Source of the DNA: Spirochaetota bacterium | GTDB lineage: Bacteria > Spirochaetota > UBA4802 > UB4802 | Direction of reading: 5' to 3' | Assembly (NCBI GenBank): GCA_040756435.1 | Contig: JBFLZD010000023.1 | Span: 1 to 54,303, forward strand | Length of the DNA stretch: 54,303 bases | Part shown: positions 1-54,303 of the stretch, one piece after another | How positions within the stretch are numbered: position 1 is the stretch's first letter | How the letters are laid out: every line of letters starts with the position of its first letter | Notes under the pieces: generated by a model | The model's database searches: none | What the model was told of the DNA's origin: nothing | Seen by the model: the letters and a program-made list of their open reading frames with translations, nothing else | Translations under genes and position numbers: made by a program

Positions 1-212
1 AAAATTTTTAAGGATTTATTACTGAATAATTTTTATTATTTTAGCAACAAATTAAAATATTTTCTGTAAAAAAATTACAATATTTATTTGTTAACTTTTT
101 TTAGGCATGAAATGTTTTATTAACACAGACACCTTTGTGGGCTATAGACTATAATGTGTTTCCTTTATACTAAAAAAGTATTTTAAGCAATTATTACTAA
201 AAAAATTATTAG

Positions 213-2876
213 TTACTTTTTATTATCTTCACTATTCTCAGTTTGCTTTAGACCATTTGTGGCATAGCCTATACTTTCACTTAACTCTTGAGCACTTAAA
301 TCAAGGATACGTGAAAATCCCTGAACAAATTCTGCACTTTCTAAAGCTTTCTGGCTTATTTCAATTATTGCATTTACAGCTTTCGTTAATTCCTCAAGAG
401 TAACTTTCTGTTCCATTGAAAAATTATATACAGAGCCTGATAACTCTTTAAAAGATTCCAATTTTGTTTTTATATCCTTATTTTTAATATTTAACTCATT
501 AGTAAAGTCCACTGTATCTTTAAGCACATTAAAAGTTTCAGTAATTCCTTTTCGTATAGCTTTGATAGCTTCAGTAGCTTTACTTATATATTGAATTTCA
601 TTTGTTATCATTCGAGCCTGTTCAGCAATTGTTGAATGTATTCCTTTCACAATATCAGCCGTCTGATCAGCTAATTTGTTAACTTCATCTGCAACAACTG
701 AAAATCCCTTACCAGATTCACCAGCACGTGCAGCTTCAATAGCAGCATTTAAAGCCAGCAAATTAATCTTATCAGCTATCTCATTAATATTGACTATCGT
801 CTGTTCCACTTCTTTTAAATATTCAGCAATTGATTCAATTGCATTAATTGACTTGGTAATAGTTACTTCCCCATCTTCAGATTGTTTTACAGCCTGTTCA
901 ATAGAATTGGATAAACGTGTTATTCTTTGCGATATCTGGTTGCTGCTGGTATCAATTCCTTCTATATCGCTTTTGATTACATCCATGCTGTCAGCCTGTT
1001 GTTTAATAGCATTCAGGTTTGATTCAAATGAAGATGACATCTCTTCATATGCACTGGATGTTTCTTCAACTATGGTCGATAGTTCCCGAGCAATATCATA
1101 CAACTTGGTTGCCGAAACATTAAGATCAGAACTAAGACGTTTTACCTCTTCGGACTTTGAATGGGTTGATTGAAATAAAGTGCGGAGGGATTCTACCATT
1201 TTATTAAATGCCGAAGTAATATATCCAAATTCATCTCCCGATTGAACGGGGATATGAACATTAAAATTTCCTTTATCAACTTCTCTTAATCCTTCAGTAA
1301 GTGTACGAATTGGTCTTACAAGTATACCTGCAAAAAACAGACGTAAAATAAATCGAACAAAAACGTATACTATGAAAACTATCACAAGTAACCTTAAAAC
1401 TGTTTCATGCATGTACTTACGATATTCAATATATGGAAAACCAACTTCATATATAACATTATCTTTTATGTAACGGTATGCAAAAACATGTAAAGATGAA
1501 TCATTTGATGTATGATATACTCTTGACCCAATAAATTGGATAGGTATGAGATACTGACTTAATGCAAATTTTAATTCTTTCCCCTCCAATGTAGTTTTTT
1601 CTAAATAATCAGTAAAAATTTTCTTAAAACCCAATAAAATTGGATCTTGCTTTGATAGTAATAACTTGAGATTAGTTTTATAATTAACATCATGTAATTG
1701 TAATATCTTGTTATGTAAATAATATACTTTTGCGTCTAATTTTTTGCAAAATTCTATTAATTCATTTTTATTTTTAATTTTATTATTCTGAATATATTCC
1801 TGTAGTGTTATTTTATATCCATCAAAAGACTCAGGTGAATTATTCAGTACTCTAAAGACTTCATCTTTAAATGATTCATTGTTTATGTTAAATAAATTGA
1901 TCCATATATTTGCATGTTGAAGTTCTAATGCAATATTTTCTTTATTAAAATCTTGGGGTACTGTTGTAATCCAAGAATTTTTTATAGTGTCATAAGAGGC
2001 TTTGTAGGCATATGTATTAAATGTATCATTATTATGCTCAGATAATAATGCGGATCGATAATATATATCATCAAAATTTTTCTCATTACTTTTTATGACA
2101 ATGAAACCAATAATTTGAAATAAACAAAGTACAGTAACTAAAATTATACCAATAAGTTTACCTAAAAATGAAAATCTATCTTTTGAATTATTGATATATA
2201 CAATAAAAATTAGGAAAAAACCTAAAAGATTGAAAAGTGTCCATGATGTGTGAAATACTTCTCTATCAATAAGGCCCTGTCTACTCAAGGTATTGGTTAT
2301 TGAAGGTACGATCGTTCCTATAACAGTAAAAATAAAAAGTAATGCAATAGTTTTTTTATCTTCTTTATCGCTAGTAAAAAATCTCCACCATTGTAATATA
2401 TAGGTGAATAAAATCCCAATCATTATTATGATGCCTATTTTTGCACTGATTTCCTCAGCATCAAAATCATAATAATGTCCTCTAAATAGATAAACAATAT
2501 CAGACTTTAATGTGGTGATTGCAAAAATAACAAAGCATACAAATGCTATAGATAATCCTGAAAAAAGATAAAACCTGGATACTTTTTGTGCCTTAGGGTA
2601 AGGGAAAAAGAAATATAAATATCCCATATAAGTAATCGTAACCAATATGGTTGAAACTGTAATCCATCGATGATAGGCTGCTAATGGATGATATATACTT
2701 GACGATATGAAATAACCAATATTGAAAATACCTTCTATTATATAACCTATAGATATTGCAGTAGTAGCTTGTGATCTATCTTTTGTATTATATAAAAAAA
2801 AGCCTGTTGTAAAAAAAAATATTGCGGGAATGAATGAACCCAATGAAAAGGAATTAAACAATATTACCGAACCCAT
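213..2876 (-). CDS. Methyl-accepting chemotaxis protein with N-terminal multi-TM region
   Basis: Membrane chemoreceptor of 887 residues that would signal to CheA/CheW. About seven hydrophobic segments fill residues 5-260 (7TM-like input module). A hydrophilic loop of roughly 230 residues follows, then a TM near 495-520, a HAMP-like segment (GILVRPIRTLTEGLREVD) and a long coiled-coil signalling domain. The hairpin tip is plainly MCP (INLLALNAAIEAARAGE, then GKGFSVVADEVNKLA). Two membrane modules, one multi-TM and one loop-TM-HAMP, in a single receptor is more elaborate than the usual two-TM MCP. The ligand is unknown. The start has an AGGGG about 12 nt upstream, a weak spacing. No che genes are adjacent, so it is a stand-alone receptor. 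The MCP call is firm; the 7TM description rests on hydrophobicity only. Confidence 0.93.
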   Translation of the reverse strand: MGSVILFNSFSLGSFIPAIFFFTTGFFLYNTKDRSQATTAISIGYIIEGIFNIGYFISSSIYHPLAAYHRWITVSTILVTITYMGYLYFFFPYPKAQKVSRFYLFSGLSIAFVCFVIFAITTLKSDIVYLFRGHYYDFDAEEISAKIGIIIMIGILFTYILQWWRFFTSDKEDKKTIALLFIFTVIGTIVPSITNTLSRQGLIDREVFHTSWTLFNLLGFFLIFIVYINNSKDRFSFLGKLIGIILVTVLCLFQIIGFIVIKSNEKNFDDIYYRSALLSEHNNDTFNTYAYKASYDTIKNSWITTVPQDFNKENIALELQHANIWINLFNINNESFKDEVFRVLNNSPESFDGYKITLQEYIQNNKIKNKNELIEFCKKLDAKVYYLHNKILQLHDVNYKTNLKLLLSKQDPILLGFKKIFTDYLEKTTLEGKELKFALSQYLIPIQFIGSRVYHTSNDSSLHVFAYRYIKDNVIYEVGFPYIEYRKYMHETVLRLLVIVFIVYVFVRFILRLFFAGILVRPIRTLTEGLREVDKGNFNVHIPVQSGDEFGYITSAFNKMVESLRTLFQSTHSKSEEVKRLSSDLNVSATKLYDIARELSTIVEETSSAYEEMSSSFESNLNAIKQQADSMDVIKSDIEGIDTSSNQISQRITRLSNSIEQAVKQSEDGEVTITKSINAIESIAEYLKEVEQTIVNINEIADKINLLALNAAIEAARAGESGKGFSVVADEVNKLADQTADIVKGIHSTIAEQARMITNEIQYISKATEAIKAIRKGITETFNVLKDTVDFTNELNIKNKDIKTKLESFKELSGSVYNFSMEQKVTLEELTKAVNAIIEISQKALESAEFVQGFSRILDLSAQELSESIGYATNGLKQTENSEDNKK

Positions 2877-3126
2877 AATAAACCAGACCCCTTAAAAATG
2901 TTTTTTTATATAATTATTGTTTACATATTATAAATCGGCCAAAATAATCAAGAATATTTTATAAATAATTAATCTTAGTAGACTTTATATAAAAATGTAT
3001 TAAATATATTTTTGTAAATATAACATCAAGCGGCAATATAATTTGATAGAATATGAAAAATAATTTTCATCTTTTTTTTGAATTGACATATATCTATGGA
3101 TATAAATATACATAATCAAAGCAAAA

Positions 3127-3199
<73 letters not shown>

Positions 3200-3397
3200 C
3201 ATTGGTTTATACCAATATTTCAATAATGTTATAAAAAAGTTCTTGACTCAGCAAAACAATCCAGCCAGACTAAATCCAATTAATTTTTTAAATTCTATTT
3301 TTCGATAATATAATCAAAGATCATGCAAAAATCATAAAGGTTTTGTATAATTAAATTTTGCAGAACAATGTATAATCTATTAATAGGCTGGTATATA

Positions 3398-4339
3398 ATG
3401 AATAAAAATAAAATTATATTTTTTGTTGTTACTATTATATTTATTATAATAATTGGCTTTTTGTTTTATACAATAAAAATTATCAATCATCAAATTTCAG
3501 AAAATACTATACTAAAACCAGCAGATATTTTTGCAAATGAAGACGAATATATTGCATATATACAATCAATAAAGATCCCGGGTGTTTCTTTTACTGTGGG
3601 CCATATAGAGAAAGGCGACAATTTTTGGAAGATAGCTAAAGAGCATAATATTGATATTGATACATTAATAGGAGCAAACCCATTATGGGAAAGTATTGTT
3701 GCAAAGGTTGACCAGAAGATTGTAATACCATCTCAAAAAGGAGTATTGCATTTTATAAATAATGTAAATGAACTAAATACATTGCACAAGGTATATAATG
3801 TTCCTGAAAACAATGTACTTACCCCATCACTTTTTCTTTACAAGATAAAATCTCTTGTGTCAAAAATGGATAAACCTGTTGTAGTGTATATAAAGGATGC
3901 ACGGCCAATAACTGATGTGATGACACCACAGCTTGCAAAACAATTTGCACTTCGTGAGATGTTCCGTTCACCGTTAGGTGGCAGGCTTACGTCGTTTTTT
4001 GGGGGAAGAGTTCACCCTATTTTTAGGCAGTGGGGATTTCATAATGGCCTTGACATTGCTGCACCGTATGGGACTCCAGTTGGAGCTGCTCGCAGTGGTG
4101 TTGTCATTTCCAGTGGGTGGATGGGAGGTTATGGAAAGGCAGTAATAATACAGCATGATGAAGGATTTAAAACGCTCTATGGACACCTGTCTTCAATTAC
4201 CGTACGTCCAGGGCAAAAAGTTAAGGCTGGACAGTTTTTAGGGAGAGTTGGTTCTACTGGATGGTCAACGGGCCCTCATTTGCATTTTACGCTATGGCAA
4301 TATAATAAACTGATAAACCCCATGAAGGTGCTATGGTAA
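3398..4339 (+). CDS. LysM domain M23 family peptidoglycan peptidase
   Basis: Probable envelope-anchored peptidoglycan endopeptidase. An N-terminal hydrophobic helix (IIFFVVTIIFIIIIGFLFY) anchors it in the inner membrane. A LysM-type domain follows at about 70-120 (KGDNFWKIAKEHNID ... VDQKIVIPS). The C-terminal LytM/M23 domain carries the zinc ligands: HNGLD, and HLH in GPHLHF, with the YGHLSS loop between. All M23 ligands are visible, so it should be catalytic rather than an EnvC/NlpD-type activator. I chose the ATG at 3398, which puts the membrane helix at the N-terminus; an ATG 30 nt upstream would add ten residues. The next gene starts 10 nt downstream, so the two may be co-transcribed. 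Confidence 0.9.
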   Translation: MNKNKIIFFVVTIIFIIIIGFLFYTIKIINHQISENTILKPADIFANEDEYIAYIQSIKIPGVSFTVGHIEKGDNFWKIAKEHNIDIDTLIGANPLWESIVAKVDQKIVIPSQKGVLHFINNVNELNTLHKVYNVPENNVLTPSLFLYKIKSLVSKMDKPVVVYIKDARPITDVMTPQLAKQFALREMFRSPLGGRLTSFFGGRVHPIFRQWGFHNGLDIAAPYGTPVGAARSGVVISSGWMGGYGKAVIIQHDEGFKTLYGHLSSITVRPGQKVKAGQFLGRVGSTGWSTGPHLHFTLWQYNKLINPMKVLW

Positions 4340-4349
4340 CTATAGCATT

Positions 4350-5792
4350 ATGTATGAACAAAAAATTAGTAACTATTTAAAAAAATCCTCCCTTCAATTA
4401 CGTCATGAGGCTGTACAACAATTATCCCTATTTCTAAAACTACTGTTACAGTATAATAAGTCACATGACCTTACGCGCATAAAAGATATAGATGAGATTA
4501 TTATAAAACATTTTGTAGATTCATTATATATAACTTCATTAATTGATATACCATCTCCTCTTCTTGATATTGGTACTGGTCCTGGTTTTCCTGGAATTCC
4601 TTTGGCGATAGTTCATAGAAATAAACTTTTCATAGTAGCAGAAAGCAGGCACAAAAGAGTTGAATTCCTTACTATCGTAAAAAATGAATTGCACCTCGAT
4701 AATGTAGAAATTTATCCCCACTTAGTCACTGAAAAATCTTTTTTTAACGTCAAAGGTGTTATTACACGTGCTGTTGAATCTATTGAAGAAACATTGAACC
4801 GATGCAGTCATTTTTTACTAAAGGATAACTTTGTTATATTCATGAAAGGTCCTGCAGTTGATGAAGAAAAAATAGAAGAGCATAACGATTATAGTTTAGT
4901 AGTTGATAAACACTACACGTTGTCTGATACAACATATCATAGAAGGCTTGTAGTTTATAAAAAAGTAACTGATGAAATAAAAAAAATGTATTATATTGCT
5001 AAGGATAGTACTTCACCAGATGGCATTGCAGTAACGTCATCTGAAAATAAGCGGTTCAAAGAATTTAAAAAAATTGCAGCCAATCCTAAAAAGTATAATA
5101 CCACATTTGTTTCGGGAAAAAAAATAATTAAAGAATTAATATATACAAAACCAGAGTTGTGCAAATATATAATTATTTATGATGAATATACAGAGTCAGA
5201 TCTTGATTTTATACATCTCATGTCAAACTTTGGTAAAGAAAGAACTATTATCCTGAAAAAATCTCTGTTTAATGAGATAGATATTACGGAAGCAGAACAG
5301 CCAGTAATGGCTGTACAGGTACCTGCCCTTACTCAATGGGATTTCAATTGTCAGGAACTATCGCTCATGCTTCCCTTTCAGGACCCCGTTAACATGGGTG
5401 CTGCTATACGAAGTGCTGTTGCGTTTGGTGTTACTCATATTATTGTGTGTGAAAATGCAGTATATCCTTTTCATCCAAAGGCGGTACGGGCATCGGCAGG
5501 TGCAGTGTTCTATTGTACTATTGAACAAGGACCAGCATTGCATACGCTTGATACCATAACAATACCCTGCCCTATTCTTGCCCTTGATATAGAAGGAGAC
5601 CAAATTTACGATTACAAATTCCCGCCAAAAGCTATTTTACTGGCAGGAACTGAAGGTCCTGGCTTGCCTGCTATAGATAAGGCGGTAAAATTGAGCATAC
5701 CAATTCATACCGTAGAATCACTTAATGCAACTGTTGTGGTGTCTATAGCATTGTATGAATGGCATAAACACAAAAAGAACATCCAGAATTAA
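4350..5792 (+). CDS. Fused RsmG (16S rRNA m7G methyltransferase) - TrmH/SpoU RNA methyltransferase
   Basis: One uninterrupted 480-residue frame joins two RNA methyltransferases. Residues 1-205 match RsmG/GidB, which methylates N7 of G527 in 16S rRNA; the SAM loop DIGTGPGFPGIP is at 73-84. Residues 213-480 are a SpoU/TrmH protein with an N-terminal substrate-binding part and the three knot motifs: NMGAAIRSA (348-356), AGTEGPGLP (432-440) and IP..ESLNATVVVSIALYEW (450-471). TrmH proteins 2'-O-methylate ribose in tRNA or rRNA; the target here is unknown. An ATG at residue 213 could in principle start a separate TrmH, but it has no good ribosome binding site. Each half is normally a separate protein, so the fusion is unusual. 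Confidence 0.9.
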   Translation: MYEQKISNYLKKSSLQLRHEAVQQLSLFLKLLLQYNKSHDLTRIKDIDEIIIKHFVDSLYITSLIDIPSPLLDIGTGPGFPGIPLAIVHRNKLFIVAESRHKRVEFLTIVKNELHLDNVEIYPHLVTEKSFFNVKGVITRAVESIEETLNRCSHFLLKDNFVIFMKGPAVDEEKIEEHNDYSLVVDKHYTLSDTTYHRRLVVYKKVTDEIKKMYYIAKDSTSPDGIAVTSSENKRFKEFKKIAANPKKYNTTFVSGKKIIKELIYTKPELCKYIIIYDEYTESDLDFIHLMSNFGKERTIILKKSLFNEIDITEAEQPVMAVQVPALTQWDFNCQELSLMLPFQDPVNMGAAIRSAVAFGVTHIIVCENAVYPFHPKAVRASAGAVFYCTIEQGPALHTLDTITIPCPILALDIEGDQIYDYKFPPKAILLAGTEGPGLPAIDKAVKLSIPIHTVESLNATVVVSIALYEWHKHKKNIQN

Positions 5793-5804
5793 AAAAGAAG
5801 TATA

Positions 5805-7238
5805 TTACCTTGTTAATTTATCACGTAGTTTGAGATACCACTTGCCGGCTTTCATTGCCAGGTCTTCTTTTGTATCCTCTTCCATGCTCAAATCAGGAAT
5901 CTGTCCTGTAGGACCATACATGCCTTCCATCATTTTTAATATATTATTTCTTATCATTTTACGCATGGGTATATGTGCAATCATTCCATACATTGCAGCG
6001 CTTCCTTCATAAGCTAAATGTGGATTTTTTTTAACATATTCAAATGCAGCTTTTACATCATTGACAAATTGTTGTGCTACTTTTGCATGCACTGGAGTAA
6101 TCATTGCATGCAGGGCATCTGGACGCTGTAATCGGTCAACATGCCATCCTTTTTTTTCTAGAATATCACCAATTGCAAAAGTATTGACCTCAGAATCAAC
6201 CGAACGGTATGCAAAAACACTCATATGAGGGGTACCTAATATTTCCATTCCTTTAATGGATTCTATGCCCTTTTGAATTTTTTTTGTTGTTTCCATAATG
6301 ATTTTTGCATTGTGCATATATCCTTCTTGGCCCTGTACAACCATTGCTGCCCACGCTGCGGCTATTGTCCCACCCGGACGAGTACCTAGCAAAGCTGGTG
6401 AGGCAAAAACTCCTCCACACCAATCTTCATAGATGAAGAATTGATGACGTAAATACTGAATATCTCTATACACTATGACTGAAGCGCCCTTTGCACTAAA
6501 ACCATATTTATGAACATCGGCAGACATGGAAGTTACTCCTTCAACACGGAAGTCAAAGGGTGGTAATTCATAGCCCAACTTTTCAACAAACGGTAAAAGG
6601 AAACCACCTAAACAAGCATCCACATGAAGAGGTAGCTTTTTCTTAATTGCTATCGTGCTCAATGAATCAATAGGGTCAATAACACCATACGGATAACAGG
6701 GTGCTGAGCCAACAATAAGTATGGTATTACGATTAATGAGTTTTTCAACTGCTTTAACATCTACTTTAAAATCTTTATCCAATGGTGCATGAATAATTTT
6801 AACATTAAAATATTCAGCAGCTTTTTCAAATGCAACATGAATACTTTCTGGAACCACCATTTCAGGTTTCTTTATCCATGGCCGTTGAGCTTTTGCCATA
6901 TCACGGTAAGTTTTAACAGCTAAGAGGCAGCTTTCAGTTCCACCTGAAGTCATTGTTCCGCATGCGTCATTTCCTGCGTGTAATATGTTGGCTGTCATTT
7001 TAACTACTTCGTGTTCAAACTGTTTAAGGCTTTTGAATGCCATTGGATTGAGACCATTTTCGTCAAAATACAGTTCAAATGCTTTTTGCAAAAATTTAGT
7101 ATGAACATCATCACGGTGATAAACTAAACTGAATGTTTTCCCTTTTTTCCAGTTAGCGTCATTAACTCCATACTGTTTCATAAGTGATAGTACTTTGGTA
7201 TATGATAATCCTTTATAAGGTAGTTGGTTAAAATTCAT
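5805..7238 (-). CDS. Sphingosine-1-phosphate lyase-like PLP-dependent enzyme
   Basis: PLP enzyme of the group II decarboxylase / sphinganine-1-phosphate aldolase family, which splits phosphorylated long-chain bases into phosphoethanolamine and an aldehyde. In the numbering used here, GGTES (99-103) binds cofactor phosphate, HVDACLGGF (205-213) contains the conserved Asp, and K244 in VHKYGFSAKG is the expected Schiff-base lysine. The whole length (477 aa) aligns with this family by eye rather than with glutamate or tyrosine decarboxylases. The start at 7238 is set by an AGGAGG 5 nt upstream; an ATG 18 nt further upstream lies before this Shine-Dalgarno and is rejected. It is downstream of the DUF819 gene, 44 nt apart, and probably in the same TetR-controlled operon. 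The natural substrate is uncertain, because no sphingolipid synthesis gene is in view. Confidence 0.85.
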   Translation of the reverse strand: MNFNQLPYKGLSYTKVLSLMKQYGVNDANWKKGKTFSLVYHRDDVHTKFLQKAFELYFDENGLNPMAFKSLKQFEHEVVKMTANILHAGNDACGTMTSGGTESCLLAVKTYRDMAKAQRPWIKKPEMVVPESIHVAFEKAAEYFNVKIIHAPLDKDFKVDVKAVEKLINRNTILIVGSAPCYPYGVIDPIDSLSTIAIKKKLPLHVDACLGGFLLPFVEKLGYELPPFDFRVEGVTSMSADVHKYGFSAKGASVIVYRDIQYLRHQFFIYEDWCGGVFASPALLGTRPGGTIAAAWAAMVVQGQEGYMHNAKIIMETTKKIQKGIESIKGMEILGTPHMSVFAYRSVDSEVNTFAIGDILEKKGWHVDRLQRPDALHAMITPVHAKVAQQFVNDVKAAFEYVKKNPHLAYEGSAAMYGMIAHIPMRKMIRNNILKMMEGMYGPTGQIPDLSMEEDTKEDLAMKAGKWYLKLRDKLTR

Positions 7239-7282
7239 TAATTCCTCCTCTAACATAAAATTAAGATTATTGCATTGAAAAC

Positions 7283-8437
7283 TTACATTGTACTTAATAA
7301 ATATCCTAACGTAATTCCCAGATAATTGCCAATTGCATACCCAATAACTCCAGTAGTAATTCCTGACAAAATAATATATTTATTGTGAAGCGCATCTGCA
7401 ACTACGGGTACAAATGGTGGGGAACATATACCAGCTACTGATGTGATAATGTAGGTATCAGTATCAATTGAAAAAATTTTGCAGAATATTCCATGTAAAA
7501 GCAAGCTGGCAAAAATTGCAATGAACACATAAATTAGAAGGGAAATGTTAATATGAATAAGATTGTCAACGTTAACCATTGAACCAACTATTGTGCAGAA
7601 AATATATATTAAATACATACCAAACTGGAATGTCCTTTTAAGATTATGAACATAAGGGCTGAGCGAAAAAAGTATAGCAACAGTGGTTAAAGCAAGAATA
7701 ACAATCATTGTTTGATATTGTTGAGGAAAAACAAGTGAAATTCCAAATGAGATAGCTACAACCAGAAATGACAGTAAGAATGCAATTATAAGTTGAGGAA
7801 ATATTTTCCTGGTAAAAATATCTCCATAAAGTTTTATGTCTTCATCAGTTTTTGCATTTTTTTCTTCATCATTTACAACTGAAAAAGCTGGAAGAAACTT
7901 TAAAAAAATCCTTTGAGCTATTGATACCAGAAAGATTATATAGAGCATTGAAAAAACAGTATCATATGTATGAACAATGACAAATGTGGTTGAATCAACC
8001 TGTAAAGCCTCCTTAATTGCAGCTAAATTTGGTGTGCCGCCGGTATAAACGCCAATAAGCATCCCTGCTATCTTCCAGGCATCAGGTATGGAATGTTTAA
8101 ATGTTATGTATCCAATAAAAACAATAATAATAACTGCTACGCTTCCCAATGTAAATGAGAGCAATGCTTTGCCAGCTAACTTAAACCAGGTTTTTACATT
8201 TATAGTAAAAAGAAGTAGAGGAATACCCAGTACAATAGAAATATTGGATCCAATGTCCTGAATTTGTTTTGCATTATCCGTAAGGATTCCTGTATTACCT
8301 ATAGTTATTCCAGCTATATAACATAATAATACAGGTCCAATTTTATTTATCATAGGAAACCTGTAGCAGCAATATATTATTATAACAGGAATGAGAATAT
8401 AAAAGATGATTAATAGAACTAGATGTAAAGAATCCAT
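7283..8437 (-). CDS. DUF819 family integral membrane protein (YjcL-like)
   Basis: A 384-residue inner-membrane protein with about ten or eleven hydrophobic helices. Its features fit the DUF819/YjcL family: an early GNTGILTD, then LLLFTINVKTWFKLAGKA, and the conserved glycine-rich YTGGTPNLAAIKEAL. The family is thought to be transport-like, and its substrate is not established. The start is supported by GGAGG four nt upstream. It is the first gene of the operon with the sphingosine-phosphate-lyase-like gene, so a role in exporting or importing a substrate or product of that enzyme is a reasonable inference. Expression is probably repressed through the twin palindromes upstream. Confidence 0.82.
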   Translation of the reverse strand: MDSLHLVLLIIFYILIPVIIIYCCYRFPMINKIGPVLLCYIAGITIGNTGILTDNAKQIQDIGSNISIVLGIPLLLFTINVKTWFKLAGKALLSFTLGSVAVIIIVFIGYITFKHSIPDAWKIAGMLIGVYTGGTPNLAAIKEALQVDSTTFVIVHTYDTVFSMLYIIFLVSIAQRIFLKFLPAFSVVNDEEKNAKTDEDIKLYGDIFTRKIFPQLIIAFLLSFLVVAISFGISLVFPQQYQTMIVILALTTVAILFSLSPYVHNLKRTFQFGMYLIYIFCTIVGSMVNVDNLIHINISLLIYVFIAIFASLLLHGIFCKIFSIDTDTYIITSVAGICSPPFVPVVADALHNKYIILSGITTGVIGYAIGNYLGITLGYLLSTM

Positions 8438-8450
8438 AGAACCTCCATAA

Positions 8451-8495
8451 ATTTCACTATAGTGAAATTTATTACACTATAGTGAAATAAGTCAA
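8451..8495 (-). promoter_or_regulatory. Promoter with tandem TetR-type operators for DUF819/lyase operon
   Basis: Two 18-bp palindromes lie 20 bp apart centre to centre. 8451-8468 is a perfect palindrome, ATTTCACTATAGTGAAAT; 8471-8488 is ATTACACTATAGTGAAAT with one mismatch. On the minus strand a -35 TTGACT (8490-8495) and a candidate -10 ATAAAT (8467-8472, 17-nt spacer) place one operator inside the promoter spacer and the other over the predicted start. That is the geometry of repression by a TetR dimer on each site. The divergent tetR gene at 8659 is the obvious candidate. The sequences and spacing are seen directly; the regulator assignment is inferred. Confidence 0.75.
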
Positions 8496-8658
8496 GAAAA
8501 ATTTTTTATTTGACTTTAATATTTCATAAGTATTTTCTTGAAAGCATTCGTGTGTTGCTAAAAATGTTATAATTTCTATTTTTATTATATGATACTTTAA
8601 TTTATTAATATTCATTATTTGTTTTATATGATAATTTTATTCAGGAACTATAACGTCT

Positions 8659-9318
8659 ATGAAAAAAGCTGAACGAATCCAGTGGGAAAAAGACCAAAAG
8701 GTAAACAGATTTATTCAAATTGCACAGGGGATATTTTTTCAGAAAGGATATGACACAACAACTATCGACGAAGTAGCACAACTTGCTGGTTACAATAAAC
8801 GAACACTATATCATTATTTTAAGGATAAAGAAGAGTTATTTTTAGCAGTTGTTTTAGATGGGCTTAAGTTATTCAATAAAAAATTGCAGGAAGCATATGA
8901 TAACCCAATTGAAGGTCATACTAAGCTTTACAGTATGGGAAAAGCTTTTTTTACATTCTTTCTTGAATATCCTCATTATTTTAATCTCATAATGACATAT
9001 GAAGCTCGTAATTGTATATACTATCCAGCACAAGTTTCAAACGGTATAGGATTTTATAAAAATGAGTGTCAAAAAATTGCTGACAAAAATACTGAGTTGA
9101 TTTTGAAAGCTATAGAATACGGCATACAGGAAGGGAGCATTCATACTACTTTGACACCAAGACAGCTGATGGTAATACTATGGGGGCAGGTTTTTGGGAT
9201 TACACAGATAATTATGATGCGTCAAACATATTTTAAAGAAGCCTTTGGCATTGACCATACCGAATTGTTTGAAAAATTTCTACTTCACACAGAAAAATCT
9301 TTAAAAAACCCTATATGA
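8659..9318 (+). CDS. TetR/AcrR family transcriptional regulator
   Basis: A 219-residue one-component regulator. The N-terminal helix-turn-helix is typical of TetR (AQGIFFQKGYDTTTIDEVAQ, then NKRTLYHYFKDKEELF), followed by an all-helical ligand domain of about 150 residues ending near LLHTEKSLK. It is transcribed away from the DUF819/lyase operon; the 221-bp gap holds two palindromic operators, so it most likely represses that operon in response to a lipid-like or hydrophobic effector (inference). No matching palindrome sits near its own start, so autoregulation would have to act from the shared gap. The Shine-Dalgarno is weak (AGGA about 12 nt upstream). A strong hairpin terminator follows the stop. 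Confidence 0.9.
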   Translation: MKKAERIQWEKDQKVNRFIQIAQGIFFQKGYDTTTIDEVAQLAGYNKRTLYHYFKDKEELFLAVVLDGLKLFNKKLQEAYDNPIEGHTKLYSMGKAFFTFFLEYPHYFNLIMTYEARNCIYYPAQVSNGIGFYKNECQKIADKNTELILKAIEYGIQEGSIHTTLTPRQLMVILWGQVFGITQIIMMRQTYFKEAFGIDHTELFEKFLLHTEKSLKNPI

Positions 9319-9323
9319 ATAAT

Positions 9324-9351
9324 AAAAAGCCGCCATTATTGGCGGCTTTTT
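9324..9351. terminator. Bidirectional intrinsic terminator between tetR and csp
   Basis: AAAAAGCCGCC-ATTATT-GGCGGCTTTTT forms an 11-bp perfect stem, with A and T tracts on opposite sides so it can terminate transcription in both directions. It lies between convergent genes tetR (ends 9318) and csp (ends 9374). Confidence 0.9.
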
Positions 9352-9373
9352 ATTAGTGGTTTTTACAATTGTA

Positions 9374-9574
9374 TTATATCGCTCTAACGGAAACAGCTCG
9401 CGGACCTTTATCGCTGCTTTCGATCTCAAATTCAACCTTTTGTCCTTCTTTTAATGTCCTGAAACCGTTACCAATAATACCGGTATAATGTACAAAAACA
9501 TCGCTACCGTCTTCTTTGGAAATGAATCCAAAACCTTTCTTTTCATTGAACCACTTGATTGTACCTTTAGGCAT
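9374..9574 (-). CDS. Cold-shock domain protein (CspA family)
   Basis: A 66-residue single cold-shock domain that binds single-stranded nucleic acid and melts RNA structure. It carries RNP1 KGFGFI (13-18) and RNP2 DVFVHY (25-30), with the usual WFNEKKG start and a [10 protein letters not shown] end. The length is standard. AAGGAG lies 8 nt before the ATG. A near-consensus promoter 138 nt upstream gives a leader of about 130 nt, the kind of long leader known from cold-regulated csp mRNAs. It is monocistronic and closed by the shared hairpin at 9324-9351. Confidence 0.96.
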
Positions 9575-9711
9575 GTGAAAAACTCCTTAAATAAATAAAA
9601 TACGGCTAAAAGCCTTATCAGTAAGATGTGTGATTAGTTTTTATTTTTAAAACTCCTGAAGGAAATTTTACGAAAATAAAACCTAAATATACAACCTTAC
9701 TGTTTGTAACA

Positions 9712-9740
9712 TATATACTAATATTTCGCTATGTTGTCAA
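9712..9740 (-). promoter_or_regulatory. csp promoter
   Basis: On the minus strand TTGACA (9735-9740), a 17-nt spacer and TATATA (9712-9717) make a near-consensus sigma-70 promoter. The predicted start near 9704 leaves an untranslated leader of about 130 nt before the csp ATG at 9574. Confidence 0.75.
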
Positions 9741-9794
9741 CATTTTATTACAATTTATTTAATTTTTTTATTCAAATAAGCAAAACAGCTTCTG

Positions 9795-11108
9795 TTATAT
9801 ATTAACCAATCTCATTTCTTTTAACCGTTTACCAAAAACAGCGGTTATACCCAATCGAAGAATACCTGATACAAGTAATATTGTATAAATACTACTTCCG
9901 TTAATAGGGGGCAATATCTGTATTAAATAACCGCCTGACATAGCTCCTGCGCTAATCATTATACCATTTATCAGATTTAAATATGAGATATATCGAACAC
10001 GTTTGGAACTTACTGAAGCATCAAACATATAGTTAAATGAACTAATAGTGAAACCAGACCATACAAGCCCGGAAAATATTTGAACAATAAGCAAATAGAC
10101 AATATTGGAATTTAAAACCCATAGTACAGGGACTATCGCTATTAATGGTGATGTTATAGTCAATACTTTAGCATTCCCTATTTTATCAGCTATTGTACCC
10201 CACGAGTGCATGGCAATATACATAACAAATGGCGCACTGACTGTAACTAATGAATACTCAAAATAAGAAAATGAAAGATGTTGGAGCATGAGAACCGCAA
10301 AAAATGGTGCCGATAGATATACAGCAAAATTCATTAGTGAGTAAAAAGCTATGAAAATAAAAAAATCGTTTCTCGTAATACTTTTCAATATATTAGCTGG
10401 CAGTATGCTTGTCTTTTCAATTTCAAATGGTGGTTCGTGCATTTTTAAGAGATAGTAAAATGAGATAAATCGACTGATGGAAGCAATAAGGAAAATAGCC
10501 ACAAATGTTTGCATAATGTACTTTTCGGGAGACAATCGCAATGTGATTCCAACTGACAATGAGACCACAACAAGTAAAACTCCTAATATGCTATTTCGGA
10601 ATCCAAAGTATTTACCTCGCTTATGAGAAGGGATAAGATCGCTCATCAGGCTTGCCCATGCAGGATTGCCAATAGAGCCAAATACAGTGTAGAGTGTTAC
10701 AATAGCTATGAATATTTCAATCTGGTGATGTTTGACTAATGACAGGAAAAAGCTTACTATGTCAGTTTCTATCGCATATACCATAAAAAATAGTATGGCA
10801 CACAATAAAAGCGTTATTGCTTGTAAAAATACAAAAATACAAAATACTGTTTTTCGTGATTTAAAAAACTGAACAAATCTGTTTGAAAATACCTGCAAGA
10901 TTGAAGCTGCTATATTGGGAGCCGCATTTAATATTCCAACATGAACTACGGTGCCTTTAATCAAAAGCAGAAATGGGGTAAAGTAATCCTGAACGCAGCC
11001 AAACATTATGCTTGCAAATATTCCGTCAAGAAAAGATGCTTTGAGTGTTTGGCGTAATTTTGATTTTTTTACTTGTATTTTATTGTTATGTATCATATAT
11101 GGAAGCAC
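9795..11108 (-). CDS. MFS transporter
   Basis: A protein of about 437 residues with twelve predicted membrane helices in two six-helix halves, and a charged loop in the first half bearing SDLIPSHKRGKYFGFRN, which resembles the MFS loop 2-3/A-motif style with basic residues. It matches the general Major Facilitator Superfamily; nothing visible fixes the substrate. A GTG opens the frame at 11108 and an ATG follows at 11096. Neither has a convincing Shine-Dalgarno, so the start is uncertain by four codons. It is divergent from the orphan parA, sharing a 121-bp gap. Confidence 0.85.
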   Translation of the reverse strand: MLPYMIHNNKIQVKKSKLRQTLKASFLDGIFASIMFGCVQDYFTPFLLLIKGTVVHVGILNAAPNIAASILQVFSNRFVQFFKSRKTVFCIFVFLQAITLLLCAILFFMVYAIETDIVSFFLSLVKHHQIEIFIAIVTLYTVFGSIGNPAWASLMSDLIPSHKRGKYFGFRNSILGVLLVVVSLSVGITLRLSPEKYIMQTFVAIFLIASISRFISFYYLLKMHEPPFEIEKTSILPANILKSITRNDFFIFIAFYSLMNFAVYLSAPFFAVLMLQHLSFSYFEYSLVTVSAPFVMYIAMHSWGTIADKIGNAKVLTITSPLIAIVPVLWVLNSNIVYLLIVQIFSGLVWSGFTISSFNYMFDASVSSKRVRYISYLNLINGIMISAGAMSGGYLIQILPPINGSSIYTILLVSGILRLGITAVFGKRLKEMRLVNI

Positions 11109-11229
11109 AAATGAATAGTATGTGAATATGCAATACTTTTATAGATATATTAAGAAAAAATTTATTAAAAATATGTTTTAGCGTGTGCGATAGTAACTGT
11201 AACATAAACATTATTTCAGGAATAATCCA

Positions 11230-11979
11230 GTGAGAATTATTGCTATTTCAAACAATAAGGGAGGCGTGGGCAAAACTACAAGCACAGTAAATATTGCCGC
11301 CGCCTTACAGATTTTAGGGAAAAAAGTTCTTGTTATTGATATTGATCATCAGGCACAGTCAACATACCATTTTGGGTATAATCCCAATAATTTAACATAT
11401 TCAGTATATAATGTGCTTAAAGGGGAAATTGCCTATAAAGATGTAATTATTGACCGTGATGGATTGCATATTCTCCCATCAAAAAATGAACTTAAAGATA
11501 TTGAGTTTATTCCGTTACCAGCCAAAGAATTTTTATTAAAAGAAGCATTGGAAGGAATCTCCAGTTATGATTTTATCCTGATTGATTGTCCACCTTCATT
11601 GGGGATACTGACGCTGAATGCTCTGACATTTGCTCATGAAATATTGGTTCCCCTTCAGGTTCAATTTTTGCCATTTCATGGTATGTATAATTTGTTTGAG
11701 GCAGTGCAAATGGTAAAACGAAGACTTAACAAAGATATTGAGATAACCGGCATTATTGGTACCATGTTTAATCCAAAAAAACAAATAAACATTGAAGTAA
11801 TTGAAGAAACAAAAAAGCGACTTCCAGGTAAATTGTTTGAAACGCTTATACGCGAAAATGTTCTGCTGCAAGAAGCACCAAGCTGGGGAAAAACTATATT
11901 TGAATACAAACCTAACAGCAATGGTGCTGTAGATTACATGAATCTTACTAAAGAAATCTTAGAAAAGGATGTAAATTAA
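11230..11979 (+). CDS. ParA/Soj family ATPase (no ParB partner in view)
   Basis: A 249-residue deviant Walker-A ATPase. KGGVGKTT (10-17) contains the signature lysine, DIDHQAQSTYHFG is the switch I / A' region and FILIDCPPSLGILTLNAL is the Walker B region. Length and motifs match chromosomal Soj/ParA that dimerise on ATP and bind DNA. No parB and no parS-like palindrome is adjacent, so it may position some other cargo or act with a distant ParB. It starts with GTG, preceded by AGGA 8 nt upstream. Its stop overlaps the convergent kinase gene by 4 nt. Confidence 0.9.
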   Translation: MRIIAISNNKGGVGKTTSTVNIAAALQILGKKVLVIDIDHQAQSTYHFGYNPNNLTYSVYNVLKGEIAYKDVIIDRDGLHILPSKNELKDIEFIPLPAKEFLLKEALEGISSYDFILIDCPPSLGILTLNALTFAHEILVPLQVQFLPFHGMYNLFEAVQMVKRRLNKDIEITGIIGTMFNPKKQINIEVIEETKKRLPGKLFETLIRENVLLQEAPSWGKTIFEYKPNSNGAVDYMNLTKEILEKDVN

Positions 11980-13046
11980 AGTTTTGAGCTATCTATAACC
12001 TTCCTTGCCTGACGTTCTAATACCTGTACAGCAACAATTAACATAGCAAATCGTTTGTCTTTGGTTTGACCGTGGTAGAATCTATAATAAATCTGTTGAG
12101 CTATCACTGCAAGGCGGAACAAACCAAAACAGAAAAAATAATCAAAATCGCTCATATCAATACCACTTTTTTGCTGATAGCGTTCCACCAGTTCTTTGCG
12201 TGTAAGCGCTCCATCAAGATGAGTTGGCATTAATCGTATAAGATGTACTTCTTCTGGATCATCTTTTTCAACCCAGTATGCAAGCGAATTACCTAAATCC
12301 ATAACCGGGTCACCTATGGTTGCCATTTCCCAGTCAAGAACACCAATTATCTTTTTAGGATTATTACTATCAAGGACAACATTATCAAATTTATAATCAT
12401 TGTGAATCACTGCTGCTCGTGTTGGTGTTCTGGGCATTTTTTCCTGTAACCACTGAATGACTTCAGTGTACGGTGGAGCATCAGGGGTCAGAGCATCATT
12501 ATAGCGTGCAATCCATCCATTAACCTGACGTTCAATATATCCTTCAGGTTTGCCAAAATTTTCCAGTCCAATTTCTTTATAATTCAGTGAATGAAGCTGG
12601 CACTGTATATCCAGTAACTGTTCACAAAGATATCTAAATTCGTCAGATGTATATGATAATCCTGGTGGCAATTCTTTACGTAATATAATCCCTTTAATAC
12701 GTTCCATAACATAAAATTTAGCGCCAATGATTGATTCATCATCACAATATACAAGAGGTGTGGGGCAATATGGAAATACAGGCTTTAATGCTTTCAGTAT
12801 TGAGTATTCACGATGCATATCATGAGCTGTTTTTGCTTTTTTGCCAAATGGGGGCCTTCGTAAAACCATTTCTCTGTTGCCGGCTTTGATAAAATACGTA
12901 AGGTTTGAAAATCCACTTGGAAATTGTTTTATTTCAATAGGACCTTGAATATCAGGGACATGCTGCATTAGATAATCCAGTATAATTTTACCGTCTATCG
13001 TTTCCCCTTCCCTGATTTCAGCTGGTTTATCAATATAATTATCCAT
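11976..13046 (-). CDS. APH-family phosphotransferase (ACAD10/11 kinase-like)
   Basis: A 356-residue aminoglycoside-phosphotransferase-fold kinase. The catalytic loop HNDYKFDN is at 215-222 and the magnesium-binding LDWE at 237-240, followed by GDPVMDLG. The N-lobe carries VLRRPPFG. This subfamily accompanies acyl-CoA dehydrogenases: it is fused to one in eukaryotic ACAD10/ACAD11 and is paired with one in Pseudomonas levulinate (lva) catabolism, where the kinase phosphorylates a 4-hydroxyacyl-CoA. Here the dehydrogenase gene is two genes upstream in the same operon. A role as a hydroxyacyl-CoA kinase is inferred from family and context; antibiotic resistance is unlikely. It is the last gene of the operon. 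Confidence 0.85.
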   Translation of the reverse strand: MDNYIDKPAEIREGETIDGKIILDYLMQHVPDIQGPIEIKQFPSGFSNLTYFIKAGNREMVLRRPPFGKKAKTAHDMHREYSILKALKPVFPYCPTPLVYCDDESIIGAKFYVMERIKGIILRKELPPGLSYTSDEFRYLCEQLLDIQCQLHSLNYKEIGLENFGKPEGYIERQVNGWIARYNDALTPDAPPYTEVIQWLQEKMPRTPTRAAVIHNDYKFDNVVLDSNNPKKIIGVLDWEMATIGDPVMDLGNSLAYWVEKDDPEEVHLIRLMPTHLDGALTRKELVERYQQKSGIDMSDFDYFFCFGLFRLAVIAQQIYYRFYHGQTKDKRFAMLIVAVQVLERQARKVIDSSKL

Positions 13047-13064
13047 AAAAGAATCCTCCAGTTG

Positions 13065-13790
13065 TCAAAGTTTTATATAGTTGTATATAATCTGAAAACA
13101 TTCATGTGCATATTCATCAGGCGTTACACCCCTTTTCGTGTATTTCCACCGTTTTAGATACCAGTCCTGGAGCATGGCTTTGCTTATTGAAGCGACCAAT
13201 GATGACTGTATATCTGGACGGAATTCATTACTCTTGATACCTTTTTCAATAATATCTTTTATTAAAGATTCTGTTAACAGTTCACCTTCAATTGTTTTAT
13301 TGTATTCAGAGCCTGTGAAATATCGTGTTTCCATATATGAGAAATAAAACCAATCTTTTATAATTTCACTGATAAAGATATGAGCACGTATGAAATTGTG
13401 TAATTTATCTTTTGAAAGTGATGAATGCATTAGTGATTCAGATAATACCTTCTCTACAGAAGTGCGCCCATACTGTTGAATGATATGTAATAATTCATCT
13501 TTTGAAGGGAAATATGCATATAATGCACCAATACTTAACGATGATACTGCTGACAGTTCACGTATGCTCATTACTGCATAGCCTTTTTTATTACTTATTG
13601 CTATAGCTGTATGAATGATCCGTTTGAGATTTTCAATTGATTGCGGTGATTTTTTAACCCTGATAAGCTGCCTGTGATCATCATATAACTTACTAACAAT
13701 ATCATCAAGGATAAACTTTATACTTTTTTTAAAACTGTTAAAGTTTTCCAGGTCAACAATATGAATGTTATCTGACTTCTCTGCCTTCAT
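13065..13790 (-). CDS. TetR family regulator of the acyl-CoA dehydrogenase operon
   Basis: About 241 residues. The HTH (SIRELSAVSSLSIGALYAYFPSK) lies unusually deep, near residues 72-95, because a 50-residue N-terminal extension precedes it. I placed the start at the ATG at 13790, with AAAGGA about 13 nt upstream. The longer reading back to 13898 runs inside the dehydrogenase gene in another frame and adds a basic, hydrophobic stretch with no family support. The gene overlaps the dehydrogenase 3' end by 23 bp, so translation may be coupled. As the only regulator in the operon it is the best candidate to bind the palindrome at 15860-15877 and so autoregulate. Confidence 0.85.
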   Translation of the reverse strand: MKAEKSDNIHIVDLENFNSFKKSIKFILDDIVSKLYDDHRQLIRVKKSPQSIENLKRIIHTAIAISNKKGYAVMSIRELSAVSSLSIGALYAYFPSKDELLHIIQQYGRTSVEKVLSESLMHSSLSKDKLHNFIRAHIFISEIIKDWFYFSYMETRYFTGSEYNKTIEGELLTESLIKDIIEKGIKSNEFRPDIQSSLVASISKAMLQDWYLKRWKYTKRGVTPDEYAHECFQIIYNYIKL

Positions 13791-14976
13791 AACTAGATAA
13801 AATCCTTTTAGCAACAACCGTCTTATGTACTTCGTCAGCACCATCATAAATACGAGCAGCGCGTTCATGTCTGTAGAAGAAGGCCAATATAGTATCATCA
13901 GTCATCCCCAGTCCACCATGCACCTGCAGTGCTCTGTCTATCACCTTCTGCATAACATTTGCCACATAGAATTTGATAAGTGACACATCAATGCGTGCTT
14001 CTTTCTGACCTAAGTGTTCTATCTTCCATGCTGCTTGTAAGGTCATGAGGCGTGCTGCCTGAATTTCAGCAGCACATTCGGCAACCCATTCCTGAATAAT
14101 CTGACGGGTTGCCAGTGTTTTACCATCAGGCGAAATAATACGCTTGTTGGCACGTGCACACATTAAATCAAATGCGCGTTTGCAGATTCCAAGCCAGCGC
14201 ATGCAATGATGAATTCGGCCAGGACCCAAACGTTCCTGAGCTATCACAAAACCCTGACCTTCAGGACCCAGTAAATTTGTTACTGGTACACGACAGTTTT
14301 GTAATAATATTTCACCATGGCTAAAATAATCACTTCCTTCATGACCCATAACCGAAATATTGCGTACCAGATTGAAGCCGGGAGTATTTGTAGGTACAAT
14401 AATCATGCTTGCGCGCAGATATGTTGGTGCTTCTGGATTGGTGACAGCCATAACAATTGAAAATTTTGAGCCATCTGCGGCAGTGGAATACCATTTATGC
14501 CCGTTAATTACATAGTAATCACCATCTTTAACTGCGGTTGTATCCAGTAATACTGGGTTAGAGCCAGGCAGGTCAACCTCGGTCATGGAAAAGCAGCTAC
14601 GAATTTCACCCCTAACAAGTGGCAATAGATACTTTTCACGCTGCTCATCATTTGCATATTTTATCAGTATCTCTATATTGCCTGCATCAGGTGCCTGACA
14701 GCCAAATACATAGTGGCCTAATGGAGTCCTTCCCAATGACTCAGAAACAAGGCCGTGTTCCACTAAATCAAGCCCCATCCCACCATATTCTTTGGGAACC
14801 TGTGGTGCCCATAACTCCATCTTTTTTACCATTTTTCGCTTTTCTTCAAGAACTGGTAGCATTGCCTTTATATCATTGCGAGCAAATTCCTGTTCTAAGG
14901 GGATGAGTTCTTTTTCCACAAATTCATCAATAAGTTCCAGAATAGCTTTCATCTTATCACTGATTTCAAAATCCAT
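13768..14976 (-). CDS. Acyl-CoA dehydrogenase (ACAD10/11-like)
   Basis: A 402-residue flavoprotein dehydrogenase with the three ACAD parts in order: an N-terminal helical domain with WAPQVPKEYGGMGLD, a middle beta domain with CFSMTEVDLPGSNP and YVINGHKWYSTAAD (FAD contacts), and a C-terminal helical domain with QVHGGLGMTDDTILAFFYRHERAARIYDGADEVHK. The C-terminal RIYDGADEVHK is typical of the ACAD11 branch. Electrons would pass to the electron-transfer flavoprotein encoded divergently at 15978-17705. In ACAD10/11-type systems the dehydrogenase domain acts on the phosphorylated 4-hydroxyacyl-CoA made by the partner kinase; that activity is inferred here. It begins 24 nt after the phosphatase gene. 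Confidence 0.93.
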   Translation of the reverse strand: MDFEISDKMKAILELIDEFVEKELIPLEQEFARNDIKAMLPVLEEKRKMVKKMELWAPQVPKEYGGMGLDLVEHGLVSESLGRTPLGHYVFGCQAPDAGNIEILIKYANDEQREKYLLPLVRGEIRSCFSMTEVDLPGSNPVLLDTTAVKDGDYYVINGHKWYSTAADGSKFSIVMAVTNPEAPTYLRASMIIVPTNTPGFNLVRNISVMGHEGSDYFSHGEILLQNCRVPVTNLLGPEGQGFVIAQERLGPGRIHHCMRWLGICKRAFDLMCARANKRIISPDGKTLATRQIIQEWVAECAAEIQAARLMTLQAAWKIEHLGQKEARIDVSLIKFYVANVMQKVIDRALQVHGGLGMTDDTILAFFYRHERAARIYDGADEVHKTVVAKRILSSYEGREVR

Positions 14977-15000
14977 AATACCCTCCTATAAAATATTTCA

Positions 15001-15720
15001 TCATCTATACGTCTTAAGCGATGGATCATTAGCTAACTCAATATGTGGGAAAAAATTAAACGAAGCTAAAATGAGTTCTTTTTCGTTATATCTTAGATGG
15101 GTCAATGATGTGTTAACTATCTGCCATGTTAGGCGCATTGCTGTTTCATCGTCAAAACCAAGAACCATCTGGACAATAGTACCAATAATTCCACCTGATG
15201 AAACAACAATAATATTCTTCCCCCTCCCATTTTCCTGTATAATTTGGGTGATAGCTGACCTTACCCGTTGTTTGACTTCAGGAAATGATTCAATCCCTTC
15301 ATAATTTTTCTGTGATTTTACCCAGTAACGCATAACTTTTTCAAATACACGCTGAAAAGCTTTTTTATCTGTATATATCTGCTTGATCTCCTCTTCAAGG
15401 GAAGGTTCGTCATCAAGTAAAACGGGAAAAATTGTTTTAATTATTGTTATTGAATCATATTCATTTAATCGGCTATCAATGTTAGGTTCAGGTAATTGAA
15501 CGCCTTTTAATTTAAAATAATTGATTATGGTTTGGGCAGTCTGTTGTTGTCGTTTTAATGTGCCACAATAGAGTGCATCAATTTTTTTATTTTTATAGCG
15601 ATAGTTGTATAGATATTCAGCCAGAATCTGTGATTGATTATACCCTTTTTCTGAAAGGTTATCATAATCACCCTGCCCAAAAGAACCCTGGCCATGACGG
15701 ATAACCAATATTTCACTCAT
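15001..15720 (-). CDS. Histidine phosphatase family protein
   Basis: A 239-residue phosphoglycerate-mutase-fold phosphatase. The catalytic RHG is at 8-10 (VIRHGQGSFGQ), LSEKGYNQSQ follows, and the second half has VVSSGGIIGTIVQMVLG, where a conserved His usually sits as SHGG; here it is SSGG. That replacement of the second catalytic histidine is odd and could reduce or alter activity. Other histidines are present but not in this motif. It is the first gene of the operon with the dehydrogenase, TetR and kinase, so a phospho-acyl or acyl-related substrate is plausible (inference). The promoter with a central palindrome lies 105-130 nt upstream. Confidence 0.85.
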   Translation of the reverse strand: MSEILVIRHGQGSFGQGDYDNLSEKGYNQSQILAEYLYNYRYKNKKIDALYCGTLKRQQQTAQTIINYFKLKGVQLPEPNIDSRLNEYDSITIIKTIFPVLLDDEPSLEEEIKQIYTDKKAFQRVFEKVMRYWVKSQKNYEGIESFPEVKQRVRSAITQIIQENGRGKNIIVVSSGGIIGTIVQMVLGFDDETAMRLTWQIVNTSLTHLRYNEKELILASFNFFPHIELANDPSLKTYR

Positions 15721-15824
15721 ACTTTAATCCTGCTTATAAACATTACTCATTTGCAACATGCGAAAGTTGGAATGAGCTGTTTATTGTTTGTAAATTTATT
15801 AATTTCAATTACGATATAGTATGC

Positions 15825-15909
15825 ACTATAAATAAGGCGCAAAAAAAGTCAAGAAAAATATAACGAACGTTCGTTATTTTCTTGATTTTTTTATCTATAC
15901 CATTACAAT
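15825..15909. promoter_or_regulatory. Back-to-back promoters with central palindromic operator (ACAD operon / etfBA)
   Basis: The centre is ATAACGAACGTTCGTTAT (15860-15877), a perfect 18-bp palindrome. To its left the minus strand reads TTGACT (15847-15852), 16 nt, TATAGT (15825-15830). To its right the plus strand reads TTGATT (15882-15887), 16 nt, TACAAT (15904-15909). The two -35 boxes thus flank the operator almost symmetrically, and the outer TCAAGAAAA/TTTTCTTGA arms extend the inverted repeat through them. A single dimeric regulator could control both the phosphatase-dehydrogenase-tetR-kinase operon and etfBA. The regulator identity (the TetR at 13065-13790) is inferred. Confidence 0.8.
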
Positions 15910-15977
15910 GGATTTAATTTAAAATATTAAAATAACTATACAATGTAATAGCAAGATTTAATATCAGGTAACAATGC

Positions 15978-16745
15978 ATGCTAACTAAATTAAAAATCCT
16001 TGTGTGTATAAAACAGGTTCCCGATACTAATGCTTCACTTTGTTTAAACAATGGAATGCCTGAATATGATGAAAAAACAGTATACGTAATTAATAGGTAT
16101 GATGAATATGCGCTTGAAGAAGCATTACAGTTAAAAGATCGTGATTTGACAGCGTATATACATACTATTTCTGTTGGACCAGGAAGAGTACAAAAAGCTT
16201 TACGACGTTCGCTGGAAATGGGAGCTGATGAAGCGTTTCACATACAAACCCAGGATGATGGGTTAAATACTCCATACGTGATTGCACAAACAATAACACA
16301 ATTTGCACAACATACCTATGACATTATATTCACAGGCGTAATGTCTGAAGATGCAATGAATCAGCAAACAGGACAGCTGATAGCGACAATGTTAGGATAT
16401 AATTATGCTACTGGTGTAACAGAACTATCGCTTATACAAAATACCATAACTGTAACCCGTGAGCTGGATGCACAGGAATCACTGATATATGATGTACCCA
16501 TCCCGTGTGTCATTTCTGTACAATCAAGTACACAAAAACCACGCTACCCTTCCCTCTCAAATGTACTGCGAGCACGCAAACAGGAAATTGCCATTATAAA
16601 ACCAGATTTAGCTATACCTTTTGCCCAAACAAAATGTCATTTTACCATGCCACAAAAAACAACACAATGCACGTTTATTGAAGGAAGCATGTTAAAAAAA
16701 GTTACTGAGCTATACGCTATTCTCCATAAAAATGCAGTTTTGTGA
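15978..16745 (+). CDS. etfB: Electron transfer flavoprotein beta subunit
   Basis: The 255-residue ETF beta/FixA subunit binds AMP and part of FAD in the heterodimer. Typical segments are KILVCIKQVPDT, INRYDEYALEEALQLKD, GPGRVQKALRRSLEMGAD and GVMSEDAMNQQTGQLIATMLG (nucleotide site), with a C-terminal PRYPSLSNVLRARKQEI recognition loop. That loop is where acyl-CoA dehydrogenases dock. It is the first gene of a two-gene operon, 6 nt before etfA, driven from the bidirectional promoter. An out-of-frame ATG lies four nt upstream; the in-frame ATG at 15978 gives the standard length. Confidence 0.95.
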   Translation: MLTKLKILVCIKQVPDTNASLCLNNGMPEYDEKTVYVINRYDEYALEEALQLKDRDLTAYIHTISVGPGRVQKALRRSLEMGADEAFHIQTQDDGLNTPYVIAQTITQFAQHTYDIIFTGVMSEDAMNQQTGQLIATMLGYNYATGVTELSLIQNTITVTRELDAQESLIYDVPIPCVISVQSSTQKPRYPSLSNVLRARKQEIAIIKPDLAIPFAQTKCHFTMPQKTTQCTFIEGSMLKKVTELYAILHKNAVL

Positions 16746-16751
16746 GGAACT

Positions 16752-17705
16752 ATGAGTATTTTAGTTATTGCTGATGTTAAAAACCGTACAGTAAATCCTT
16801 CAACCTTAGAAATGCTATCGGCTGCAAAAGAAATTGCTAATAAAAATAATATGCCAATCTATATATTGATTCCATTTGGAAATATTAGTGGCGATAGTTA
16901 CTGTTCAAATGAGTTTAAAACCTGTGTATTAGATTTAGACATTGAGCAATACAGAGCACTTAACCTTGTTAAGTATATTTCCACAGTTATACGGGAGATT
17001 AATGCTTCTTATATTATTGGGTTGCATACTCCATTTTCAATAGACTATATACCAGCACTGTCAGTAGAAATTAATGCACAGTGTGTTACGCAAATACACT
17101 CGTTAGATGTTTCTGAATATATTACTGTAACACGTGGCAGCCATGCTGGTAAGTTAGATCAACATATTGTTATAAATGAAACTCCAATTATAGTAACAGT
17201 ACTCCCGGGCAGTTTTGAGCCATATACTATTACTGATGTACAAACAAAAGAAATAATGATAATACACGTCCCTGAAAAAGATAAACATGCATATTGTAAT
17301 TTTATTACAAAGGATAGTAAGGATACATCGCTGGATGAAGCTGATGTAATTGTAGGTGCAGGCAAAGGAATTGGTTCACGGGAAAATTTAAATTTGATAT
17401 TTGAATTTGCAAAAGTATTTCCACATAGTGCTGTAGCAGGATCTCGTATTGTTTGTGATTATGGCTGGCTACCATATAGCAAGCAAATTGGTATAACTGG
17501 GAAAAGCATTGCACCCAAAGTATATATAGCCTGTGCAATTTCAGGTTCTTCGCAGCATGTGGCTGGTATTAAAGGAGCAAAAACAATAATAGCAATAAAT
17601 AAAGATCCCTATGCGCCTATTTTTAATGTTTCGCATTATGGAGTTGTGGCTGATATATTTGAATTTATTCCTCAATTCATTGATTTTGTACAAAATAATA
17701 CATGA
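16752..17705 (+). CDS. etfA: Electron transfer flavoprotein alpha subunit
   Basis: The 317-residue ETF alpha/FixB. The N-terminal domain I is followed by the conserved FAD domain: VIVGAGKGIGSRENL, VAGSRIVCDYGWLP, QIGITGKSIAPKVYIA, then GISGS-like AISGSSQHVAGIKGAKTIIAINKDP and a C-terminal PIFNVSHYGVVADIFEFIP. It forms the FAD-holding half that shuttles electrons from acyl-CoA dehydrogenases to ETF-quinone oxidoreductase. The RBS TGAGGAAC directly precedes the ATG. The divergent dehydrogenase operon is its likely client. No ETF-quinone oxidoreductase gene is in the window. Confidence 0.96.
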   Translation: MSILVIADVKNRTVNPSTLEMLSAAKEIANKNNMPIYILIPFGNISGDSYCSNEFKTCVLDLDIEQYRALNLVKYISTVIREINASYIIGLHTPFSIDYIPALSVEINAQCVTQIHSLDVSEYITVTRGSHAGKLDQHIVINETPIIVTVLPGSFEPYTITDVQTKEIMIIHVPEKDKHAYCNFITKDSKDTSLDEADVIVGAGKGIGSRENLNLIFEFAKVFPHSAVAGSRIVCDYGWLPYSKQIGITGKSIAPKVYIACAISGSSQHVAGIKGAKTIIAINKDPYAPIFNVSHYGVVADIFEFIPQFIDFVQNNT

Positions 17706-17755
17706 AATGATAATACTTTTCCAGTAATAATTCCTTAAAAAATTTCATAATGAAT

Positions 17756-18097
17756 ATATTGTACCCCGGGGCCGTCTCAAAAGAAACGGCAGGTCACGCA
17801 ATGAAGCAAGTGCAATGTCATTGTAATTGTAGCGCTTGCACTGAGCTTGTCGAAGCGAAAAAATCTCAATGCCGCAGAAGGCGAGATTGCCCCACGCCTG
17901 CGGCGCTTGCAATTATGGGATTGCTTCGTCACTTCGTTCCTCGCAATGACAGGATTGGCTGATGTGTCATTGCGAACGAAGTGAAGCAATCTCTATGCTA
18001 CAGAAGACAGGATTTCTTCGTCACTTCGTTCCTTGCAATGACGCGGGTGCAAAGTAATTGTAATGAGTTTTCTTTTGGGACACCCCCGGTACAATAA
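17756..18097. repeat. MITE-like non-coding repeat with terminal inverted repeats
   Basis: About 340 bp of markedly GC-richer, non-coding DNA in a 553-bp gap. The ends form an imperfect terminal inverted repeat: the left end is ATTGTACCCCGGGGCCGTCT followed by CAAAAGAAA, and the right end, read on the other strand, is ATTGTACCGGGGGTGTCCC followed by AAAAGAAA. Inside are several related units built on CATTGCGAACGAAGTGAAGCAAT and its complement, giving long hairpins. Short frames across it on both strands are not genes. This kind of TTCGTCACTTCGTT...GCAATGAC repeat is common in intergenic regions of many bacteria. No transposase is present, so it would be non-autonomous. The remaining 160 bp before plsC show nothing clear. 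Confidence 0.75.
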
Positions 18098-18258
18098 TAC
18101 ATAAATTCTATAAAAATAAAATAATTTGTTGATTTTTACTAAGATAAGAAGTATATTTTGATTTTACCATAATTTGCTATAAATAGCAGTCAATATTACC
18201 CTGTAAAACAAAATTCAGATAAAATTATAGATTCTATTCGCAACGGAGTTTAACTGGT

Positions 18259-19026
18259 ATGAAAGGTAAATTAATTACAGCGCTTTTTTTTACATTTGTA
18301 GCACTTACATCATTGATACTTTTTATTATAGCAATATTGCTAAGAATTTTCACCTACCCATTTGATAAAAGATTACGGTTATTACATTTACTCACATGTT
18401 TCTGGGGCTCATTATATACCTATGTGATGCCTCCGTGGAAAATAACAGTGGAAGGGAGGAATAAAATACAAAATAATGTCCCCTATGTATTTGTGTCAAA
18501 CCATCAATCGCAGCTGGATATATTGGTAGCCTTCAGGCTGTATAAACATTTTAAATGGGTTTCAAAGGCAGAAATATTTAAAGTACCAGTAATTGGCTGG
18601 AACATGTTCTTAAACAGGTATGTAAGGTTATTCAGAGGCGTTAAGGAAAGCAGTGTACAAATGTTACAGGATTGTGAAATGCATTTGAAAGAAGGAAGCC
18701 CTGTGTTCATATTCCCTGAAGGTACACGTTCACATGATGGTCATCTTAAAGAGTTTAAAATGGGTGCATTTATTCTGGCCAAGAAAATGAATGTTCCTAT
18801 CATGCCTGTTATTATTGAAGGGACACGCTTTGCATTGCCAAAGTATAGTATTGATTATCATGGCAAACATAAAATTACCTTAAGGGTACTTGATGAGATA
18901 ACACCGGAAACATTTAAGGATATGACTGTTGAACAACTGGCACAGTATACATGGAATTATATGAATAGTGAATTACGAAAATTGAGAATAGAAATGTACG
19001 GATATGATGACGTTAAAAATAATTAA
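18259..19026 (+). CDS. plsC: 1-acyl-sn-glycerol-3-phosphate acyltransferase (PlsC family)
   Basis: A 255-residue membrane-associated acyltransferase that makes phosphatidic acid from lysophosphatidic acid. Motif I is NHQSQLDI (the NHxxxxD catalytic pair), RYVRLFRG matches block II, FPEGTRS is block III and VPIMPVIIEGT is block IV. One or two N-terminal hydrophobic helices span about residues 8-30. GGAG about 10 nt upstream supports the start. It stands alone between the repeat and the following hypothetical gene, 88 nt away on the same strand. Confidence 0.92.
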   Translation: MKGKLITALFFTFVALTSLILFIIAILLRIFTYPFDKRLRLLHLLTCFWGSLYTYVMPPWKITVEGRNKIQNNVPYVFVSNHQSQLDILVAFRLYKHFKWVSKAEIFKVPVIGWNMFLNRYVRLFRGVKESSVQMLQDCEMHLKEGSPVFIFPEGTRSHDGHLKEFKMGAFILAKKMNVPIMPVIIEGTRFALPKYSIDYHGKHKITLRVLDEITPETFKDMTVEQLAQYTWNYMNSELRKLRIEMYGYDDVKNN

Positions 19027-19114
19027 TATAAAAGAGCTTGAAAAAATGATATAGACCAGGTATCTTTGTAAACAGATATAATTGAGTTACTAATTTTGAA
19101 TGAGGTTTGCCACA

Positions 19115-19966
19115 ATGTCAGAGATAGATGAGTTTTCTTTTGATGATGATCTGTTTAAATTGGATGATGAAATAGAAGAAAAAAAACAAAATGATGTTCA
19201 AAAAACAAGAAAAGCAGATGAACATATAGAAGATTTCAAACCTGATAAAGAAACTGCAGATAGTACACGTAAGCGATCATCCAGGGATTTTCAGCCTGAT
19301 ATGGATGCGCTTCTTATTACTGCACAATCTTCCATGATTATTGAAGGAATGAAAAAATATACTGACAGGGATTTTTCATCCGGTAACTTGCCTATATATC
19401 TTGAAGCACTGAATGGTGTTAATCTTTATATCAAAATATTGGACAGAAACCCAAAGAATTATCATAAATTAAAAGCTGTAATAAATGCAGATCCTGATTG
19501 TCAGGAAGTAGAAAAGATTGCATTTAATCTTTACAAAAAAATGTTTGGAACAGAGCCTGAATCAGATCAGGAAAAACTGGTTGCCTTTGAAAAATTTTCT
19601 GCATTATTTAAAGATGCTGTTAACAGAGCCACTATTGCTACTTCTATGAAGGATATAAAAAAATATTTTTTATTATCAGGCGGTCTGGATGAAATTAAAG
19701 TTTCACAGTTAGTGGCAAATAATGATGAGGAGCTGAAAAGAGATATATCCAATTTGCAACGTTATATTGCCCTGGGACTTGCATATATTGAAAAAGGAAA
19801 TGTTGAAATTATTAAGGGATTACGAGGGCGTGATTTAAATAATTATGTTGTACGTGGCTCTCAATTACTTGCATATTACTTTACGTTGATTAAAAATGAA
19901 CGTCTTGCAGATTATTATGCAAGGATAAACACCATTTACAGTAAATATTTTGTAGTTAAAGATTAA
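19115..19966 (+). CDS. Hypothetical acidic-start protein
   Basis: I do not recognise this 283-residue protein. The first 65 residues are highly charged and probably disordered (EIDEFSFDDDLFKLDDEIEE, then KKQN.. and DKETADS). The remainder is predicted helical, with no signal peptide, membrane segment or catalytic motif that I can name; the helical pairs are vaguely repeat-like. I chose ATG 19115 because GAGG lies 9 nt upstream; an ATG 15 nt earlier has no such site. The stop overlaps the convergent hemW gene by 4 nt. A cytoplasmic scaffold or regulatory role is possible but unsupported. Confidence 0.75.
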   Translation: MSEIDEFSFDDDLFKLDDEIEEKKQNDVQKTRKADEHIEDFKPDKETADSTRKRSSRDFQPDMDALLITAQSSMIIEGMKKYTDRDFSSGNLPIYLEALNGVNLYIKILDRNPKNYHKLKAVINADPDCQEVEKIAFNLYKKMFGTEPESDQEKLVAFEKFSALFKDAVNRATIATSMKDIKKYFLLSGGLDEIKVSQLVANNDEELKRDISNLQRYIALGLAYIEKGNVEIIKGLRGRDLNNYVVRGSQLLAYYFTLIKNERLADYYARINTIYSKYFVVKD

Positions 19967-21105
19967 ATACTATTCATCAGTTCAAATAGAACCGAATCTA
20001 ACATAAACATTCCTTCAAAAGTACACTGCAATTTTACATTCCCATCAACAATAGTACGCTGTAATAATTTTTTTTCAATTAATAATTCAATAGCTTCTTT
20101 TAAACCTGATGATGGAATATAATTAGTTTTTATGTAAAATTCATTGAGAAAAAAGCCTTCTATCAGTCGTAATTTATTCATAAGATATTCTATAGCAACA
20201 TCCTTTATTGTGCGGATATCTTCTATTCGGCTGTCTAGGGGATTATTCAGATAATCGTTAAGATTGCTGTTATAATAGCGCCTGTTCTTGTAAAAAGAAT
20301 GTGCACCAGCACCAAAACCAATATATTCCTCAAAATTCCAATATTTGCAATTATGGCGTGATTCAAACTGTGGTAGTGCAAAATTTGAAATTTCATAATG
20401 ACGATATCCTGAGGTGGTAAGAATTGTTATTGTTTTTTCAAACATTGTACGCTGAAAGTTTGAAAACTTTTCAGAGTGTGGAACTCGTGAGCTTAAAGCA
20501 GTATTTTTTTCAAAGGTTAATATATATGCAGAAATGTGTTTGGGTTGACAATGTATGATTGTGTTCAGTGAATCAACGTAGCTCGTAACAGTTTGTACAG
20601 GAATACCAACGATAATGTCAATACATGCAATAATATCAGGGATACTGCAAAATTCTTCTATTATCTCCCTTCCAGCAGGTTTTGGTTTCCTGCCAATATA
20701 TTCGTGTGCTTTTTTGTCAAGAGTCTGAACTCCCAGTACTAAACGGTTTATTCCAACCGATCGTAATTCTTTAATATATTGCAATGAATAATTATCAGGA
20801 TTACATTCAAGAGTGATTTCAATATCAGGAACTATCGCATAATAATTTTTTATGGTGTTTAAAATAGTTTCACAATGATGGCTTTCAAGAAGAGATGGGG
20901 TGCCACCACCAATGTAAATAGTATCAACCACATGGTCTTGCAATTCGGGTGAATAATAAATTATTTCCGCACACAACGTTTTTATATATTTATCAATCAG
21001 CGTATCCCAGCTTGTATTTTTCTTTACTGGAATTGAATAGAAATCACAATAATCGCATTTTTCTTTGTTGCAAAACGGGATATGGATGTAAATACCTAAC
21101 TTCAT
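19963..21105 (-). CDS. hemW: HemW-like radical SAM protein
   Basis: A 380-residue radical SAM protein of the coproporphyrinogen-dehydrogenase-like group. HemW rather than HemN is indicated by HNCKYW (251-256), the HNxxYW motif linked to heme binding, and by the lack of a fourth Cys after the cluster motif. GGGTP (66-70) is the SAM glycine motif. Odd: the cluster cysteines are C12, C17 and C20, i.e. CX4CX2C, whereas HemW proteins normally have CX3CX2C. The reading frame and codons here are unambiguous, so it is a one-residue insertion rather than a frame error. HemW is a heme chaperone. It overlaps nagZ by 4 nt (ATGA). Confidence 0.9.
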   Translation of the reverse strand: MKLGIYIHIPFCNKEKCDYCDFYSIPVKKNTSWDTLIDKYIKTLCAEIIYYSPELQDHVVDTIYIGGGTPSLLESHHCETILNTIKNYYAIVPDIEITLECNPDNYSLQYIKELRSVGINRLVLGVQTLDKKAHEYIGRKPKPAGREIIEEFCSIPDIIACIDIIVGIPVQTVTSYVDSLNTIIHCQPKHISAYILTFEKNTALSSRVPHSEKFSNFQRTMFEKTITILTTSGYRHYEISNFALPQFESRHNCKYWNFEEYIGFGAGAHSFYKNRRYYNSNLNDYLNNPLDSRIEDIRTIKDVAIEYLMNKLRLIEGFFLNEFYIKTNYIPSSGLKEAIELLIEKKLLQRTIVDGNVKLQCTFEGMFMLDSVLFELMNSI

Positions 21106-22709
21106 TGTGTATTAACAGGTAAACAGGGATGAGAAATTTTTGGTTCAAATACACCTTTAAGACACAATGCCAGTTGATGTAATGATTCATCGGTATCAGA
21201 AAATGACATGAGCATGGGATAGTTGCTGAAGTGTTTGATGTATGGGTAGGGATTGCCAGTTATAAGCAGCAAAACTTTGCTATAATGTTTCATTGTTTTT
21301 AGCAGGTAGTATAATTCAGTTGTTGAGTATGATGAAGCATCTATCAAGAGTATTGTATTGCTCATAGTACTCAGTGGTGCATTTATTAATATATTTTCTT
21401 TTTTTAGAACATTAATGAGGTTGTCATTTTTTGAAGTAACTTCAGCAAATGTATTGTAATTATCAATTACAAAATCATGTATTGTATTTTTTGAATAAAA
21501 CACAATAGAATTGCGCGATAGTTCTGCATTAAGAGCATCTGCTTTTTGTAAAAGTTTTAGATCATCAGGAGCAGGTTCATAAATCTGTAGTGAAAGTTTT
21601 CCTTCTTTAATTTGCATTATGTTGTACCTGAGTTTCAATTCAAGAATCTTTGTTGCCTTTGACTTTATTAATTCTTCTGAAATATCACCTTTATCCAAAG
21701 CTTTTTTTAATGAATCAATAATCTCCTGTACGTGATTTTCATATGAACTTATCAGTAAAATATCTGCACCAGCTTTGATGCTATTTACCGCTGCATTACC
21801 ATATGATTGTATTCCAGAAATACCTTTCATTTCAAGATCATCAGTAATTATTAACCCATTAAATTTTAGTGATTCCCGTAATATGTCATGCAGAAAATAT
21901 GAAGACATCGTTGCAGGGATATTAATTTGCATCCGGGGGAAAGCAATATGGGCTGTCATAATACATTCAACTCCTGCATCAATCGCTTGCTTAAATGGTA
22001 TAAATTCAACGTGTTCAAGTTGATGCAATGATTTGTAAATTACTGGTAATGTCAAATGTGAATCCTGATAAGTGTCTCCATGTCCGGGAAAATGTTTGGC
22101 AACTGCAATGCATCTTGATTTTTGCAAACCTTTAATATATGCCTCACCCAGTGACGCACATAAAGCTGGATCGCATCCAAAGGATCTGATGTTGATTACA
22201 GGATTATTTGGATTGTTATTGACATCAACAACCGGAGCATAATTCATATTAATTCCAGATAGCCGTAATTGTATTCCCAAAATTTGTGCCATGGTATATG
22301 TTTTTGATGGATCATTGACAACACCCAGAGCAAAATTACCCGGGAATTGTGTTACATCTTTTTGAATTCTTTTAACCCTTCCACCCTCCTGGTCAATTGA
22401 TATAAATAAAGGAATTCCTATTGATTCCATAGCAAGTTTCTGAAGATCATGTGATAGTGATTTACAGGAACCATTGTTCAAATTATATCCAAATAGTATT
22501 ACGCCACCCGGCTTATATTTTTTTATTATAGCAATAGTTTTTTCATCTATTTTATTAGATGGGACTGCTATAATGAGCATCTGGCCCAGCAATAATTCTA
22601 TATTTAAATCATCTACTATCTGTTTTGCTTCAAAATAACATTTTCCCCCTATGCATCCCATAAACGAAATAATTAATACAAGCAATGTGCAAAAAATTTT
22701 CATAATCAT
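21102..22709 (-). CDS. Glycoside hydrolase family 3 beta-N-acetylhexosaminidase (NagZ-like), exported
   Basis: A 535-residue GH3 enzyme, probably cleaving N-acetylglucosamine from muropeptides during wall recycling. It shows the NagZ loop KHFPGHGDTYQDSHLTLP (His/Asp catalytic dyad region), SIDQEGGRVKR, and ITDDLEMKGIS bearing the nucleophile Asp. The N-terminus has a hydrophobic signal ending SFMGC, which could be a relaxed lipobox, so the enzyme is likely a periplasmic lipoprotein. Cytosolic NagZ is about 340 residues; this one has a C-terminal extension of about 170 residues, as in the longer secreted GH3 enzymes. AAGGA 6 nt upstream supports the ATG at 22709. It is the first gene of a two-gene operon with hemW. 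Confidence 0.9.
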   Translation of the reverse strand: MIMKIFCTLLVLIISFMGCIGGKCYFEAKQIVDDLNIELLLGQMLIIAVPSNKIDEKTIAIIKKYKPGGVILFGYNLNNGSCKSLSHDLQKLAMESIGIPLFISIDQEGGRVKRIQKDVTQFPGNFALGVVNDPSKTYTMAQILGIQLRLSGINMNYAPVVDVNNNPNNPVINIRSFGCDPALCASLGEAYIKGLQKSRCIAVAKHFPGHGDTYQDSHLTLPVIYKSLHQLEHVEFIPFKQAIDAGVECIMTAHIAFPRMQINIPATMSSYFLHDILRESLKFNGLIITDDLEMKGISGIQSYGNAAVNSIKAGADILLISSYENHVQEIIDSLKKALDKGDISEELIKSKATKILELKLRYNIMQIKEGKLSLQIYEPAPDDLKLLQKADALNAELSRNSIVFYSKNTIHDFVIDNYNTFAEVTSKNDNLINVLKKENILINAPLSTMSNTILLIDASSYSTTELYYLLKTMKHYSKVLLLITGNPYPYIKHFSNYPMLMSFSDTDESLHQLALCLKGVFEPKISHPCLPVNTQ

Positions 22710-22737
22710 TCTTTATCCTTATAAAAATAACTATCTA

Positions 22738-22769
22738 TAATGGGCACCTTGAAAAAGCTGCTTCCTTTC
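22738..22769 (-). repeat. Partial copy of dispersed intergenic element
   Basis: Read on the minus strand, GCTTTTTCAAGGTGCCCAT matches the right end of two larger elements at 34283-34395 and 40841-40955 (TTTTTAGAGGTGCCCATAA), preceded by GAAAGGAAG compared with GAAAGCG there. Only this end is recognisable. It lies in the 5' leader of nagZ, about 30 nt before the start codon. Confidence 0.45.
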
Positions 22770-23157
22770 TGAATTATATACTACTATACTATTGATTTGC
22801 TTGCACTCAATAAGAATGAAAATATATATCATGGATAAAATATATTAAACAATGAAGTTTGTAAAATGCTAATGTGTATGATAATCTTTAAAAAGCTGAT
22901 ATACATGAAATATATATAATAAATATAATTCAACATAAAAATAAAATATAATTAGAAAAAACATAGAATAACCGACGTATATAGTAAAGTATTGTTTTAA
23001 TAAATTTGGTTGACATTTTGAAAAATTAAAAATTGGTTCAATTGATTAATTGCATAAAAGTTTTCTTATGTTATAAGCAAGTGCGATGCATGATCCATTG
23101 ATTTAATATTTAATACTTGCAATAAAGTTAAAGTGTGCTATTTTTATAGTGGTGAAT
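22770..23157. other. AT-rich gap with no recognised gene
   Basis: A stretch of nearly 390 bp between divergent nagZ and the anti-sigma-type gene. It has many stops in all frames and no RNA family I can name. TTGACA at 23010-23015 and TTGCAA/TATTTT at 23117-23122/23139-23144 could be promoter parts for the downstream gene, but neither pair is convincing. Confidence 0.5.
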
Positions 23158-23745
23158 ATGAGCTACAGTAATAACAACAATGATGTTAAAAAGTATATAG
23201 ATAGCTATAACGCAACCAGCCAGACTGTTCCGCTGGTAATAGAAAAGCTTTTAACCGATCTTAAAGAAATGCACTACCCTAAAGAAGAAATAGAAGAAAT
23301 TATACTTTCAATGGATGAAGCTTTAACCAACGCAATTCAGGAAACTATAAGAAAAGAAAATAATCTTAATATTGCATATGACCCTGATATGCGTGAAATA
23401 ACGGTCATGTATATAGTGTCAAAAGATGAATTTGAAGCAGTGATTATTGACCACGGTAAAGGATTTGATTTTAATGAATCATTAAGAAAAACACCAGATA
23501 AAGCATCGTTAGATTATTTTGAACAGATAACGCGGTATTCCAGTGAAAAAGAATCTGGATTGCATATCAGGGTTAATGGACGACAAATTTCATTAAAAGG
23601 TATTGGTGCAGGTTTAAAAATTATGTGTGCATTTATGGATTCAATTAATATTGATCTGATAGATAAGGAAAAAATTGTTTCTGATACTGTGTCACCGGTT
23701 ACCGATGGTACTATACTGTCAATGCACAGGAAGAGGAGATATTAA
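23158..23745 (+). CDS. Anti-sigma factor-like ATP-binding protein (HATPase_c, RsbW type)
   Basis: A protein of about 195 residues with a Bergerat ATP-binding fold of the serine-kinase anti-sigma class. MDEALTNAIQE is the N box, IIDHGKGFDF the G1 box, and KGIGAGLKIMCAFMDSI the G2 box and following helix. Such proteins inhibit a sigma factor or phosphorylate a STAS partner; two STAS genes lie at 41.7-42.4 kb, but linkage is only suggestive. The first 35 residues are a polar extension. The ATG at 23158 is used here; an in-frame GTG at 23149 would add three codons, and neither has a clear Shine-Dalgarno. The stop overlaps the next start (TAATG). Confidence 0.85.
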   Translation: MSYSNNNNDVKKYIDSYNATSQTVPLVIEKLLTDLKEMHYPKEEIEEIILSMDEALTNAIQETIRKENNLNIAYDPDMREITVMYIVSKDEFEAVIIDHGKGFDFNESLRKTPDKASLDYFEQITRYSSEKESGLHIRVNGRQISLKGIGAGLKIMCAFMDSINIDLIDKEKIVSDTVSPVTDGTILSMHRKRRY

Positions 23746-24488
23746 TGCGTCCTGAGAAAGCCTATAAAAATCTAGATTTTCTTAATTCCAGAGATGCACG
23801 CATTATACGGATAATGTGTGAATACATTGAACCTGAAAAACGGTTCAGACATTATAATATTAAGCATACTGTAGTTTTTTTTGGATCCGCACGGACAAAA
23901 CCCGATGATCCCGTAACGGGCAAGTATTATCACGATGCAACCAGATTAGCATTCTTACTGGCTCAATACGGAAAAGAATTAGAAGCTATGCATGATGGTT
24001 TTGTGATATGTACAGGAGGCGGCCCTGGCATCATGGAAGCTGCCAACAAAGGTGCCAAAGAAGCTGGAGCATATTCAATTGGATTGAATATATCACTCCC
24101 CTTTGAACAAATGCCAAACCCGTACATTTCGCCAGAATTGAATTTTGAATTCCATTATTTTTTTATGCGCAAGTTATGGTTTTTATATCATGCCAAGGCT
24201 ATTGTTGTATTTCCTGGTGGATTTGGAACCATGGATGAGTTATTTGAAACATTAACTTTGGTCCAAACAAACAAACTCCAAAAACATGACATACCAATTA
24301 TTCTTTACGATAAAAGCTTCTGGGATAAATTTATCAATTTTCAGCTGCTGGTAGATTATGGATATATTGATAAACATGATCTTGAACTGATTCATTATTG
24401 TAATACCCCGGAAGATGGTTTTGAATATTTAAAACCAAAATTGAAAGAGCTTATTGAAAGAGTAAACCATACCATTGAAAATCGATAA
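23745..24488 (+). CDS. LOG family Rossmann-fold protein
   Basis: A 247-residue protein related to LOG (lysine decarboxylase-like / cytokinin-activating phosphoribohydrolase) proteins, which release the base from nucleoside 5'-monophosphates. GGGPGIMEAANKGA (91-104) and PGGFGTMDE (157-165) are the two signature motifs, with FFGSAR near 46-50. It is longer at the N-terminus than the typical 190-residue LOG, resembling the larger bacterial TIGR00730-type branch. Its start overlaps the stop of the ATPase gene by one base, so the two are probably translationally coupled. The physiological nucleotide substrate is unknown. Confidence 0.88.
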   Translation: MRPEKAYKNLDFLNSRDARIIRIMCEYIEPEKRFRHYNIKHTVVFFGSARTKPDDPVTGKYYHDATRLAFLLAQYGKELEAMHDGFVICTGGGPGIMEAANKGAKEAGAYSIGLNISLPFEQMPNPYISPELNFEFHYFFMRKLWFLYHAKAIVVFPGGFGTMDELFETLTLVQTNKLQKHDIPIILYDKSFWDKFINFQLLVDYGYIDKHDLELIHYCNTPEDGFEYLKPKLKELIERVNHTIENR

Positions 24489-24528
24489 AGAAGATTTATA
24501 TTCACTCCTATTAATTTGAGGAAATTAC

Positions 24529-25725
24529 ATGAGTACTATAAAAGAATTACCTGGTGGATTAGAAAATGTTTCATTCTTCAAATATGCAGCTATTGAATGT
24601 GGTATCCGCTATCCAAATCGTCTGGATTTGTCGTTGATATATTCCAGTGAACCTTGCTGGGCTGCTGGTGCTTTTACCACTAATAAAATGTGTGCAGCTC
24701 CTGTTATTTTATGTCGTGAGAGAATAAAAAATCCAATTCATGCTATTATAATTAATGCTACAAATGCTAATGCAGCCACCGGTAAACAGGGTTTGGAAAA
24801 TGCAAAATTACTTACAAAAGAACTTGGACAATTACTTTCAATCGATGAAAATTCAGTATTAATGGCATCTACGGGAATTATTGGCGTTCAGTTACCTGTT
24901 GATAAAATGAAAAATAGCCTGCCAATTCTTGTTAAAAATCTGAGTGTTGAATCTGGAGCCCTTTTACCACGTGCCATTATGACAACTGATACATTCCCAA
25001 AACAATATGCTGTTTCTTTTAAAACTTCAACTGGTACGTATTCAATAGCAGGTATTGCAAAAGGAGCTGGCATGATAGCCCCCAATATGGCTACACTTTT
25101 ATGTTTTGTAGTAACAGATTTTCCTGTAGAGCAACATATTTTACAAAAATTATTTTATGAAAGTGTAAATGTTTCTTTAAATGCTATAACAATTGATGGA
25201 GATATGTCAACCAATGATACAGCTATTATCCTTTCACCTTCAAAGCCTTCAGTTCACAGTGAAGATGATATAAAAATTTTTAATCAGGCTCTAAACCTGA
25301 TGATGAAAAAATTGGCATATCTAATAGTAAGCGATGCAGAAGGGGCAACGAAATGTGTAACAATAAAAGTTATACATGCAGCTAATGATGGGGATGCAAA
25401 GAAAGCTGCAAAATCTATTGCAGAATCACTTCTGGTTAAAACAGCAATGTTTGGCAATGACCCCAATTGGGGAAGAATTGCATGTGCAGCTGGATATTCA
25501 GGAGCACAACTACAAGAAGATAAATTATCAATTTATTTTGATAAAATCCCATTATTTAAAGATGGCTCTCCCGTTAGTTATGACAAAGAAAAATTAATGA
25601 GCATATTAAAAAAAAGGGAATATACCATTACTGTTGATTTTGGTATCGGAAATTCTGAATTTGAATATTTAACATCTGACCTGAGTTATGATTATGTTAA
25701 AATAAATGCTGAATATTCAACATAA
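24529..25725 (+). CDS. argJ: Bifunctional glutamate N-acetyltransferase / amino-acid acetyltransferase
   Basis: A 398-residue ArgJ that transfers acetyl from N-acetylornithine to glutamate in the cyclic arginine pathway, and may also use acetyl-CoA. The self-cleavage site is KGAGMIAPNMATLLCF, where the Thr of ATLL becomes the N-terminal nucleophile of the beta chain. Further family segments are NATNANAATG, STGIIGVQLP, ITIDGDMSTNDTAI and GNDPNWGRI. GAGGAA precedes the ATG by 6-7 nt. No other arg gene is near. Length is standard. Confidence 0.96.
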   Translation: MSTIKELPGGLENVSFFKYAAIECGIRYPNRLDLSLIYSSEPCWAAGAFTTNKMCAAPVILCRERIKNPIHAIIINATNANAATGKQGLENAKLLTKELGQLLSIDENSVLMASTGIIGVQLPVDKMKNSLPILVKNLSVESGALLPRAIMTTDTFPKQYAVSFKTSTGTYSIAGIAKGAGMIAPNMATLLCFVVTDFPVEQHILQKLFYESVNVSLNAITIDGDMSTNDTAIILSPSKPSVHSEDDIKIFNQALNLMMKKLAYLIVSDAEGATKCVTIKVIHAANDGDAKKAAKSIAESLLVKTAMFGNDPNWGRIACAAGYSGAQLQEDKLSIYFDKIPLFKDGSPVSYDKEKLMSILKKREYTITVDFGIGNSEFEYLTSDLSYDYVKINAEYST

Positions 25726-25801
25726 AGCATATAATATCCTTGACTTTTATTTAATAAATATAGATATTTCATTGTAAATATGTACTTAATGGATTTATAG
25801 A

Positions 25802-26884
25802 ATGCAATTTATAAAGCTAGCATCTATTACGCTGATATTTATTTTTGTTTGTATAGCGTTTCCTGGCGCTCAAACTCCTGATAAACAAAAGATCATAATT
25901 TATTATTTCAATGATGAAAGTCCTACCCAAAACTACAGATATTATTCTTATATTATACCTGATTCACTGTCTTCAGAATTAAAAGATAAAATTGAATATG
26001 AAGTCACCGTTTTACCAGTAACATTTAAATATATTACTTCACAAATTACTGATGAAGAAAGAGCTAATACTATTGCAATTTTAACCAGCAGGGGAAAAGA
26101 AGTTGCTGCAAATTTCTCTGTCATTGGTTCTTATAGAGTTGAAAAAAATACAATAAATATAAAAACGCAGATCTGCAACGTTGCAACTGGCAATATAATT
26201 GATGTAGCTGAGACCAGTGAAAAAATAGGGGCTTTAATATATGAAATTATTGATAGAATTACAATAAAAATAAATAATGAGTTGCAAAAAACAATTGAAG
26301 TTGAAAAAGAAAAAATTGCAATATCCCCATATAAAAATTTTTATTCATCATTACAAAATATATTTTTAGGCTATTCATACAATTTTATTTTCTTCACAGG
26401 TGATTGGGAATATCTTTATAATGACACTTCGATGAGTAAAATCTATATAGGAATGCCAGTTTCTAAAATATATACATCAGATAATGTATTTATACATAAA
26501 TTATATTTTGCTCCAACCTGGCAATTTTTTTCTACTAATAACCGTGATTTAAAACATACATATGATACATACCTTTCAATTTATATGGGAGGTATATCTT
26601 TATCGTATATACATACTGTATCTCCATTGATTGATGTTGCAATTACCATACAGCCTGGTATTGCTTATTCAGATTTATATATTGTTTTAGTTCAGGGAGG
26701 GGGACCATTTGCACCATATGTTAAGAAAAATTCATATGACCCATATTTATCAGCTGAGGTTAATGCTACTTTTTATTTTTATTCCATTGGATTTGCCGGT
26801 GGTTTTAATTATCACAGGTTATTTTACAAAGGGAATGATTTAACAGCTACAGGAATTAATTTTGGTATATTGTATAAATTATAA
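25802..26884 (+). CDS. Exported protein with C-terminal beta-barrel-like region
   Basis: A 360-residue secreted protein of unknown function. The signal peptide (MQFIKLASITLIFIFVCIAF, cleavage near PGAQ) is clear. Residues 25-165 look like the small nucleotide-free fold common in spirochaete and other envelope proteins (TSRGKEVAANFSVIGSYRVE, a FlgO/CsgG-like pattern in which a system is scored by a named set). Residues 185-360 are alternating, aromatic-rich strands (SYIHTVSPLIDVAITIQPG) suggesting an outer-membrane barrel, ending in TGINFGILYKL. The barrel and domain assignments are pattern-based only. It stands between argJ and the GDPD-like gene. Confidence 0.7.
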   Translation: MQFIKLASITLIFIFVCIAFPGAQTPDKQKIIIYYFNDESPTQNYRYYSYIIPDSLSSELKDKIEYEVTVLPVTFKYITSQITDEERANTIAILTSRGKEVAANFSVIGSYRVEKNTINIKTQICNVATGNIIDVAETSEKIGALIYEIIDRITIKINNELQKTIEVEKEKIAISPYKNFYSSLQNIFLGYSYNFIFFTGDWEYLYNDTSMSKIYIGMPVSKIYTSDNVFIHKLYFAPTWQFFSTNNRDLKHTYDTYLSIYMGGISLSYIHTVSPLIDVAITIQPGIAYSDLYIVLVQGGGPFAPYVKKNSYDPYLSAEVNATFYFYSIGFAGGFNYHRLFYKGNDLTATGINFGILYKL

Positions 26885-27009
26885 ATAACTAAAATGTTTT
26901 TGTTTTAAATACCTATCTTTTCTTTATAGAAGTCCAAACGATGCAGTAAAAAACAACTATAAGAAGGATTTAATGATCAGATATAATCTTCATGTTTTGG
27001 AGGAATACA

Positions 27010-27513
27010 TTGACACAAAAACCAACATTATTACATTCGCATAATGATTACTGGTGTAAACGTCCGTTATGGGATGCTATTGAATATGGCTGTAATATGA
27101 TTGAAGGGGATATAATTTATATTAATAAAAAGCTTATGCTTTCACATTCTTGGCGTCCTTTTTCATGGATGTGTTACGGCGAATTAGAAAATACATACTT
27201 AAAACCAATGTATCAATATTGTATTGATAATCCTCAAAAAGAGTTGTGGATGTATGTTGAATACAAGGATTCAAATGAAAAGATTAATGATATTTTGTAT
27301 ACTTTGTTTAAACAGTATACTATATCAAATTTACACTATACAATATCTGCTCAGAATGAAAAATGGTATCAAAAGGGTCGCTATAAGATTGCAATAAAAT
27401 TTTATAATAAATATAAAGAAGAATTACAGCTTACATGGAAAACAACAGAATTGGCCGAACAGTATGATATTAAAAAAGTTGATCTGTTCCCAAAATCAAT
27501 ATGGCATTTTTGA
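27010..27513 (+). CDS. Short GDPD/AIM6-like phosphodiesterase domain protein
   Basis: About 168 residues resembling the N-terminal half of PLC-like phosphodiesterases related to glycerophosphodiester phosphodiesterase and yeast AIM6: LLHSHNDYW, PLWDAIEYGCNMIEGDI (acidic metal residues), LMLSHSW and MYVEYKD. Family members usually run 250-300 residues, so this is either a minimal version or a truncated gene. I set the start at TTG 27010, because GGAGG lies 6 nt upstream; an in-frame ATG at 26992 is before that site. A 23-codon frame with its own AAGGA (ATG 26973) overlaps this start. A barrel-complete catalytic activity is doubtful. Confidence 0.7.
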   Translation: MTQKPTLLHSHNDYWCKRPLWDAIEYGCNMIEGDIIYINKKLMLSHSWRPFSWMCYGELENTYLKPMYQYCIDNPQKELWMYVEYKDSNEKINDILYTLFKQYTISNLHYTISAQNEKWYQKGRYKIAIKFYNKYKEELQLTWKTTELAEQYDIKKVDLFPKSIWHF

Positions 27514-27531
27514 TATGATCAGGATTGTAAT

Positions 27532-27870
27532 ATGAAGGATATTATAAAAAAGTGGTTTATATTATCTTTAGGAATTTATATAGCATCAGCACTATTAACT
27601 GGTTTCTCAGCTGATACTGCTACATCAATCATCATAGCATCAGCACTGTTGGGTATTATGAATGTTTTTATTAAACCTGTTCTTTTACTGATAACCTTAC
27701 CAATTAACCTACTTACATTAGGATTATTCACATTCATTCTTAATGCAATGTTATTATATTTTGTTTCATATCTGGTAAAAGGAATAATAATTGATTCATT
27801 TTTATCAGCATTAGTTGCATCAATTATAATTAGTATAATATCTGTAACTGTAGAATGGTTATTTGGTTAA
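27532..27870 (+). CDS. PF04020-type small four-helix membrane protein
   Basis: A 112-residue membrane protein with four hydrophobic helices and the family's central motif IMNVFIKPVLLLITLPINLLT. These proteins are labelled phage holin family or YvlD in databases but are ordinary chromosomal envelope proteins, with no lysis role shown. Nothing else phage-like is near. It starts 18 nt after the GDPD-like gene, probably in one operon. Confidence 0.88.
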   Translation: MKDIIKKWFILSLGIYIASALLTGFSADTATSIIIASALLGIMNVFIKPVLLLITLPINLLTLGLFTFILNAMLLYFVSYLVKGIIIDSFLSALVASIIISIISVTVEWLFG

Positions 27871-27937
27871 TTTTGACTATTAAGTTTAACAGTTCACAAA
27901 AAATAAACATTAGGAAAAAATAATAGTATATAGTATC

Positions 27938-29095
27938 ATGTTCATAGTATCAATTGGTGCAGGGAAAAATCAAATACCTCTGATAAAAGCTAGCAAAGAA
28001 TTGGGGTATACCATAATAGGAATTGATAAAAACCCTTTAGCAGAGGGTTTTCAATACTGTGATATAAAAGTTATAGAATCTATCTATAATTATCATGATA
28101 TATACCTTTTATTGAAAGACCAGCTTGTATTTGATGACATAGCTGCTATAGTAAGCAGGTCGTATGGTCAGGCTATAAAAACAGTAGCGTATCTGTGTCA
28201 GCAATTCCGATTGCCATATATTGATTTCAATACGGTGGATGATCTTACAGATAAATCAAGATTCAGAACTATCGCTGCTATACATAACATACCAGTGCCT
28301 CATGGTTTTATAATACATAAAAAAGGTTTACACACGTTGAATAAACTACCCTTTCCTTGCATCGTTAAACCACCAAAAGGACATGCTAAACAAAGCGTTA
28401 AGCTTGTCGATAGTTACCATGAGTTGTGTACATACATAAAATCAATAAAACAGGATACCGTGATCATTGAAGAATACATTAATGGTGATGAAATTATAGT
28501 TTTAGGATTTGTCCATAACCGAACATTTTATATTTATGATATAAGTGATAAAATACTGAACGCCAAACCATATTTTGTAGATAGAATGCATGTTCTACCT
28601 TCACAATATTATACTATGTATAATGAGTTACAAAAACTTGGCCAGAAGATAGCCGACGCATTTGCATTACACACAACCCCATTGCTTATGGAATGTATTA
28701 TTTGCAATAATTCCATTTATTTAATTGAAGCTGCCTGCGAATTTGGTGGTGAATATTTAGCTGATTATGCTATTCCTTCACGTTTGAAGAGTAATATATT
28801 CAAATCGTTTTTACAGGCAATTATTACAGGTAACGTTAATTTGCCAGCTCAATCTTCAATAGCTGCAGTTGTAAAATACATTATGGGGCGCAATGGCACG
28901 TTGATTTCCTATTCAATGCCAAAAAATAATCATTTAATTCATGCAGATATTTTTGCAAAACCTGGTGATACTTTGTATTACCCAAGAAATAATCATGAAC
29001 GTTTAGGTGTTATTATTACAATGGGAAAAACAGTTGAAAAAGCAATACAAACGGCCGACACATTACTTGAACAAATGCACATCATCATTGAATGA
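27938..29095 (+). CDS. ATP-grasp domain ligase-like protein
   Basis: A 385-residue protein with a Rossmann-like pre-ATP-grasp domain (FIVSIGAGKNQIPLIKASKELG), then the ATP-grasp core: DKSRFRTIAAIHNIPVPHGF, FPCIVKPPKGHAKQSVKLV (phosphate loop lysine) and VIIEEYINGDEIIVLGF. A downstream acidic site ECIICNNSIYLIEAACEFGGEYLADY holds the metal-binding Glu/Asn-type residues. It resembles carbamoyl-phosphate-synthase-like and peptide-ligase ATP-grasp proteins, joining a carboxylate to an amine or thiol. It is the first gene of a tight three-gene operon with two methyltransferases (4-nt overlaps). The product is unknown; a small-molecule or surface modification is inferred. Confidence 0.85.
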   Translation: MFIVSIGAGKNQIPLIKASKELGYTIIGIDKNPLAEGFQYCDIKVIESIYNYHDIYLLLKDQLVFDDIAAIVSRSYGQAIKTVAYLCQQFRLPYIDFNTVDDLTDKSRFRTIAAIHNIPVPHGFIIHKKGLHTLNKLPFPCIVKPPKGHAKQSVKLVDSYHELCTYIKSIKQDTVIIEEYINGDEIIVLGFVHNRTFYIYDISDKILNAKPYFVDRMHVLPSQYYTMYNELQKLGQKIADAFALHTTPLLMECIICNNSIYLIEAACEFGGEYLADYAIPSRLKSNIFKSFLQAIITGNVNLPAQSSIAAVVKYIMGRNGTLISYSMPKNNHLIHADIFAKPGDTLYYPRNNHERLGVIITMGKTVEKAIQTADTLLEQMHIIIE

Positions 29096-29733
29096 CCATG
29101 GATACAACAACGCAAAGCTGGAATAAACATTATACACGCGACACCTCTGTGCTTTTATATCCTGATGAACAGCTTGTACGGATGCTTGCAAAATATGCAG
29201 GTAATAGAAAAAAGGCACTTGATGTTGGATGCGGTACAGGACGCCATATCAAACTTTTACATGAATATGGCTGCGATTTCGTTGTTGGCATTGATATTAG
29301 TTTTAATGCACTTGCACACTGTAAAAAAATATTACAGGGCAATTTTGTTCAGGCAAATACCCAAAAGCTTCCATTTGGCGATAGTTCATTTGATATAGTT
29401 GTTGCTTGGGGATCACTCCATTACACAACAAAAGACAGGTTACCTGAGATGTTACATGAAATTAAACGAATACTTTACCCTGCAGGAGTTTTTTTTGGAA
29501 CACTGCGCAGTATTAATGATACCTATATAATAAGAGGCAGGCACCTTGGCGATAATACCTGGGAAACAACCCTACCCGATATCAATGGCGCAGTAGTTTC
29601 GCTATTTTCATTTGATGAAGTTAAAACATATTTGCAAATTTTTAATGAGTGTCATATTGGTTTGATGGAAAGGACAGTTATTGATGACCTTGACAAAACA
29701 TTATCTCACTGGTATTTTTACGCTACAGTATGA
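29092..29733 (+). CDS. Class I SAM-dependent methyltransferase
   Basis: A 213-residue methyltransferase with the SAM loop LDVGCGTGRHIKLL, acidic VVGIDIS, then IVVAWGSLHYTTKDRLPEMLHEIKRIL, which is the usual motif IV and helix. It belongs to the broad UbiE/Methyltransf_11-type group, and no substrate can be named. The start overlaps the ATP-grasp stop (ATGA at 29092) and the stop overlaps the next methyltransferase start (29730-29733), so all three are translated as a coupled set. Confidence 0.9.
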   Translation: MTMDTTTQSWNKHYTRDTSVLLYPDEQLVRMLAKYAGNRKKALDVGCGTGRHIKLLHEYGCDFVVGIDISFNALAHCKKILQGNFVQANTQKLPFGDSSFDIVVAWGSLHYTTKDRLPEMLHEIKRILYPAGVFFGTLRSINDTYIIRGRHLGDNTWETTLPDINGAVVSLFSFDEVKTYLQIFNECHIGLMERTVIDDLDKTLSHWYFYATV

Positions 29734-30629
29734 AACCAACATTTCAATTTGATCACGAATTGGAAACGTGCCCTCTATGTAAAAGTAAAAAAATATTTTT
29801 TTTATATGCGATAGTTCACACAATACCGCCCTTTACGGTATATCAGTGTAATGCCTGTAATTTCATCTTTATGAATCCACAACTTGCCAAAGAGAGTGAA
29901 CTGGCATTATATGATGAAGGATACTATACCGGGGAAGCTGATTATACATACTATGATGAAAGAAATACTGAACATTATGCTCGGTATGTATGGAATGCAC
30001 GATTAAAAACTATAAGAAAATATGTTAAATCAGGGAATTTACTGGATGTAGGATGTTCATTTGGGGGATTTTTACAGGTTGCTTCTCAATACTTTAGGGT
30101 TTATGGAATTGAACCGTCACTATATGCTGGCAAATATGCACAACAACGCTTTGGCAATGATATAATTCATGTAGGGACATTATTTGACCATCCCTTTAAG
30201 CAAAATAGCTTTTCAGTAATCACCTTGATTGAAGTTTTAGAACACATACGAAATCCTCATGAAGCTTTAACAGAATGTTACCGTTTGTGTACCGATAATG
30301 GATTACTGGTGATACAGACAGCAAATATGGATGGCTTACAGGCAAAATTACAGAAGCAAAAGTATGGATATTTTTTACCCGGGCATTTTTCATATTTTAC
30401 CAAACAAAACCTTGCTGAAACATTAACACGCATTGGTTTTAGAAAAGTTATGGTTTTTCAACCTGTTGATTTTGGATTATTGCCAAAATTGCTTAAATCC
30501 CGTATGAATTTTAAGACAATAACTGATTATAAAAGCTGGCTACGAATTGCAATATATCATTATATAAGTAAAATACATCTTGGAAACTTTGCACTTACCA
30601 GTTCAATGGTTGTTTATGCATTCAAATAA
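29730..30629 (+). CDS. Zinc-ribbon SAM methyltransferase (Methyltransf_23-like)
   Basis: A 299-residue protein. Residues about 10-50 form a zinc-ribbon-like start (CPLCKSKK ... YQCNACNFIFMNPQ) with four cysteines. A class I SAM domain follows: LLDVGCSFGGFLQVAS, YGIEPSLYAGKYAQQRFG, SVITLIEVLEHIRNPHEAL. This architecture is common among methyltransferases in cell-surface sugar clusters. The C-terminus (FRKVMVFQPVDFG..) is family-typical. Overlap with the preceding methyltransferase suggests they act in sequence on the same product. No sugar transferases are adjacent, so the substrate is open. Confidence 0.88.
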   Translation: MKPTFQFDHELETCPLCKSKKIFFLYAIVHTIPPFTVYQCNACNFIFMNPQLAKESELALYDEGYYTGEADYTYYDERNTEHYARYVWNARLKTIRKYVKSGNLLDVGCSFGGFLQVASQYFRVYGIEPSLYAGKYAQQRFGNDIIHVGTLFDHPFKQNSFSVITLIEVLEHIRNPHEALTECYRLCTDNGLLVIQTANMDGLQAKLQKQKYGYFLPGHFSYFTKQNLAETLTRIGFRKVMVFQPVDFGLLPKLLKSRMNFKTITDYKSWLRIAIYHYISKIHLGNFALTSSMVVYAFK

Positions 30630-30712
30630 TTCATGAAATTAACTTACATATTTTACTGTTAAAATAATATCATTAATTATACCTAAACGTGGAAATTTTG
30701 ACAAAATATAAA

Positions 30713-30755
30713 ATAGTATACACCCCGCCACCTTCGGCGGCAGGGTGTATACTAT
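30713..30755. terminator. Long palindromic hairpin (likely terminator or repeat)
   Basis: ATAGTATACACCC (30713-30725) pairs with GGGTGTATACTAT (30743-30755), and within it CCGCC/GGCGG closes a 6-nt ACCTTC loop. The result is about 18 bp of stem with one small bulge. It lies between the methyltransferase operon and the barrel gene. A poly-T run is lacking, so it could be a REP-like palindrome rather than a true terminator. The 200 bp around it contain no gene. Confidence 0.6.
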
Positions 30756-30912
30756 ATTCTTTATGAAATTTTTTAAAGAATTATTCCTGAAATAATATCT
30801 ATATATATCGAAATCGATAAAAATATTAAAATATTCTTGACTTTTTAACAATAGTGAATTGAAAATTTCTTTGTTTAAAATATTCTTTAAAAATTTTAAA
30901 AGGAGTAAGCCA

Positions 30913-32214
30913 ATGAAAAAAAGCTTTTTAACGTTTCTTATTTTAATGCTGTCGTTGGCTATTACTATGCCTTCATTTGCAGCAAAACTTTCTGATGAGG
31001 ATGTTGCAAAAAAGAAAGAAGGCTGGTATCCAACGGGTTTACCATTACTTAACTATGACAGTGACAATGGTTTTGGATATGGGGTGCGGGCTTATTTGTA
31101 CAATAATGGCTCAAGGGATGAAGAGTATTTTGCCTATGCTCCCTATAAAATGCAGCTGTATGCACAGTTTTATCAAACAACTAATGGTTATCAGTATCAT
31201 GAAGTGAACTTAGATATGCCCTATATCATGGGGACAAAATTCAGAATTATAACATCTGTTGCGTATGATAAAAAGATCAACGCAAACTTCTTTGGAATTG
31301 GTGCTGATGCTGCAAAAGAAAAATTAACACTTTATGATGGAGCAACGTATCATCAATTTGATACATACAAAGATTATTTAGACTATGCTGATGATAATGA
31401 ACAATTTAAAAAATATTACAATTATCAGTACACAAAACCAAGTTACTTTTTAAACATCTATCGTGACCTGACACAAAATTTAAAAATGCTGGTTGGCTTT
31501 GAAGTTAAGAAAGTTACTATTGATACATGGGATGGCGAAAAGTTTGATGGCGATGCACAGGGACCAACATTATTAGAACAGTGGAAACCTGAAGGGTATA
31601 AAGGTGGTTGGTCAAACTTTGCCCGTATTGGTGTATATTATGACACCCGTGATTATGAACCAGATCCCAAGTCAGGCTATTTTATTGACTATGCATTTGA
31701 AGTTTCCAGAGGCTGGTTAGGTTCTGATTATGATTTTATACGAAATACTGTTCAGTTACAGTATTATATCCCACTTCTATCAAGCTTAACATTGGCTTTG
31801 CGTGCAGGTTACACTGATACTAACATGGATGCTCCATTCTTTGAAATGGGCTATTTTGGATTTTCACTGAACCGAAGAACTGGTAACGGCAGTAACCGTA
31901 CAATCCACGGCTATAAAGAACAGCGCTTTGTTGCACCAACTATGACAGTTGCTAATACTGAATTGCGCTGGAAGTTTGCTGAAGCAAATCCATGGAATCA
32001 GAATTTCCAGTTTAAATTGACTGCATTCTATGATGTAGGAAATGTTTATGACAAAGCTGGCGATCCTTTCAGTGAACCACGCTGGGGTGATTACCATCAG
32101 GGTTATGGTGGTGGTTTAGTCATAGCATGGAATATGGCAACTATTATACACTTCTACTATGGTGTGAGTGAAGAAGATACTTCAATATCAGTAAACTTTA
32201 ACCATACGTTCTAA
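30913..32214 (+). CDS. Outer-membrane beta-barrel protein (surface antigen / BamA-like fold)
   Basis: A 433-residue exported barrel. The start at 30913 has AGGAG 7 nt upstream; an ATG 54 nt earlier is not supported. The signal peptide is KKSFLTFLILMLSLAITMPSFA, ending at AAK. Strand-rich sequence follows, with ANFFGIGADAAKEKLTLYDG, ARIGVYYDTRDYEPDPKSGY, VQLQYYIPLLSSLTLALRAG and the C-terminal strand TSISVNFNHTF ending in Phe, typical of a BAM-inserted outer-membrane protein. These features resemble the C-terminal D15/surface-antigen barrel of BamA-like proteins but without POTRA domains (too short). It may be a porin-like or lipid-handling outer-membrane protein. Confidence 0.8.
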   Translation: MKKSFLTFLILMLSLAITMPSFAAKLSDEDVAKKKEGWYPTGLPLLNYDSDNGFGYGVRAYLYNNGSRDEEYFAYAPYKMQLYAQFYQTTNGYQYHEVNLDMPYIMGTKFRIITSVAYDKKINANFFGIGADAAKEKLTLYDGATYHQFDTYKDYLDYADDNEQFKKYYNYQYTKPSYFLNIYRDLTQNLKMLVGFEVKKVTIDTWDGEKFDGDAQGPTLLEQWKPEGYKGGWSNFARIGVYYDTRDYEPDPKSGYFIDYAFEVSRGWLGSDYDFIRNTVQLQYYIPLLSSLTLALRAGYTDTNMDAPFFEMGYFGFSLNRRTGNGSNRTIHGYKEQRFVAPTMTVANTELRWKFAEANPWNQNFQFKLTAFYDVGNVYDKAGDPFSEPRWGDYHQGYGGGLVIAWNMATIIHFYYGVSEEDTSISVNFNHTF

Positions 32215-32216
32215 TG

Positions 32217-32257
32217 ATAAACGTAGGGGCGGATAAAAAATTCGCCCCTACGTTTAT
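32217..32257. terminator. Perfect 15-bp hairpin after barrel gene
   Basis: ATAAACGTAGGGGCG (32217-32231) pairs exactly with CGCCCCTACGTTTAT (32243-32257) around an 11-nt A-rich loop, three nt after the stop codon. Without a T-tract it is a weaker terminator than 9324-9351, but it separates convergent genes. The GTAGGGGCG/CGCCCCTAC hairpin is also a common dispersed intergenic repeat in bacteria. Confidence 0.7.
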
Positions 32258-32268
32258 AATATTTACAC

Positions 32269-33984
32269 CTACTTGATTTTCCGCCAATTTTTATCCTTTA
32301 AATCTAAACCTAATTGTCCACCAGGATTCATAATATTATTAGGATCAAAATGCCTTTTGATAGCACGCAAAACAGCCATTTGCTCTTTACCAATATGTTC
32401 TTCCATCCAGGGAGCAAGCATTCGCCCTACTCCATGATGATGGCTCAACGAACCACCACTCTTTGCAATGGTATCAATAATGCCATCCTGAAAAGTAATG
32501 TATTCATTGATATCGTCTGTTTTCATGATATAGATGAAATATAGATTGGTTCCCTGTGGATAAAAATGTGATGCATGCGTCATGCATACAGTCTGGGGTC
32601 TATTTTTTATGAACTGTCGCACTGCTTTATGAACATGATGGAGATTATCCCATTTAACACTTGTTTCAAGTGTATCAATAAGGATTCCATAATCATTCAA
32701 ATCTTCCCGCAGGTAAGGATCCTTATAACGGCCGGGTTCCCACATGCGTGTTGGCAAACCGGTAATATACATACCACCATGTTTTTTACAGATCTTCTTT
32801 ACCTGCTTTTTAATGTTCTTTGTGAAATTCTTTTCGCCTTCAGCTGAACCTATAAAGAGGCATCGCTGCATGGGTTTGTAACCCCGCAATTGCATAAATT
32901 TATCTAACATTGTGCCATCAATGCCGTATAGTTTTAAGCCAATATGCGTTTCTTCCTCATCAGAAATTCTGAATACTGCAGGCATGCCAAATTCACCCTG
33001 TGAAATTTCGCGAGAAGCATTTATAGCGTCTTGAAATGTTTTAAATATAAATCCAAACCTCTTGCGATTATCAGGCATGTATCTGAATATTTTCCAGGTT
33101 ACTTCAACAAGCACACCAAAAGTTCCTTCACATCCTTTCATAATATCATTTACTTTGGGACCTGTTGCAGTTGCTGCATAATCTTTAGTTGTAAACGTTC
33201 CAACAGGAGTAACCCACTTCATGCTAATTACAAGGTCATATGCATCACCATAGTAACTTGAGGACTGTCCTGATCCAAGAGTAACAATCCAGCCACCAAT
33301 TGAAGAATATTCAAATGATTGTGGAAAATGACCGCAGGTATAATTATATTTTGTGCCAAATAGTTTTTGTGCATTATTTAAAGCTTCTTCAAGCGCAGGA
33401 CCCAGTATACCAGCCTGAACTGTTACCGTTTGATTTGTTTCATTGACATTTAGAATTTTATTCATATGAGTGGATAGCACCAATGTTACGCCACCCTTAG
33501 CAGGCCGTAATCCAAAATTAACTGATGAACCACCACCATATACATAGATAGGAATTTTATTCTTATTGCAATATGCTACAATCTTTTGAACATCTTCCAC
33601 ATTTCTGGGATGTACAACACAGTCAGCTACCCGTTCAATAATTCCTTTTCTAAGCTTCAATGCTTCTTCAAGGGTTTTGCCGGTTGAAAATTTTAATCTG
33701 TCATATTCTTTAGTACTTATATTGTCATAACCAACAATTCCTGCTAATGCTTTAATCTGGTTTTGAGTTAATTTTACAGGTTTTTTGTATTGAACCTGCT
33801 GGCGCCCTTCATTTCTTTTGTTCTGGAAATAACTATCATCAAGTTGAAATATTTGTTTTAATTCCTGATATAACTTTGGATTTGGATGTTTAAATGTTTC
33901 AGGATCGCCCCATTTAAAAATTGAACGATATGAAAATGGTTCAGGTGCTTTTTCAGTCCAATCAGGGACAAATTTTTTTGCCAT
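32269..33984 (-). CDS. FAD-binding oxidase, alkyldihydroxyacetonephosphate synthase-like
   Basis: A 571-residue VAO-type flavoprotein. The FAD-binding PP-loop region is IPIYVYGGGSSVNFGLRP, followed by VQAGILGPALEEALN and IGGWIVTLGSGQSSSYYGD. The C-terminal half has THASHFYPQGTNLYFIYIM and SLSHHHGVGRMLAPWM, the HHH motif of the AGPS branch that replaces the acyl chain of acyl-DHAP with a fatty alcohol to make ether lipids. D-lactate/glycolate oxidases are the main alternative, but they lack this HHHGVG form. Together with plsC and the S1P-lyase-like gene it hints at unusual lipids. GGAG precedes the ATG, and TTGAAC-16-TAAGAT (34055-34060/34033-34038) is a possible promoter. Confidence 0.82.
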   Translation of the reverse strand: MAKKFVPDWTEKAPEPFSYRSIFKWGDPETFKHPNPKLYQELKQIFQLDDSYFQNKRNEGRQQVQYKKPVKLTQNQIKALAGIVGYDNISTKEYDRLKFSTGKTLEEALKLRKGIIERVADCVVHPRNVEDVQKIVAYCNKNKIPIYVYGGGSSVNFGLRPAKGGVTLVLSTHMNKILNVNETNQTVTVQAGILGPALEEALNNAQKLFGTKYNYTCGHFPQSFEYSSIGGWIVTLGSGQSSSYYGDAYDLVISMKWVTPVGTFTTKDYAATATGPKVNDIMKGCEGTFGVLVEVTWKIFRYMPDNRKRFGFIFKTFQDAINASREISQGEFGMPAVFRISDEEETHIGLKLYGIDGTMLDKFMQLRGYKPMQRCLFIGSAEGEKNFTKNIKKQVKKICKKHGGMYITGLPTRMWEPGRYKDPYLREDLNDYGILIDTLETSVKWDNLHHVHKAVRQFIKNRPQTVCMTHASHFYPQGTNLYFIYIMKTDDINEYITFQDGIIDTIAKSGGSLSHHHGVGRMLAPWMEEHIGKEQMAVLRAIKRHFDPNNIMNPGGQLGLDLKDKNWRKIK

Positions 33985-34282
33985 AATTATTCTCCTTGTT
34001 AAAGTGGTTCAGTGGTTCAACCTCTTAATACAATCTTATCCAAAAACCCATGTAGTTCAAGAAAATTTTTACATACATATTAAAAAAATCTTCTTGCAAA
34101 AAATCTATAGTATAAACGTATTACAAAAATGAGTTTAGTAATATTTTTTTATTTAAATAACTTTTTAAACATTGTAACAAAAAACACTCATGGTATTATC
34201 ATATTAGACGTTAAAAAAATTTCAGCGGTATTGTAAATGTTTTTGATAGCAGTAAAATTTTGCCATTTATCGTAAATTATAA
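33985..34282. other. Non-coding gap upstream of flavoprotein and ECF operon
   Basis: About 300 bp between divergent genes. Near the flavoprotein an 8-bp tandem repeat AGTGGTTC AGTGGTTC (34003-34018) sits in its leader, with a possible promoter beyond. The rest is A/T-rich with no frame or known RNA. I looked for thiamine, cobalamin, SAM and folate riboswitch cores near the ECF genes and saw none. Confidence 0.5.
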
Positions 34283-34395
34283 GGAAACTTATAAAAATGT
34301 TTTTTCGGATATTCCCTCGTGGACACAATTTTCAGGATAAAACTGCTTTATTTTTATTATATCCGTAATGATGAAATCGGTTTTTAGAGGTGCCC
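34283..34395 (+). repeat. Dispersed intergenic element, copy 1 (~113 bp)
   Basis: Homologous over its length to the element at 40841-40955. Both start AAATTATAAGG(A/G)AACTT, share AAAAC(T/C)GCTTT and TATTTTTAT-like middles with GTAATG(A/G)TGAAA, and end TTTTTAGAGGTGCCCATAA. The ends are imperfect inverted repeats of each other (GGAAACTTATAAAAA against GGGCACCTCTAAAAA, 11 of 15), and the four bases ATAA flank both sides, as a target duplication might. It lies about 80 bp before the ECF S-component gene. It could be a MITE or a structured leader. Confidence 0.6.
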
Positions 34396-34475
34396 ATAAA
34401 TTGATGCTTATAATGAAATTCATACATGATGATTAAAACGCAAAAAAAATATTAAAAATTAAAAAATCATAAAAA

Positions 34476-35000
34476 ATGAATGAAGAATTACATATCACGC
34501 AGATAATTATATCAGCAATAACTGCAGCATGTGCAGTTGTACTACCGGTATTGTTTCATTTACTTGGGTTAGGCTCAATATTTTTACCAATGTTTATACC
34601 GCTGTCAATAGGAGCTTATTTTCTTACACCTGTATATGCTCTTTTAACAGGAACTATCGCCCCCATTACTTCAACTATATTGACCGGAATGCCACCACTT
34701 TATCCGCCAGTTGCTATAATCATGATGATTGAATTGGCATTGTTTTGTTTTATTATTTCTTTATTAAAACAAAAATTTTATCTTAACAGTTATTTTATTA
34801 TTATAATTGCAATTATTTTTGACAGAATAATTTTGTATGTATTATATTCAATTATACTTCCTTTTTTTAAAATATCATTTGCAATGTTCAGTCTATATGA
34901 TTTATTCAAAAGTTTTTCAGGAATAATATTGCTTATTATAATAACACCCATAGCAGTTAATGGAATTAATGTAATAATACAAAAAAATACAGGGCGATAG
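34476..35000 (+). CDS. ECF transporter substrate-binding (S) component
   Basis: A 174-residue protein with five to six membrane helices. The FLPMFIPLSIGAYFLTP and LLTGTIAPITSTILTGMPPL segments are typical of the PF12822-like ECF S-component group, the membrane subunit that captures a vitamin or cofactor precursor. It is the first gene of a four-gene operon in which a methyltransferase, the T component and the ATPase follow with almost no spacing. There is no Shine-Dalgarno before the ATG. Specificity is unknown; the co-encoded methyltransferase is the only clue. A dispersed element lies directly upstream. Confidence 0.85.
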   Translation: MNEELHITQIIISAITAACAVVLPVLFHLLGLGSIFLPMFIPLSIGAYFLTPVYALLTGTIAPITSTILTGMPPLYPPVAIIMMIELALFCFIISLLKQKFYLNSYFIIIIAIIFDRIILYVLYSIILPFFKISFAMFSLYDLFKSFSGIILLIIITPIAVNGINVIIQKNTGR

Positions 35001-35002
35001 AT

Positions 35003-35623
35003 ATGGTTAATAAAAACTATGATGATAAAATACAGTACTTCAATACCTTGAGTAAAAACTGGGATGAGGTAGTTGGCAATGATGAAAATCGTATTCTAAA
35101 AATTAAAAATATCTTTGGGATGATAGATATTAAATCCGGTGCATGTGTAATGGATGTTGGTTGTGGTACGGGAGTGCTTTTCCCCATAATTGAGGATTAT
35201 ATTGGCTCACAGGGAACGTTAATTGCTGTGGATACCTCGGATAAAATGATTGAAGAAGCAAAAGAGCGATATAAGCATTTTACAAATATACACTATATAA
35301 TTGCACCCCTTGAAGAAATAACAGTACCTGATAAAAGTATTGATGTTGTTCTGTGTTTTGCAGTTTTTCCCCACATTGAAGATAAGCTTAACGCATTGAA
35401 AAAATGTCATGATTGTTTAAAAAATAATGGGTCCCTGTATATATTTCACCTGTCTGATACAAAGACACTCAATGAATTCCACCATAATCTTAAAGCGCCG
35501 GTGAGCAGGGATTATATGCCGTATCGTGAAGAGCTTGATACAATGTTACAAGATGCCGGTTTTGTCATGAAGAAATATATTGACCAACCTGAATTAAATT
35601 TCATTCACGCTGTAGCAGAATAA
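35003..35623 (+). CDS. SAM methyltransferase within ECF transporter operon
   Basis: A 206-residue class I methyltransferase. VMDVGCGTGVLFPI is the SAM loop, TLIAVDTSDKMIEEAKERY the acidic ribose-binding segment, and IDVVLCFAVFPHIEDKLNAL motif IV. It is UbiE-like in style. It begins two nt after the S-component stop, and its stop overlaps the next start (TAATG), placing it inside the transporter operon. It probably modifies the imported molecule or its product (inference). Length is short for ubiquinone-type enzymes, and no tail domain is seen. Confidence 0.88.
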   Translation: MVNKNYDDKIQYFNTLSKNWDEVVGNDENRILKIKNIFGMIDIKSGACVMDVGCGTGVLFPIIEDYIGSQGTLIAVDTSDKMIEEAKERYKHFTNIHYIIAPLEEITVPDKSIDVVLCFAVFPHIEDKLNALKKCHDCLKNNGSLYIFHLSDTKTLNEFHHNLKAPVSRDYMPYREELDTMLQDAGFVMKKYIDQPELNFIHAVAE

Positions 35624-36288
35624 TGAAAATTTTTGAATGGATAAAAATAATAATTACTATCAGTGTCATTTTACTGTGTTCAGTTATTTCTACAATATCT
35701 GTTTTATGGATAGTATCATGTCTTGTTATTTGTATGGTATATTTTATGTACATTCCAAAGCAACAGCACTATACCTTGTTTATGATCATACCACTGGTCA
35801 TTACCATTACATTAATGCAATTTTTAACAGGTTTAATGAAAGCACAACTGGATATTATAATAATTGGTGTCACAGCTTTTAAGATTGTATGTATCACAAT
35901 AATTATTATTGGATCTCGCTTTTTTATTGGTTCAGATGGATTTAAAGCATTTATAAATATACTTCCTCATGCATTGAAATTATTTTTCCTTATTTTTACA
36001 CGAATACTCTATACGTTATTAAAATTAAATAGAATGATTGTATTTCAGATTCAGTCACGGATAGATTTAAAAACCAAAGATAAGTTTCACATTCCCAAAT
36101 ATTATTCCGTTGCATTTCTTTCAAATCAGTTTTATGCACTTTCTTATTATAGGGATGGGATTCTCTCAAGAACCATTAGCACCATACCAGATTTAATCAT
36201 CCACATTAAACATTCTATGGATGAGTACATATCAAGTACTGTAATTATTTTAATATTAATCCTGAATTGCTTACATCAAGGACTATAA
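35623..36288 (+). CDS. ECF transporter transmembrane (T) component
   Basis: A 221-residue protein with about five membrane helices and a long amphipathic loop after VFQIQSRIDLKTKD. In EcfT proteins this region carries Ala-Arg-Gly motifs that contact the ATPases; only one recognisable form (SRID) is seen, so the coupling helices are divergent. It lies between the methyltransferase and the ATPase gene, and position and topology make the T-component call reasonable. Start overlaps the upstream stop. Confidence 0.72.
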   Translation: MKIFEWIKIIITISVILLCSVISTISVLWIVSCLVICMVYFMYIPKQQHYTLFMIIPLVITITLMQFLTGLMKAQLDIIIIGVTAFKIVCITIIIIGSRFFIGSDGFKAFINILPHALKLFFLIFTRILYTLLKLNRMIVFQIQSRIDLKTKDKFHIPKYYSVAFLSNQFYALSYYRDGILSRTISTIPDLIIHIKHSMDEYISSTVIILILILNCLHQGL

Positions 36289-36293
36289 GTGAA

Positions 36294-36986
36294 ATGAATA
36301 TAATCAACGCAAATAATATTGGATATCAGTATCCAGATGGGACTGTAGCACTGAATAATGTATCGTTAACCATTTCAGATAACCAAAAAGTTGCCATTAT
36401 TGGCCATAATGGTTCTGGTAAGTCAACATTACTTTTATTGTTAGCCGCATTACTATTGCCAACAAGCGGTAGTATAACCATTCTTGATATGCAATTGACT
36501 GCCAAAAACAAATCTCAGGTCAGAAAATCTATTGGAATATTATTTTCACAGGTTGAATATCAATTCATCATGCCCGACCTGTTAAATGATGTATTATTGA
36601 GTATACATGAAGGCTCACATGAAGAAAAAAAATTACAGGCAATACAGTGGTTAAAAAAAGTAAACATGGATGATATGCTCAATCACAGTCCTCTGGCACT
36701 TTCAAGTGGGCAGATGAAACGAGCAGCCCTGGCAAGTGTTTTAGCAAAGAATCCAAAAATTCTATTGCTTGATGAACCCTTAGCAAATTTGGATAAGCCA
36801 TCGGCAGATGCTGTAATACATATTTTATCAGATCTTAACATGCCAATGATTTTTGCCACACATTCAGCGTATGCAGTACAACATTTAGCTGACAGACTTA
36901 TTGTTCTGGAAAATGGCACTATTGCATATGATGGTGTATGTAATGGCAGGATTATAGCAAAATATCAAAAAACAATATTGCTATAA
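36294..36986 (+). CDS. ECF transporter ATPase (EcfA/CbiO type)
   Basis: A 230-residue ABC ATPase. Walker A is GHNGSGKST, the signature is LSSGQMKRAALA, Walker B is ILLLDEPLANLD and the switch is ATHS. Signature LSSGQ and the Q-loop (FSQVEYQFIMPDL) match ECF ATPases. Only one ATPase gene is present, whereas many ECF modules have two, so it would act as a homodimer or with a distant partner. I use ATG 36294, with AAGGA 11 nt upstream and 5 nt after the T-component stop; a TTG at 36267 would overlap that gene. The stop overlaps convergent coaB by 6 nt. Confidence 0.92.
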   Translation: MNIINANNIGYQYPDGTVALNNVSLTISDNQKVAIIGHNGSGKSTLLLLLAALLLPTSGSITILDMQLTAKNKSQVRKSIGILFSQVEYQFIMPDLLNDVLLSIHEGSHEEKKLQAIQWLKKVNMDDMLNHSPLALSSGQMKRAALASVLAKNPKILLLDEPLANLDKPSADAVIHILSDLNMPMIFATHSAYAVQHLADRLIVLENGTIAYDGVCNGRIIAKYQKTILL

Positions 36987-37646
36987 TTCATTGATGATAA
37001 TGTTAATTATGCCTTCAGCCACTTCTTTTTTTGTCATTTTATGAAGGTTGATGATTTTGCCATTTGCAAGCATTACAGTAACTTCATTAAAGTCGCTACC
37101 AAATCCCGTATCACTTCTGCTAACATCATTTATACAAATCATTGCCAGTTCTTTTTCAACAAGCTTAGTTTTGCCATACGCAATCACATCAGTAGTTTCA
37201 GCAGCAAATCCAATCAGGACAATAGTATTAAGTTCTTGTTGTTTTTTTATACTGGCAATTGTTTTTAATATATCTGGATTGCGTTGTAATTCTATTGTCA
37301 GGTTTTCATTAGTTTTTTTTATTTTTATAGGGGATTTAGTTACCGGTTTGTAATCAGCAGGTGCTGCAGCCATTATCAATACCATATTGGGCGATAGTTC
37401 CTGTTTAATTGCTTCAAGCATATCAACAGTACTTTCAACACCTTTACACCGATATGGCTTTCCGCTAATAAGTGATTCATCAATGGGTCCATGAATAAAA
37501 ACTAATTCTTTGCTCTGTTTATATGCTGCATCAGCTATGGCAATTCCCATTTTACCACTGGAAGCATTGGATATATACCGTACCGGGTCAATCCATTCAC
37601 GTGTAGGGCCGCCGGTAACTATCACCTTTTTGTCATTTAACTGCAT
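36981..37646 (-). CDS. coaB: Phosphopantothenate-cysteine ligase (stand-alone CoaB)
   Basis: A 221-residue CoaB that joins cysteine to 4'-phosphopantothenate in coenzyme A synthesis. VTGGPTREWIDPVRYISNASSGKMG is the nucleotide-binding start. AAAPADYKP and KIKK hold the catalytic region, and GFAAET with NDVSRSDTGFGSDFNEV close the site. In most bacteria CoaB is fused behind CoaC; here the two are separate genes. Its ATG lies inside the coaC 3' end, a 14-nt overlap in a different frame, which indicates coupled translation. It is the last gene of the sir2-mutL-coaC-coaB operon. Confidence 0.93.
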   Translation of the reverse strand: MQLNDKKVIVTGGPTREWIDPVRYISNASSGKMGIAIADAAYKQSKELVFIHGPIDESLISGKPYRCKGVESTVDMLEAIKQELSPNMVLIMAAAPADYKPVTKSPIKIKKTNENLTIELQRNPDILKTIASIKKQQELNTIVLIGFAAETTDVIAYGKTKLVEKELAMICINDVSRSDTGFGSDFNEVTVMLANGKIINLHKMTKKEVAEGIINIIINEL

Positions 37647-38166
37647 TAATTGCTACCCTATAAATTTCTTCTATTGAAGCTAATCTCCCCTGCCCTTCAT
37701 CACCGCAAGCAACAAGACCTGTTTCTGGTTCAACAAATATACAGCCCCACTCCTTTAATTTGCGGATATTTTCCTGTACTGCCCTGTGTTTCCACATATT
37801 GGGATTCATGGCAGGTGCTATCACCACAGGACAATCAACAGCTAAAAATGTGGTGCTTAAAAGATCATCAGCAATACCATTGGCAAATTTTCCAATGATG
37901 TTTGCTGTAGCAGGAGCAACCAGTAGTAAAGCAGCATTTTCTTTTAATTCAATATGGCCCATTTCGCGCCATTGTATAGCAAAACTTGTGGTGTATACCG
38001 GGTTACCGGTGAGTGTTTGTAAGGTTAAAGGGGCAACCAGGTGTGTGGCATTCTCAGTAAGTACGCAGAATACATCATATCCATCTTTAGTAAGCATACG
38101 TGCCAGGTCAGATGCTTTATATGCAGCAATTGATGAAGAAATTCCTAAAATTATTTTTTGTTTCAT
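37633..38166 (-). CDS. coaC: Phosphopantothenoylcysteine decarboxylase (stand-alone CoaC)
   Basis: A 177-residue flavin decarboxylase of CoA synthesis. GISSSIAAYKASDL is the FMN-binding start, GHIEL holds the catalytic His, APAMNPNMW is the substrate-binding PXMNxxMW motif, and LVACGDEGQGRL carries the active Cys on the lid. The domain is complete and ends cleanly, so this is a true split from CoaB and not a frameshifted fusion. It overlaps mutL by 4 nt (ATGA) and coaB by 14 nt. Confidence 0.94.
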   Translation of the reverse strand: MKQKIILGISSSIAAYKASDLARMLTKDGYDVFCVLTENATHLVAPLTLQTLTGNPVYTTSFAIQWREMGHIELKENAALLLVAPATANIIGKFANGIADDLLSTTFLAVDCPVVIAPAMNPNMWKHRAVQENIRKLKEWGCIFVEPETGLVACGDEGQGRLASIEEIYRVAINAVK

Positions 38167-39908
38167 GATCGCCGGAAAAACCTCTCTAATTCAGATTTTG
38201 ATAACATATACACAAATGGTCTCCCGTGGGGACATCGGTAATCATTTGTTGAAAGTACATAATCAGCTATTGCAATAATATCATCCTGTGTTATTATATC
38301 ATTGGCACGTTTTGCAGAATGGCAAGCAATTTTTTCAATTATTTTAATTTTAATATTGTTTAGGGAATTTTTGTTTTCATGCAAACTATCGACAATATCC
38401 CTCATTAATCCTTCTATATCATTGGTAGTGCAAAAATCAGGGATAGCATTGATTACAATTGAATGGTCATCAAATTGGTCTATAATAATTCCATAGTTGG
38501 TGAGAATATCTTTGTAGGCATGTATATGGATGAGTAAATCAGGTGACAGTTCCATAACAACTGGCATAAGAAGTTGCTGTACTGCGGTAATAGAATCAAT
38601 ACTCATAAGATAATCAAATAATTTTTTTTCATGAGCGGCATGAAAGTCTATAAAATAAAGGTTATTTTCTTTTTGTATCAGTATATATAAACCAAAAATA
38701 GTTCCAATTATAGTATAATCTCTCTGATGCAATTGGGTATATAGATGCTGTACTTCATGTATTAAGGTTTGAGGATTAATATTTGGCTGTGCATACTGTA
38801 ATGGGGGTGTACCATTATTATCAGGAAAATTGTCTGCATATGATGGGGTGGCAAGGTTTTTATTCTGCAATTGAGCATCATTGTGTTTGATTGGGAATGT
38901 GTGGATGGTACCACTTATGACCTTGTTTGCAAAATTGTAAATCATTGAATGGATATAATTACTATCAAAAAAGCGTATTTCTTTTTTTGCAGGATGGACA
39001 TTGACATCAATAAGGTCAGGTTTTATGGTGCAAAAAATAAACGCTGCGGGATATTGTCCCTTTTGTAATATAGTTTGGTACACTTGCTGTAAAATAAAAT
39101 TAAAATACGGAAACTGAACTGGTCTCTGGTTGACATATAAAAGTTGTAATGACCTGTTTGACCGGTAATAGTGTGGATTGGTACAATAACCCTCAATAGT
39201 ACAGTTTAAATCGTTTAATGAACCATATAATAAATTATCTGCTATTTCATTGCCATATATCTGAGCAATCCGTTGCAAGGTATCGGTTGGTTCAAACACA
39301 AATGCAATTTTATTATCAATCTTCACTTTAAATTGTATATGAGAATGGGCTATAGCTATTGCAAATAATGTTTCTTTAATGCGATTGAGTTCAGACTTTA
39401 AGCCTTTTATAAACTTTTTACGAGCGGGTGTGTTAAAAAAAAGATTTTCTACAATGACCGTTGTGCCAGTTGGCCCTGCCCAGTCAAACATTTCTTTTTT
39501 GCCGTCTGCTATTACAAGCTTGCCGCCAATATCTTCTTCTGCTGTACGAGACAATATGGTACATTGTGACACTTCTGCAATACTGGAAAGTGCCTCGCCT
39601 CTAAATCCCATGGTGATTATTGAAAAGATATCATCAATGCTTTTGATTTTACTGGTGGCATGTTCCTCAACAGCTAATGGTAGATCATCCCGGTATATGC
39701 CTATGCCGTTATCCCGTACCACAATACGCTTTAAGCCGCTTTCTTCAATTTCAATGTCAATTTCAGTGGCCTGAGCATCAAGGGCATTTTCCACAAGTTC
39801 TTTGATTACTGAATAAGGGCCATCAATTACTTCACCAGCAGCTATTTTTCTTTTTACAGCATCAGGCAATATCTGTATTCTTTGTTTTATGTTGGGCGAT
39901 AGCTCCAT
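38163..39908 (-). CDS. mutL: DNA mismatch repair protein MutL (endonuclease type)
   Basis: A 581-residue MutL. The GHKL ATPase domain shows KIAAGEVIDGPYSVIKELVENALDA (ATP lid start), RDNGIGI and TMGFRGEALSSI, with NVHPAKKEIRF near 303-313. The C-terminal dimer domain has the endonuclease-type metal motifs DFHAAHEKKLFD (421-432, last position D where E is usual), ACHSAKRAND (528-537) and CPHGRP (559-564). That fits methyl-independent mismatch repair. GEVIDGPYS replaces the common GEVVERPAS. The start codon region contains one copy of the GAGCTATCGC variant motif. No mutS is adjacent. Confidence 0.95.
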   Translation of the reverse strand: MELSPNIKQRIQILPDAVKRKIAAGEVIDGPYSVIKELVENALDAQATEIDIEIEESGLKRIVVRDNGIGIYRDDLPLAVEEHATSKIKSIDDIFSIITMGFRGEALSSIAEVSQCTILSRTAEEDIGGKLVIADGKKEMFDWAGPTGTTVIVENLFFNTPARKKFIKGLKSELNRIKETLFAIAIAHSHIQFKVKIDNKIAFVFEPTDTLQRIAQIYGNEIADNLLYGSLNDLNCTIEGYCTNPHYYRSNRSLQLLYVNQRPVQFPYFNFILQQVYQTILQKGQYPAAFIFCTIKPDLIDVNVHPAKKEIRFFDSNYIHSMIYNFANKVISGTIHTFPIKHNDAQLQNKNLATPSYADNFPDNNGTPPLQYAQPNINPQTLIHEVQHLYTQLHQRDYTIIGTIFGLYILIQKENNLYFIDFHAAHEKKLFDYLMSIDSITAVQQLLMPVVMELSPDLLIHIHAYKDILTNYGIIIDQFDDHSIVINAIPDFCTTNDIEGLMRDIVDSLHENKNSLNNIKIKIIEKIACHSAKRANDIITQDDIIAIADYVLSTNDYRCPHGRPFVYMLSKSELERFFRRS

Positions 39909-39911
39909 GAA

Positions 39912-40661
39912 TTAAGCCTGCAGAGCTTTTATGGCTTCAATAAATTTTGGCAATGTTTCCCCAACTTTGCCCTGAATAAAGATATCAGTTATAATTGGTG
40001 TAATGACAGTTTTTTCTAAATTAAATTCAATAACGTATGCCCCATTAGCTTTTGCTATATGGGGTATACTACTTGCTGGATATACAACAGCAGATGTTCC
40101 AATAACAAGAACAACACGTGCATCGCTTGCTAAATTCTGTGATTCCATTAATGCATTATGGGGAATCATTTCACCAAAAAATACCACACTTGGTTTTAAT
40201 ATTTCACCACACTTTTTACATTGAGGAGGTTCATCTTCAATAACAAACTCTTCAGGTACATATTCTGCACCACAGTAAATACATTGCAACCGTTCTGAAT
40301 TGCCATGAAATTCAATGACGTTTTTACTACCAGCTCTCTGGTGGAGATTGTCAATATTCTGTGTTATTACAGCTTTTAATAAGCCCATCTCTTCCAGTTG
40401 TGCCAGTGCAATATGAGCTGGATTGGGCATAGCATTTCTGGTCATGTCCATTAGCTCAAATATCATCTTCCATATTTTACGTGGGTTTCTTCTAAAACCA
40501 TCAATATGTGCATATTCTTCAGGGTTATAACGTGTCCATAATCCACCAGCGCTACGGAAATCAGGTATACCACTTTCAACCGAAATACCTGCACCAGTTA
40601 AAGCAATGGTAGAGATAGAATCTTTTACAATTTTGGCTGCAGTTTTAATTAAATCATCCAT
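39912..40661 (-). CDS. Sir2-family NAD-dependent protein deacylase (CobB-like)
   Basis: A 249-residue sirtuin. GAGISVESGIPDFRS (23-37) binds NAD, TQNIDNLHQRAG is the catalytic loop, EFHGN contains the catalytic His, and two CxxC pairs (CIYCG ... CKKCG) hold structural zinc. PSVVFFGE and GTSAVVYPAS complete the NAD site. The start at 40661 is supported by AGTAGG 6 nt upstream; the longer frame to 40745 adds a hydrophobic, basic stretch not seen in the family. It precedes mutL by 3 nt in the same operon. Likely acts on acetylated or acylated metabolic enzymes. Confidence 0.93.
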   Translation of the reverse strand: MDDLIKTAAKIVKDSISTIALTGAGISVESGIPDFRSAGGLWTRYNPEEYAHIDGFRRNPRKIWKMIFELMDMTRNAMPNPAHIALAQLEEMGLLKAVITQNIDNLHQRAGSKNVIEFHGNSERLQCIYCGAEYVPEEFVIEDEPPQCKKCGEILKPSVVFFGEMIPHNALMESQNLASDARVVLVIGTSAVVYPASSIPHIAKANGAYVIEFNLEKTVITPIITDIFIQGKVGETLPKFIEAIKALQA

Positions 40662-40840
40662 AAGGTACCTACTAATTGTTTCAATAGTATAATTTATTCG
40701 TATAATGTCAATTTTAAAGAAAATATAACAACACGTTATTGGCAAGTAATTTTTTTACAGAATACAAGATATATATTCTGCTGCTGGTCAAAAGATTTGT
40801 TTGATATATTTTAACATATAAAATATTTGACAAATTATAA

Positions 40841-40955
40841 GGGAACTTTTATAAATTATTTAATAGAATGTTTTCTTGTTGGGACAATAAATAGGTTAAA
40901 ACCGCTTTCTTTTTATTGCATCAGTAATGGTGAAAGCGATTTTTTAGAGGTGCCC
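40841..40955 (+). repeat. Dispersed intergenic element, copy 2 (~115 bp)
   Basis: The better-folded copy of the element also seen at 34283-34395. CGCTTTC pairs perfectly with GAAAGCG, and that stem is followed by TTTTTT, so this copy can form an intrinsic-terminator-like hairpin just before the conserved AGAGGTGCCCATAA tail. The outer ends GGGAACTTTTATAAA and GGGCACCTCTAAAAA (opposite strand) are imperfect inverted repeats, and ATAA flanks both sides. The remainder of the 361-bp gap between sir2 and the membrane-protein gene is A/T-rich with no gene. A 69-codon frame across it is not shared by copy 1 and is rejected. Confidence 0.65.
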
Positions 40956-41022
40956 ATAAGTTATGAGATTAAAATGTATAAATCGGTAAGAAATGTTAAA
41001 ATAAAATGTATTTGTATGCAGC

Positions 41023-41730
41023 ATGATAAAAAATAGAGATAAAACAATTATATTTAAACATAAATTATTAATTATTCTGATATCATTATTATTATTTTTA
41101 TATATTTTTTACGCCCTTCCACTTTATGCTATTGAGATAGTAGATACATATAATCAGATAAAAACAACCTTTGATGGATTATCACGGTTTCTGGATAATA
41201 TTTATTCTTTTATATCTGCGATTTCCAATCTTTTAGGTTACAGAGCTATCGCGCTTTTTTTTGCAATTGCTTTCACATCAGCGGGTTTGTCAGCAATAGG
41301 TTTTCCCAAAGGCAAAACATCTTTTTTTATTTCCATGATAATAATAAATATTCTGTGGTTTACATGGAACACAAGTTTTGAAATTGACTATTTATACACT
41401 ATTGGTACAATGTTAAAAACAAATAGTATTATTTTATTTCCATACATCCTGTTTCTAATTATCAAATATTACAAAGATGTTATAAAAAGGTTAATATATA
41501 ATTGTTTTTATCTTATATTTCCTTTTTTAAAGAAAGAAGGAATTCACAAACAAACATTACAGGAATCAGTAAAGCTACTAAATACATCATATACAGAAGT
41601 AATAGAGTATTTAATGAAGGATTACTTTTATGGTAATGATTACATTAAACTATCAGATAATTCTATAAGAGCTATCGAACAATTAGAAAATATGTTAAAG
41701 AAAATAAAAGAAATTGGGAGAAGTAAATGA
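41023..41730 (+). CDS. Hypothetical membrane protein ahead of STAS genes
   Basis: A 235-residue protein I do not recognise. It has about four hydrophobic segments (residues 15-35, 70-90, 98-115 and 130-150) with a short central stretch GFPKGKTSFF, then a polar, helical cytoplasmic tail rich in Lys/Glu ending ENMLKKIKEIGRSK. There is no Shine-Dalgarno before the ATG. It overlaps the first STAS gene by 4 nt (ATGA), so it is probably part of a signalling unit with those two proteins; a membrane receptor or anchor role is inferred only from this. It is the first gene of a packed operon reaching 46113. Confidence 0.75.
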   Translation: MIKNRDKTIIFKHKLLIILISLLLFLYIFYALPLYAIEIVDTYNQIKTTFDGLSRFLDNIYSFISAISNLLGYRAIALFFAIAFTSAGLSAIGFPKGKTSFFISMIIINILWFTWNTSFEIDYLYTIGTMLKTNSIILFPYILFLIIKYYKDVIKRLIYNCFYLIFPFLKKEGIHKQTLQESVKLLNTSYTEVIEYLMKDYFYGNDYIKLSDNSIRAIEQLENMLKKIKEIGRSK

Positions 41731-42068
41731 ATTTTACGCATACTCGTTATTCTGACCTTGTTATTGTAACCATTACCGGTATTGGCGAGTATGGGGATGA
41801 TGTGAAATTAATAAAATTAATTGAAAAGCTGATCCCGGAAAAAATATCAACTGTTGCAATTAACTTTTCACAGGTTGATACCATAAATTCTGCAGCAGTT
41901 GCAGCTATTATGTATCTTTTAAAATATGGTGATGAACATAACTTTGATGTTGTTTTTTTTGCTGCTAATGATAAAATATATATGATTCTTGAAAGGGCGT
42001 TGCCTAAATATTCAATGAATATTTTTACAGAAGATGAATTTTATAAAAAATACAATATTACAGTTTGA
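41727..42068 (+). CDS. STAS domain protein (anti-sigma factor antagonist-like)
   Basis: A 113-residue STAS domain. INFSQVDTINSAAVAAIMYLL matches the loop and helix that carry the phosphorylatable Ser/Thr in SpoIIAA-type antagonists (here Thr/Ser around INSA). Such proteins bind a serine-kinase anti-sigma factor when dephosphorylated by a SpoIIE-type phosphatase. Both partner types occur in this window, at 23158 and 46123. That they work together is inference. It overlaps the upstream membrane-protein gene and lies 11 nt before a second STAS gene. Confidence 0.82.
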   Translation: MNFTHTRYSDLVIVTITGIGEYGDDVKLIKLIEKLIPEKISTVAINFSQVDTINSAAVAAIMYLLKYGDEHNFDVVFFAANDKIYMILERALPKYSMNIFTEDEFYKKYNITV

Positions 42069-42079
42069 AGAGGTAAGCC

Positions 42080-42382
42080 ATGATTTTCACTAAAAAAGAA
42101 GAAGAAAACCGATGTATATTTATTATCAGTGAACAATTAAATCCAAGAACTTTGAAGGAATTAATTGAAGAGATGCATAATTTTTTACAAAATGACAGCC
42201 GTGATGCTATAATTGATATGACCAATGTTGAAGTAGTTGATTCAACAATTTTAGCAGGCTTCATGACATTGTATAACAATTTTAATAACAATCGAAGAAA
42301 GTTTAGAATAATTAATGCCAATAATTATGTAAAACGCGTTATAGAATTAGCTTCACTTGAAACATTTCTTCTGGAGGAGTAG
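42080..42382 (+). CDS. Second STAS domain protein
   Basis: A 100-residue STAS domain, shorter and closer to the classic antagonist: IIDMTNVEVVDSTILAGFMTLY includes the DSxxLxxF-like pattern with Ser as likely phosphosite. It differs enough from its neighbour that it is not a recent duplicate. A paired set of STAS proteins behind a membrane protein may give a two-input switch (inference). AGAGGTAAGCC lies just upstream of the ATG. The stop codon directly abuts the gpmI start. Confidence 0.85.
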   Translation: MIFTKKEEENRCIFIISEQLNPRTLKELIEEMHNFLQNDSRDAIIDMTNVEVVDSTILAGFMTLYNNFNNNRRKFRIINANNYVKRVIELASLETFLLEE

Positions 42383-44035
42383 ATGAAATTATTGCCCAAT
42401 GGTTTTAGCAGAAGAAAGGGGCCTCTTGTACTAATAATAATGGATGGTATTGGAATTGGACCACATGATGAAGGAAATGCTTTCTTTCTTGCACGTACTC
42501 CTATATTAGATAGATTAATGAAAACCTGTCCCTACACAACTTTGAGAGCACATGGGACTGCAGTTGGACTTCCATCAGATGCCGATATGGGCAATTCAGA
42601 AGTTGGTCATAATGCATTAGGTGCTGGCAGGATTTTTGATCAAGGTGCAAAGCTTGTTGATAAAGCCATTGAATCAAAACAGATATTTTCAACTGAAATT
42701 TGGCACAAATTACTGAAAAAACCAGTTAATGAAGGCACTACATTACATTTTATTGGGCTGCTATCAGATGGTAATGTACACTCGCATATTAATCATCTTT
42801 TTAAACTCATTGAGCAGGCTGCTAAAGAAGGAGTTAAAAAAATCCGTGTACATATTTTATTAGATGGAAGAGATGTACCCGAAACATCAGCTTTGCAATA
42901 CGTTGATAGCTTAGAGAAATTTCTTCATACGTTTAATGATGAAGGCTTTGATTTTTGTATTGCTTCTGGTGGTGGAAGAATGGTAACCACCATGGACAGG
43001 TATGAAGCTGATTGGAATATTGTAAAACGTGGTTGGGATGCACATGTCCTGGGTAAAGGGAGAGCATTCACTTCTGCTACTGAAGCAATAGAAACATATA
43101 GAAAAGAACAACCTGGTATAACTGACCAGTATTTACCATCATTTGTTATTGCAAAAGATGGTAAGCCCGTTGGAACAATTATTGATGGTGATTCGGTAAT
43201 CCTGTATAATTTCCGTGGAGACAGAGCTATCGAAATTTCCCGTGCTTTTGAAGAAAAGGATTTCAATAAATTTGACAGAGAACGTTTCCCGGAAATAGTT
43301 TTTGCTGGAATGATGGAGTACGATGGTGACCTTCATATCCCCAAAAATTATCTGGTTTTTCCTCCTTCTATAGATAAAACTATTAGCGAGTATTTAGTTC
43401 ATAACGGTTGCAAGCAATTTGCAATATCTGAAACACAAAAATTTGGTCATGTTACCTACTTCTGGAATGGTAATAGAAGCGGTATGTTTGACCCAAACTA
43501 CGAAACGTATCAGGAAATACCTTCTGACAAATTGCAATTCAATGAGCGGCCATGGATGAAAGCTGCTGAAATAACTGATGCGGTAATTGAAGCAATCAAT
43601 AGTGCTCAATATGATTTTATTCGCCTGAATTATGCTAACGGCGATATGGTGGGTCATACTGGCATATTAGAAGCAGCCATAATTGCTGCTGAAACTGTTG
43701 ATTTATGCATTGGGCGCTTACTGCAGGCAATAGACAATACCGGAGCTATCGCCATAATTACTGCAGATCATGGTAACCTTGATGAGATGTTTGAAAAAGA
43801 TGCAAAAACAGGGGCAATAAAAATTGATAAGAAGACAGGTAAACCACAGCCAAAAACTTCGCATACATTAAATCCAGTACCATTTATTATTTATGATCCT
43901 CATTTTAATGGTGAATATACGTTAACAACTCACAAAGAACAGGGGCTGGCAAATGTTGCTGCAACAATCTGTACATTATTAGGATTTCACCCTCCTGAAG
44001 AGTATTATCCATCATTAGTGTCACTTACAAAATAG
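42383..44035 (+). CDS. gpmI: 2,3-bisphosphoglycerate-independent phosphoglycerate mutase
   Basis: A 550-residue manganese-dependent iPGM converting 3- to 2-phosphoglycerate. IIMDGIGIGPHDEGNAF holds the first metal Asp, MGNSEVGHNALG the catalytic Ser (NSEVGH), IHILLDGRDVPE-like HILLDGRDVP and SGGGRMVTTMDRYEADW the substrate loop, and TADHGNLDEM plus KTSHTLNPVPF the last metal ligands. Length is slightly above the usual 510. GGAGG directly precedes the ATG. Placing a glycolytic enzyme and glgA after signalling genes is unusual. Confidence 0.96.
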   Translation: MKLLPNGFSRRKGPLVLIIMDGIGIGPHDEGNAFFLARTPILDRLMKTCPYTTLRAHGTAVGLPSDADMGNSEVGHNALGAGRIFDQGAKLVDKAIESKQIFSTEIWHKLLKKPVNEGTTLHFIGLLSDGNVHSHINHLFKLIEQAAKEGVKKIRVHILLDGRDVPETSALQYVDSLEKFLHTFNDEGFDFCIASGGGRMVTTMDRYEADWNIVKRGWDAHVLGKGRAFTSATEAIETYRKEQPGITDQYLPSFVIAKDGKPVGTIIDGDSVILYNFRGDRAIEISRAFEEKDFNKFDRERFPEIVFAGMMEYDGDLHIPKNYLVFPPSIDKTISEYLVHNGCKQFAISETQKFGHVTYFWNGNRSGMFDPNYETYQEIPSDKLQFNERPWMKAAEITDAVIEAINSAQYDFIRLNYANGDMVGHTGILEAAIIAAETVDLCIGRLLQAIDNTGAIAIITADHGNLDEMFEKDAKTGAIKIDKKTGKPQPKTSHTLNPVPFIIYDPHFNGEYTLTTHKEQGLANVAATICTLLGFHPPEEYYPSLVSLTK

Positions 44036-44036
44036 C

Positions 44037-45482
44037 ATGAATATTGCGTTTATTACAAGTGAGGCTTACCCCTTTGCCAAGACAGGAGGTCTTGGTGATT
44101 ATTCATATTCACTGCCAAAGGCATTGGCAAAACGCGGGCACACCGTTCATCTTTTTTTACCCCGATATTATTGCGTTGATAAACACAGGCTTGAATGCAC
44201 ATTAATTGGTAAACCTTTACCGGTGCCAATAGGAAACGGTATTCGGTGGGCAGGTATATATTATACCAGTTATCTGGAAGGTGTTCATACTTATTTTATT
44301 GAACATGATGATTACTATGGACGTGATGGTTTGTATGACTGCAATGGAGTATCATACAATGATAATGCGGAACGCTTTATATATTTTTGCAGAGCATGTA
44401 TTGAAGCATTTAAGCAGTTGGAGATAGTTCCGCAAATAATCCACTGTAATGATTGGCAAACTGCTTTGATTCCGTTATTTCTTAAAACTCATTATGCACA
44501 AGAACCAGTAGTGCAAAAAGCTAAATCAATTCTAACTGTTCATAACGTTGGTTATCAGGGCGTTTTTCCAAAAGAAGTTTTGTGGTTAATGCAGCTTTCA
44601 AATGATGCTTATAATTATGATGATCTTGAATTTTATGGCAATGTGAATTTTTTAAAAGCTGGTATTGTCTATGCTGATTGCATCACAACCGTCAGTAAAA
44701 AGTATGCTCGTGAAATACAGGAACAAGAATATGGATATGATTTATCTACTGATTTTAAGACCCATGCTGCAAAGCTTTTTGGTATTTTGAACGGTGTGGA
44801 TTATGAACACTGGAATCCAGAGAAAGATAATTTAATTCCGTATAATTATTCTATCACAAATTTAAGCGGCAAGCGCAAATGCAAAAAATCGTTGCAGGAA
44901 TTTTATGGCTTAACAAAAAATAATTCACCCATCATAGGATGCATAAGTCGTTTGACTTATCAAAAAGGGATAGATATTCTTATTAATACGCTGGACTGGC
45001 TTTTTTTTGATGAAAAAGATGTACAATTTGTTATTGTTGGTAGTGGTGAACAGTGGATTATTGAAAGATTTGAGGCATTGCGTGCAATGTTTCCTGATAG
45101 AATTGGTGTGTGGTGGGGATATAACGAGAAACTTGCACACTTAATAGAAGCTGGCAGCGATTTTTATGTTATGCCTTCTCGGTATGAGCCATCAGGCTTA
45201 AATCAGATGTATAGTTTGGCATATGGTACTATTCCTATAGTACGAGCAACAGGAGGATTGGACGATTCAATTGAACAATTTGATGTAAAATTAACAACGG
45301 GCAATGGATTTAAATATAAAAATAATGATAGTGCAGAACTTTATACAACTATTCGACATGCACTGCGAGTATATAAAAATAAAGTTATTATGAATACATT
45401 AATAAATAATGCAATGTTATTTAAAAGAAGCTGGGACGATACGGCAAAAGAGTATGAAGAGTTATATAAAGCTATTTCTTAA
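44037..45482 (+). CDS. glgA: Glycogen synthase (GT5)
   Basis: A 481-residue ADP-glucose-type glycogen synthase. KTGGLGDYSYSLPKAL is the N-terminal KxGGL nucleotide-sugar loop (normally KVGGL), HCNDWQTALIPLFLK and ILTVHNVGYQG follow in the first domain, and the catalytic GT-B region has RLTYQKGIDIL and PSRYEPSGLNQMYSLAYGTIP with RATGGLDDSIEQF. The Lys and Glu pairs are present, so it should be active. It begins one nt after gpmI. No glgC or glgB lies in the window. Confidence 0.95.
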   Translation: MNIAFITSEAYPFAKTGGLGDYSYSLPKALAKRGHTVHLFLPRYYCVDKHRLECTLIGKPLPVPIGNGIRWAGIYYTSYLEGVHTYFIEHDDYYGRDGLYDCNGVSYNDNAERFIYFCRACIEAFKQLEIVPQIIHCNDWQTALIPLFLKTHYAQEPVVQKAKSILTVHNVGYQGVFPKEVLWLMQLSNDAYNYDDLEFYGNVNFLKAGIVYADCITTVSKKYAREIQEQEYGYDLSTDFKTHAAKLFGILNGVDYEHWNPEKDNLIPYNYSITNLSGKRKCKKSLQEFYGLTKNNSPIIGCISRLTYQKGIDILINTLDWLFFDEKDVQFVIVGSGEQWIIERFEALRAMFPDRIGVWWGYNEKLAHLIEAGSDFYVMPSRYEPSGLNQMYSLAYGTIPIVRATGGLDDSIEQFDVKLTTGNGFKYKNNDSAELYTTIRHALRVYKNKVIMNTLINNAMLFKRSWDDTAKEYEELYKAIS

Positions 45483-45483
45483 A

Positions 45484-46113
45484 ATGTTTAGTAAAATGTT
45501 TATTGTATTTTTTTTAACGAGTATTATTTTATATAACGTGATTCCTTATCATGTTTATGCACAAATTAAATCAAAGAAAACAAGTGAAGATACTATTGAA
45601 TATTATAATGTTCAGAATTATAAAAAGGATAAACCTCCAAAACTTGATCTGTCAAAAAATCCCTATGATACAATTATTATCACTATTTGCAAAAATGAAA
45701 ATATTGACCCGCAATTAATACGCTGTATTATCAAAGTTGAATCTAATTTTAATAAAGATGCCGTTTCTGTGGCTGGAGCAATGGGTTTAATGCAACTTAT
45801 GCAGGAAACTGCACGGGCATATAATGTTCAGGATCCATTTGATCCCCATCAGAATATCCAAGCTGGAGTAAAACATTTTAAATCGTTATTAACCGTTTTT
45901 AAAAATGATCTTGTTTTGGCTTTGGCTGCATATCATGCAGGTTTGGGAATTGTAAGAAAAAATATGGCTGTTCCAAATATAAAATCAACTATTACATATG
46001 TTAATGATGTAATGAAACTGTATCAACCAAGCGTATATTACGATTATTCTGCTAAAATAGAAAAACTGTATATGCATATAATGCCAGATGGAACAATAAG
46101 TATTACACAATAA
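45484..46113 (+). CDS. Lytic transglycosylase (SLT domain)
   Basis: An exported peptidoglycan lyase of about 209 residues. The signal peptide is KMFIVFFLTSIILYNVIP with cleavage near HVYA. The SLT domain contains CIIKVESNFN (catalytic Glu), AMGLMQLMQETA and AAYHAGLGIV, where AAYNAG is usual. Start choice: ATG 45484 lies just after the glgA stop; an ATG at 45454 also gives a signal peptide and overlaps glgA by 29 nt. No clear Shine-Dalgarno decides it. It ends the operon; the next gene is convergent with a 9-nt gap. Confidence 0.88.
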   Translation: MFSKMFIVFFLTSIILYNVIPYHVYAQIKSKKTSEDTIEYYNVQNYKKDKPPKLDLSKNPYDTIIITICKNENIDPQLIRCIIKVESNFNKDAVSVAGAMGLMQLMQETARAYNVQDPFDPHQNIQAGVKHFKSLLTVFKNDLVLALAAYHAGLGIVRKNMAVPNIKSTITYVNDVMKLYQPSVYYDYSAKIEKLYMHIMPDGTISITQ

Positions 46114-46122
46114 GACCAAAAA

Positions 46123-48345
46123 TTACGCTAAACCTTTACGGATTTCATTGATTTCAAATAGTGCCATCTTATTGTCAGGGTCAATATTGGCAACACGTTC
46201 AAAAATCTGTAATGCATCCTGATACATGCCTATTTTCTTATAAGCCATACCTAAAGCAAATAATGCATTGGTGAAGTTGGGGTCTAAACTTTGAGCTTTT
46301 TCAAGCAATTGTATTGCTTTCTCATAGTTCATCATCTGATAATATGCTGCACCACCAACGTAATATGCATACTTATTTCGTTTATCCATTTCTAAGTACT
46401 GTTCAATCAATTCAGTTGCCCTGCCAAAATTATTTACTCTGAAATAATTTTTTGCTAAATTATATATAAGTTTGCGATTATTTGGATAGAGCGTAAGACT
46501 TCTTTCTAAATAATCAATAGCTTCGTAGTATTTATGTTCATCAATTAATTTTTTTGTCTGTTTAATGATATCAACAGCTTCATCGCGAGCAAGTTCAATA
46601 ACCAGTAACGTTATATCATCTTCTACAGGTGCTTTTCCTTTAAAACGCTGTACATCTTCAATTATGTAACTGGTAAAGTCATCCAAAGGTAGATGCCTGT
46701 TTTTAAGTGAAATTTCCATAAGCCTTTCAACCGAATATTCTTCACGTTCCATATTAGCTGCTTCAGGAATACCATCAGTATATAGCAATAGGCGGTCACC
46801 ATATTTTAATTTTGTTTCTTTTTCTTCATAGGTTTCACGAGCTTCTTCAATAGCACCTATAAATAATCCATTGGTATCAAGAAGCTCTGTTCTGCCTTCA
46901 TCAGAACGTATCAAAATTGCTTTTTGATGGCTTGCATTAGCATAGGTAACATTATAATCATCATCTATAACAACAAAAAAAGCAGTCATATAATCCTGAG
47001 TTTTAATGTGTTCAAGGATGTTTTGATTGACTTCCTGGAATACCCTTTTTGGTGAATCATATTGCTGGGTAGCAGAACTAAACGAAATTTTTGCCATCGA
47101 CGTAATAAGAGCTGCAGGAATACCATGGCCAGATACGTCAGCAACCAATATCCCTAATTTATCTCCTTTCATCTGATAGACATCATAAAAGTCACCACCA
47201 ATTTTTTCCATTGCAATATATCGTACTGAAAATTTCAGCTCATTCCAGTCATCAATGCGCCCTGGCAATATGCTCCGCTGAATATTGCTTGCTATCTCTA
47301 ATTGTTTCTGAATCATATCATCTTTTTCTTTAAGGCTTGCCAGTGCTTCACGCAATTCTTCTGTTCGCTGTTCTACTTTTAACTCTAAGTTTTTTCTGTG
47401 TTCTTCAATTTCTTTTGCCATTTCAAGGATTGAAAATTCTATTTCGGCAAATTCTCTTTCATACGACATTACTCTAAACCATGCTTCCTGCCCTGAAGAA
47501 ATTCTTTTTGTAACAATACCCATTTCATCCAGAATACGCATAACAGAATCTGAATTTATGTACATAAGAAAAACACCAGCAACAATAGAAATTAAGAAAT
47601 AGGTAAGAATGTTTATATATCGGGTTTCTTCATATAAACGATGCTGTTCCATCATTGCAGCAAACGTTAAAAGAGTTATAATCATAAGTATTATGAAAAA
47701 GCTAAATTTAATACGCAAACCAATTAATCCACGAGGATAAATATTAATATTCCGTTGACGTAATTCCTGATATACCAGTGCTCTGTGTGGATTGGTTATA
47801 ATCTCGGTTAATAGATAGGTTGACATCCCATATAATACAACAACTACTAAAACACCAATAGTTACTATTTTAATACCAATTTTCATTTTTATAATAGTTA
47901 ATGTGCCGCTGGAGAGCATATCATAGTATCCAAAACCCATTAAAAAAAAGCCGCATAATGTACCAAATAAAGAAGCTGCAACCATATTGTACATTGGAAG
48001 ATGTGATAATTGAATATACAACACCTGAAGATTTTCATCGCTTATTGAGGGATTAAGTGTTCCACCTTTAAATGCATTGTTAACGTCACGTAAAGATTTA
48101 AAAAATGCAGGAATTCCTAAAGGGGTTAAAAAACCAAATGTTAGATAATGCATTAAAGTTGGAATAAGTACTGCTAACGGTAGCCACTTTATAGCCAGTG
48201 AATGCATTACATTATACTCAGAAAGAATAAAAGATGTGCCAAGATAATAGCCAAATACTGCACTCATCCATCCACCAAATATGGTAAAAAAACAAAGTGC
48301 AAATGTATATGAAAATTTTCTGTTTAACCATTCAAATATATTCAT
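46123..48345 (-). CDS. Membrane SpoIIE/PP2C-type phosphatase with C-terminal TPRs
   Basis: A 740-residue sensor phosphatase. Residues 1-265 carry about six membrane helices. A HAMP-like linker and coiled coil follow (268-355). The SpoIIE-type PP2M domain runs from about 360 to 585, with GGDFYD (383-388), ADVSGHGIPAA (402-412) and EDDITLLVIE (575-584) holding metal-binding aspartates. Residues 600-735 form about four TPR-like helix pairs (LEQYLEMDKRNKYAYYVGGA, LEKAQSLDPNFTNALFALG). It would dephosphorylate a STAS antagonist; two candidates are encoded 4 kb away. The membrane input and the TPR output on one chain are notable. TPRs could bind the partner or an anti-sigma factor. Confidence 0.9.
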   Translation of the reverse strand: MNIFEWLNRKFSYTFALCFFTIFGGWMSAVFGYYLGTSFILSEYNVMHSLAIKWLPLAVLIPTLMHYLTFGFLTPLGIPAFFKSLRDVNNAFKGGTLNPSISDENLQVLYIQLSHLPMYNMVAASLFGTLCGFFLMGFGYYDMLSSGTLTIIKMKIGIKIVTIGVLVVVVLYGMSTYLLTEIITNPHRALVYQELRQRNINIYPRGLIGLRIKFSFFIILMIITLLTFAAMMEQHRLYEETRYINILTYFLISIVAGVFLMYINSDSVMRILDEMGIVTKRISSGQEAWFRVMSYEREFAEIEFSILEMAKEIEEHRKNLELKVEQRTEELREALASLKEKDDMIQKQLEIASNIQRSILPGRIDDWNELKFSVRYIAMEKIGGDFYDVYQMKGDKLGILVADVSGHGIPAALITSMAKISFSSATQQYDSPKRVFQEVNQNILEHIKTQDYMTAFFVVIDDDYNVTYANASHQKAILIRSDEGRTELLDTNGLFIGAIEEARETYEEKETKLKYGDRLLLYTDGIPEAANMEREEYSVERLMEISLKNRHLPLDDFTSYIIEDVQRFKGKAPVEDDITLLVIELARDEAVDIIKQTKKLIDEHKYYEAIDYLERSLTLYPNNRKLIYNLAKNYFRVNNFGRATELIEQYLEMDKRNKYAYYVGGAAYYQMMNYEKAIQLLEKAQSLDPNFTNALFALGMAYKKIGMYQDALQIFERVANIDPDNKMALFEINEIRKGLA

Positions 48346-48509
48346 ATTTATATTTCCTTTATGATTCTAATGGAATTCATTAGTATATAATTAATAATCG
48401 ACAATATACTCGTATAAAAAAAACATGAATTACTTTACTCTTATTAACCGATAGTTTATTACAAAAAAATATCAAGTACTTTTTATTATAAACAGTAGTG
48501 TTATTTTTT

Positions 48510-49163
48510 TCAGTAAGATTGAAAAATTTGTCTATCCGGTAGGCGCAAGCAGGTTAAAGGTCCTCCATAAGCTGCTCCTGTGTCAATACCTATTATGTTT
48601 TTATAGTTATCCTCATAAATCTCAGAAATGGGAAGTCCTGTAATATTAACAGTTGTTGTATGTCCAAATACTACCAGCTTTGGCCATCGATACTGTTTTA
48701 AAAAGAACTCTTCTCTGATCCATATCATATCATATGGGGATTGCAATGCAACAGGTATACCAGGTCGCATGCCAGCATGTATTGCAATAAAATCATCAGT
48801 TTCATAATATAATTTCAAGCTATTGAAAAATGCTTTATGATCTTCTGGTAATCGTAATGATCCCATCATTTTTATATATGAATCTATAGTTGCCTGACCA
48901 CCATTATACATGTACAATGGAATTTCTCTACCCTGCAAATAATCCAGAAACATAGATTCATGGTTGCCACGTAAATAAATTGTGTTATAGTTGTGTTGTA
49001 AATCTATTAAAAATTCTATAACTTCAAATGAATGATGTCCGCGGTCAATATAATCACCTAAAAAAATTATTGTATCATAATCGGTAATATGCTTTTTAAT
49101 TTTTTCAAAAAGCCCTGATAATTTATTATAATATCCGTGTATGTCACCAATAATATAGAACAT
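48510..49163 (-). CDS. Metallophosphoesterase (PrpA/ApaH-like phosphatase)
   Basis: A 217-residue calcineurin-fold phosphatase. GDIHGYYNKL, GDYIDRGHHS and RGNHESMFL are the three PPP-family metal-binding motifs, and IAIHAG and VFGHTTT supply later histidines. It looks like bacterial PrpA/PrpE or ApaH proteins, acting on phosphoproteins or dinucleoside tetraphosphates; sequence alone does not decide which. Its ATG directly follows the stop of the upstream lipoprotein gene (TGAATG), so it closes the peptide-transporter operon. Confidence 0.9.
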   Translation of the reverse strand: MFYIIGDIHGYYNKLSGLFEKIKKHITDYDTIIFLGDYIDRGHHSFEVIEFLIDLQHNYNTIYLRGNHESMFLDYLQGREIPLYMYNGGQATIDSYIKMMGSLRLPEDHKAFFNSLKLYYETDDFIAIHAGMRPGIPVALQSPYDMIWIREEFFLKQYRWPKLVVFGHTTTVNITGLPISEIYEDNYKNIIGIDTGAAYGGPLTCLRLPDRQIFQSY

Positions 49164-50057
49164 TCATGGATTGCTCAATTCTTTATAAAGAGTATTAATG
49201 TATTGTTTACCAGCATTGTAGTCAGCAATGTCATACAAACCAAATATCCATTCTTTATACTGGGCAATATAACAGTAACTATCGCCAAATTTTTTAAAAG
49301 CTATTTTTACGTTACCTGATTCTAAAATCATCAGTGTATTATCATTTTTTACAATTGCATCAAAATTTTGCGTAGCATCTATGTTTGTGGAATAAAGTTT
49401 AAAAAATACCAGGATGTCTTTTGATTCAATAATTTTTTTCCCCACCACTATGTTTTTTAAATATGGAATTTGTGAAATACCTTCATTGAATAGTATTATG
49501 CTATCGATGTCACAAAATTTTGATATCCTGACAACATAATCAGGCAGCGCGTAAGCATTTTGTATTTTTTGCAGTATTGTTTCAATTATGTTTTTTTGTG
49601 TTTGTATAAAATCAAGGTCATTAGTTTCAACTTTTAGAAAAATATTTCCTTTAAATGCAATACTCTTATTGTTCCAGTACATGCTGTAATCATTTTTAAA
49701 CAAAGATTTTTCCAGGCTAATCCTTTCACGTGTAAACAATCCATATGCATCATCAACTGTTACTGTTTTGGCGATAGTTACTGTAACAAAAAATGAACTG
49801 TTATTGATTGACTGATATTCAGCTTTAACTATTTCCATGACGCTATAGTATTTATAATAATCAGGTGAAATGTTCACTATGGCATCTTTGTTGGTAACAC
49901 TTGTACTTTTTACAAGTTTCCAGGTATATAGTTCTGTTTCCCTGGGTAATAGGTCTTTTGTTTCTTGTTTTTCTTCAAAAAAAGAAAGACATGCAATAGT
50001 ATTGGATACAAATAGTAGCAGTATAATTTTAACGATATTGTTTTGGATCAAGCGCAT
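49164..50057 (-). CDS. Putative lipoprotein, DUF6599-like
   Basis: A 297-residue exported protein. The start at 50057 is supported by AAGGA 7-8 nt upstream and an N-terminal hydrophobic stretch ending SNTIAC, a relaxed lipobox. It overlaps the dppC 3' end by 29 nt. The body resembles the DUF6599 group: DDAYGLFTRERISLEKS, an IFLKVETND strand and a late FGDSYCYIAQYKEW. Family function is unknown. Position right after the peptide permease genes suggests a link, but the periplasmic partner and ligand are not evident. Confidence 0.68.
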   Translation of the reverse strand: MRLIQNNIVKIILLLFVSNTIACLSFFEEKQETKDLLPRETELYTWKLVKSTSVTNKDAIVNISPDYYKYYSVMEIVKAEYQSINNSSFFVTVTIAKTVTVDDAYGLFTRERISLEKSLFKNDYSMYWNNKSIAFKGNIFLKVETNDLDFIQTQKNIIETILQKIQNAYALPDYVVRISKFCDIDSIILFNEGISQIPYLKNIVVGKKIIESKDILVFFKLYSTNIDATQNFDAIVKNDNTLMILESGNVKIAFKKFGDSYCYIAQYKEWIFGLYDIADYNAGKQYINTLYKELSNP

Positions 50058-50994
50058 CCTGTAATCCTTCGCCAACTAAATTATACGATGTGATAGTTAT
50101 GAATATAGCAAAACCTGGAATCAAAGTCAACCACCATGCAAAATCAATGAAATCCCGTGATTGTGATAATATATCACCCCAGCTTGGTGTTGGTGGCTGT
50201 ACTCCAAATCCCAGAAAGCTTAACGATGACTCGATCAGTATCGTTGAAGCAATGCCAAATGTTGCTGAAACCATAACAGGTGCCATGGCATTGGGTAAAA
50301 TATGCTTAAAGATAATCCAGTAATCTCTTGCACCAAGTGCTTTTGAAGCCATGACAAAATCCTGTTCACGTAGTTTAAAAAATTCACCACGTACAATACG
50401 GGCTATCCCTGTCCACCCTGTTATGCCTATAACTATCATGACATTAAGAAGGCTTTGACCCCACAGCGCCAGGATAGTTAGAATCAGGAAGAACGTTGGG
50501 AAACACATAACAATTTCTATAATTCTAGAAATAATGATATCCACCCAGCCGCCATAAAATCCTGCTAAGGCGCCAATGATTATGCCTATAGTTACATAAA
50601 TGAATACTGCCACAAATCCAACAAATATTGACACACGGGTGCCATATAACATGCGTGCAGCTAAATCCCTGCCCTGTTCATCGGTGCCTAAAATATGTTT
50701 TGCAGAAGGCGGCAGCACAACTGCATTAAGGTCATATTCAGAATATGAATATGGTATTGGTGGAAATATTTTGAACCCCTGGATTTTTTTAAAATCAAAG
50801 CCTGAAAATTCGTTATATTCAAATAGAATTGGAAAATAAAGTTTATCGTTATAAATTAAAATATAAGGTTTGTTATTTGCAATTAAAGGTGCACATAATG
50901 CAATCATAAATAAGAAAATAACAATACAAAGGCCAACTACAGCTAATTTATTTTGTTTAAAGCGCTTCCATACAATTGACCAGTAGCCTTTCAT
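50029..50994 (-). CDS. Peptide ABC transporter permease (DppC-like)
   Basis: A 321-residue inner-membrane permease with about six helices. The N-terminal NKLAVVGLCIVIFLFMIA segment and HILGTDEQGRDLAARMLYGTRVS are typical of DppC/OppC, and the EAA loop is ALGARDYWIIFKHILPNAMAPVMV. It pairs with the preceding DppB (4-nt overlap) to import oligopeptides or nickel/other ligands. No ATPase genes (DppD/F) are in this operon, so energising subunits must lie elsewhere. The substrate is not fixed. Confidence 0.94.
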   Translation of the reverse strand: MKGYWSIVWKRFKQNKLAVVGLCIVIFLFMIALCAPLIANNKPYILIYNDKLYFPILFEYNEFSGFDFKKIQGFKIFPPIPYSYSEYDLNAVVLPPSAKHILGTDEQGRDLAARMLYGTRVSIFVGFVAVFIYVTIGIIIGALAGFYGGWVDIIISRIIEIVMCFPTFFLILTILALWGQSLLNVMIVIGITGWTGIARIVRGEFFKLREQDFVMASKALGARDYWIIFKHILPNAMAPVMVSATFGIASTILIESSLSFLGFGVQPPTPSWGDILSQSRDFIDFAWWLTLIPGFAIFITITSYNLVGEGLQDALDPKQYR

Positions 50995-51992
50995 TGTTTA
51001 GCCTCCAGCCTTATTCTAGGATCGGCAATTGCATACATAATATCTGCAAGGAAAATACCAATGAGCGTTAAAAAGGCCGAGATTGATGTTATGGCCATTA
51101 TAATGGGAATATCCCGTGATAGGATTGATTCAAATGCCAGCATTCCCATTCCAGGTATTGAAAAGATAGATTCTACTATAACGCTACCCCCTAAAAGCCC
51201 GGGAAGCATGGTGGCCATAAGCGTAAGTAATGGAATTAAAGAATTTCGAAACGCATGCACAAACAAAACCTTTTTTTCGGATAGTCCTTTTGCACGTGCT
51301 GTGATAATATATTGCTGATTAATAACATCAAGCATGGTTGCCCGTGTGTAGCGTGAAAGAAATGCAAAACCTCCATAGGTTAAAGTTACTACAGGCAGGA
51401 TTAAATGCCACAATATATCCATTCCTTTCTGAAAAAGATTTAACTGAACAAACCAATCAGAATATAAGCCTCCTAAAGGGAATAAATTCAGGTAATCCCC
51501 GCCACTCAGATATTTTAATAACAACAAAGCAACCCAGAATGATGGTAATGAATAAAGCAAAAATAGTGTTAGGCTGATAATTCTATCCTGCAATGTATCT
51601 TTTTTTATTGAAGAATAAATTCCTAAAGGAATGGAAATAATATACACTATAATAATAGAAAGAATGTTCAATGCTAATGTTATTGGCAATGCATCTGCAA
51701 TATGGGATATAACTTTGCGCCCATCTTTGCGCGAAGATCCAAAATCAAGTTTCACTGTTTTATAAAACCATTCAGCATAGCCAACAATTACTGGCTTATC
51801 AAGCCCATAGAGTTTCTTTTCCTGTTCAAATATCTCTTTTGAAAGGCTTCCTGCCTTCAATTCACCTTCTACACCTGCTCGTAATGAAGTATAATCACCT
51901 GGGGCAAGCCGTATCATAAGATATGTAATAAATGTTATGCCAATAAATGTTGGTACAATAATAAGAATTCGTTTTAAAATATAATATTTCAT
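50991..51992 (-). CDS. Peptide ABC transporter permease (DppB-like)
   Basis: A 333-residue permease with about six helices. The start ILKRILIIVPTFIGITFITYLMIRLAPGD is the DppB/OppB signature, followed by LYGLDKP and LRLDFGSS-like VKLDFGSSRK. The EAA loop is RAKGLSEKKVLFVHAFRNSLIPLLTL. It begins 2 nt after the substrate-binding protein stop and overlaps DppC by 4 nt, fitting one transcript. Confidence 0.95.
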   Translation of the reverse strand: MKYYILKRILIIVPTFIGITFITYLMIRLAPGDYTSLRAGVEGELKAGSLSKEIFEQEKKLYGLDKPVIVGYAEWFYKTVKLDFGSSRKDGRKVISHIADALPITLALNILSIIIVYIISIPLGIYSSIKKDTLQDRIISLTLFLLYSLPSFWVALLLLKYLSGGDYLNLFPLGGLYSDWFVQLNLFQKGMDILWHLILPVVTLTYGGFAFLSRYTRATMLDVINQQYIITARAKGLSEKKVLFVHAFRNSLIPLLTLMATMLPGLLGGSVIVESIFSIPGMGMLAFESILSRDIPIIMAITSISAFLTLIGIFLADIMYAIADPRIRLEAKQ

Positions 51993-51994
51993 TA

Positions 51995-53575
51995 TTACTG
52001 CTTAACCTTCCATTCAGTATAATTCAAACCTCTTTTATGTACTATGACATTATCAAAACGTTTGCTTACAGCTACCAGTGCAGGTGTACAATATAAAAAT
52101 GTATATGGCTGCTCATCATGAATTATCTCATGGAATCGCCGGTACATAGCAATACGCTTATCTACATCAAACTCTTTACGTGCTTTTTCAATGATTTCAT
52201 CTGCATCAGCATTGACAAAATAACAAAAATTAGACCCTGCTTTTACCTGTGATGAATGCCATAGCTGGTATGGGTCACCTTCCCATGACAATGACCAGCC
52301 CAATGTAACAGCATCAAAATCTCGTTTGTCTACTTTGTTAACAAAAACAGCCCATTCATAACGGTTTATATCCATCTGTATGCCAACCTTTGCAAAATCT
52401 TCTTTCAAAATGGTTGCCAGCCGTTCAGCAAACTTACTTGCTGATGCTATAGTCAAAGTAAATTTGAAGGCAACGCCATTCTTATCAAGGATTCCATCAC
52501 CATTACTATCGCTAAAGCCAGCTCTATGTAATATTTCCTTAGCTTTTACAGGATTGTATGGTAAAGGCTGTATATTATGGTTATAATATTTATCATGAAT
52601 ATAAAATGGGCCTGTAACTACCGTTCCTAATCCAAACAACAAACTGTCAAGAATTGCCTGACGGTTAATTAGCATGGTAAGTGCTTTGCGAACATTTTTG
52701 TCTTTAAATAAAGGATTACGTGCATTCCACCCAATATAATTATAATATGGTTGATAGTACATGAATTTGTAAAATGATTCTTGAAAATGTTTTGAATTTG
52801 TTTGCCTTACCCACTGTATTGGCCTCAATGCCATGACATCAAGCTCGCCTTTTTTTAACATCTGTAATGCAACATTGGGTTCAGGAATTATTTTATACAC
52901 TATACGCTTTATATCTGGTTTTGGACCCCAATATCTATCATTCACAACTAATTCAATGGTTTTACCCGTATTCCATGTTACAAATTTATATGGTCCGGTT
53001 CCAATAGGGAAACGGTTGTTTTTATGGGTGTTGAAATCAGTTCCATCATCAAATATATGTTTGGGTACGATAGGAATGCTTCCACAAATTTCAAGCGCAA
53101 GGAAGTAAGGTTTTGCATACGTAAACTCAACAATGTATGGTGTAATTTCCTTAACACTTTTCACATCAATATAATAAACCTTTAGCGGTGCATTTGCCAC
53201 TTTGGGATCTTTAATTACGTTAAATGAATATATAATATCGTCGGCTGTAAAAGGTTTTCCATCACTCCAGTAAATGTTTTTTTTAAGATAAAAGCGGTAA
53301 TGCAGTTTATCAGATGAAATTTCCCATTTTGTAGCTAATTGTGGTTTTAACTCTAACGTATCATAATCCCTATCAAGCAGTGTTTCATAAATATATGTAT
53401 TTATTGAAGAAGCTATAGCTTCGTTTGAAGTTATGGGATTGAGATGTCCGGGTTCAGCCGAAATATGAATATATAACGTATATGGATCACGAACTGATTC
53501 AAAGCGTGTGCAGGAAGACAGGATAATGATCAGTAAAAGTATTATATAATATAGTCTTTTATGAGATGTAATCAT
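51995..53575 (-). CDS. Peptide ABC transporter substrate-binding lipoprotein
   Basis: A 526-residue SBP family 5 (DppA/OppA) protein. The lipobox is good (IIILSSC, Cys acylation expected), so it is tethered at the outer face of the inner membrane or in the periplasm. Domain features include SAEPGHLNPITSNEAIAS, WSDGKPFTADDIIYSFN, IVPKHIFDDG, GTGPYKF and VRKALTMLINRQAILDSLL, then ATILKEDFAKVGIQ. It is the first gene of the operon with the two permeases, a lipoprotein and a phosphatase. The pocket side chains do not settle the ligand. Confidence 0.95.
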   Translation of the reverse strand: MITSHKRLYYIILLLIIILSSCTRFESVRDPYTLYIHISAEPGHLNPITSNEAIASSINTYIYETLLDRDYDTLELKPQLATKWEISSDKLHYRFYLKKNIYWSDGKPFTADDIIYSFNVIKDPKVANAPLKVYYIDVKSVKEITPYIVEFTYAKPYFLALEICGSIPIVPKHIFDDGTDFNTHKNNRFPIGTGPYKFVTWNTGKTIELVVNDRYWGPKPDIKRIVYKIIPEPNVALQMLKKGELDVMALRPIQWVRQTNSKHFQESFYKFMYYQPYYNYIGWNARNPLFKDKNVRKALTMLINRQAILDSLLFGLGTVVTGPFYIHDKYYNHNIQPLPYNPVKAKEILHRAGFSDSNGDGILDKNGVAFKFTLTIASASKFAERLATILKEDFAKVGIQMDINRYEWAVFVNKVDKRDFDAVTLGWSLSWEGDPYQLWHSSQVKAGSNFCYFVNADADEIIEKARKEFDVDKRIAMYRRFHEIIHDEQPYTFLYCTPALVAVSKRFDNVIVHKRGLNYTEWKVKQ

Positions 53576-53651
53576 ATCACTACAACAACCTTATTATTTA
53601 ACATTAGTTGCTTACTGTAACTTTCTCTTAAAAATAGAATTAAAGAATTTG

Positions 53652-54303
53652 CTATATTGAATTATGTTTCTTAAAGAAAAGATTTGTTTCATTTTTTATT
53701 ACAAATGAAAGACCAAGTAACGCTATCAGGTTTGGGAATGCCATAAGCCCATTCATTATATCAGTTACGGTCCATACAATTTCTAATTTTCCGATAGCTC
53801 CTATAAATACAACTATCACCCATAATAATCTATATGGCTTTATTGCCTTTTCACCTGCAATGTATTCAACTGATTTCTCGCCGTAGTATGCCCATCCTAA
53901 AATAGTAGAATAAGCAAAAAATATAAGACTGAGAGAAACAACAATTCCACCCCAGGTGCCCGGTAAGCCCAAACTAAAAGCATGTTCGGTTAACGCTGCG
54001 GCTGTTTTTCCACTTTCCCATGCACCAGTTACCAGTATAACCAGTCCTGTAAACGTGCATACAACAATGGTATCTATAAAAGTCTGTGTCATTGAAACTA
54101 AAGCTTGCCTTACTGGTTCATCAGTTTTTGCAGCAGCAGCAGCTATTGGTGAGCTGCCTAATCCAGATTCATTGGATAGCAATCCACGGGATACACCCAT
54201 CTGCATTGCCATTTTGACGGTTGCACCAGCAAATCCACCTAAAGCAGCTACAGGGGTAAACGCATGCACAAATATAAGCTCAAAAGCCTGTATAATATTT
54301 GAT
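53652..54303 (-). CDS. AGCS family sodium:alanine/glycine symporter (5' end outside window)
   Basis: The C-terminal 217 residues of an amino-acid:cation symporter. The frame stays open to the window edge, with no start inside (an internal GTG at 54269 is not the start). Typical AGCS sequence is visible: [59 protein letters not shown], and [18 protein letters not shown]. It contains about five membrane helices and a stop at 53652. It would import alanine or glycine with sodium. It precedes the peptide ABC operon on the same strand by 76 nt. Confidence 0.93.

Follow-up and report, generated by a model that had tools for sequence, protein, structure and literature searches.

Introduction

4-Hydroxy acids originate from lipid peroxidation, lactones and levulinate, and the mammalian enzymes that handle them were described only in 2024-2025. 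A gene cluster in a Spirochaetota bacterium (contig JBFLZD010000023.1 of assembly GCA_040756435.1, analysed over 54,303 nucleotides and hereafter called the window) raises the question of whether it serves the breakdown of such acids and, if so, what a protein with the fold of a phosphatase does in it. Our reading, to which we assign a probability of about 0.75, is that genes for a histidine-phosphatase-fold protein (HP), an acyl-CoA dehydrogenase (ACAD), a TetR-family regulator and a kinase form an operon next to a divergently transcribed ETF pair, both probably controlled by a single TetR repressor, in which the kinase would phosphorylate a 4-hydroxyacyl-CoA and the ACAD would eliminate the phosphate to yield a 2-enoyl-CoA for beta-oxidation. 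The gene set would thus probably channel 4-hydroxy fatty acids into the ordinary breakdown of fat. We infer all activities, the substrate chain length, the repression and what HP and ETF do.

A conserved gene cassette

The minus strand carries, in order of transcription, the genes for HP (15001-15720), ACAD (13768-14976), TetR (13065 to about 13790) and the APH-type kinase (11976-13046), while ETF beta (15978-16745) and ETF alpha (16752-17705) are divergent on the plus strand; the stretch separating the two arms contains a perfect palindrome of 16 nt. Kinase, ACAD, HP and both ETF genes are open and located where the first-pass annotation had placed them, and the TetR gene between ACAD and kinase was absent from it. 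Gene order and orientation are repeated across this Spirochaetota order and in other phyla, and the grouping is therefore more than chance. Among order loci with enough sequence, TetR was found in 29/30, ACAD in 29/30, HP in 25/29, divergent ETF beta in 23/26 and ETF alpha in 22/25, so that the phosphatase-family neighbour, whose absence from related operons had been named as a reason to give up the module, proved to be conserved. The cluster can hardly be called self-contained, as had been suggested, since genes for an SDR, a CoA ligase, a thiolase or a hydratase were not recognised in the listed ORFs between 7.3 and 22.7 kb, part of which were Pfam-scanned. In some relatives, genes for an SDR, a 3-hydroxyacyl-CoA dehydrogenase and a CoA ligase (NDP-forming) adjoin the cassette.

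Kinase and acyl-CoA dehydrogenase

The kinase (PF01636, APH, 2e-49) matches PDB entry 9o56 at 8.7e-96 and full-length ACAD11 (8v3v) at 6e-50. Its catalytic residue Asp217 (motif HNDYKFDN) is invariant in 14 aligned rows and aligns to the ACAD11 aspartate that is absent in 8v3u, as expected of an APH-type member of the ACAD10/11–LvaA/LvaC module, which makes it a candidate 4-hydroxyacyl-CoA kinase of the LvaA or ACAD10-11 N-half type. The closest solved kinase, 9o56, bears no function in its name, and the APH family is broad.

The ACAD (Pfam Acyl-CoA_dh_1/N/M) has its best PDB matches in ACAD11 (2wbi, 1.2e-82, and 8v3u), and its catalytic residue is Asp378 (YDGADEVH) in place of Glu, which is the ACAD10/11–LvaC type and places it in the module. 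This aspartate is present in 55/55 cassette ACAD rows (three of which repeat a contig) and 8/8 plasmid rows, and in none of the seven own-genome paralogs that were compared out of 16 other matches (five Glu, one Ala, one Val). The proposal of the first-pass annotation that kinase and dehydrogenase correspond to a split ACAD10/11 and to the LvaA/LvaC pair is thus borne out by PDB matches and by the alignment of both catalytic aspartates, and 4-hydroxyacyl-CoA chemistry is well supported for the two proteins at the level of sequence. By analogy with the published chemistry of ACAD10/11 and LvaA/LvaC (PMC12440821, PMC11342911), the kinase would phosphorylate the 4-hydroxyl, the Asp-type ACAD would oxidise at C2-C3 with departure of the phosphate to give a 2,4-dienoyl-CoA, and the ACAD would then hand electrons back, producing a 2-enoyl-CoA that enters beta-oxidation.

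A general fatty-acid operon, with an ETF-linked acyl-CoA dehydrogenase and a kinase acting on an unrelated small molecule, would fit the conserved divergent ETF neighbour (23/26 order loci) and a TetR that matches fatty-acid regulator models below their cut-offs. We regard it as highly improbable, given the catalytic Asp instead of Glu, the best match to ACAD11, the consistent presence of an ACAD11-type kinase beside it within this order and the reported inactivity of ACAD10/11 on ordinary acyl-CoAs (PMC12440821, as excerpted).

Compared with known systems, the 4-hydroxyacyl-CoA cassette shares the kinase LvaA and the ACAD LvaC with the lva operon of Pseudomonas putida KT2440, which in addition has LvaB, LvaD and LvaE and for which the excerpts of papers citing Rand 2017 mention neither HP nor ETF. 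Neither an LvaD-type SDR nor an LvaE-type CoA ligase was recognised among the listed, partly Pfam-scanned ORFs at 7.3-22.7 kb, and we therefore file the cassette as lva-like and not as an lva operon. Another is the levulinate cluster of P. citronellolis LA18T, where an LvaA-type kinase, an HP family protein and an LvaC-type ACAD stand side by side as they do here; that cluster also has a PrpR/LvaR-like regulator, an LvaD-type SDR, a CoA ligase and a transporter (PMC6692424, in excerpt), whereas the window has TetR and the divergent ETF pair instead and none of these extra genes was recognised nearby. In animal ACAD10 and ACAD11, the same kinase and Asp-type ACAD halves are fused in one protein, while the genes in the window are separate (excerpts of PMC12440821 and PMC11342911).

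A phosphatase fold that lacks its second histidine

The HP protein belongs to branch 1 of the histidine phosphatase superfamily, as indicated by its PF00300 (His_Phos_1) match (6.8e-23) and by a model (pLDDT 92.2) that superimposes on PGAM5 with VIA Z 22.3 and rmsd 2.3 over 175 aligned residues. The Arg-His motif (R8 and the nucleophile H9), the second arginine (R57) and the likely acid E87 are retained, here and in the cassette HPs having those residues. The second catalytic histidine is replaced by Ser175, which departs from canonical catalysis: serine occupies this column in 78/78 distinct cassette HPs having the residue, a count in which L171, without a kinase within 4 kb, is included, whereas L153 and L154 are omitted as being the window itself, L062 and L082 as repeats, L155 because it is no cassette HP and L046 because it is truncated at this point. 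PDB relatives align a histidine at this position, and two other proteins of the family in the same genome also retain it (VSHGDP in L152, VTHKP in L155). His226 was considered as a compensating residue and is an unlikely replacement, because active relatives with a normal second histidine also have a histidine there (FN...HL). No mention of the serine in cassette HPs was found in the literature searched, nor any relevant paper combining ACAD11, phosphoglycerate mutase and operon; PMC11836120 deals with a second catalytic histidine, but on another branch of the superfamily.

A phosphatase-family partner is already known, which takes away the novelty that had been claimed for it: Habe 2019 (PMC6692424, in excerpt) describes a histidine phosphatase family protein beside LvaA and LvaC homologs in P. 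citronellolis and proposes, as an untested idea, that it removes phosphate. That the protein is a working phosphatase, hydrolysing 4-phosphoacyl-CoA as in that proposal or recycling a dead-end phospho-product, seems to us rather unlikely. The fold is clearly that of the family, the retained Arg8, His9, Arg57 and Glu87 agree with activity, and replacing the catalytic His by Ala in rat fructose-2,6-bisphosphatase brought a loss of less than tenfold (cited in PMC10728186). However, the serine is universal among the 78 cassette HPs although the two other family members of the genome keep histidine, HP is missing from the cassette of three relatives, and hydrolysis would merely reverse the kinase, with ACAD10/11 releasing phosphate on their own according to the excerpted PMC12440821 and PMC11342911.

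The invariant serine is thus easier to reconcile with a weak or regulatory function than with an obligatory phosphatase step. ACAD10 offers a parallel, in that its degenerate HAD domain has an incomplete DxD motif and restrains the kinase (PMC12440821, PMC11342911, excerpts), although the phosphatase-like element of the cassette has an HP fold instead. Most likely, HP has little or no activity and acts as a partner that, by binding 4-phosphoacyl-CoA or the kinase, limits or removes accumulating phosphoacyl-CoA, outside the main route. More tentatively, we suggest that in at least five bacterial phyla a 4-hydroxyacyl-CoA kinase may travel with a dedicated HP-fold protein devoid of the second catalytic histidine, acting as a kinase sensor or brake that binds 4-phosphoacyl-CoA, a bacterial counterpart, on an unrelated fold, of the kinase-restraining HAD domain of ACAD10. 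The degenerate phosphatase domain of ACAD10 is unexplained, and a split bacterial set with its own degenerate phosphatase-fold partner would make control of the kinase step testable on small, separate proteins.

HP might alternatively stand in for LvaB as a partner required by the kinase, as LvaB is for LvaA. DUF6285, the presumed family of LvaB, had no match in 59 relatives. The P. citronellolis cluster likewise has HP and no lvaB in the excerpted text (PMC6692424), but HP-free cassettes (L041, L055, L057) and the 22/51 Pseudomonas-group kinase loci without HP argue against such a requirement, and we consider it unlikely.

Regulation and the ETF pair

The TetR gene (PF00440, 4e-9; PF17932, 2e-6) begins before the ACAD gene ends, and its longest ORF starts at 13898. 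A regulatory site shared by both arms, as had been suggested, holds as a sequence: TAACGAACGTTCGTTA (15861-15876, strandless, in the divergent promoter region) is a perfect palindrome and the only match with at most three mismatches in the window (0.17 expected), and the 3.6 Mb genome contains a single exact copy of its inner 14-mer. A strict 14-mer test gave p <=0.01 in 36/81 rows, with at least 12/14 letters in 28 rows. GC-rich variants scored lower in this test, and a degenerate core was therefore counted, which lies upstream in 33/41 loci with a cassette TetR (missing in the other eight) and in 2/37 without; this core was chosen after the strict sites had been viewed, the count leaves out five contig-repeating loci (L062, L063, L073, L076, L082), and shared ancestry of the loci inflates its Fisher value. 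One TetR repressor probably binds this candidate operator and governs the operon and the divergent ETF pair.

The ETF genes encode a beta domain (PF01012, 2.1e-29), an alpha domain and an FAD-binding domain (PF00766, ETF_alpha, 7.8e-28; PF01012, 1.8e-19), and the ETF alpha is one of two in the genome. A part for ETF in the module chemistry, as first assumed, disagrees with the ACAD10 and ACAD11 reaction, for which no electron acceptor is needed (PMC11342911, in excerpt), yet the pair is still a conserved neighbour; it may re-oxidise the ACAD flavin after incomplete turnover or serve the following rounds of beta-oxidation. What persists of the first-pass interpretation is, overall, the split ACAD10/11 kinase and ACAD with a conserved HP neighbour, and not the novelty or activity of the phosphatase, the ETF chemistry or self-containment.

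Distribution among relatives

Conservation of the cassette extends over this Spirochaetota order and Desulfobacterota, and Pseudomonadota, Deinococcota and Actinomycetota have it in a looser form; phylum grouping here follows record titles, and the named-genome scan covered the best 80 of 593 relatives, which biases the spread towards near relatives and Pseudomonas. Judged from sequence, this would place 4-hydroxyacyl-CoA chemistry in Spirochaetota and Desulfobacterota together with a candidate TetR operator. By genome, 29 of 59 relatives have both HP and kinase, three the kinase only, three HP only and 24 neither. G018, G030 and G032 were dismissed as examples of HP without kinase, their contigs ending about at or before the expected kinase start. 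HP is missing from a joined ACAD-TetR-kinase arrangement in G036, G037 and G044 (L057, L055 and L041, respectively). The Pseudomonas-group kinase loci without HP also have no ACAD within 7 kb upstream, so that kinase and ACAD are not inseparable. Two order loci have no kinase above threshold, one truncated (L060) and one with another kinase at 30% (L061), and L036 has an ACAD-sized gap with no ACAD match. Ten of the 45 plasmid records with HP were looked at: a phosphotransferase lies directly beside HP in 8/8 annotated records, and of the two unannotated loci, L162 has a kinase by profile and L171 (Cupriavidus) none within 4 kb.

Gene content and probable chemistry of the cassette

All five genes named in the first-pass annotation were recovered in the ORF list at their positions, but the set was incomplete: it had overlooked a TetR-family member on the minus strand (13065 to ~13790), the first codons of which overlap the 3' end of the ACAD gene. 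The ORFs and their Pfam names (APH, TetR_N, acyl-CoA dehydrogenase, His_Phos_1, ETF, and ETF plus ETF_alpha) thus give a minus-strand operon of HP (the histidine-phosphatase-fold protein), ACAD, TetR and kinase, with ETF beta-alpha divergent from it. The proposed ACAD10/11-type chemistry appears right by homology, with both catalytic aspartates aligned. The kinase matches PDB entries 9o56 (E 8.7e-96) and full-length ACAD11 8v3v (6e-50), and its D217 aligns to an Asp of 8v3v that is missing in 8v3u. The top PDB match of the ACAD is ACAD11 (2wbi, 1.2e-82), with which it shares the identical stretch RLGPGRIHHCMR, while D378 (in YDGADEVH) aligns to the ACAD11 Asp, replaced by Asn in 8v3v. PMC12440821 describes versions in which the aspartates of kinase and ACAD were exchanged for Ala and Asn, and by our reading of the alignments 8v3v and 8v3u would carry these mutations. 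The ACAD Asp occurs in 55/55 cassette and 8/8 plasmid rows and in none of the seven own-genome paralogs examined, which together with the ACAD11 match makes a strong case, at the level of sequence, for an ACAD10/11-LvaC subgroup member and not an ordinary ACAD. The source genome (3.6 Mb, 126 contigs, 99.65% complete) encodes a single cassette-type kinase, 17 ACAD-like matches including the window's own, ten thiolase C-domain matches and two ETF-alpha genes.

A phosphatase fold lacking its second histidine

Four pocket residues are described as conserved in the histidine phosphatase family (PMC12051542): a pair of Arg and two His, the first of which is the nucleophile. HP retains R8, H9 and R57, plus E87 as likely acid, but Ser175 occupies the position of the second His in PDB relatives. 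Ser fills this column in 82/84 aligned rows and in 78/78 distinct cassette HPs (repeats and one unrelated protein removed, one row incomplete there set aside), while other family members of the source genome keep His. In the AlphaFold model (pLDDT 92.2), Ser175 is in the stretch that joins a strand to the next helix. Foldseek and VIA-align group the model with histidine phosphatases, including PGAM5 (Z 22.3, rmsd 2.3, 175 aligned) and PhoE (Z 21.7, rmsd 3.4, 200 aligned). Losing one catalytic residue need not end activity; nevertheless, this invariant replacement makes a working phosphatase, as first proposed, doubtful. Superfamily members without catalytic residues are described as having turned into binding proteins, e.g. 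flea salivary proteins (PMC10728186).

The phosphatase role had been called new; as a neighbour, however, HP is already known, since Habe 2019 (PMC6692424) describes for P. citronellolis a histidine phosphatase adjacent to homologs of LvaA and LvaC, gives lvaB as missing, and suggests phosphate removal from 4-phosphovaleryl-CoA. No publication reporting the loss of the second His in the bacterial HP was found in the literature searched. Of greatest interest here is the parallel with animal ACAD10, whose degenerate HAD domain restrains its kinase: we infer two unrelated phosphatase folds, both degenerate, tied to the same kinase type.

Conservation and probable regulation

The kinase was matched in 34/59 relatives, 32 of them counted as cassette type (G011 and G023, at 31% and 30% identity, were left out as weak), and HP in 32/59. 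Both occurred in 29 genomes, the kinase only in three, HP only in three and neither in 24 (11 within the order, the other counts being the same). Contig ends cut the locus in the HP-only genomes. In the kinase-only genomes ACAD, TetR and kinase stand side by side and HP is missing (L041, L055, L057). These are exceptions to a neighbourhood in which a phosphatase-family gene is indeed conserved: order loci with enough sequence contain HP in 25/29, TetR and ACAD each in 29/30, divergent ETFB in 23/26 and ETFA in 22/25. Among the matches listed, 17 Desulfobacterota-like loci (grouped by titles) have ACAD in 15/15, TetR in 10/16, HP in 8/12, ETFB in 6/11 and ETFA in 5/11, with the full window layout in L069, L071, L083 (Desulfosarcina widdelii) and L087. 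The 52 Pseudomonas-group loci, again among the matches listed, have HP in 29/51, and no ACAD, TetR or ETF was found upstream of their kinase. On plasmids, a phosphotransferase directly adjoins HP in 8/8 annotated records (10 fetched of 45), the hosts being Alpha-, Beta- and Gammaproteobacteria, Deinococcus and Streptomyces.

The ETF pair is probably part of the cassette regulon, given that its divergent position beside the cassette is kept in two phyla. Its assignment to the chemistry itself does not hold for the phosphate step, which needs no ETF because electrons return to the substrate in the ACAD10/11 mechanism described in PMC11342911. One may guess at a role in flavin rescue or in later beta-oxidation, and other ACADs of this ACAD-rich genome, which has only two ETFs, may use it as well.

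A palindrome, TAACGAACGTTCGTTA (15861-15876), lies between the divergent HP and ETF beta genes as a candidate operator. As an exact match, its inner 14-mer is unique in the whole source genome; the only other near-copy (one mismatch, within L157:1501-2120) precedes another TetR-like ORF by 12 bp and closely follows an ORF resembling an AMP-dependent acyl-CoA synthetase. The palindrome core, chosen after the sites of a first strict 14-mer scan were seen, lies upstream in 33/41 loci with the cassette TetR vs 2/37 without, and in 0.15% of shuffles, in counts that ignore kinship.

Variant loci and neighbours

In some relatives the cassette adjoins SDRs (L038), an NDP-forming CoA ligase and 3-hydroxyacyl-CoA dehydrogenases (L050, L087) or an SCP2 protein (L079), consistent with a route into beta-oxidation. 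Near the window cassette no such gene was recognised, so that calling the unit self-contained goes too far. Second Asp-type ACADs, 67% identical to the window's and ~3.5-4 kb downstream of the kinase (L038:14058-15958, followed by a second TetR, and L049:12354-13553), are partial duplicates of the cassette. In G011 (L061:8210-15083), an ETF pair is divergent from an Asp-type ACAD without HP or cassette kinase, with a different APH kinase (~30%) and SDR-like and 3-hydroxyacyl-CoA dehydrogenase-like ORFs on the other side. Pseudomonas schmalbachii (L079:5547-8053) has the order HP, SCP2 sterol-carrier-type protein, kinase, with no ACAD nearby; an HP-gap-kinase spacing recurs in 29/51 Pseudomonas-group loci among the matches listed, the SCP2 gene being checked in L079 only. 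In the window, a second, unrelated TetR gene (plus strand) and an MFS-type transporter-like gene (minus strand) adjoin the cassette at 8659-11108, a position kept in genus loci L029-L031, and a stand-alone ParA/MinD-type ATPase (11230-11979), convergent with the kinase, shows 91-98% identity in the genus loci.

Follow-up and report, generated by a model that had tools for sequence, protein, structure and literature searches.

A conserved palindrome between divergent promoters as the probable shared TetR operator of an ACAD10/11-type operon and etfBA in Spirochaetota and other lineages

The window, i.e. the whole 54,303-nt stretch of Spirochaetota DNA analyzed here, contains a divergent pair of operons (Table 1). 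The genes of the minus-strand operon are tightly packed, with one overlap, and face etfBA on the plus strand. An initial annotation of the same DNA had described a kinase/dehydrogenase operon and etfBA under common control, with a TetR gene inside one of the two operons. Kinase and dehydrogenase are indeed present; the first gene, however, encodes a histidine-phosphatase-like protein. The regulator was located as the third gene of the minus-strand operon, and its start at 13790 is backed by four orthologs from the genus.

Table 1. Predicted genes and control elements of the divergent locus (window coordinates)
Feature	Position	Strand	Details
Predicted shared TetR operator	15860..15877	.	ATAACGAACGTTCGTTAT; family consensus approximately RCGARCGNTCGY; in 83/86 related divergent gaps
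Predicted promoter of the phosphatase-like/ACAD/TetR/kinase operon	15825..15852	-	TTGACT 15852-15847, 16-nt spacer, TATAGT 15830-15825
Predicted etfBA promoter	15882..15909	+	TTGATT 15882-15887, 16-nt spacer, TACAAT 15904-15909
Histidine-phosphatase-superfamily gene, gene 1 of the operon	15001..15720	-	PF00300; aligned to CobC
ACAD10/11/LvaC-type acyl-CoA dehydrogenase (ACAD) gene	13768..14976	-	PF00441/PF02770/PF02771; best solved relatives ACAD11
TetR-family regulator gene, gene 3 of the operon	13065..13790	-	PF00440 and PF17932; 23-nt overlap with the end of the ACAD gene
APH-type small-molecule kinase gene (LvaA/ACAD11 kinase-domain type)	11976..13046	-	PF01636
etfB, electron-transfer flavoprotein beta	15978..16745	+	PF01012; locus-specific lineage
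etfA, electron-transfer flavoprotein alpha	16752..17705	+	PF00766 and PF01012

The gap between the two operons holds a perfect 18-nt palindrome flanked by two divergent promoter-like pairs. Both pairs were found as originally proposed, with their 16-nt spacers. The palindrome itself was likewise confirmed while its placement midway between the promoters was not, as 7 nt separate it from the minus-strand -35 box and 4 nt from the plus-strand one. Its 14-mer core AACGAACGTTCGTT is identical in all five species of the genus. Two outer arms (15842-15857 and 15877-15892), said to run through both -35 regions, are 94% complementary, but their shared dyad was overstated. Their centre lies 1.5 nt off the palindrome centre, with 3 extra nucleotides on the left side, and being 3 nt out of register they were ruled out as a second layer of the palindrome's dyad. 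The arms are the two divergent -35 boxes together with A/T tracts, and their complementarity arises because divergent -35 boxes are necessarily inverted copies of one another. An RNA hairpin or terminator was also ruled out, since the palindrome lies upstream of both predicted starts and no terminator-like site was found.

Two promoter matches in an AT-rich gap are no more than chance would provide (shuffle mean 2.6), and perfect palindromes of at least 18 nt are expected 0.55 times per window of the same composition (none with three CG steps). The palindrome 18-mer at up to three mismatches is expected 0.02 times. Palindrome and -35 boxes are significant because they are conserved across species, not by virtue of one sequence. 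Most genomes of the order have an ortholog of the TetR, and a collection scan located further ones in MAGs, many of them deltaproteobacterial and a few from Syntrophomonadaceae. An operator matrix was built from 20 Spirochaetota sites and run on all loci, a site being defined as a score of at least 12 in the gap. We counted 86 loci from Spirochaetota, 'Deltaproteobacteria' and Syntrophomonadaceae carrying the TetR with a phosphatase-like or dehydrogenase gene upstream of it; these loci share descent, and their counts represent non-independent events. The RCGARCGNTCGY palindrome was present in the gap, usually one facing etfBA, at 83 of the 86 loci, in 73 of the 76 with a divergent etfB in view and in 64 of the 67 held out from matrix training. 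The three loci below threshold (L125, L161 and L163) carry weaker, similar sequences. A top-scoring site was seen at the locus of a cultured relative, Desulfosarcina widdelii (L141). Dinucleotide-shuffled gaps yielded no operator site in 10 repeats, and match density was 71 in 26,061 gap positions compared with 1 in 1,008,677 positions elsewhere in the same loci. Symmetry arising by chance in an AT-rich divergent promoter region, devoid of regulatory meaning, would fit the expected numbers of promoter matches and palindromes for a single window but is refuted by conservation at the same place among these loci and its lack in shuffles; its probability is negligible.

The flanks with the -35 boxes were not part of the operator matrix. 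On the operon side, 82 of 83 loci have TTGACA within one mismatch at a distance of 3-10 nt from the operator (exact TTGACA in 52/83). The etf side is weaker and less conserved, with a -35-like box within one mismatch in 45 of the 83; shuffled flanks, the control for both counts, gave such a box in about 6 loci. The distance from one -35 box to the other is mostly 29-31 bp across loci. Conservation of these boxes in the flanks thus indicates that the back-to-back promoter arrangement itself is conserved. In some relatives, the operator is separated from etfB or from the operon by other genes (SDR, FMN reductase, nitroreductase, CoA ligase). One locus additionally contains, approximately 8 kb from the first copy, a second ACAD gene with the same type of TetR and a perfect operator core (L101:14925-16994), which suggests a duplication of the regulated unit.

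The TetR protein carries the TetR_N helix-turn-helix domain (PF00440, E 4e-9) together with PF17932, and its model is an all-helical TetR fold (pLDDT 90.4). A palindromic operator in the own and divergent promoter, typical of the TetR family, is seen here on a comparative basis. Structural matches of the model in the PDB include FadR, AibR, PfmR and KstR2, making an acyl-CoA ligand plausible. AibR, KstR2, Bacillus FadR and PfmR are acyl-CoA-responsive repressors of catabolic operons, with ligands taken partly from structure titles. The window TetR shares their fold at low sequence identity (15-24%) and differs from them by extending further at the N terminus and by carrying the motif QDWYLKRWKY, which is conserved throughout its subfamily. 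Against the Bacillus FadR equivalog (NF053878) it scored 39.9 bits, below the curated cut-off of 200, and is thus placed outside this family.

The central claim of the initial annotation, that one operator serves both sides and is bound by the TetR of the operon, finds support in three observations: TetR and operator are conserved together over about 80 loci, one genome has lost both, and two other TetRs were excluded. The loss was seen in a single case, a member of the order (G011) that has neither a TetR ortholog nor an operator (best score 0.7 in 16 kb) and keeps the divergent ACAD (76% identical) and etfBA. A genome search had been expected to define the regulon. It returned the palindrome core, an exact 12-mer, at two sites only, and no larger regulon emerges from exact matches. 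The second copy, ACGAACGTTCGT (12 bp; L078:7664-7675, corresponding to G000:C24:26663-26674), is found 13-25 nt ahead of a further TetR gene, that of the C24 TetR, after which RND-type transporter genes follow.

This site raises the alternative that the palindrome is bound by a different TetR of the same cell, either the C24 repressor of the RND-transporter operon, which has the same 12-bp core just upstream of its own start, or the TetR at 8659-9318. With 27 TetR domains in the genome, candidates are plentiful. Of the other genus members, three conserve the C24 core site, whereas the fourth, G002, lacks both this site and the C24 TetR but keeps the divergon site. Further, the distant loci have only the operon's own type of TetR in common. 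The TetR at 8659-9318 was ruled out because it is served by a tandem operator of its own. Between a DUF819 gene and this TetR gene lie a perfect palindrome of 26 nt and, 20 nt further along, its second copy (TTCACTATAGTGAA type, 8447-8484), and since the pair is conserved upstream of this TetR in the genus, it probably constitutes that regulator's own operator pair. Scores were low for the sites near C14, C17 and C82, and the solo TetR paralogs L073, L076 and L077 have weak sites or none. Binding of the palindrome by another TetR is thus very unlikely; cross-talk between the C24 TetR and the operon's TetR at the operator is possible.

We consider it highly probable from the comparative sequence data that the palindrome serves as single operator for the operon's own TetR, which would act as an autoregulated repressor shutting both promoters until released by its ligand. 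The unliganded TetR dimer, or a pair of dimers, would occupy the 29-bp stretch between the divergent -35 boxes. With starts estimated at about 7 nt downstream of each -10 box, near 15916 (+) and 15818 (-), the operator core would span approximately -56 to -39 relative to the etfBA start and -59 to -42 relative to the operon start. Bound TetR would bar RNA polymerase from both promoters and repress the gene that encodes it. Release would come from an intermediate of the pathway, most likely an acyl-CoA (such as a 4-hydroxyacyl- or enoyl-CoA), so that both directions open together. As the operator is located just upstream of, and not on, both -35 boxes, repression requires that TetR cover about 28 bp or contact the polymerase directly. 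The same position, at -40 to -59 of each promoter, would also suit an activator or dual regulator, and AtrA is reported as a TetR-family activator of its divergent neighbor (PMC3511530). In the same study, however, most tested TetR-family members with divergent gaps below 200 bp repress, short divergent gaps usually indicating repression by the TetR protein (PMC3511530), and the near-consensus -35 box on the operon side is a better fit to repression than to activation. Activation appears unlikely to us. We infer repression rather than activation and an acyl-CoA ligand, just as TetR binding, start sites and substrate are predictions.

Regarding the enzymes under this presumed control, the best solved relatives of the dehydrogenase are ACAD11 structures. 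Its segments RLGPGRIHHCMR and YDGADEVH align with ACAD11, and the catalytic Asp D753 as well as the phosphate-binding residues R626, H634 and R637 (ACAD11 numbering) are invariant in aligned relatives. These are the catalytic Asp and phosphate-binding Arg/His residues named for ACAD11 (PMC12440821), and they mark the enzyme as an ACAD10/11/LvaC-type dehydrogenase. In case of the kinase, the ACAD11 kinase domain is among the best solved relatives (E 6e-50), and the best match is 9o56, an 'aminoglycoside phosphotransferase' entry. The conserved motifs HNDYKFDN and DWEMA (HxD...N and DxE) are those of an LvaA/ACAD11-type kinase. Because kinase and dehydrogenase match ACAD11 and LvaA-LvaC, the operon probably encodes 4-hydroxyacyl-CoA catabolism, with the two-step chemistry of these systems distributed over separate proteins. 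A 4-hydroxyacyl-CoA would be phosphorylated on its 4-hydroxyl by the kinase; the dehydrogenase-type enzyme would then take off the phosphate to give a 2-enoyl-CoA for beta-oxidation. SDR, 3-hydroxyacyl-CoA dehydrogenase or NDP-forming CoA-ligase genes adjoin the locus in several relatives. In G011, a gene of the HpaB family, which also includes 4-hydroxybutyryl-CoA dehydratases, follows the ACAD gene (L257:8162-9613).

In the histidine-phosphatase-like protein, RH of RHG is retained in 79 of 79 aligned sequences (the Gly is sometimes Ala), and with it the nucleophile His. The second catalytic His is Ser in all 79, drawn from several phyla, which sets the protein apart from active branch 1. Phosphatase activity is therefore doubtful, and these proteins are possibly a non-catalytic or altered phosphatase family. 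By analogy, the Ser-for-His protein may parallel the largely inactive HAD domain of ACAD10.

The ETF had been described as the electron carrier of the pathway. The genome contains two ETF pairs, and in a phylogenetic tree the EtfBs of the divergon are split from other ETFs of the same genomes by a 100/99 branch; the ETF was therefore most likely inherited with the locus. A locus-specific ETF lineage is thus supported, the carrier role only half so, because the ACAD10/11/LvaC-type reaction needs no external acceptor, as reported for ACAD10/11 (PMC11342911). The ETF may serve the beta-oxidation steps that follow; alternatively, it may exchange electrons with the enzyme of this locus. If the ETF were the physiological acceptor of the dehydrogenase, the enzyme would be net oxidizing and not of the redox-neutral ACAD10/11 type, which is compatible with the proposed regulation and was weighed separately from it. 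Such a role would explain an EtfB clade tied to the locus and an operator common to ETF and operon, but all phosphate-binding and catalytic residues of ACAD11 are kept, and enzymes of this type manage without an external acceptor (PMC11342911). We regard it as possible, though on balance the less probable outcome.

A literature search did not find the regulator, the operator or the cluster described in the papers retrieved, with most subscription journals lying outside its scope. Tentatively, and with more doubt than confidence, we propose that an undescribed TetR family of Spirochaetota, deltaproteobacterial lineages and Syntrophomonadaceae couples an ACAD10/11-type 4-hydroxyacyl-CoA pathway, via a single operator with a -35 box on either side, to an ETF lineage of its own and to a histidine-phosphatase-like protein lacking the second catalytic His, and that a supposedly redox-neutral enzyme exchanges electrons with a dedicated ETF in anaerobes. 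This would provide a testable regulon, with regulator, operator and the two target units, for a pathway whose known examples come mainly from mammals and Pseudomonas and which, in the literature searched, is not described in anaerobes. It also raises the question why an enzyme type that is acceptor-free in mammals is inherited and regulated with a private ETF. Further, the order -35/operator/-35 has persisted across phyla and illustrates in compact form how a single site may control two promoters.

In mammalian ACAD10 and ACAD11, kinase and ACAD domains that share their catalytic and phosphate-binding residues with the present proteins are fused in one chain (PMC12440821, PMC11342911), whereas the proteins are separate here. 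ACAD10 additionally has a HAD domain with negligible phosphatase activity (PMC11342911), in place of which the present operon encodes the histidine-phosphatase-like protein. The lva operon of Pseudomonas putida likewise uses a separate kinase (LvaA) and ACAD10/11-type dehydrogenase (LvaC) for 4-hydroxyacyl-CoA. Its regulator is LvaR, an activator that carries a domain for interaction with sigma54, whereas we found a TetR gene and sigma70-like promoters and no such sigma54-dependent control at our locus; neither a phosphatase-like gene nor etfBA is among the lva genes in the portion of the description consulted. FadR of Thermus thermophilus is also a TetR-family protein, and its targets include an acyl-CoA dehydrogenase-etfB-etfA operon (PMC5597230). 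The parts of that report consulted name no kinase and no ACAD11-type enzyme among them. They place the ETF within the same operon, not across a divergent gap, and give the FadR consensus as TTRNACYNRGTNYAA, compared with RCGARCGNTCGY for the TetR family described here (PMC5597230).
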